A stretch of 64,000 nucleotides of DNA from Pardosa pseudoannulata (Eukaryota; Arthropoda; Arachnida; Araneae; Lycosidae), in the NCBI GenBank assembly GCA_032207245.1, contig CM063503.1:103689387-103753386 (forward strand), written 5' to 3'. The position numbers were made by a program, and so were the translations under genes. How positions within the stretch are numbered: the first letter of the stretch is position 1; each line of letters starts with the position of its first letter. Positions 1-64,000 of this stretch are shown one piece after another. The notes beneath the pieces are model-generated. The model ran no database searches and was not told where the DNA came from. It saw only the letters and a program-made list of their open reading frames with translations.

Positions 1-1543
1 TCCATGCTTAAAAATAAATACAGTGGTGCCAAGCATGTGCCAAGTCGATAGTATTTCAATAAATCTGCTGCTAGATATTTATTCAAAAGCACTTATGCCT
101 GCAGTATCCACAAATACTAGCACAAATCAATGTCGTACAAATGTTCAAAAATATTTTGAATATCGCTGAGTATCGGACATCAAATTTTAGACATCTGCCG
201 ATATTGACTGATATAATGTAAAATTAAAATTTGAAATTGTTTAAAAGAAAACATTTAAAATAGTTTTTGTATTGCTTATAAGATAAATATTATTCTAAAA
301 AAATGAAATTTAATAAACTTGTCAGTTTTTACGAAACTTATTTTTTTAATGTTTTTTATATTAAGAAACATCGCTAAATATAAAAAAATGAATATCGGGG
401 ATATCAGGGAAATATTGATAAACATTGCTAAATATGTAAAATATAATATTCGAGGATATCAGGAAAATACTAACAAACATTGCTAAATATAAAAGAAATA
501 ATATTCACGGATATCATTTAAGGGGATCCGTTTGATGCAGGACGATATTAGAATTTTGATATCGGCCGATATATTTTTGCTACCTGGGTAATATTGGACA
601 GTACTTCAAATAACTGGTATTGAAATTGCATACAAATTAAAAATTACAACCATTAAAATAACCTAAATATAAATAAACACAGTAATAAAGTAATAAATAC
701 TCATTAATGAAAACTTTACTAGACAGAATTAAAAAGTTAACATAAAATCAAGTTCATTTTAGCATTTATTAATATGATTCACTGCATAATTTAGCAAAAC
801 TCTACTAAAATATAACTTTTGAAGGGAGCACAGTACCTCTCGATCTTCAAAGTTTTTATTATAACAAACTATCTCCGAATTAGTTGAAATCAAAACTTTT
901 GCTCTACTTAGAATAATTTTTCCTGCTTTATTAGAACGGGTATAATTTTATAAAAACTATTTGGGTTTGTTAATAATTAATAATAAAAAACTCAAAATAT
1001 ATTCACTAAGTAATAAAAAGTAAAATTTCCTTACTGGTAAAATAACTTCCGAAATATGTATTATTTTTATATTAAATAATACTTAATTACCATTTTTACT
1101 CTCTGAACCTCAATTATATTAATATGAGTGACATATTTTATTCTACAGCATGGTAAAAATCGAATTTTTGAAAAAAAATCCCCTTCTTAACAATTATTAT
1201 TATTTTTCAATTAAAAAAATGCCAGGTTTTTTTAAACCTTTAGGTTTGTGAAATAAAAGAGATATTATCCAAAAGTTATCTTGCGATTACGTAAATTTCA
1301 TATGGGTCATTTAGTATACATTTTTTTTTACATAATTTTGAAAAATATACTACTAGAAGTGACAAAACTAAATATTTTTTAAATTTAAAAAAGAACCTGT
1401 AAAAAATTCATTCTAAATAGGAGCAAAATATTTTATTTTCTGATGAATCGAAAAAATACCTTTATAATGAAGATTTTTAGTCTCGAAAGATATGATGTCT
1501 TCTTGATCTAATTTGTACATTCTAATATATATTATTATTTTAG
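1..1543. other. Upstream ACSL intron sequence with repeats
   Basis: Intronic or upstream sequence of the ACSL gene; no exon recognised. From about 365 to 525 there are three imperfect copies of a roughly 55-base unit (core: aacattgctaaatat followed by ggatatcagg). From about 1000 to 1500 the sequence resembles, in reverse orientation, the repeats at about 38130-38880 and 46110-46930. Confidence 0.5.
366..525. repeat. Short tandem repeat, ~55-base unit x3
   Basis: Three consecutive units share a CTAAATAT word and a GGATATCA word. The flanks (around 165-215 and 545-575) carry further gatatcgg/ccgatat words, so the array may be the interior of a small palindromic transposon. Confidence 0.6.
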
Positions 1544-20387
<18,844 letters not shown>

Positions 20388-20504
20388 CGTGTTTAAGTAG
20401 AGAAAAACAAAATTTAAGAGAAGTTATGAAGTGCTGTCTGAAAGTTATGAAGCATTTAACCACATTTAAGAGTTTCTCAAGCTTATTGCTCATTTCCAGA
20501 CATT

Positions 20505-20588
20505 AATAAATATACTCCCATGTGATGTAATAATTTTTTATGTCACAAGGACACAATTAAGTTTTGTAAGTGATATTTTACAAATAAA
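20505..20588 (+). terminator. Candidate poly(A) signals of the ACSL gene
   Basis: AATAAA occurs at 20505-20510 and again at 20583-20588, about 120 and 195 bases after the stop codon. Either would give a short 3' UTR. In DNA this AT-rich the hexamer is common by chance, so use is an inference. Confidence 0.4.
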
Positions 20589-22149
20589 TATTATTCATTT
20601 CTATTGAAATTTCATTTGTTCATAAAGAAAATGAGTTCATATTAAGTTGTACTAGTTAAGTTGTACTAGCACAATTTTTTTTTTCAATAACTAAGATTAT
20701 ATGAATTATAGAGAATCAAATGCCCAAACGTAAACATTATTTAACTCCCCATCCTAAACACCTTTTACTGTAAACACTAAAGAGAATCCTGATTTTTATG
20801 ATGCTAACTGCTGCTGCTATGAACTCTCTTCTTTTCCTTAGTTACCTTAGATCCTCTCAAAATTTTCTATAATGTTCAAACTGTAGATTCGAATAGTAAT
20901 TATTGATACAGGCTACCAGATTTTGTATACATCTATAATGAGTTCTTAGCTTAATAATTCTGACCTTACATATTAGCTTTAACTTTGTATCTTAAATCTA
21001 TTAAACATATGAAAATCTTTTATTAAATTATGACAGTGAGATTATTTCATATCCTGCTCGCTAAACATTTTCTATTAAGATACAAACAACTACATAAAAA
21101 TTGTTAATTAATTAGCAGTCAAGTAAAAATTTCAATCCTACCTAGATAACAAACTCATGAAGAACCTTCAACTCATCTGATTCCTCCCCTTTCCAAAGAC
21201 AATTAGCTATCTTTTCTTTGTAGTTTAAGATCTAGAACTAGTTATTGTTGTTCCCTCATCATGTCTGATATTCGCCGCTGCATCACCAACAAGGTAAAAA
21301 AGAAAATTATTAAAAAGTATATTTTTAAGTCGTTTTTATTTAAAAAGTGATAAAAAATGTATGAAAAAGTGAAAAATTTGAGTTTTTAGTTATACCACTA
21401 GATGGCGATACTAGTTTAAAATCTGCAACTAGTATTCCAATTAAGCTAAACAGCTCTTTGCATTTACTAAACTGATTTTTTTCCGAAATATAATTTCTCA
21501 TTGACTACTGTATTTTCACCGGAATTCAATCTGTGTGAAAATATTTCAGATGTTGCTAGTGGGGAAGGTAATCATAAAAATTGATTTCAAAATGCCAACT
21601 AATACACAGGAAGTCAAAGCGATTTAAAAATAAATAAATAAATTAAGTCAAGTCACAATCGCTAAATTTTCCACTGTCCAGTTTCTGTTGTGTTATGTCA
21701 TCTTTTATTAAAAGTTCTAATATAATTTATGCAATAATAAATAATTTAAAATTTTGTATCTTGGACAAACATGCAAGACTGTTAACTAGTTTATTTTATT
21801 AAATTCAGAACTTTTTAAAAAATTTATTTGTTATTTATTGTATGAATGTACCTCTTTTGGAATTTTCCTACTCGTATCTACAGCTAATTTGTTTCAAGAA
21901 AAGAAATAGCAGAGACCAGGGTCATAGCTAGATCTTGGCAAAGGTGGCATTTGCCGCGGGCGGTTCAATCTTAGGGGAGCCGTGCTGTATGTATAATGCT
22001 TACAAAAAAGACTCAAACGAAATCCGTAAGCAGATGATTCGCTCCCGAATAGTAATAAGGCAAAGTTGAAATATAATTTTTCACACTTCCTGTTATAGTG
22101 TAAAGTTAAAATAAATTAGAGCTCTCAAAATAATGATTTTAAAGTAGAA
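20589..22149. other. Intergenic sequence between convergent genes
   Basis: Between the 3' ends of the ACSL and RhoGAP genes. There is no coding sequence. A CTCF-like 12-mer lies at 21395, and a GC-richer stretch at about 21915-21985 (ggtggcatttgccgcgggcg) looks like a transposon end that I cannot name. Confidence 0.5.
21395..21406 (+). promoter_or_regulatory. CTCF-like 12-mer between convergent genes
   Basis: CCACTAGATGGC is an exact match to the core CTCF consensus CCASYAGRKGGC, followed by GATA. It sits in the tail-to-tail intergenic region, about 0.8 kb past the ACSL poly(A) candidates. Arthropod CTCF recognises a similar core, but occupancy is unknown. Confidence 0.35.
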
Positions 22150-22880
22150 CACAGGAAAAAAGGATTTTCCGAACACAGTCAAACTTTGATATATTTAACC
22201 TTCAAGTCTGGGTTTGATCCTACTCCTACCCTTTTTCTTCCCCATACCCTTACTATATTACTCCGTGAAGGACTCTTAAACTTTCTTCAACTTTATCTGT
22301 TTTTTAAGAGTAAAACAAAGGAAAATAGGACTTTGAATTTTTTTTTACCTGACTTCGATTTTTCAAAAACGTCAGTATTTAAAAATATTTACTCTACTAA
22401 ATTGTAACTTGAAACTGTCTTGGAAATTTTTTCATTTAAAAGAGTAGAACAGAGGACTTTCAATTTTTTCCAACTCCGATGTAACAAAAACGTTAGAATT
22501 CATACTATTTACTCTATTAAATTGAAACTTGAATCTGTCTCGGATAATTTTTTTTTTTTATTGTAACAGTAGAAGAAAGTAATACGATATTTTAAATTTT
22601 TTTTCCGACTTCGAACACCTACGAACTTTGATGTATTCAAACCTCCAAGTTTCAGCTACAACATGCACTTCATTTTTTAAAGAGTAAAACAGAAAAAAAA
22701 AATTAAAATTTTTTACTGACTTAGATTTTTTTAAAAACGTAAAAATTTTAAAATATTTACTTTACCATATTGCAATATAAAACTGTTACGCGCATTTTTT
22801 TTAATTATAAATGTAGGACAGAGGAAAAGAAGACATTGAATTTTATTCTAACTTCGATTTTTCGAACTACCCCCAACCTA
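22150..22880. repeat. Degenerate tandem array, ~110-130-base units
   Basis: Several consecutive units each contain a gagtaaaacaga-like word, a T-run, gacttcgat, a caaaaacgt word, tatttactcta and attgaaacttgaa. Unit boundaries drift through T-runs of different length. I count about five or six diverged units. Confidence 0.7.
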
Positions 22881-23937
22881 AACCCTCCCTACCCTTTCTT
22901 ATCCATATCCCCAATATTACCCCTTTCCGTCAACCATTCATAACAAATTTTGTTAATTTGAAAACACGTAAAGTCATTGCCATTTTACAAGTGTAAAATT
23001 TCAAATTTCATTATGAGACTTAAAAAAAAAAGTTCGTTCGAGGTTTTTAGAAGGATTTCGTCAGATAGAATTAGAGAACATATACATACACAAATTTAGT
23101 AACTGCATTGAGAAACTTCGATGCCTGTTTATAACGACAGCTCAATGTGAACGTTCTCCTAGCACGCTGAAATTGATAAAATCATACTTACACTTCTCGT
23201 ATAGCGAATATAACCATATTGTTTATAGAAAAATATACCACAAACAGTTTGAACTACGACGAAATCATCAACGATAGAAGTAGGAAAATGTTATAAATAC
23301 CTTTTCTCTTTATGTAATACATACGGATAAAGTAGGTCATATTTTACTCTGCAAGTTGAATTCATTCTGAATACATGCTTTAGAGATAAAACATATATAT
23401 TTTTCCATTATATTTGGTAGTAGGGAGCAAGTCAATTTTTTGCCACGTTCGATAAATAATCTAGTTCCGGACTTGGCAGAGACTCAAGAATATTCACCAA
23501 TCTTAGAGAAAAAGTACAATTTGTAAATTTTTTTTAACTCCATTGGCCAACACATAATTTCAGTATTTTCCCTCCACATCACAAATGTGACCTTATAGAG
23601 AAGGACCCATGAGAGGTGAGCTTGACCGGGGATGATGAGGGATCAGGAGAAAGTACTACAAAGGGTTAAATATAAATTATAGTGTTAAAGAAGAATTCCT
23701 AGTTTGCATACTTCTAGGTTTCTTAATCTTTGCATTATCCTCTCTCTAACTGTTTCATGTCTGCATAGACCATTCCATTGAGTCACAACCAAAGGCACAA
23801 GACAACAAGGAGAATAAATAGCAAAAGATTAAGCCAGGCATTTGAATAGTTTTATTTGTTGTGCCACTGTGTTACCAATGTATTCAGGTAATTATCTTGT
23901 ATTCAACAAATATATATATATATTGCACAATAATTTA

Positions 23938-24218
23938 TGTCAAGGCAGAGAACGCCATCCGAACCTCCCAACACATGCGCAGTCTCGTCCTAAAGGACTT
24001 TTGAAAAATCACTCATAGACGACAGAGCGAGAGCGAGAGAGTTGCTGCTGCTGTGAGGACGTATGCTGCGAGGTCCCGACTCTCAATTCGTCTTATGCTG
24101 TTAACTTTTGATTAGTATCTGTAAATATTTGTAAATACTAGGTGTCTCTCATTAAATCATTTTAAAAAGGGACCGCTTGACTCAGTTCCTGAAGCTCGTT
24201 GAGCGTGCTGACTCAACA
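23938..24218. mobile_element. Possible solo LTR
   Basis: A GC-richer block of 281 bases begins TGTCAAGG and ends CTCAACA, the usual TG...CA form of gypsy LTRs. It contains agagcgagagcgagag and gtaaatatttgtaaatac, which resembles the gtaaatatgtgtaaatat of the LTR at the end of this window. No target-site duplication is evident, so the boundaries and nature are uncertain. Confidence 0.45.
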
Positions 24219-27200
24219 TAGATTTCTCAGTGAATTATTTTATTTTACCTTATAAGTGGTTTCTTACATATAAGGAGAAGGAAAGGGGCTCACCTTCCCT
24301 CTAATTGATAATCAAGATATTTAGGCAGAAAATTTCTTCAAACCCCTAATAAATTTTCAAATGATACATTCTTTGTATCTGCTAAGCAGATACACTGACA
24401 ATATGACATAGAATCCTTCAGTATTACATGATACTTTTACTTCAATAATTCTTGTAAATAAGATTTAATCCCCTTTATGTAAGTCACTTATAATTACCTA
24501 ATCACATGAAAAGCCAGGATTGTAGACTATCACATTTAGCATTGTCTTAGACAGACTACAGAGGATGGACTGGGGAAGGGGGTGTATATACTTAGGTAGG
24601 TGTTCACACTTTAACAAGTCTTGAGAAAAACATCTGCATGTCATCTAATCAATTTGGGTATGTCCCAACCCATTAGTCAGTAAAATTATTTCTCATGTTT
24701 AAAAGTATATTTCCCTATTAATTTCACTTTTTATAACACATATTTAAAAAAAAATTATTGTAGGAGGTAGTTGGAGGGGTTATAAGTAAATTGAAAAATT
24801 ATATTTTTAAAGATTGTTTCCTCTTAATGCTATATTAAACTATTTTTGGAAATGAGATTACTTAAGATATGAAATTCATCCAGTTTATTAGATAAAATTA
24901 ATTTTATGTATTTTTAGAGAGTATGCTATCAATATCTTCTGGATGTTATTAAAAGGTAAAACACTTTTTGATTCTAAAAATTAATGAATTTGGTGATAAA
25001 TATACTTTAAATGCAGTAGAAAGGGTTAATGTATTTAAAAAGTTCTCTGTACCATGAAAATTTAAATAAAAGTTTCTGACTATTCAAAACCTCTGCTTAT
25101 CTAAAACCTTTCAAGAAACTTGCTAATAAATACTGAAAAATGCTTTAATGCTAAATAATCCAGGAAAGCTTGAAATTAATACTTTACTGCTATAGATACT
25201 AAGACACAATTTTAGAGATTCATTTGAAAGAGAAGATATAGTGTGGAATACCCAGTGTCTAATATCCCACACTTGCAGTTTAAAACAAATTTATTGAGAT
25301 TTCCTATTATGAATAGATTGAGATTCCAGTCTTTCTCCATAATCTCCTATTAAATTATAGATTTAAAAAAAGATGTTTAAGTAAGACCATATTTAAAATC
25401 ATGACAGAGAGAAAAATGGAATACTGATTGTGATGAATTAGTTGGTTCAGCTTTAATGCGATATTTAATACTGATATAAATCTTTTATTAAAGCAAAATA
25501 CTTTGTATAAAGTTAAAATATACAGACTTCAATAAATGACACTATAGTAAATAGATTTCTAAAACTTTAATATATCATAATGTATAGTAGGATTCATATG
25601 TACAACAACAATTTCCAGAGGCACCTATTTACACCTGTGTGTTACCTTAACGAATGATTCAATTACACACACAAGATCAGTTACAATCGAGAAACAACCA
25701 TACAAAAAGAAAATCTATTTAAATAATGAAATGGAGGCTATAACATATGACAGCAAAATTTCACATGAAGGAAAAATAAAAGACATGCTCTTTCTTTCTG
25801 TACCTTAAAACACTAATCCATTTAAAATTATAAACTATTACTGCAACTGAAACATGGACACTTAATATAAGTGAGGTTTCTGAATAAAACTGAGTATTAA
25901 TAAAAGTAATTTATATGAAAGATATGATGCTTTTATAAAGTAGTCTGACAACAACAGTTTAAGATTACAATCTTATGAGTACACACTTAATATAAGTGAG
26001 ATTTGAAATAAAATTTACAAACTTAAATTGGAAAAAAAAATGCTGATTTGATGATTTATAGAAGATACAATACACATTTTGGATATAAAACAACAAAAAC
26101 AATTTAGAGTACTCAACAATTTTGTTTAAAAATATAACAAATATTTTTTTGAGCAATACAGATAATTAATTCATTATTACCCAGTAAAATGTTTCTTTAT
26201 TATTTAAAGCTTAAATAGAAACTAAAAAATTATTGATTTTCTCTAATCACACTTTTGTTTATAATAATTATAATACTGATAAAATTCAAAATGTAATATT
26301 GAATGAAATAAAATGAACATATTTTAATGAATTAGTGTTATCAGATGAACTTAATATATGAAAAAATTACATAAGTACATATAAAAATATTCAAATTTAT
26401 ATTTATTTCCAAGGAGGTTTTATGTATTTATAGAACTAAGTATTTTGAATTGCTACTTGATTTTTCAAAAGAACAATTTTATGTATTTCAAATTGTTTTA
26501 AATATGGTTTACTATTTACATTATATGAATTGGAGAAAATGGAATCATTATGTTTTTTTTTAAACTTGACATATTTTAAAGACAAAGTATTTTTTAAAAT
26601 GAAAATAAATGAATTTCAAATTTTAACATAACAAGTAAATTTTTTTTGTAATATAACCTGAAACATTAAAAATCAATTTTATGTATTATTTGGACCTATT
26701 TTACATTTATAAAAAACCCCACACATCCAGTAATAAAATTTATTCATATTTGTTTTAGCTGATTTTATATGAAATACATTCTTCTGCATAGAAATTAACA
26801 TTATAACCAAAATAAATGCAGTTTTAGAGAAAAAGTTGAAAGTTTATAAAATCTAACGCATTTAAAACTGAAAGTAGTTGCATATCAGCATGAAAGTATC
26901 TAAGTAATGAGAGAAATTATTTCTCCAGTAAACTGGCTTCCAATGAGGAAATATATAGATATACACATATATTTAAGATTATTTTACATTTATTTAATTT
27001 TAAGGCAACAACAATATTCTAAAATTTTGTTGGCTCAAAACTTGTAGTCATTCAAATCCAAAATAAATTATTAGGAGAGAAGAGCAAAATATAAAATAAA
27101 ATCAAAAAGAGTAGTTTTTAAAAAGTTAATTTGTATATCATTATAAAATGTCAGGCATTGATAAATGGAAGAAAAAGGAAAATGTAAATATTTTATATTA

Positions 27201-27703
27201 TAGGAGGATAATTACTAAGTATAAAATACTATTTTTTATGTATCAAATTTAGTCAATCTTTCTTTACAGGTCATCAACTACAAATAATTTACTTAGTATT
27301 TATACAATCTTAAATGACATGTCATAGTAAAAAATGCAAATATACACTAAAATGCTTAAAATGGTACTTAAATGCTTTGATTAGAAATCACAACAATATT
27401 TATTTATTTAGCCTCATTTTTTGAGGAAATATATAAAAAGATGTTCTCAAAGAGCCAATATCAAGTTTGGATGTTTAGAAATTGTATCTCACCCCAAAAA
27501 AGGAATTATTTATACACATGCATGCATTTCAATATATAAATCATCTGTATTTATTTTTACTTGGTTCTCAGTGACTAGCATTTCAGAAATATATAAACAT
27601 AATGGTGCTTTTATTCCCACATAAATTGTCTGCTGGAGGGTCTGCTTTAGTCTAACAGACATTTTATGTACATAAATATCTTTGATGAATTATTGTTGGC
27701 ACT
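24219..27703. other. 3' flank and likely 3' UTR side of the RhoGAP gene
   Basis: Uniformly AT-rich with no coding signal. On the minus strand an AATAAA appears near 27399-27408, about 300 bases past the stop, among many others, so the poly(A) site cannot be placed. Confidence 0.45.
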
Positions 27704-27821
27704 TTATACTTTAGTTTCTGGTCCATCTGTACGAGCACGTGAGAATGAATTACGCAGTTTTATCAATAGAAGAGTACAAATATGTCCATAAGCTCTGTTA
27801 TACCATTCTGGAGATCTGCCT
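27704..27821 (-). CDS. DLC1: RhoGAP gene last exon
   Basis: Encodes [28 protein letters not shown] and a short tail before TAA at 27704-27706. MPEWYTKSFGHLC and KIRDSFS in DLC1 are the counterparts. Confidence 0.94.
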
Positions 27822-30800
27822 CTGTATAAGGGAAAATGTATAACTATCAGAAAACTGAAAACAAAGGTTCGATAAAGGAAACAATTTGCTGATATTAAAT
27901 ACAAAATACACATAAATTGAAAACCCATTTATTACACATTTTTAAAAATGTTATTTGTATTAAAGCCATAGCATTTTAAAATTAAAGTATTCAAAAATAT
28001 TTTATTTCATAACTAACAATTAAAGTGAATAAAATCAAAAGTAAATTCTTCAAACTGCACATAAAAAAACTGGGACCAGGCAAAAGTAAATTCTTAATTC
28101 TAACTATAAATCTGTTAATGTGTCTAACTTTATTATACCATAATCAATTTATTTTATATGATACAAGTTTAAACATTTCAAATCAAAAAGATTTAAAGTT
28201 GATATAAGAATTATAACATATAAAAACTATCAACCAAGTTTAAATTTTGTGAAAAAATTCATACCTAGTATCAACACGACTTAAATATGTAATGCGTGAC
28301 TTCCCAGATCCACAGGGTTCAATTAAATAACGTGAAGCCAATGCTAAAGCTCTAACTGCTCCAGTATTCACTTCAGCATCAGGATGGTTTACTGATGTCT
28401 CTATTAGAACACATGCACCCTTTGGTAAATCAGTACGCCAAGACCTTTAAAAATTCAAGAATAAATCTGATAAGTTAAAATATACATATAAATTATAGAA
28501 TTTGAATTTTATAATATTACAATCACAAGTACCTTATATTGATTTTTTTCTACCTAATTTAAAGCTTTCTCCAATTTTCTTACCTTAAAACACAAAAGTC
28601 ACAAGGTGGATGAGGAGGCAATGATGAACTCATATACTGAAACACTTCTGTATTGTTGTTTAATCTCGTGATTATTTTAGATTTTGAAAAAGATGTATCC
28701 CACAAATGCCTGAAAAGGAAGAGATGTTAAATAAAATTATACTTTCTAGTTTTTCTAAGTTACATCCATACAAAATTAAAATATATTGCATAGTTATATA
28801 ACAAATAGAATTATTTGATAGCAAAATATCTAAATGTTATAATTTAAGAAGTTCAGCTCCATTTAAGACAATACAATGTGAGCAAAAATTTAGCATAGAA
28901 GCAAAATAGGTAAAATTTTATTTTAAAATGAAATATTGTACAAAATAAATTATACTTATCATTAACATAAATAGAAAGCCATGGTAGTTATATATAAACA
29001 ATGATAAAGGTTATTTAAAAAAAAAACAGGAAATTTAAAGATACAAGATGTTACAAAAATATATTGAATGAAGACAAATAATGGAATTAATTTCTAACAC
29101 TTCAAAGTAAACTTTTATTTTGAGTAGAGAGATTAATAATTTATTTCTTTTTACATGCATAAATTAATTACCTTTCTCTGATAACTCTGTTTAGAAGTTC
29201 AAATGGCGGAGCTTCTACTTCAGTTGAGACCTTCCAAAGTCTTAAAGGATGTCTATCTGATAACTTTTTATAAGAAAGTTCTACATGATCATACTGACAA
29301 ACATTCACAAAACCTTTATATTTTTCTTTAGCCTCCTATAAAATAAATAAACTCATAATTGTACAACATTTATCAAAAATTAAATAATTCCTAAAACTAT
29401 TGTGATTAAAGTTTAATATACTATTTATTGGCTTATCATGAGCTTTTACTCAAAATCAGACAAAACATTTATTCTGAGTGAAACAAATAAAAATGACCAA
29501 ATATATCTATGTAGCTTCCTCACTAGACATCCATACCTGAATTAATCTATTTTAAAACCAAAATTTTCTTGATAACAAATCATTCATATATGTAGGTGGC
29601 TTAAATCTTTATCACAGTGTCTGTGTGTATGTATGAGGGAAGGGGGGAGACTGAAAACTGAACATACAAACACTAAAGAAGAAATTTCATATGAAAAATC
29701 AAATAATATTAATTTTAACATATTAGGCTCTATAGATTTAAAAAATTTTTTATTTATTTTATATTATTGAATAGGTAAGGTACTACTCTTTAGTACCAAT
29801 CTGCAACATTGCGAATTCAAATCCTGCTGAAAGCATGCAGGTTCATAGTCATTCAGAGCTGGCTTTAAGCAGGAAGACTCATTAGCCCTTATACAGCAAA
29901 GCAGCAGATTGTAGGGCTCTAAACCAAACCAAACCAAACATATCTGAAACTGTCAAATAAAAATTTCGGCAAATTATTGAAAATCACACAGAAATAGAAT
30001 TGATATTGACATTTTAAATTTAGTTTTAATTTGCTGTAAATATTCCAAAACAGCTGCAATTAGTTTTATATTATAAAAGTATAATTTACATCATACTTGA
30101 TCTAAATTATACTTTTATAATGTTCAGTAGCTGCTTATGTAAAATATCTAGTTTCACTTGTTTACAGCAGCTACATTTATGGTGCTAGCCTCAAAAATAA
30201 TTTTCGGATTAGACATTTCTGCTATTTATGTATTTTTTACGAAACAAATTTGATAAAAACTAAGGTTTTGATGTTTTTTAATAGATATGAAAGTTATTTC
30301 CCTGATTAACTGTGCAATTGCTATGGACAAGTAGAATTTATATTTATTTATATAGTGTAACCGCAATCTTTTTTCAAGGTAGCAGAAATAGAAAATTATG
30401 GATGCAAGACAACTATGGATGTAAAAATTCATTAAAATGTGTGAGTTTGAATAAATTGTTTACAAAGCTAATAGGAAATACTTAACATCTCTTTAAAAAG
30501 CTTATATTTATAATGATATTTAACACACATAAAAAATTGTAATTGATGTAATTAAGCAGAATTAAGTAAAAATATAACCTTCAGAAACAGTTGAATACAG
30601 CTGTCAATATAACCCTTAACACCTCCTTGACCATTATAAATAAATGAAGAAATTTCTTCCAAAGTAGCTGGTTGTGAATGTGTAGCTGATGAAATTCTGC
30701 TTTGTGAAACCATTTCTTCTGATACCTGTTAATTGAGCAATTTTCTTACATTATTCTTAAAATATACATTGAGTATTCTTTCAATGAACATTTAAATATA

Positions 30801-33800
30801 CCTACTACTGATACATGGCATGCAGCATAATTTTCATTAGTATATGATACAGTATTTTAAGATACAAAAAGAAATGTGAATGAACTAAATAGTTCTTAAA
30901 ATAGAAAGTACCACATTAAACTTCTAAAAGTATAAATTTCATAAAAACTTTAATCTGCATGATCTACTTTTCAAAAGACAATAATCATTATATCTAGAAA
31001 GGAATGTATTTCTAAACAGCTCAAACTACCTTCAGATGCCAGGTTAACTGTCCCAAATCAGCATTTAATGGTGAATCAACTTATTTACACATTCATTCCA
31101 AAAGAAAAAAACTGAATTGTTAAGAATTTATAGACTTCCCCAAAATACACACAAAAGAATCTGATCATTTGTATATTGCATTTGTTTATGTTACATTAAT
31201 TAATTCAAAGATAAGTTAAATGCATTATGATGAATAAATTAAAGTTATTTGACTTAATGTGTTCACATATTCATTGTAATATGAAATTAAAATTTGGTAT
31301 GAATTAAACCTATAATTTATACATCAAATTTACATAGAATTGAAAATTCCTATCAGAGGATAAACCTGAGATACTCTTACTGTAAATTAATCATTTGGAT
31401 TGTTTGTTATATATTAGAACTTTTTAGGGGTTGTTTTTTTCCCTACATGTTATGAACTACAAATGCTTATAAAGTCTCTTACTATTACCATAGCTTTGAA
31501 TATTGGTTACATAGGAATATACATACAAATGTATAAAAATCTCATAACACTTAACTATAACTCTTAAGCACTAATAATACATAATTTTATATAAACACAT
31601 GTTAATAAATGTTGAAAAATCACCCACTGAAAACAGAATATACAAATTTATGCAAACATATTTAAGACCACAGGCTATAACTTTAATTTATTTATTAAAA
31701 AGTAAGCTTTAATGAATAATATTACAACAAATATTTTACTGAGGAGTTTAATAAATATTTTTACTGCATTTAAAAAATTATATACTCATAAGTTTGTTTT
31801 TGTGGTATATTGGGATTCTGTACACATTATGGTCTAGTAATTAATTGGTTCTTAGGTACTGCCACAAATAAGAATTAAACACAGAACAAAATAAATTATT
31901 CAGAATAAATTATTAACTTTAAATCTGTACATAACACTTTATAAGAGATTTAGGGAAGGAAAAACATAACTATTATACTTAAACAACTAATAACCTATAG
32001 AAAAGTTAATTATAAAATAAATACTCACAGAAAATAATGTTTTGTAATTGGAAACCATACAAGATAAACATTCATAGGCAGCTCTGTTTTCATTCAGTTC
32101 TCGTAAGTCAGGAACACCAACTGTTTTTCTTCGCCTAGGACTTGAACTTGCACTTCTTGGGGTAGAAAGATGAAATAAAGAAGGAGCAAAGCACACAGCT
32201 AGATTAGTAGCTGTCATCTGAAAAAATGTTAACATAATTTATAATTTTTAAATTCAAAGATAAAATTAAATTTTATAAAATATTTAATGCAATAAAACCA
32301 ATTCACTTGTGTTGGATTTTGCTTATCTATACATTAGGCTGTAATTTTAATACTGTATGTAATTTGGAGGATCAGAAGTTAAATAATGTTTTTTAATTCT
32401 AAATGACACTTTTCCTTTTACGAGAAACTAACACATATATAAACTATTTAGAAATTTGGATTTATGAAATTTGCAACTTTTTTCAGAAAGCCATTTTATC
32501 CACTTAAAGTATATCCTGTTAAATATATTCCCGTAAAGTATAAGTATCTACTCAAAGTATAAGAATGCATTTCAGTCTACAGAAATCTTATTTTAAAGAC
32601 TATCTTAACTACCTCCTAGAGTAGTTAATAACTTGCATACTTTACACCTAACATTTTTTATCATACATAAAAGATGTTACAGTTACAGTTTAATGATTAT
32701 ATAGTAAAATCTATATACTTTAACTATTTTCATTTCTATTTATGGAAATGCAGTGAAAAATGAAGAAAATTTTAGAGTATATTTACATAATTACAATTTT
32801 ATTGTTTTTAAATTACAAGGGATGTTCAATAAGCAATAAGACTACATTTATATATATAATAGATTACTGTTAATTATCATTATTTATGATATCTTTATCA
32901 TTATTATCCCAATGCTTTGTCTACTAAATCTTATGTCAAAGGTCATTTTATGAGAGATGTTACACAACCACTTTTGTATTTTTTATAAATACTTTGTTGC
33001 TCTCAAAATGACAGTATTTTACTGGTTTCGTAAGCTAAGGAAATAACAAGAAATGTACAGTTTGAGATTAAGACTAAAATGGAGGTTGTAATATGAAATT
33101 TATGCTGTCCATCTCTAAAAGTCCAGTATCTAAAAGTAAAATATGGTCTTGTATGTAGACATTGAAATTCTTCCTGCATATTCAAGTTCTTGCACAATTT
33201 GCCTACATTTTTAAAAGTTTTATGTCAACATGAAAATTCTTGCCCTTGATATTGCTTCATCACAGAAAGCTTAGCATATTATTTTAAAAACATCTGATGT
33301 TGAATTTTACAAAGGAACACAAAATTTAATTGCAAAGTGCTGCTTTAAAGATGTTTTTTATTTCTGTGACTTGATGTCATGAAAAAAGCTTGTATCTATA
33401 AGTTTCTTTTGTTGATACAGACACCAATACTTAATTCGTGAAAATTAATGTGATAAGTAGTTTTTTAACAATAAGATGAATCTTATTACTTATTGAACAT
33501 TTTATGTATTTGTATTTTATAATAAATAGATTGCTTTTGGTAACTCTAAAAATTCTAACTAAAATTAAATTGAATACAACAATGAGGAAAATGTATTAGT
33601 TTGTAAATGCATAAGAGCACCATTGGTTATAAACTGCATTGGTTCTTTGAATTTAATGAAATACATTACATACAATAAACTTTTTAATCAGAAAATATAA
33701 TAAATTATTTTGAATACACACTATTTTACTAATCCAAATTACTCTATTTATTAACAATAAAAGAAAACTTATAAATAAAACATAAATTTACTTGATTAAC

Positions 33801-36800
33801 ACCAGAATGTTGACAGACTTCAGACAGGAATTCAAGCAGAGCTTGGAGAACTTCCCGATTTTCATCAGGCATTAACATCAAGGCTGCTTGAATGGCTTCC
33901 AGTCTTAAATCTTCTGGTATGACTAAAAGGTAGAAAATTTTTTTTAATAAAACATCATAAAAACAGGAAAATTAAAAAAAAAATTATTAAACTTAATCTT
34001 ACATTGGAAAATGCTGATAAAGGTTTCTGAAAGCTTGTTGGTAAGTAAAGCTTCAGGGAGTTCTCTAAAATACTGTTTCAACATGTCTGCTACATCATAA
34101 GCCTGTTGTTCTTCATAATTGATAGCATCAGGATTACTTTCATTAAGACTTTTTAACTTTTGAATTCTTGATCTTACACCTGACTTTCTGAATAAACCAG
34201 TAGAATCCAAAGCTGTTTTACGAAGATAATGGATTGCAGCTTGAATGGACACTGGTAAAGGTTGACCAGTCCTTTGAAGAATCAACAAAAGTGGTACTCC
34301 AAATACTACTTTATCTGTAAAAATAAAACAAGGTTCAATCTTTCATTCATATATTATTGTTCCTAGCATTCATGTTTAACAAATACCAGTGCTATGAAGA
34401 TTATCAGGATATAATTTTATTTATCCTGATAATCTTTAAAATTTTATGTAAAAATTAGTATGCATACTAAATAGTACCCATTCTAAAAAACTTTTTTAGT
34501 GATTGATGTATTACTTAACAAGTGAAGTGTCATCTTCAGAACAAAACTCAAAACACAGATACTTTGTTCTAAAAGCAACAGTAGCTAGACTAGCAACATA
34601 TTTAAATTTATTCCTTTGTATTATGTGTTTCCATTTCATCTTAATAAACCTTATTGTGCTGTTCTGTATATATTGTTAGTTTACTCACCATAATGTTAGC
34701 TTTTAATTTGTGTGAGACTAAAGCAGAACATAAGCAACTGTGTTATATTATAAATTTATTACAGCTTATAAAAATAGGTAAAATGAAGAACAAAATTTAC
34801 TTTATAAAAATTGAATTTCATATAGATGATAACAAACTGTATTTATTTTTTTCAGCAAATTTGAAAATTAGATCGATGCTGTATCATGTTAAATACATAT
34901 GCATTAGAAAATCTCTCTAGAAAAGAAAGCAATTATAAATTGTATAAAATAAAAAACCTCACTTTTTTTTACCAAATAGGAATTTCTGCAAACGAACTGC
35001 TAAACAGATAACTGAAATTCTCTTAGTCTCCAATGAAATTATGAAAACATTTACCTTTATAGTCTGGATTTCGGATGCGGCGAATAAATTTTGGTACAGC
35101 CCAGCTCCATCCTGTCCGACTTGAAGGTGAAAATTTTTCCATTAATGCTGTTAGTTTTAACAATGATAGTTTCCTCAATAACAGCATTTGAGGAGCAGTA
35201 AGATCTGTTATCTTTTCAGGAGATACAAATGATTTGACTTCTGATACTGCATGACATGGAAAACAGTGCCAGGGAGCATGTATGCATGTAATTCCTCTGA
35301 AAGCAAAATAAAATTCAGTAAAATAATTATAGATTAATAAGAGTATATGGAATTTGTTATATTTGAAAAAAAAAATGCTTTATATTTTTTAACATTCTGC
35401 TCAGAACATTGGTCTAAAAAAGATTTTCAATCAGATCGACAGCCCAAAATCTTAATAGCAACGTTTTAACTTTCGACCATTATAAATTAAATCCTAAAAG
35501 TTTAGAAGAAATAGTAACTAACATAAATAGCAGAAGCCGTGAACACAATATATTACTAGAAACACTATTATATTACTAGCTTTTAGACAAATGGGAAACA
35601 TTTCAGTAGTTTGCAGTCCTACAATTAACTTTTTGCTCTATGAGGGATAATTAGATTGGAGGTCTTCGCTTAGAGCCAATTCTTAATGACTATAAACATC
35701 CATGCACACGGCGTCATTCAAACCCATGGCGGTACCGAAAGGCGTCATACCCATTCGCTAATCGCCAGGTGGGAAATATTTAAGTGACAGACAGATGTGA
35801 ATGTGATACAAATCTAAATGTTTTGTGTTTAATGAAAAAAAATTGATATGCGTACGAAATACACATATATACACATAACCGGTAAAAACATTCTTTGCCT
35901 ATCATATAGGAGATAAAACCCTTTATTTTGATAGCCAAAGCTTGGCAGTGTATCTCAGATGCATTCATCATGACGAGAAAAGCTCGCACTGAACTCAGGA
36001 TCAGGCGAAATACTTAGTAAAAATCCTTTATTTTTATCTTAATGACGCAGAACTGCCATCCGCATCTTACGCAGACAAGAGACAAACGTGCATCAGTTTG
36101 ATCTGTGAAAAAACTGCCTTGAGGAGGCGAAAATCACGTGAATGACTTCCCATGAGGAAGAGTTTTAAATCAGCGCTTCTTTTGTGGCTTGTTAAAACAT
36201 TAGTGGTAAAAATGCAAACTACGGCAATAATAAGATCTTCTCTTGGGAGAATTGACAACTGGATTAAAGAAGGAAAAGAAAGGGTCATAAGTAGAGATTA
36301 TAAATTCAATCCTTAGCTTGGGGAAGTGTGGAAGGAATGCGAAACTCAATTATTGATAACTTTGACTTATTTTAGGGGACTGGGAAAGTTAAGATTAAAA
36401 AAAGGAGAACAAATTAGAAATTAGGAGACTTTTGAACTTTTTGGGCTATAATTTTTTTTTATATATTACATATATACATACACATACCCACTGAGTTATC
36501 AATATTTAGAATAAGATATTTTCGAATTGTGATAAATTACTAAAGTGAAATGTTAAAGTAATAATTATAGAATTAAATAGCTTAAAATAAATGAGGGATG
36601 TTAAATAGGACAAATGGAAAAAGGTTAATACAGAAGAAGCTGTTTCGTAGCTGTAACATTTCGGTGCAATATACCAAATGTTAACAGGTTTCCTCAGCCT
36701 AAGGTAGTTGAATTCCTAGTCTTCTCCCAAATTCGTACAAGACATAATTCTCTCTCTTAAATGGGCGACTTTCCCTTCGATCGTGCGTATTTACCACTGC

Positions 36801-39800
36801 CAACGATAACAAACGTAGAAGATCCTAGAAGCCATATCGGGTCCTCGATCGGTACATGACAGCATGTCTTCCGATTTTATGTTGACCTTTTCATTTCATT
36901 AATATATTTTTAAAAATTTTACAAAGACTTTTTGTTTTTCTTAAATTTTCACATGAAGGATTTGAAAATAATTTGGTTTGTCAGCAGAAGTCTTTTGAAC
37001 AGTATATAATTTGAACTGCGGAAACATAATAATAAACTAGCCACTGCTCTGCAAGTATTTAATCTGAACTATATTATACCACCAGTCATTAAAGGGAAAA
37101 AATTTATTATTGCTATTACGGAAAGGGCAAAAGTCTGTCTACTTTTATCTCACTGCAAAAATAAATTTCAAATTTCGCGCAAAACTGTACCTAGTCACCG
37201 AATATGCCACGTGGATAGGTCCACGTTCTTGAGATGAGTTAGTTTCAATGGTAACGTGCGTATTAAGTTCATGGAACAGATTTTCACATACTACTTTATC
37301 TAAAAAAAATATAGAATTTTTTTAACCCTTCAGAAGAGGTTAATAAACAATAATTGGTATAAACTTCAACCTATAAATTCAACACTAAAAAAAGCTTGTA
37401 ATGTGAAGACTAAGTTCTTTTAGGGAAACAGTGTGTATTTTAAATAAAATCCCTTAAAATAACAGATTGTTGAATTCGGCGACTGTAGGTCCATCGGTCT
37501 TTGCGAGATATAAATTTACATACATACACATAGGCCTTCCCTTAATATTAATAAAAATTACCTGGTCAGCGATGATCCAACACCGGAATCACGTCTCTCG
37601 GTATTTATCACTATAATATCCCCATCTTCTTGATTTTGAGGAGAGTCTCGACTTTTTAAGGATGAATGAAACGCTTTAGTTTTCGCTAAAATGACAAAAT
37701 AACAAACCAATGCTCAATGAATATATTTTGGAATATATAGTTTAAAAAATTCAAATATCATACTTTCGCGTTCATTGTTGACTTTCATAAAATACAGTCA
37801 AAACAATTTTTAAAATTACAAGCTATATGGGTATAATAGAACTTAACCATAACTTTTCAGGAGTATTTGAATAATGATTAGTAAAACCAATAAATAGTGC
37901 ATTTTTTATGTAGGTACTACTTATATTTTTGAAAATTGAAACATTATTAAAATACTTCATATAAGTTCATCCTATATAAAATCACTAATAAAAAAAAAAA
38001 AAGGCAGTGGCTCAGATATGCCAAGCACAAAAGAAACTTATTTTAGAAATAATGTTAAAAGAGCTGCAAATTACACTCTAATAAAAATTGTTTTAATGCT
38101 ACCTGAGCTTAGTTGTCACCTTTTTTTTTTAACGCTTTTACACCTATTATCACCAATGTCTGGACATTAGCAAATTGGTTATTCCTTGCCGGTGACATTA
38201 ACATAATGCACTTATTTAACCCAATGTAACTATTTTAAGGGGACATAGTAACTTCCAAGACTTGAAAACCTTCATTATAACAGTCTTTTATCAATTCCTT
38301 ATAAAATGAAATGTTTTGCTCCTTTTAAGTGAATTTTTTACAAACTGTTTAATAACGTTCTAGTTTAAAAAAATTGTTCAATTTTGCCATTTCAAGTAGT
38401 GTACTTTTTTATAATAACGTAGAAAATACACACCAAATGAAAAAAGAAGAAATGATTTAAATTATAAAAAATATTGAAAAGTTAGGAAATTGAAATTTTA
38501 AATAAAATTAGCCTTTATCATGCTGTAAAATAAAATATATTACTCGTATTAATATAACTATGGTCCACAAAATAAAAAAAAATGATAACTAGCTTTTATT
38601 TGATATGAAGAATTATTTTCTAATTTAAAAGTTTACTTTGCAGATAAGTAGATTTCTACTTTTATCACTTGGTCCAAACTTACGTGGCTACGTGCTTCTT
38701 ATATATGAAAATCAAATGAATTTTATAAAAATGGAACTTTATTAAAGATTTAGGAAAAATTTTGTTCTAAAATGAGCAGAACTTTTTATTTTATGCTGAG
38801 TCAAAAATAGGCTATTATAATAAAGATTTTTCAGTTCGTAAAGTACTATCTGACCCTTAACAAATGTAGACTTTTGTTGCAATGGAGTTATTATATTTTT
38901 AAGAGAAGTTTAATAAAAATATAATTAAACAAGAATATATCGTAATTTTTTTCAGTAACTTTGATAAATTACATTTGTTTACATGTACCATTTCACAAAC
39001 GATAGCTAATTTTATTATGTGGTAATAAACTGTATGCTACATTTGTATATTTATACAAATGTACAAAAAAGTACAAAAAAAATTACAAATTACAAAAAAA
39101 ATTTTTTTTGTGAATTATGCGGAAGATTTAAGTAAATAAAGGGAAAAACAATGCGGGTTTTGATTATATCACATATTTAAAGAACTGTTGGATTCGATCA
39201 TTGAAGCTGAAATGCTGAATAGGTTGGCTTTTATGTTGAGCTTAATAGAAAAAAACACAAATCCCTGTAAGTAATCAAAAATATCTTTTTATACAAATTA
39301 AATAAGAACTAACGAGTATAATACAGAGATGTAAAAACGGAAAGCACAATTATACATCTATTTGGAAGCTGTAGTCACAATAGAGAATTCCTGCAATGGA
39401 TAATTTCTAATTGTTATTTAGAAAACACCTGATTATTTACTATTTAGGGAAAAGGAGAAAGACTGGTTGTTGTAGTTTCTAAACTGTATTTTATATGTCT
39501 TTTGAAAAATACTGACATTTGTATTTAAATTTATTTATACTTTTAAGCAAAAGCTTCCCCAAAGACTTATTCTCGAGTTTATAAAAATTTTTGTTATACA
39601 TCACGGATATTTGCAGTTTGAGTCTAGATTATCAACTAGATCGTTAACTAGAAAAATACGTCAAGTCAATAAGTTGAAAGGAGAAATTTATAAAACGAGG
39701 TTTTGGAAGAGTCATACAAGTAAAATTTTACAAAATATTTATAGCCAAAACAGAATATTGATCCGAGTAAGAACATCTAATTTACCTTTTCTGATGCAAA

Positions 39801-42800
39801 AGAAAATAAATGATTCAGTGGTATAAGCAAAAAATAAAGATGATACCCTCCAGACTAAGCAGTTTAATTACTAGAAAACATTTTCTTTGTATAAAATACC
39901 ATTTCAAAGAAAATAATTTTAAGCTATAATAAAAGGACAGAGTTAATGAATATTTTTCCATCACTAATTAGCTTTGAGAAAATACATTAATATTCGAAAA
40001 TGACCCAATAAATTTTAGGTATATAATTATCAAAATATTTGAATTGATTAGACTTGCAAATGTTTGGCGAAATATTTTTAACAAACATTTTCCGCTGATA
40101 TTTTTAAATTTGTAAAAGTTTCAATATAAAAAAACACGCGTGCAAATGAAAATGTTTAATCTCTCATTCATTTCAATAACAGTTTCCTTTTTGTTTAAAG
40201 ATAACAATTTTAAGTTAAACATAAATGATATATTCTTTATTTTTAAATTTAAATTTCAGCAATATGTCAACCTTCTCTTTAAGTGAGATCCCACCGGCAT
40301 AATATAATTTCCTCTAAACTGGAAATTGCTAACAATTAGTCAAGGTGGTTTTATTAACTTCATATCTAATAAGATAAAACATTAATCTTGACTCGCATGC
40401 GAGAAGAAATTTAATTTTTCAATTATTATGTAAGTTGCTAGAATCTTTTGGTATTGCAGTTTTATGTTGTAATCGTAATCTAAAATAATTAAAATAATCT
40501 GATGATCATTTATTACATTATTCAAAATTAGAAACATGACACATATACACAGACTGTTTTAAAATTCGCCCGACAAATTGAGAGGGCTGTGAGTAGGCAT
40601 CAAGAGAACACGGGGTCGCAAACTACGTTTATTGGGTGAAAATCACAAGAAACGCCATGCAAGCGTTGGAGCAGTTTGGTCATGCGAGACCTGTTGCTGT
40701 AACATACGCAGTATCTCCGACTGCGTATGAGAATCATAGTTAACGTCGCTGTACATAAGATCTGAATCCATAATCACTCTTTTATGAAGCACCTGTGGAT
40801 CTCTTAGTGCGGATATCGTCTCTGCGGCAGACACCAAAAGCCTACGTGGTATCTCCGACTACGTATGAGAATAGTTGCATCGTTGTAGACTGTGCAATTT
40901 CAGGGGATGCCAGTTCCAACAACTCTTGTAATTATTAACCAAATAAATCTTTCGAAAGTATTATTATAATTTTTATAGTTCCAGCGTGACTTCAAAACCC
41001 GCTTTTTTCCGTGGTTTTCACTTTATAAAGTGGTTTCTGACACCATGTTCCGTTGTAATACTTGTTCCTCTTGTTGTCTACTAACAACATCTGACTTTGT
41101 CGGTCGAATTTTAGAGCACCTTGAGTGTGTTGTGTGCGCGTAAAGAGAGCTGTTTGCACTTTACAGGAACGACGGTGATTTGCTTATATCTCACAGTTTT
41201 GAGCCTTGATTATAGATCTAGATAAAACTTTATATGTAAGTGAACTTCTTAACACCATTATATTAAATTTATTCCACTCCTTTTGGGTTGTTTTTCAAAA
41301 TGCCTTCAATATACTCTTATGCCCTTTTTCTAAGACACGTTTAAAGAAACAAAAAAAGAAAAATCACCTTATGCTTATCCTTCGTTCTTTTCCTAGTTTT
41401 TAATTAAAAAAGTCAAATTTTATTCCTGCAGCCTACATAGAGGTACTAAGAGACTTTGCCTATAAGAAGCTCAACTTTATTATTGCTTTTCATATAATGT
41501 TGAAATTTTACTTTCAAAAGTTGATTCTAAAATTTTCTATTGGCAGTAGATATAATTTCCCTGCTAGTTGAGATTTTTTTTTTTTAGTTTCAATTTATGG
41601 TCGTAACAAAACCCTGTAACTATCGCGAATATCTTTGGAAGCTTTTCTGTACTTTGACCTAAACCATTTCTTAGACCCATTTGATCTGTTAAACTACAGA
41701 AAATTCCTCTTTGCTTATTAAAGCCCCTTAAATACATTCGTGCATCTTCACGCATTATTGTAAGTTTTCATTTACTAACAGATAAAGGTTTTCCCATATA
41801 ATTCTCTATAATGTGTGTTGCTTATTGAATTATGGTTTGGCAAAGCCCTGAACTTTAGATTTAAGCATCTTTCTTATCATCTTAAAAATCTTTATGAATT
41901 ATTTTACATAAAGTGCCAGAATACATTCTCAGTTTCGATAAAATGCTTTTTATATTTTTTGTTGGAAGGCGGATTTTCTTATAGAATTAGACTTGACTTA
42001 ATTGATACTTAACCGCATCTGAACATTCTTAGGATGTGGTTTGGTTGTTGTAGCTTCAAGTTTAATTTCAGCTGGACTCTTTTTCTATATCAAAACTGAA
42101 TGTATGAAAAACTATTATCTTTTAACTACAATAACCTTAATTTGAAAATTATTATTTATTCAGACATACCTTTTTCGAAAAGCCAATCTAAATAACTTTC
42201 GACCAATCTATTCATTTTAGAGTCATATTTTAAATAAATATGTTATTCTACATTTCAGTTAAACAAAATAATACAGACAACTATATATTAAAAGGGCCAA
42301 AACTCCAAATGGTTTGCTGGAACGCTGCGGTGTACATTTTGCTATACGAGGGTTAATGAGACGGGAACCTACCATTAAAGCCAATGTCGAAATGCTACGA
42401 ACATTCATAGCAACAATCGAACTCGAACCCACGCGAACTCTTGTACCGAAGTATAGTGTCCATACCCACTTGACCATTTTTCGATGCCAACGTTTGCATG
42501 CCACTCAACTTATACAGGAAAAACTCTGCTTAAAGCACTGCAAAAAGTTTTTGCAAGTTTTTTTCCCTCATAATTATCGAAGTTTAAATGAAAAGTTTAC
42601 AAGGTTATAGAAAATGTAGATTTGCAAAAGGAATATAATGGTGCCAATTTAGCCCCCAAAAAAAAAAAATTGAAATGATGACGAGATATAAACATAAAGA
42701 AAATTATCTCTTATTGCGTATGTGCGTAATATCCCGTTAGGATCAGTGTTCTAGTGAATTTATTCCAATTTATTTATAGACGAGAAATAACACTGAAAGA

Positions 42801-45127
42801 TATTTCAGTTAAGAGCACGCATTTTATGCTTATAAACTTACATATAATAATCCGAATTTTTATAGTAGTTTCAATAGTTTCCAATTTGGTGATAAAGTAA
42901 ACAATTGCTATATGAGAGTGAATCAGAAATTAAGTTTCTCACAATGCCAAAAGATGGCTCTTCAAAAGCCACGAAATACGATGGCACTAGGTAAATTGAG
43001 AGTCGGAATGTCGTACACGGAAGTTGTAAATTCCCGATTTCTCTTATTAACATCAGATGTCGGCTCTTATTTCGGATCACGTTTTTGAACAAATAGAAAG
43101 TAGCGGCGATCGAAATCCATCTTCAGTTGTGCTTAGTGTGTGAACCAGATGTCATGATCGAGCTGATGGTTAGTCTTTGGTATCGGGTTTTTTCCTAAAG
43201 TAGGTAAAATGTCAGCCCTGAAGCCGGCCTTCAAACCACTAAGTCCATTCTCAGGTCGCAGACTTCTTTCACACTAGGCTACAAAAACTTGTCCACGGCA
43301 AGTGTTTTAATTCCGGTGGCTATCGTATTGAGGAGGAGATGAAATATTACTGTAGCTTTTGTAATAAATCTTTCCGGGTAATTTATTTATTTTTTTTTTT
43401 ACGAGCAATGGAAAACTTACTTTCTGGATGACTCTCATATTACACAATGTAAAGGGGAATCTTGCATTTCAAACAGATTCAATAATATTACAAACATGTC
43501 TATAAATATTTCAAATCATTCTTTCTCAATTCTTCTTTTATCCTATATCTAGGAATAAAAATATTGGTAAACCTTCTCCCAGATCAGGTAAAATCTTTAT
43601 GAAACTCGAGTTTAATGGAATTTGTTTGAACATTCAAAATGAGACATTTTGTTCAAGAATTCATTATTGAAAAATATTGCAACGAAGCTTAAATAATAAA
43701 ACGCTATGGTACAAAAGTATTTTTAAATGAAAAAACAGTTAAAGAGTTTAAAAAGACTTACCGTTATAGTTATGCCCTGGACTTCTGTCTAAACTTTCAG
43801 TACACATGTCATTGAAGACAACAATTGGAGCACATATATTATCGTAATAACTTCCCCTTTTATCACAGCTACTAAATTCTTGATTTGCACTAGAACCCGG
43901 ATGAAGCAACTGATTTTGCGGCACATTTGTTTTAGTATATGATTTTTTAGAATCAGATTTTGAGTTAATTGTTAAATCATCTGTAGCAGATGTTATAGTA
44001 ACTGTAGTCTGTGATGTTATGAACTGTTTAAAATGTTTTGTGTTATTACTATTAGCATCCTTCCAATTGTCCGATACCAAATACATTCGGCATTCTGAAT
44101 CACTGTGAGCACCAGTATCATCACTATTTTTAGAATTAACATCACCATCTTTTTTGTCACTAACCTTTAAATCAGTGTTATGTATACTGTCTGGTACTCT
44201 ATGAGATCTATGGAATTGAGGAGATGATGTTAAACTACTAGATGAACTACCATCAGTGCCGCTATAAGGAACTGGACTTTTCTTTTCGGTTTTGTTTGAA
44301 TCATGGCCTTTTTTCTTCCTCTTTCCTTTCAAACTTTCCATTCTTCTAAGCAAAGCTTTAGCACCTTCTTTCACTCTGTCACTTCCACTTCTACGTAGAC
44401 TGCGACGTTCATGAAAATCCTCAGAAGCTAAACTCAGGGTACCACCAGAACCAGAGCTTGATCCTGGGCTACAGTCCCCAACATGACTGGTTGGTGACAC
44501 GGATATCCTGTCTGGTTTAAGTATTGATGAACGCCTGACACTATCTGGACTACTATGTTGTTCATCAATGAAGACGCTGTCGTGACTGCTGCAGTAAGCT
44601 TCTTCTGGACTAAGATATTTTCTCCCCGGTACCGTAAAGAACTGACCAGTTTGTTTAGCAGGTTCTGGAAGATCAGGAGCCACAAATTCGGAAATTCCAT
44701 CTGATGAGGCAGTGATTCGAGACCATCGCCTGCTTGAACGCTGGAACTCCCAGTTTTCACTTAAAGCATATTGCTCTTCATCATCACTGTCTTCCATACG
44801 CAGCTAAAGGAAGTAAAGATTTCATTTTATTTGCATGACAAAGCAATTATAAGACAAGCAATTAAAAATTATAAAATTATCTCCTACAGTTCATAACTAG
44901 TTAGCTTAAAAAATATTTTTTTTCTAATATCACGAGGCAGAAATTCTTCACATAAGTAAATAGCAAAAAGAACTAATACTGGCAAAAGATGCATTAAACA
45001 GAACTAAAAATTAAAGTATAATTGAATTAAATATAATTAAATGAATGCATTCAGTACAAAAAGTTACATATAGGTACAGAACTATTTAATACAAACAAGT
45101 AGTGAAATTAATTTTATATTATATTAC

Positions 45128-45189
<62 letters not shown>

Positions 45190-46299
45190 ATAAAAGTGAA
45201 CATACATATAAAAGTATTGCACAAAATATAAACAGGTATTTACAAATTTTTCATCACAAGTCATAGAAACTAAAACATTTGAAGAGTGTTCGGCTTTTGG
45301 TTGATAAAATAGGGATTAATATCGAAAAATTTTGGAAAAAAGGAGAAAAATAAGTATGGTTCTTCTGCTTCTAAAGACTCAGACAATAGCAATTTGCAAT
45401 AACTTAATTTCCATGATTAATTATTCGGACTCAAATCTTGAAGTTTGGCAACAAATCCATTTCACGCAAGTTCAATTACAACAAAGTCATGAAGTTTTAC
45501 GATGTAAAAACTTAGTCCATAAACTATTATGTTTTTCCTTTTAAAATGTCAGTAAATTCTTAGTAAATCGCAAAAAAATTATTTTAATAACCTTAATCAA
45601 GTTTTAACATCAAAATGCAATTCCCACAGCTGATTTTATACGGCAATTATGAATTGCAACACTATTTTAAACGGCAAAATGCAATGTTTAATTCATTAAA
45701 TTCATCAAACAATTAAAGACTTGGTTAATAATTTATTGCTCAAGAATAATATAAATATCATTTTAACAACTATACCAAAAAACTAATATATATAATAAAA
45801 TTAATTATATTAAGGAATTATTTACTACTGTAGTTGAACATTACTATTTCTTACTTACCGACTTTCGAGGTGTGTGATCAACGAACTTCATGTTGGCACA
45901 CCTGTTTAAAGTATTCAACCTCCTGCAATAAAAAGAATAGTTAGGAAAAAGCTAGAGTTACAATAAAGGGCTTTTTTTTGTCGTTTACAAAAATATAGAT
46001 AGCGACAAAAACGCATTTGAAGGAAAAGTACAGTGTTTGATTTTAGATAGAGCGTTACAGTTAAACAGGATTCGAGTCCACATATTTAGAGGGAGACAAT
46101 ACCTTTTGAGATTTAAAATCTTCAGATTTTTATTTTTTGACGGGGATAAAAACACAAAGTTCTATTCATTTTAAAATAACATTTTCACAAGTACTTTAAT
46201 AACGCTCTAACTTAATTTCAACTAGTATATTAAATGGAATGAAGAGCATAAAAGTTTACACCAAATGAAAAAAAAAAATTAAATTCACTTACCCGCAAG

Positions 46300-46359
<60 letters not shown>

Positions 46360-49300
46360 CTAAATTTTTTAAATGAAATTTAAGTAAAATATCTATTTTA
46401 TTTTGTAAACTAAAACTTTAATGGGATCTTACATTCTAAAATTTGAAAAAAAAAATTAAAAGTATAAGAAAATTAAAAAGAATATTTTTTTTATCATTCT
46501 ACAAAACAAAATACATTGTTCGTATTGATATAATTGAGAATTTATTCATATAATTCATAGAGTAAAAAGATAATTAGCTTCGATTTGGAATAAAAAATAG
46601 TTTCTAATTTATATATTTAAAAATTGTTTTGCAGGTAAATTGATTTCTACTTTTTTTTTTCACACTTCATGTATGTGTTTTATGATGTCTTTAAAAAAAG
46701 TATTGCTTCATGTAACATAACTAAATTTTTTTATAAAGTTAAACCCTTATTAATAACTATAAAAAATTCCAAACAAAGAACTTTTATATTAAATAAAATA
46801 TAGGTTGCTATAATGAGAACATTTTAGCACGAAATCTACTTATATCTTATTATCCCTCTAAGCACCGAAAGGCAGTACCCTACCGGTTTCAGGCGGAAGG
46901 AAATACTGCGACCAACAGAAGTGGTAACAGATCTAAAACTAATTTAGAGTGGAGGTTTAAAAAAAATCTATAACAACAACATATTTTAAAAACTTGAAAA
47001 GCTTCATTACGTACTTAATTCTATAATTCACAAAAAGAATAATTACATAATAATATAATAACATATTATGAACTTCCTTGTCTATCACAGGGTATATATA
47101 TTTCACCATAAAATAAATTAAATTGATACAAAAGAAAGAGAATATTATACATAAATATTTTTCTATTCTATCTTATTAGAAAAGGAAAAATAACATATAT
47201 TAGTATATAATAAAAATTTCATTTTCTCAATGTTATATTTTAATAAAAGTAAATATGTAATTCAAGATAGAACTGCAAGGATCAGTGACCTAGAAATGAA
47301 ATTAAAATGTCGAAAAAAAATCTTTTAGGTCAAGCTCATGGATATAATACTTATGAATTTCATAAGTATTACCCAAGAAGCACTAGGTAACCCAATGCCA
47401 AAATACACTGCGAAATGAGAGATTCGGGCAAAATAAAATGACGTTCAGTAAGATTGCACAAGATCTATTAATTTTATAGGTAATTATTCACAAAACAATT
47501 TTTTTAAATATTTCGTAAAATATTTTTAATTTGAGATTTCATTTGAACTCGAGTAATTTTTAACACTAAATCTACCAAGAGGGGTCAAATGACCCCATTT
47601 TTCGTTATTTTTGCCCTTATAAAAAATGTCCGGTAGTTTTAGTGTTAAAATGTAATTTTGAATAACATTGATGAATGAATTAGTTGTACAATTGAAAGAG
47701 AAATCTATATACCATACTGCAGCATAACAAAATTATTTTAATCACAAATTAAACAGATCGAAATCCTACTTGAAGATTTTACAGGAAATATCCATATTTA
47801 TGAAACAAGTACTGACACTAGGGTCCTTTTTGAAATTCTTTGCTAAATAACTTCATTCTATTATAATGAGTAAACAACAAAGAAATCACTGGTCAAACTC
47901 AAAAGTTAAAAAAAATATATCAAAACTGATGATTAATACATTCTACTAAATACAAGTCTTACTTAGGAGACAAAATATACATGAACCGACACATGACTTT
48001 ATGAATTTGCGTGAGACTTAATCCTGTAGAATAAATAGTTTGAAAAGCATATCCTCATTTGATTCTATCTACTATAAGTTGATCATTTAACCTGTTTCTT
48101 AGCAAAAACGTAATTGAAACTAGAGAGAAACTTTGGCTGTTCTCTACAGCTTTCATAGAATTATCAGCGCTAACCACTGATACGATAAGCAAAGAAAGTC
48201 ACATTTAGTTAAATAGACACTGTGTGATAATTGAAACTATACTAACATTTACAGATGTCAAGTTAAAAGTACGTATCTAGCATTACAACTCAACATGCCA
48301 GCTCAGAAAGCGGCCCGATCTATCATTCTTAAACAACTTGGGCTGGCCTTTATTCAGTGATTCTGTCACTCGTGTAATACAAAACATAGCCTTGATTGAC
48401 AAACGAACATTTCCCCAAGAATTAAAGTTTTAAACTGATTTAACAAATTATTAAGCTTATTTTCATTAAATAAAGAAGATCGTGAATCCAGCACGGAAAA
48501 ATTATTAATACAACCTTACAAGTTCAAAGTACATTTAACTCATTAATACCTGGCATCCCTTTTTAGGGACAGCTAAAGCATAGTTTGTAGAATTTTTGTG
48601 TTTTCTCGGAACGATTTGTCCTTTTCAGAAAAGATTTCAGTAGATGGCAAACATTTAATTTTTTTTTTCTTTTTTTAACAAATTTTCGAGTATCTGCAAT
48701 TTTTTATAACTTTGTCGGCTGAATTAACGTTTTGGATTTTTTGTATCTGGCATACACATTTATTTATTCGTCAGGTTCATCAACCAAAATTGTGACAAAT
48801 AGCTATATTATAAAGCTTCTTTTTTAAGTACTGTATTTACATGTGATACCAAATACTCTTATCACGAATTTTAAATCACATCCAATGATGTTTAAAATAA
48901 AAGGACAGGCTATAATATTTGTAAGTTGTTCAAATTTCATATTTGCTTTGCTCTATGTAGTCCATAATGACTTGAATTCAATATATTAATCAGTATATAT
49001 TCGACAGAAATCAAGGGCATTAATGGGTTATACGGTACATATTGCGTAATACCATAATATATGCCAAGAATAAAAATATCGTCAATTTAATATTTTTAAA
49101 TTTTTATTTGGTTTTTAATGATTTTAATGAATTATTTGTTTTTTCATTATATTTTTATATAACTTTTTGGGGGAGAAAAATTAAAGATGAAAGAACATTA
49201 CATGCTGGTTCCAGGAGATACGAGAGATTCAGAGAGCTTGAATCTAGATCGTAACTACCCGTCGCATTACCAATAGGAAAGCTTGGAAAGAGCCAATCAC

Positions 49301-51884
49301 AATTAAAGAAATACTCGGTAAGAGAGTTCACTTCGAGGAGTTGCAGAGCTCGAGAATTCACAGAGTAGGCCAAGATTGAAAATGCTTTTTGAATAACTCT
49401 GTAACACGTCGAACTACACATGGTTTTATATAAAATCGCTAACAAGCCAACGCTCCAGGAGAAAATACTTAGAAATTAAGTTTTAAAGCACTTTAAACAT
49501 TTTTGGTAAAAATTTAATAATAAGCAATAATTAACGAGTAAACGCATTAATAATTAAAAAGAATATCCCCTTTAAATTAAAAAATAAATAAAATATCGGA
49601 AAATGGATTTAACTGCAATGGACTTCGACCAACTTATAATCCTATTATTTTACAATTTGCCCATTCGATGGAAAATCAAATCTGTTTAATTAAAAATCCA
49701 ATATGATTTTTCATCAATATAAATACATCTTATTTATATATTTAATGAATGATAGTAAATGGAATAGGTTTTGTTTATATTAGTTCAATCTACGTGCAAC
49801 TTCTTTAAGCTAATTCAGTTCAAGTACGTAACCGTGGTTCAATAGGTACTAACTCTGACAACTGTTATAAATTTCCAAATTCAGGTCATAAGTTTTAACT
49901 CTTAATGATATGATACCTGGCCATTTTAGAAAGTTCTTTAATTCGATAGTCAATGTTATATCGGTTCAAAACAACTAAACTTTACCTAGCTGACATTTAA
50001 ATCAAGGTAGGATTTCTGTTTTTCTTAAACATATGATTTTAAACAGTGTCCACACGGCACATAATGCATCATATGCATTGCAAATACGTTTATGATACGT
50101 ATTTGCAGAGTATATGATATTGTGCTGTATGGGTGCAAATGTGGCAATTCGTGATCCTTACCCATCGCACACAATGTATCATATACGTTGGAAAAACGTA
50201 TCACATATTGCGATACGTATTTGCAACGTAAGTGATGCACATGTGCTGTACGGATACAGTCTTACTAAATATTTCACCATATGGTTTCCTATTATTCCTA
50301 ATTTTACCTTTGTTAATTTATTTGTTAATATAGAAAATTATTTTTACCTGAATAAGGACTGAATTGAATCTTGAGGCAGGAATGCATGATCTTTCTGCAC
50401 AATCGAGATATCAATAGGAAACTGGTTATCTAAAGGGAAAAATATATTTTGAATAAACACCCAAGTACGCACAAAAATTAGAATCTTTACGTTCTAGAAA
50501 AATGAAGAAAACATGAAACGAACTATCTAAATTCTGGTTTGATTTGGATTGGTTTGGAGCGCTAAGGTCAACTGTTTTGCTCACGAGGGCTAATGAGACC
50601 GGGACCTACTGCTTAAAGCCAATTCTGAACGGCTACGAACATCCATGCCAACAGCAGGACTCAAACCCGCGAATTCCGGTTCCGAAGAACAGTGCTCTAC
50701 CATTCGGCCATCGTTCGGCCTATCTAAATTCTGTTCAATACTTAAGAAATGCATAAAAGTAGAAAATAAAAAAGGTTCTAGATATTGAGGAAACTAAAAT
50801 AATGAACAGAATTTGTATCAAAATAAACACATGCACATTAACAGTTAACCATATCTTATAAAGAATCTATGTAATGGTATCTTAATAAAGAAGCCACTGA
50901 GTACATATTTTAAGATAAACTTTATCAGTGATTGGTTAGTTGTGGCTAAGGTCTACTTTTTGATTTATGTTCTACTGTTAAAACTCACTCCGACTACTGC
51001 GACATCCATGCAATTCAGCAATGTGATTCTAGCCAAAGGATACCAGTTCGGAAAGCGTCCTTCCCATTCAGCCATCCTCTGGTACAAATTAGGAATGAAA
51101 ATGACTACCATAATATCGGGTTGATAAGCTGCTCTGGCATATACGCCGCACTCGCAATAGCTGGCATAAAATGATAATTCACCGAATAAGCCAATTGCCG
51201 TATATACGCCGCACATGTGATAATTGACCTAAAAAAATGAAACTTCATCCAATAAGTCACTAGGGTATATGTATAAAAGGAAAACTCATTAAATCATCGG
51301 TTCTGCAATAAAATTTTTAATTCTTCTTCTTAACCAATTACTTAAACTTGAAGGCGAATTTAAACTGTTGGCACTGATTATTCTACTGCTCTACTGTCTA
51401 GATTTTTCTATATAGTCTTGTGAGATGGTAAAAAATTACTAGGACGACAAGAGATTACCAGTCAACAGGAACCAAAAATAAAACTAATGGTTTCTGAACA
51501 CAGCACATTTATTATAAAAGAGACACAAAGTTTATTAAATTAAAAAAAAATAAATAAATAAGAGTTCACCCGACGGTGAGTATGCCTAGCAAGATACGAT
51601 GATCTGTGAATACCATCGTGTAAAGGTAAATTTCAACTTTAAATACGTATCAAGCGCAGCTTATCTACCCGAAATTACGGTAAGTGTAAATTAAAGAATA
51701 CTACATACTAAAATCGCACATTATGCGTACCAAGATCAAATTAAATATTATATATATACATATATATATACATATATATGTGTGTATATATATATGTATA
51801 TATATATTTGTATATATATTTATATATATATATATGTATAAATATATGTATGTATAAGTGTATATGTGTATATATATGTATATA

Positions 51885-51954
<70 letters not shown>

Positions 51955-53737
51955 TATGTGTGTGTGTGTTAAATGCGCATTTTAAAAATTTAAACTGACG
52001 CCAGCTTCAACTTAAATTTAACACTTTATGATTTGTTCTATGATCTACAGGTGCGATTTTGTTCATATACTCTTTTCCGATGCAATTTAAAAGTCTGACA
52101 TATGTAGTATTCACGAATCTTTTCTTAGTTTTACTTCCCCTTTATTGGATGTAGCTATTATCAAATTTATAAATTATTTATACATACAATCACACTTACA
52201 GTGGCCGTTTGGAAACAGTTTAATTTCGAATTCCAGTTTCCATATTTGGCTACTTATTGTGCCTTTTTAAGAAGTTTATTTTACTCTTTTAATTTTTTAA
52301 GGCAATCATTTTTTTCTCAATGGCATGTATGTTAAATTTATAATCGCATATGACATTTCGAGACGTGAAGCTAACAGACGGGTTGATATACTTCAGAAGA
52401 TGCAAATACAACTTAAATTATTAATAGTGGGATATAATTCCTTTTGTTTGTACTACTCGTTGTAGCCCATAAAATAAGAAAATAGTAGTTATTTTAAGGA
52501 ATACGCGTCTGTAGAGAATTTTTAGTTTAGGAAGCTATTAAAAACAATATAAAAACCAAAAACAAAACATTTTTATCTTGCAGTCTTTTATCTTTTTCGC
52601 CCTCAAGCAGGTGTATTAAGTGGAAGGGTGGTGCCTATACTGCATGCAACTCTTTCAGTTAGCCGCTGGCTTTCTATTTTTTTCCCCCTGTTGTGTTAAC
52701 AAATTTCCCTTCGTCGTCAGTCAGCTATCTTTACCAAGAATGATATGATAGAGAACGTGATTTGTCAGCAAAAATCTTTTGAAATGGCGTTGAGAGCAAA
52801 AGCGAGCCACAGGGTACATTCTTATTAGGTTCTAAGGATCATCTTAGTTAATTGCTGTTCTCTAACATTCACGGACATGGTAAATCTTTCTCCTGTTTTC
52901 TTTGCCATGTCGTTGGGGTTGGTGTCATTGACTATCTTTACACCCTTCCTTAAGGCATTTCATGAAAGGCTTGTAAAACTTGGAATGCATTCACAACTAA
53001 AAAAATCTGCTCAACATATCCATTTTAGTTAACTTTAAAAAACCTCTCGATACTTTTACCACTACAAAGGACTATAATTATCGAATTTTAGATTTGTTTC
53101 TTCATCTATATTTAGCATGCACAGTTATATGGGTATAAATAATTTTATCTGATTTTCAAACACAATCTATTCCATAAGGAATATTCCAATTTCTATTCAA
53201 ATACGGTTTATAGAGAGTTGGATAGAAATAGATATTACTATCCAAGATTTTATAAAACAAATTTTGGGATATACCTGGTTTTGTTTGTTGAATTCCGGAA
53301 TAGAAAAATATAGCTAAGTAGCAAAAGAGAAAAAGCAAATTACCATATATTATATATAAATAACATTAAAGTCATGGAATATAAAAAATAAGCTATTTTT
53401 CTGCGCGACACAATTGAAATAAAGTAATGCTAAATAAGTTTTAAAAAAATGATATGGAAAAACAAAAAAGTATGGAAACTTTACTCTTTTTTCTTTTAAT
53501 AATAAGTTATTAGCTTAATAGTAACTTAAAAGGGAAACAACTAACACAGTTGTTACTGCATGGTACTTCAGTAAAGCAAGATAATTCGATAAATGAATTT
53601 CATAGGAAAAATGAAAAGTTGAAAAAGATGTTGCAATTTAGTTGAAGAAAAAAAAGTATCCTTACCTTCGTACATCTGAGCATATTGAGGAAATCCTGCA
53701 GCTCGCAGCCAGCTACACGCTTCAATAGCTTGAAGTT
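27704..53737 (-). CDS. DLC1: SAM-RhoGAP-START protein (DLC1/STARD13/crossveinless-c family)
   Basis: The protein accelerates GTP hydrolysis by Rho-type GTPases at focal adhesions and junctions. The exon chain gives about 997 residues. Domains in order: SAM (exons 53666, 50348, 45859), a long Ser-rich linker with the family blocks [28 protein letters not shown] and SYYDN, then [14 protein letters not shown]-x-F, the RhoGAP domain (arginine finger in GLFRKSGV, plus [20 protein letters not shown]) and a C-terminal START domain (LYWDT-type [38 protein letters not shown]). All junctions keep phase with GT/AG. Human DLC1 (short form) is about 1,090 residues, so only the first few N-terminal residues are missing; the exon with the start Met was not found. 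It is convergent with the ACSL gene. Confidence 0.95.
28265..28444 (-). CDS. DLC1: RhoGAP gene exon 13 (START)
   Basis: Encodes [20 protein letters not shown], then [20 protein letters not shown] and LSRVDT, the central strands of the START domain ([27 protein letters not shown] in DLC1). Confidence 0.95.
28584..28709 (-). CDS. DLC1: RhoGAP gene exon 12 (START)
   Basis: Encodes [20 protein letters not shown], then [20 protein letters not shown], matching YLWDVDLLQWKVIE and YVQNSMAPHPARDYVVLR of DLC1. Confidence 0.94.
29172..29335 (-). CDS. DLC1: RhoGAP gene exon 11 (START)
   Basis: Encodes [20 protein letters not shown], then [20 protein letters not shown] and LLNRVIRER, the first half of the START lipid-binding fold (GNPLKLWKASVEVEAPPSVVLNRVLRER in DLC1). 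Confidence 0.95.
29760..29940 (+). repeat. tRNA-derived SINE, diverged
   Basis: Recognised by gcgaattcaaatcc (old B box), gctggctttaagcagg, attagccctt and the ctctaaaccaaaccaaacca tail. It lies in a RhoGAP-gene intron, opposite in orientation to the gene. Confidence 0.75.
30579..30725 (-). CDS. DLC1: RhoGAP gene exon 10 (GAP-START linker)
   Basis: Forty-nine codons starting VSEEM (VPEEM in DLC1), then a Ser/Thr-rich stretch and [16 protein letters not shown], which leads into EAKEKYKG of the START domain. The donor is AAG|gttata. Confidence 0.9.
30726..32028. other. RhoGAP gene intron, nothing recognised
   Basis: AT-rich intron sequence without a recognisable element. The introns at 32218-33791 and 34315-35054 are likewise featureless to me. 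Confidence 0.55.
32029..32217 (-). CDS. DLC1: RhoGAP gene exon 9 (GAP end)
   Basis: Sixty-three whole codons: [20 protein letters not shown], a Ser/Arg insert [20 protein letters not shown], then [18 protein letters not shown]. It corresponds to MTPTNLAVCLAPSLFHLN of DLC1 and closes the GAP fold. Confidence 0.95.
33792..33922 (-). CDS. DLC1: RhoGAP gene exon 8 (GAP)
   Basis: Encodes [20 protein letters not shown] and [20 protein letters not shown], matching [25 protein letters not shown] of DLC1. It enters with two bases and leaves in phase 0. Confidence 0.95.
34003..34314 (-). CDS. DLC1: RhoGAP gene exon 7 (GAP core)
   Basis: Encodes [40 protein letters not shown] with the catalytic Arg of [27 protein letters not shown] and [14 protein letters not shown]. 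All RhoGAP signature residues I can check are present. Confidence 0.96.
35055..35296 (-). CDS. DLC1: RhoGAP gene exon 6
   Basis: Encodes [20 protein letters not shown], then [34 protein letters not shown] and [18 protein letters not shown], the conserved run that leads into the RhoGAP domain ([18 protein letters not shown] and SWAVPKFMKRIKVPDYKD in DLC1). Confidence 0.94.
35620..35770 (-). repeat. SINE copy, heavily diverged
   Basis: Reverse-orientation words gagggataattagat, tagagccaattc, aacatccatgca and tcattcaaacccat match the SINE family in order but with many changes. Confidence 0.55.
35771..37190. other. Intron with a GC-richer patch
   Basis: No exon recognised. The stretch at about 36690-36870 is less AT-rich than its surroundings (cgatcgtgcg, tcgggtcctcgatcgg) and could be an old repeat or an internal promoter for shorter transcripts; nothing in the sequence decides this. 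Confidence 0.35.
37191..37299 (-). CDS. DLC1: RhoGAP gene candidate alternative exon 5b
   Basis: An open 109-base segment between attttttttag and CTAG|gtacag. It reads [20 protein letters not shown], then [17 protein letters not shown], with the same entry and exit phases as exon 5a. Joining 5a to 5b would read a stop at once, so it can only replace 5a. Its last 13 residues align without gaps to those of 5a (E, R, V, S, T and R shared). It lacks RRDSGVG. No transcript evidence is available to me. Confidence 0.6.
37562..37685 (-). CDS. DLC1: RhoGAP gene exon 5a (RRDSGVG exon)
   Basis: A 124-base exon, entry phase 1 and exit phase 2, encoding [16 protein letters not shown], an acidic stretch, DIIVINTE and [12 protein letters not shown]. 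The last block is nearly identical to RRDSGVGASLTR of DLC1 and STARD13 and holds an R-R-x-S kinase consensus. Spliced directly to 35055-35296 it gives the family's SLTR...WHxF order. Confidence 0.92.
38130..38880 (-). repeat. Dispersed repeat, copy 2 of 3
   Basis: Words such as caccaaatgaaaaaa, tactcgtattaatata, gataactagcttttatttga, tttgcagataagtagatttc recur in the same order at 46230-46700. In reverse complement, gtaaaaaattca, aggagcaaaa and ataatgaag match about 1395-1475. This is a diverged family of unknown type. Confidence 0.5.
40560..41170. other. GC-richer intronic block with internal repeats
   Basis: The block has two near-identical words, tatctccgactgcgtatgag (from about 40711) and tatctccgactacgtatgag (from about 40849). 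A 64-codon minus-strand frame (40643-40837) covers part of it, and a 31-codon Cys-rich plus-strand frame starts at 41044. Neither is a family I know. It is probably an old mobile element in the large intron of the RhoGAP gene. Confidence 0.4.
42300..42490 (-). repeat. tRNA-derived SINE, diverged
   Basis: Reverse copy: acgagggttaatgagacggg, ctaccattaaagccaat, gctacgaacattcata, aatcgaactcgaaccc, then the tRNA-like head. No clear target-site duplication. Confidence 0.75.
43090..43390. other. GC-richer intronic block
   Basis: Lies just downstream (3') of RhoGAP exon 4. It contains ATGAAATATTACTGTAGC on the plus strand, reading [13 protein letters not shown], half of a C2H2-like finger. With no second half it is likely a transposon relic. 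Confidence 0.3.
43762..44803 (-). CDS. DLC1: RhoGAP gene exon 4 (Ser-rich linker)
   Basis: The largest exon (1042 bases). It starts [20 protein letters not shown] and continues QRSSRRWSR. Later come [20 protein letters not shown], a basic KKKG stretch, poly-Ser tracts, [10 protein letters not shown] and [11 protein letters not shown], all counterparts of blocks in the DLC1 linker. The rest is low-complexity and Ser/Thr-rich, so probably disordered. It leaves with one base (G) before gtaagtc. The ACD of the family's LDDIL talin/FAK-binding motif, which in DLC1 follows the YDN block, is not seen in this exon. Confidence 0.93.
45130..45187. repeat. (TA)n microsatellite
   Basis: Uninterrupted TA repeat of nearly 60 bases in the intron between exons 3 and 4. 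Confidence 0.95.
45859..45922 (-). CDS. DLC1: RhoGAP gene exon 3 (SAM end)
   Basis: A 64-base exon reading [21 protein letters not shown], equal to RRLMTLNKCAVMKLE in human DLC1. The splice sites are attgcag and gtaagtaa. Confidence 0.92.
46110..46930 (-). repeat. Dispersed repeat, copy 3 of 3, with (TA)n inside
   Basis: Shares ordered words with 38130-38880 (see there). A TA microsatellite of about 53 bases interrupts it at 46302-46354. Confidence 0.5.
46302..46354. repeat. (TA)n microsatellite
   Basis: Uninterrupted TA repeat. Confidence 0.95.
47560..47648. mobile_element. Tiny TTAA-flanked MITE (family 3)
   Basis: TTAACACTAAATCTACC at the left and, reverse complemented, TTAACACTAAAACTACC at the right enclose about 55 bases, with TTAA at both edges. 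This looks like a minimal piggyBac-type MITE. An inner ggggtcaaatgacccc palindrome lies near 47580-47596. Confidence 0.85.
48535..49031. mobile_element. TTAA-flanked MITE (family 1, copy 2)
   Basis: Ends TTAACTCATTAATACC and, reverse complemented, TAACCCATTAATGCC. Its right side in reverse (tgaatatatatt-like, ttatggactcc-like words) matches the left side of the copy at 3788. The right TTAA has decayed to TTAT. Confidence 0.7.
49190..49445. other. GC-richer intronic block, unidentified
   Basis: A 250-base stretch with mixed composition follows directly after MITE sequence. The minus-strand frame through it reads [18 protein letters not shown] but has no splice context, no matching phase and no family I can name. 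It may be a repeat. Confidence 0.3.
50043..50264. mobile_element. Palindromic MITE
   Basis: Left part cggcacataatgcatca ... gcaaatacgt and right part, reverse complemented, cagcacatgtgcatca ... gcaaatacgt form long imperfect inverted repeats, with a further internal pair around atatgata. Overlapping open frames on both strands come from this symmetry. It ends about 80 bases from RhoGAP exon 2. Confidence 0.65.
50348..50429 (-). CDS. DLC1: RhoGAP gene exon 2 (SAM)
   Basis: Encodes [20 protein letters not shown] and SIQSLF, matching FPIDISLVKREHDFLDRDAI of DLC1. It enters phase 1 and leaves phase 2. The acceptor is ccctttag and the donor gtaaaaa. Confidence 0.92.
50537..50719 (-). repeat. tRNA-derived SINE with 14-base target-site duplication
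   Basis: A well preserved reverse copy (ggagcgctaaggtc, gggctaatgagaccgggacc, head ending ccattcggccatcgttcgg). The flanks at 50523-50536 and 50720-50733 are both ctatctaaattctg. Confidence 0.9.
50938..51080 (-). repeat. SINE copy, heavily diverged
   Basis: Words gctaaggtctac, gacatccatgcaa, ttcggaaag and cccattcagccatcc follow the order of the SINE family in reverse, with large losses. Confidence 0.5.
51123..51262. repeat. Tandem repeat, ~64-base unit
   Basis: About two and a half units share ataag(c/t)..., gtatatacgccgcac and tgataattcacc/tgataattgacc words. The unit is unusually CG-containing for this region. Confidence 0.65.
51748..51970. repeat. Complex TA/TG microsatellite
   Basis: Mixed tatatg, tatata and finally tgtgtg tracts. 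Open frames here encode only Tyr/Ile runs. Confidence 0.95.
52000..53665. other. Intron between RhoGAP exons 1 and 2
   Basis: Mostly AT-rich. The block at about 52590-52960 is richer in GC and may be an old repeat, but it has no recognisable ends or coding motif. Confidence 0.4.
53666..53737 (-). CDS. DLC1: RhoGAP gene exon 1 found (SAM start)
   Basis: The exon reads [23 protein letters not shown], the opening of the DLC1-type SAM domain (EAKEACDWLRATGFPQYAQLYE in human). It enters with two bases and leaves with one. The upstream exon with the initiator Met is not identified. Confidence 0.92.
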
Positions 53738-53939
53738 CTGAAAAGAAAACAAGATTGTCTTTACTTAATTGTTTCAATATATGTACACTTTAAATATATG
53801 TTTCAATATATGTTCATTTAAATTACTGAGCCGGTAGCAAGGAGATAGCTCAAGAAATGAAAACACTCCCACTAATACTCCATGATTTCTCTTCTCTCTA
53901 TCCAATAAAAAAACTTCTTTTTTTTTCTTTCCCCTCTTT

Positions 53940-54260
53940 GAATTTTCGAGCCGCCTAACGTTAGACAGCCGCCTCTCCCTGGTTGGTCATTCCGTCAAGG
54001 AAGAGACGTCCATGCCGGTCCAGAATTCCTCCGTAGCCGGCTCTCTTCTGTTTGACCCAGCCTATTTACAACATTCAATCATTAAGGACGGCCTGTCAAG
54101 GGCGTGGCGGAGACAAATTTCTTTTGTCCAGTAGAGTCACTTTCACAGAATAGCGGGAGCCTCTGTTATCCTCCCAGATTGAGTGTCTATTGTGCGTTAA
54201 CAGCTGGTGGCCTCGACGTCACAGTACTAACAGTTGAATGAAATATGTAACACCAACAAA
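53940..54260. promoter_or_regulatory. GC-richer island 5' of the RhoGAP gene
   Basis: About 300 bases upstream of the first identified exon stand out in composition, with CpG words and a CRE-like gacgtcac near 54214-54221. This is a plausible promoter or first-exon region for the minus-strand gene. A good plus-strand donor (ATGGTG|gtaagt at about 54270) immediately beyond it would also fit a divergent transcript. No start codon in the right phase could be tied to exon 1. Confidence 0.35.
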
Positions 54261-54269
54261 AGGTATGGT

Positions 54270-57200
54270 GGTAAGTCACAAATTGATTTTAAATTATTTT
54301 AGCTGAGTTATTGAAACTCGGTACTTTAATTATCTTTAAAATTATAAAAGATAAACTACATAGTATTTCCTTCTATAACATACACAATCTTGAATTTATT
54401 ATAATTAAATAAAAGTTGTAGATTCATTATTTTACCAACAATGTATGAACAAATGCCACTTAAATATAAAGTTCACTATTAACAAAAACTATTTTCACTG
54501 AAAATATATTTTGCCAGTAATATAGACTAAACAATAGCAATATAATCTCAGAGCTCCAAATTCCCTCAAATCACTCGTTGCCATCTAGAAATTCTAGCCT
54601 AAATAAGAAATATAAACAAAATTTAACTGCATCTCAGTTAGAATGACGAAAAAGGGCAAATCTTGAAATTTGACACTTTTTAAGTCCTCAAATAGTCAAA
54701 GTATTTTCGCGGACAAAATAAAAAAAGATCTAAATTTGGAGACTGGCCCCGAATTTCGAGGACGTTTAGGACAAGGGTCTTATGTATAAGGGAATAATTT
54801 ATTACGTAGACAGAGGGATTTTGCAAAAGAATGGGTACTTTGTATAACTAAATATATCATAGAGTTAATTTCGTACAAGCGTCTACTGCATACATAATTT
54901 TTTAAGCACAAATTATTCACTTTTTTTTAGAAGTACATGCTTCAATTATTGTCCACGCCATTAAACATAAAGCAATTTTTATCTCGCTAAGAATTTATAT
55001 AATCCTTATTGAATTTCACGAATATAAATATCTATAGATACATTTTTCATAAAGAGTATTGACATTTTATTATTGTAACTAAAACACAAACTCTTGTTTC
55101 GAAAAGTAAATAAAATGTTAATTTCCTATTATATAATAAAAAAAAAAGAAAATTTATTCAACTAAGTTCCTTGTCTGAAAGTTTTAACTGTATCAGAAAC
55201 GTCTGCTTCGATCAATATAGGTTACTAAACCTCCATATACTTTGCATTATTCAGGGATTAGGCACCAAAAACAATAAAGATTACCATTGAGGGCTTAAAA
55301 CACTTCTCACACTAATACTCTGAGATCTAATGCTTTCCGGTTCATGCTGAAAAACATCGTGCCAATAACAAAGGGTTTACTGACTATAACGGACACAGCT
55401 AAGCTACTAAAAAGAACAGTTCCAGTATTCTATGTCAAATGAATTTGAAAGAAAAATGACAATCGGAAACAAAATGATTTCAAGGATACTCGTTTAACAT
55501 TTAGTAAATCAATATTGAAACCTAGCACGTAAATATACAAATGAAAAGAAAGAACATCATCTCAATTTATACAGTAGAATTTCGATCTATTGTTCATGAT
55601 AACACAATATCTCAATGAAGATTATTTTAAAACTAAAAACATTCTGCATGTTTTAATAACAAATACTACAACTAACAGTTTGGAGAAAATTAGTATAAGG
55701 AAAACAAAGTACAATTTTCCAATGGATAAACAGTTTTACTATTTCAGGAGTGTTAAATGATCATACTACCTATTTAAAATGCTCTAAAAAAGGTAAAAGC
55801 TAAACAATTGTAAAAATTCCATCATAAGGGATAGGTCTCGATAGATTACATAGTATTTTAAAAATATTTTAAAATGAAAAAAAAATTATTTTAGCTACAT
55901 TGAAAGTGGTTTTAAATACGCAATACTTTTTAATAAGAGGGAATAAAGGTGATATCATCTTTAATGTATTAATATATTTAGGAAAAATCTGTTTCAGAAT
56001 CAGATCTTTCAAAGAAATATTTATTTATATTTTCTTTAAACAGTTAATTTCATTCATCTCGTGGTTTTTTTAAAACTATACAATAAAAATTATAAAACCT
56101 TTGAAACGCTAACAGTGAAATTTTCTTGCATGATTTTAAAATTTGTTTGCCAAAAACAATTAAACGACTAAAAAGTTTGATATTTTGGGTTATTGGAAAC
56201 AACATAAGCTCTCCCTCCTTTTAATTTGCTGGAAATGGAGATGAAAAATTCGAAGACTGAGCACTCATGCTTCTATTCATTGCAGAATTTTTTTTTCAGA
56301 CAGTTCGAATAAAAGACTTTTTTCCGAACTTTATCCTTACATTTACGAAAGATGCTTTGAAATAAAATAAAAGCTCTCATCCTATTAGTGTATGTAGTAG
56401 CGCCATCTGGAAGATTATTGATGAACTAAATCTAGTTTCCTGTCAAAGTTGAGAGAATAAGAATACATTTATAATATCTCCAGTTACCACGCTTTGGTAG
56501 AATATTTTTGCAGACTCAGTTACTTTAAGCATATAAAGTCCTTTGTACAAAGAACAGAATTCTTTCATGAATGCTGTAAAATGCAGTTACTAATGATTAA
56601 AAAAGCTGCTTAATTTTAATAAAAATAGAACTAAATAAAAACAAACCATATTTAATGAAACTCAATGCTTTAATTTAATAATAATTATAGCTTAAGTTTA
56701 TTTTGTCACTAACTGAATGAATTTACAAAAGAATATGAAGCATGAAGTTCTTCAAAAATTGGAAGATATAAAAAATAACTTAAGAAACTCTACGCTAGAA
56801 ATTGCAAAAATAATAAGCACAATACGTTTGTATACATACAGAATGACATAGAAATGAAAAGTAGTGACTGGGAGAAAGTAAACTAACCTTTGAAATACTA
56901 TATGTAAACAACTTTAATAATTGAATCTTAATGGTGTGATTGCAGGAAGTATTCTCCATGTTGAAAGCGGGGATAAAAGATAAGTGTTATTGAAAATGTA
57001 TTGGTATATTTTCTCTCTCACTCATGGGAGGGGGGGGGGGAGAAAGAGAGAGATACAAACTTATGTAATACATCAAAATTTTTACCTCTAAAATATCTAT
57101 CTAAAATTCTCCTTTTACCCCTTCTTATTATTTCCCTTTCTATTTTCCCAGCTGCGTAATATCTAAAAGGAGTGTTCCCTGCTTAAATTCTTTCAAACCA

Positions 57201-57313
57201 GTCTCCCAAAGCAAACTCTGGAATAAATGCTAATTTTCTGCCCCTTCGCCACATTTTTCAGGTCCCAAGAAAAATGGTTCACTTTTCCAATAATCTGAGC
57301 TCCTATCCGACTG
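54270..57313. other. 5' flank of the RhoGAP gene
   Basis: AT-rich with no exon recognised. It contains one CTCF-like site (about 56402-56413) and a purine run (57027-57052). The gene's first exon could lie here or beyond the window. Confidence 0.4.
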
Positions 57314-57488
57314 GAACGATGGCCGAATGGTTAGGGTGCTGGCCTTCGGAACCGGAGTTCGTGGGTTCGAGTCCCACTACGGCATGGATGTTCGTAGCCG
57401 TTCGGAATCGGCTTTAAGCAGTAGGTCCCGGTCTCATTAGCCCTCGTGTTGCAAAAAGTAGACCGTAGCGCTCCAAACCAAACCAAAA
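57314..57488 (+). repeat. tRNA-derived SINE with 12-base target-site duplication
   Basis: The best preserved copy: A box TGGCCGAATGGTTAGGGTG, B box GGTTCGAGTCC, body with CGTTCGGAATCGGCTTTAAG and a ccaaaccaaaccaaaa tail. The flanks at 57302-57313 and 57489-57500 are both cctatccgactg. Confidence 0.92.
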
Positions 57489-57500
57489 CCTATCCGACTG

Positions 57501-58800
57501 TTAATAATGCTGACTAAGCTGCTCGTCTCAAGGGGAAAAAAAAACTCGCTGTTGGGCGAAATTTGTAGTCGAAGTGTATTTTAGCCATCATTCAATGCTT
57601 AGCTCTTGTCAGGTAGACATGTCCATTTTTTTATTTAAAATAAATTTAAAGTTTCACATTGTAATTGCTTCCTTTTAATGGAATGGAGCGACTGCAAATA
57701 ACTCAAAAGTTACTTAGATCTGCCCAATGTCCAGTAAGCCTGGGCAGTTAAAAATGATAGGCGCTAATTCGTGTTTAGTGGCGAATTTAATTCTCATTGT
57801 TACATATATAGGTAACATATTGATATAGGTTTTCTTGTTCAGCCTTCCAAAATGTGCTATATTGCAGGTTTGACCAACCCAAAATATTTTAAATTTAAGA
57901 AGATTTAAGAAATGAAAAGCAAGAAAGAAGAAGCCTTGTTTAAACAATATTCTTGAAGAAGAAAAAGTACAAATTGGGCGCTAAAATGCCATACCACTGT
58001 AATTGATAGAGTATAGAAGGGACTTTAGAGGAACATATTTTTAAAAATTAATAAAAATTAACAGAAAGAAGTTTATAAATTACAGCAATTTACAGGAGAT
58101 TCTATGATGATAAAATTGAAAGTTATGATTGATTGTAAATAATAAAATATGGCTTATATAAAATTTGATAACTTTTAATACATAATTTTGGATAATATTT
58201 ACGAATACTGACCACGTAATTTGCTACATCAGAAGTATTCGTATAATATACGAATAGTAATTTTACTATTTTTCTCTGAAAATGAGTGCTACTTAAATTA
58301 ATGAAATGATTGTCAAACTAAATCTAAAAGATATGCATTAACAGCATTAAAAACAAATATAACTCGGGAATTCCCAAGGAGGTTCAACTTCCAGCACTTT
58401 GTGCTATCTTTTTCATTTGTATACACATATTTAACCAAAAATTTGTAATGCATCCAGAATTTGATTTGAAAGTTCCCAATATCAAAGCTTTGATTAAATT
58501 ATTGCCTCTGTTTAGTTGTAATCCCTGAGATTCATCTTAGCGGATCTCTTCCCTCCAACCAGGCCACTGTACTTTCACTCCTTGCGGCTGCTCGATCCCC
58601 CCCCCCCCCAATGTTTACAAGATCGGTCAAGGCTAATCTTGAGGGGTCTCAAAGCTCCGAAGAGAGAAGACAATAGTGATGTGACAGAGTAATGTTCAAG
58701 GTGGTGTGTGGCGTTGTCCGAATAAAAGCTCACTGGTGGAATGGATCCACTGAGATGAAACTCAGGTATTACAACTAAACACTCTCTTCACCGGAAATAA
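57501..58800. other. Non-coding flank
   Basis: AT-rich to about 58520, then a GC-richer stretch (58520-58770) with a C-run. No coding or RNA feature recognised. Confidence 0.4.
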
Positions 58801-58805
58801 AATAA

Positions 58806-59132
<327 letters not shown>

Positions 59133-59156
59133 TAAAAAAGGGGTAGTTGGAAATTA

Positions 59157-59639
59157 TGTAAGTTAAAAACGATTTTCAAAAGGGAACTCTTTTATAATAA
59201 TAAAATAAATCAAAAAGACCAACGCTCGCGTTAGCTTTCAGGATAATCCGATCTGGCGGAAGCATTTTTGAGCTATTTGATGAGCTTGCAAACAGATAAG
59301 TTTGATTTGGCGCGTGGACATATTACAGCAACAAATGCTATCGTCTTTAAAATGTTCGAAATCCACCCCGAGCCTCTCCCTCATCGAGCGTTTAATGCCA
59401 TTATTTCAAGCTGTGGCAGCGCGCAGCGGCCTTCTGCGCGCGCACCTTTTGTTTCAGTGGAAAAAGGACAGACTGTTAGTTTTCCGTTAGGTGTTGTGCT
59501 GGTGTGTGCGAGGGCCTCCTGCTCTCTGCATTTTTAGTAATGTTAAATATTAAGTAAACCTGTAAATATGTGTAAATATTTTAATAATTAAACGTAATTC
59601 TTAAATGTAGATAGTTTGTGCTGGATTTATAGTGTTACA
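59157..59639 (+). repeat. Left LTR of the gypsy element
   Basis: The right edge is secure: ...gtgttaCA at 59639, three bases before the primer-binding site. The left edge is a guess at the TGTAAG after the microsatellite, giving about 480 bases. A GC-rich block lies near 59415-59450 and gtaaatatgtgtaaatat near its end. The second LTR needed to check the edge is outside the window. Confidence 0.65.
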
Positions 59640-59642
59640 GAT

Positions 59643-59665
59643 TGGCGCCCAACCCGTGGCTCGAA
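59643..59665 (+). promoter_or_regulatory. Primer-binding site, tRNA-Lys type
   Basis: TGGCGCCCAACCCGTGGCTC starts three bases after the LTR. Read in reverse it gives the CCA end, discriminator G, acceptor strand GTTGGGC and the start of a T arm with TTCGAGC, as in tRNA-Lys. It would prime minus-strand DNA synthesis. Confidence 0.85.
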
Positions 59666-60330
59666 ACACGAAGCCGAAGACATGACAACAGATAAGTGAT
59701 TTCTTTTCTTTTTGACAAGCACTCAAGGAACTTTATTAATTTTGTCATCCTGACAAATGAAGAAGAGTTTCTGATTTGAATTCACCCTGAATTCGTTTTG
59801 TTTTATTATGATCATCCAGATCAAATTTAAATACCGCATGCCAGTTCCTTTAGTGCCTGAAGATTGAAATTTGAATAGTTTGTGTTTCGGTCCAAGTTTT
59901 GAATTTTATTTTTCTTAACATTTTTATTATTAGGACTTATGGATATTGTTAATTTCAATTGTTTTGATTAATAATTCATGAAGATAGTTAATATTTCAGT
60001 GTTGAATATTGGTGCAAGTTCAATTTAATTTGGATTTTTGTATTAATAACAAAAGATATTGCTCAAGTTAATGTTCTTTTTTTGTGTTGCTTATTATTTA
60101 ATTTTCCATCGATGATTCTTTTTAATAGAAATATTATGTATCTGAAATATTTGTATAATTAAGAAGTATTATTTTATTCCTTCAAATTTATTGATACTTC
60201 CGGTTTCAAATCGAAATAATATAGTTTAGTTGATTAATCAGATGTATGCATATTATGTCATTCTAATGAGCCATTCTCGCAGTAATTGAGTTTTACCATT
60301 AATTTTAAGTTTGGCCTGAAAAGAATAAAA
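59666..60330 (+). other. Leader between primer-binding site and gag
   Basis: AT-rich untranslated leader of about 660 bases with no long open frame. Confidence 0.6.
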
Positions 60331-62388
60331 ATGGCATATCTTGCTAGAGGTAAAAAATGCGACCTTTTGGTTTTGGCCGCAGAATTAGGCATTGAGTTGG
60401 AACCCGACGCCACAGTAATAAAAATTAAAGATGTTATAACCGGATGTACTTCATATGACGAAGAATTCACAAAAACATTGTTGGATACAATCATTAGCAC
60501 CAGAAAAGAATCCGAAGTAAAAGAAAAGGAAGCAGAAACCGAAAGACGGCAAATGGAATTTGAATTAGAGAAACTAAAGTTACAAAATTTAAATCATGCT
60601 TCGGAAACAGGAACCGTTCTTACCGATAGTGATACGGATGTATCTAAATTTGAAATTAAAGCGTTAATCCCTCAGTTTGACCCGAAGGTAGATGACATTA
60701 GTACGTTTTTAAACCTTTTCGAGAGACAACTGTCATTTTTGAAAATACCAGAATCAAAATGGGTGGTATATCTGATCGGGCTTTTACCTATTGAAATTTC
60801 AAAATTAATTGCTATAGAATCGGATTCTCCGGATAAACCACCGGAATATGGGGAAATAAAAAAAATTTTATTACGTCGATTCAAGATGAGTGCAGAGAAA
60901 TTCCGACAATTTTTCGTCCAACACAGAAAAAATCCAGACTCCACGTGGAGAGATTATTTCTATGATTTGAGAAAATATTTTGAAGGTTGGCTCAGTGAGC
61001 TTAATATCACTACATTTGATCAGTTAAAAGATCTAATAATTTCTGATCAAATCAAAAAGAAGTGTCCTCCGGATTACAAAGATCATTTTTTAGATCACTG
61101 GAGTGAATTGAGCGATCCAGTTGCTTTAGTTGATAAGCTAGATGCTTATGAAGAAAGTAGAAACTTAAAAGGTAGAAACACGAACCATGAACAACATAGA
61201 ATGGAAAATTCTAAGCCGAGTAACAATTTAAGAAATTTTAAGAATAGTGTTAATTATAAATACTCAACGAATAGAACTGTTAATAAAATTAACGAAAGAC
61301 CTATTAGCTGCTATGGCTGTGGGAAACCTGGTTTCATAAAGGCAAAATGCCCTACGTGTTCCCCAAACATTAAAGTTGATTCCGCCCAGGTTAGTTGCTT
61401 GAAATTTCAAACGTGTGCGATACAGGAACCCAAGGCAATGTTAATGAAGATTAAAATAAATGGTATGTGGGGTTTAGCATGTGCCGACACTGGATCCAGC
61501 CACACTGTTGCTGGAGAAACCCTGTATAACCTCCTCCGAGAACAAGGGGTAATTTTTCGTAAAGTGAATTTAAATATAACACTCGCGGACGGAGTGCCGA
61601 AATTCTCTGAAGTTTATAATACCGAAATAGACATTGAATTGTTAGGGAAAAGAATTCCTACTACACTATTTGTATTACCTACAGCTAAGGACAATCGAAC
61701 TCTCCTTGGTACTGATTTTTTATCCAAAGCTGGTGTTAGCTTGGATACTCAGAACAGGAAATGGTATTTCAACAGTAATCCTAGGAAAAAATTCAATTTT
61801 GAGAAAGATACATTTATACCAGCTTGTGTGCCACATAAAAACTCTTTCGAATCCTCAGGTAATTCGCAAAACATTAGCACTATATCATCCGATAAAATTA
61901 TTGTGTCTCCTGAGCTGAACATTTGCGTTTTGAAAGAAACTGAAGGCAGTCACTTATCTGCCGAGGAAAGGTTACAATTATGTAAACTGTTAGAAATGTT
62001 TACGGATATCTTTCAGCCAGGGGAAGAGCCTACACCTAGAATTAAACATTATATAGACACTGGTAATAATCTCCCTGTAGCTATGCCACCATATCGCATG
62101 TCTCCATTAAAGAAGGACATTCTTAAGAAAGAGTTAGAGAATCTTTTGGCCAATGGCACAATTGAAGAATGTGAGTCACCGTATGCCTCACCAGTGGTGC
62201 TAGTTCCAAAACCTAATGGTCAATTTCGCCTTTGTGTGGACTACAGAAAGTTGAATTCCACTATAAAAACGGATAAATACCCTCTGCCTAGAATGGATGA
62301 TTTGCTCCATGAAGCTAAAACATACTCCTTACATGTCAACGATAGATTTAAGATCCGGATATCACCAAATCGAGGTAAATCCCACTGA
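60331..62388 (+). pseudogene. gag-protease-RT(N) of the gypsy element
   Basis: I chose the Met at 60331 (MAYLARGKKCDLL); an in-frame Met at 60286 is 15 codons earlier. Residues about 60-95 form a charged helix, followed by a gag core (WRDYFYDLRKYFEGWLSEL). A zinc-knuckle-like CYGCGKPGFIKAKC begins at residue 327, with Phe where the CCHC His is expected. The protease active site DTGSS is at residue 386. RT begins near residue 590 (ANGTIEECESPYASPVVLVP, RLCVDYRKLN). The frame is lost at the A-run 62317-62320 and runs to a TGA at 62388, so the polyprotein is cut early in RT. Confidence 0.92.
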
Positions 62389-64000
62389 TCGAGATAAAAC
62401 AGCTTTCGTGTGCCCTTTTGGTACTTACAGATATTGCCGCATGCCTTTTGGGCTTAAAAATGCTCCGGCGACATTTCAAAGACTAATCGATAACTTCAGA
62501 AACTCCCTGAATGATGTTTTGGTTCTGTCGTACTTAGATGACATAATAATTTTATCTGAAACTTTCGAGAAGCATATTGATGATTTAGGAAAAGTATTAT
62601 CAAAATTGCGTGAGTTTAAATTACATGCTAACAGAGAGAAGTGTAATTTCGCCTGTAACCGAGTGAAATACTTGGGACACTACATTACAAATTCTGGTCT
62701 TGAAGTTGACCCAGATAAGGTTGCCGCCATTCAAAATTTACCATCTCCCAGTAATTTAAAGCAAGTCCAATCCTTTTTGCAAACTTGCTCGTGGTATAGA
62801 AGATTTGTACCGAACTTTTCTGACATAGCAAGGCCCTTAAGTAATCTCACGAAGAAAAATAGCCCTTGGAAATGGGGAAAAGAAGAGGGAAAAGCATTTA
62901 AAACCCTAAAACATCATCTGATTAGTCCTCCTGTTCTACGACAAAATGACCCAAATAAGCCATACATCTTGCGAACCGATGCTAGCAACTACGCGCTTGG
63001 AGCAGTGCTGTTGCAAGGTGAGGGAGCTGAGGAGCACCCTATTGAATATGCGAGCAGACTATTAAACGATGCAGAACGGAACTATACAACCACAGAACGA
63101 GAAGCGTTGGCAGTGGTTTGGGGCCTAAATAAATTTCGGGGATACATCGAGGGACAAGATATAACAGTGACATCAGATCATCAACCTCTTCGTTGGCTAA
63201 TGAGTTTAAAATCTCCAACTGGAAGACTTGCTCGTTGGGCTTTGCAAGTCCAGTCGTTTGCCCCAAAGATGGAATACATACCTGGAAGAGCCAACGTTGT
63301 GGCAGATCTCTTGTCAAGACCTTTCTGCCAACACGCTGAAGAATGTTGCCAATTCTGCAAAATTGCCATTGATATGCCAACACGAAGTCCCAGAGAATTA
63401 CGAGAAGAACAACTTAAGGACGCAGACCTTAAAAAGATCATTGAATCATTTGAGAGTCCTGCTAAAGATGAAAATTTTACAAATTGGCTAAATCGGGGAT
63501 ATTTGTTGAATCAAGGAGTCTTATACCGATATTCACCAGAAGCAGAGACAGAAGAAGCCCAGTTAGTAGTGCCAAAGCATGAATGTGAAAGAATACTGAA
63601 AGAATATCATGATGCCCCAATGGCGGGACATTATGGTGTAGAAGGAACACTTAGTAAGATAGCGAAGCGGTACTACTGGACTGGCATGCGTAGATACATT
63701 ACAGAGTACATTAAGAATTGTGAAGATTGTTGTCGATTTAAAGCTAGTAATCAGAAACCTTCAGGTTTGCTACAAACACCTGTATATAACCAACGTTTTG
63801 AATCAATTTCAATTGACTTATTTGGACCATTACCCAAGAGTCCTGATGGTAAAAAATGGATATTTATAGTAGAAGACTGTGCTACTAGATGGACTGAACT
63901 TTTCGCATTAGAACATGCTACAGCTAGGGAATGTGCTATCACCCTGATAGAAGAAGTTTATTTACGTTATGGATTCCCAAGAAGAATAATAAGTGACAAT
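62321..64000 (+). pseudogene. pol continuation: RT, RNase H, integrase (partial)
   Basis: In the frame one base away from gag, pol is open to the window edge. RT shows FGTYRYCRMPFGLKNAP and the catalytic YLDD (62531-62542). RNase H follows with RTDASNYALGAVLLQ, TTEREALAVVWGLNKF and SDHQPLRWL. The integrase has its HHCC finger (HDAPMAGHYG ... CEDCCRFK) and the first catalytic Asp in SIDLFGPLPKSPDG; the window ends at RRIISDN, the second catalytic Asp. Apart from the frameshift no damage is visible. Confidence 0.93.

Follow-up and report, generated by a model that had tools for sequence, protein, structure and literature searches.

The DLC-type RhoGAP gene of the spider Pardosa pseudoannulata carries, just downstream of the exon that encodes a conserved RRDSGVG segment (exon A), a candidate alternative exon (exon B) that fits the same place in the reading frame. 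B probably is, or once was, an exon. We tentatively favor, at somewhat short of an even chance, a reading in which B is an in-frame alternative to A, kept exclusive by reading frame and NMD, whose use would remove RRDSGVG and might add an LD-like helix.

One gene was assembled exon by exon on the minus strand of the window (the whole 64,000-nt stretch of DNA that was analyzed), giving 14 exons in addition to candidate B. The model covers 27704-53737 on the minus strand and ends at 27704 with a stop codon; residues are counted from the first full SAM codon, and the 5' end lies outside the model. Pfam matches SAM_2 (residues 7-63), RhoGAP (562-706) and START (794-979) in that order, with a linker between SAM and RhoGAP. 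The nearest relatives are spider proteins, with 81% identity to that of Trichonephila inaurata over 95% of a 581-residue query. On the strength of this domain order and identity, the gene is, by homology, a spider DLC-type RhoGAP. It shares SAM, linker, RhoGAP and START with DLC1-3 and Drosophila Cv-c (PMC5854602). The original prediction had called the gene a DLC1/cv-c-type RhoGAP; the Pfam domains uphold the DLC assignment, and "cv-c-type" is too loose a term, as none of the 35 relatives from named insects and crustaceans has RRDSGVG. A protein search of the 2.4-Gb genome with the B-D-GAP part found no second DLC-like gene, the best other match being a RhoGAP stretch at 31% identity, and no paralog or retrocopy carrying B.

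Three further exons of the model, all on the minus strand, bear on the argument. Exon 4 (E4, 43762-44803) has an open frame and encodes a serine-rich linker that, by reading, resembles the linkers of spider DLC proteins; it leaves in phase 1 through the donor ACG/GTAAGT and is the upstream partner of both A and B. Exon D (35055-35296), homologous to spider DLC proteins, enters in phase 2, is the downstream partner of both and encodes the beginning of the region ahead of the GAP domain. The first RhoGAP-domain exon (G1, 34003-34314), placed by its RhoGAP match, begins ATAAAGTAGTATTTG. The intron between E4 and D measures 8,465 nt, contains A and B, and offers 430 AG and 432 GT sites.

Exon A (37562-37685, minus strand, 124 nt, phase 1 to 2) encodes ERRDSGVGSSLTR and is the canonical exon at this place. 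Its RRDSGVGSSL is found in all six relatives of a first search, namely two Trichonephila, Oedothorax, Caerostris, Centruroides and one unnamed protein, these being the matches among 53 candidates to a query made of the B-D part of the protein. For a wider set we scored 7992 candidates and kept the best 120 of 790 matches together with the earlier ones, 124 proteins in all. A pattern search recovered RRDSGVG or a close variant in 78 of these 124 best-scoring matches (a subset of the 790). Of the 46 proteins lacking it, 35 are all those from named insects and crustaceans; the rest are three vertebrate models, two tick models that are short at the N-end, and six proteins that are unnamed. The claim that the segment is conserved ahead of the GAP region thus holds for both chelicerate and vertebrate relatives, and its position before the GAP domain is shared with most of the vertebrate DLC relatives compared. 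Within these relatives the segment was seen in chelicerates, molluscs, an annelid (Capitella) and most vertebrates, and in none of the 35 named insects and crustaceans; given this distribution, it seems to have been lost in the insect/crustacean lineage.

We take the serine of RRDSGVG to be, very probably, S549 of human DLC1, a PKA site. Human DLC1 has 1091 residues, and the distance from RRDS to the C-terminus is 540-541 residues in the three vertebrate relatives measured, so the equivalence fits to within one or two residues. A passage of a paper on fish (PMC5589669) states, citing others, that PKA phosphorylation of DLC1 enhances its GAP activity. The idea that DSGVGS is a beta-TrCP degron was dropped, a literature search judged by titles having found no such report for DLC1. 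A second, weaker donor lies within exon A at 37584; it would remove the last 22 nt, after RRDS, and its phase does not fit D.

Exon B (37191-37299, minus strand, 109 nt) encodes DKVVCENLFHELNTHVTIETNSSQERGPIHVAYSVTR in an open frame, and its splice-scan score is high. The predicted coordinates of both exons, their AG and GT splice dinucleotides, their open frames and their entry in phase 1 and exit in phase 2 are all present in the DNA as claimed. At 124 and 109 nt, both lengths leave a remainder of one when divided by three. With either exon the full model remains open; counted from the first full SAM codon, it has 996 residues with A and 991 with B. The two further claims about frame are likewise borne out: an E4-A-B-D transcript stops at the first codon after A, and an E4-D transcript, with both skipped, runs for 29 codons in a shifted frame before a stop. 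A and B therefore have what is expected of neighboring exclusive exons, in that they are entered and left in the same phases, their splice sites are compatible, and using both or neither breaks the frame; they also show a feature expected of a poison exon, as including B along with A introduces a premature stop.

We scored splice sites with a model trained on this gene's own 14 acceptors and 13 donors, among them those of A but none from B. The scan of the intron admitted candidates of 30-300 nt, open and either frame-compatible or of cassette type, with a sum of at least 9.0 and each site at 2.5 or above, the cut-off of 9.0 being set just below the weakest left-out real exon (9.2). Four candidates passed: A at the top (18.4), B (16.3), a shortened A (12.6) and the next independent one (9.1). 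B is thus the second-best candidate of the 8,465-nt intron, in keeping with its prediction as an exon, and its score, obtained untrained, is above the 11.1 that A reaches when left out of training. Among the sites of the intron, the donor of A ranks 3rd of 432 and the acceptor of B 2nd of 430; the donor of B (TAG/GTACAG) is weak and ranks 41st of 432. As a control, 20 stretches of 10 kb were drawn at random from this genome, and both strands (333,856 strand-bases) were searched for open phase-1-to-2 candidates of 60-250 nt. Two reached the score of B, neither of them as long as 109 nt, so that chance would be expected to yield about 0.05 B-like candidates in this intron, and a greater number across the entire gene. 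By codon score (0.077-0.082) B lies close to A, D and SAM2 and far below several other real exons; of 2292 control stretches free of stops, 229 reach its value. This score does not single out the open frame of B, since a frame with seven stops scores 0.124 against 0.082; for A, too, another frame marginally outscores the open one. Taken together, the splice, frame and codon evidence for B as an exon is suggestive, and B is probably not due to chance. A DNA search with B and its flanks, which skips simple repeats and very common words, found only B itself in the genome and, within that scope, rules out a repeat origin.

The two ends of B resemble two different exons of the same gene. As predicted, the last 13 residues of A and B are alike, with six identities (E, R, V, S, T and R), the final R being partly imposed by the AG/GT donor. 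The end-anchored BLOSUM score of 20 is reached by 0.03% of 20,000 shuffles of B at that length and by 0.57% at any length, and none of 837 open donor-adjacent controls matches the end of A as well as B does. At the DNA level, the last 21 nt of B (37191-37211, minus strand) are identical to those of A at 14 positions, the best of 1062 AG/GT control donors reaching 13 of 21. The other end of B, on which the original prediction had not remarked, resembles G1: the first 15 nt of the two exons agree at 14 positions, where the best of 1910 pyrimidine-rich control acceptors reached 11 of 15 against any of the 14 exon starts. This likeness extends 9 nt into the introns and then ends, giving a 24-nt stretch across the acceptor of B (37285-37308, minus strand; repeat family D4) that matches the G1 acceptor (34300-34323), 2,985 nt away, at 88%; judged as a simple match within the window, it reaches an E value of only 0.026. 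These end tests were chosen after B was seen, and the control counts overstate the case accordingly. With a 3' end like A and a 5' end like G1, both beyond controls, the likenesses argue that B was made from, or is shaped like, parts of this gene.

Exon duplication had been proposed from the shared end. The proposal is supported for the 3' end, over the last 13 residues or 21 nt, and lacks support for the exon as a whole. BLASTP finds no alignment over the full lengths of A and B, and their global score of -6 is at noise level (reached by 328 of 5000 shuffles), so that a plain tandem copy of A finds no support as the origin of B. Because the likeness is confined to that terminal stretch, the two fall outside the homologous type of exon pair. 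Compared with the exons treated by WebScipio (Pillmann et al. 2011, PMC3228551), A and B are similar in length (42 vs 37 residues) and have the same phases and compatible GT-AG sites, whereas their A:B to A:A score ratio is -3% against the minimal exon score of 15% quoted there for neighboring exons.

We also considered whether B is dead or unused, that is, an old or chimeric copy of gene pieces (the end of A, the acceptor of G1) or a neutral pseudo-exon that is rarely or never spliced, and regard this as rather unlikely. B was not seen, by reading, in any of the six proteins that carry RRDSGVGSSL from the first search, which come from clusters at 90% identity that would hide B isoforms. A protein search with B and short flanks returned no candidate from a database clustered at 90% identity, and across the 124 proteins, drawn from the same isoform-hiding clusters, 39 of 100 shuffles did as well as the top score of B (without DKVV). 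As a B isoform would fall into the 90% cluster of its A isoform, this lack of B in relatives is weak evidence. The noise-level global similarity of A and B and the weak donor of B are also what a dead exon would be expected to show, and the likenesses at its two ends, unequal in strength and each with another exon as its apparent source, could be read as patchwork debris. Against this, B has kept an open frame, the right phases, the second-best acceptor of the intron and a codon score comparable to those of some real exons; one would expect decay to have destroyed one or more of these features.

In the favored reading, where B is used in place of A, some transcripts would join E4 directly to B and then B to D. 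Exon A, with its kinase-type R-R-D-S-G-V-G site, would be exchanged for a 37-residue segment that lacks the site, and the reading frame would separate the two exons, because a transcript with both stops right after A and should undergo NMD. The likely outcome would be a GAP that is no longer tunable at the RRDS site, and the B isoform may offer an adhesion partner a short LD-like helix instead. The anatomy, the frames, the splice-site scores and the end similarities are seen in the DNA itself; the use of B in RNA, the NMD, the loss of kinase control and the LD-like binding are inferred.

The A-B intron (37300-37561, minus strand, GT-AG) is 262 nt long, and an intron of this length is too long for steric exclusion. 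Its predicted RNA fold is no better than that of shuffled sequence (z +0.84, with 161 of 200 shuffles folding at least as well), so exclusion by RNA structure gave no signal in the A-B intron; mutually exclusive splicing by steric block or by structure within this intron was accordingly set aside. Frame with NMD is thus the only enforcement seen. Frame and NMD are named as a mechanism for human mutually exclusive exons in a passage of Hatje et al. 2017 (PMC5740500). There the human set likewise consists of neighboring exons that are each in frame alone and give a frame shift and stop when included jointly; the human survey demands reads from each exon bridging the other, whereas the A/B pair is predicted from genomic DNA.

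The same geometry bears on a further explanation, in which B is a poison exon spliced in after A rather than in its place, so that A+B transcripts stop at once, are degraded, and leave some cells with less DLC. The strong donor of A faces the strong acceptor of B across 262 nt, a layout that should favor A-B joining, the stop-coding product with its stop at the first codon after A. These ranks (3rd of 432 and 2nd of 430) and the weak donor of B speak for this explanation. A poison exon would, however, need neither an open phase-1 frame, nor a fit to D, nor an A-like end, and B has all three, so we consider it unlikely.

That B arose by chance, as an open stretch that happens to have good splice signals and coincidental end similarities, is very improbable. 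In its favor, some 0.05 such candidates are expected in the intron and a larger number over the gene as a whole, B was picked after reading, its end tests were chosen after seeing it, and the 24-nt match to G1, taken simply as a match within the window, has an E value of only 0.026. Against it, both ends beat all 1910 and 1062 controls, on top of the splice and frame properties of B.

Returning to B as an alternative to A, we examined its LD-like segment. The prediction had compared ENLFHEL of B to EDIFPEL of human DLC1; this comparison is weak, and CENLFHEL better fits the LD motif LDDILYHV or the inverse LD consensus. LDDILYHV is given as the talin-binding LD motif of DLC1 in a passage of PMC4938799, and class II inverse LD motifs have D/E at +6 and L at +7 according to a passage of PMC7703752. 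Set against the DLC1 LD motif, which is bound by talin R8 and FAK (PMC4938799), CENLFHEL of B is acidic at +1 and +6 and has leucine at +3 and +7; it departs by a cysteine where the first leucine would stand and an F at +4, and any binding by B is putative. A strict LDxLLxxL-type pattern was found in none of the linkers of isoform B, isoform A and 11 other proteins (10 from named chelicerates and one unnamed), whereas five of the six annelid, mollusc and vertebrate relatives compared have a strict match. The absence of such a match from these 11 mostly chelicerate linkers and the absence of RRDSGVG from the 35 named insect and crustacean relatives are differences in the comparison with DLC1-3 and Cv-c. 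A loosened pattern, devised after B was seen, fits B alone among those linkers and is matched by 1.2% of 20,000 shuffles of B. We treat the putative LD-like helix as a lead only. The linker of a DLC relative from Tachypleus tridentatus contains CENLFMQEV about 95 residues before RQDSGVG, with five residues identical to CENLFHEL of B, possibly by chance.

DLC proteins brake Rho signaling, and RRDSGVG is common to chelicerate and vertebrate relatives. Were B used as an alternative to A, splicing would stand in for phosphorylation control, and a natural exon removing only RRDSGVG would be a ready-made test of the role of this site. Exclusive exons policed by reading frame are already known as a kind, to which the A/B pair would add an unproven member, and should the patchwork ends of B be confirmed in relatives, they would offer a modest example of a gene building an exon out of its own pieces. 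A literature search with spider exclusive exons, RhoGAP and crossveinless-c splicing, judged by titles, found no published account of a swap at this site. A bolder proposal is that spiders toggle their single DLC RhoGAP between A, with the RRDS kinase switch, and B, with an LD-like helix for adhesion proteins in another cell type, a helix that chelicerate linkers otherwise seem to be without, B having been pieced together from a G1-like start and an A-like end; we think it highly unlikely that all of this would hold together.

The window contains further features outside the gene. An open frame of 289 residues (10570-11439, minus strand) encodes a Tc-type transposase with HTH_Tnp_Tc3_2 and DDE_3 domains. 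On the plus strand, a 700-residue open frame (60286-62388) looks like part of a retrotransposon, with a zinc knuckle and DTGSS discerned by eye and no Pfam match at E 0.001. Upstream of the modeled gene, 100 N within a TA-rich repeat (58901-59000) mark an assembly gap. Elsewhere in the assembly, the small contig C16 (3.6 Mb) has 17 kinase-domain matches, 14 of them without stops, and a RhoGAP in one open frame; C19 (0.7 Mb) has three kinase-domain matches, two of them without stops. Both contigs may come from another, intron-poor eukaryote in the assembly.
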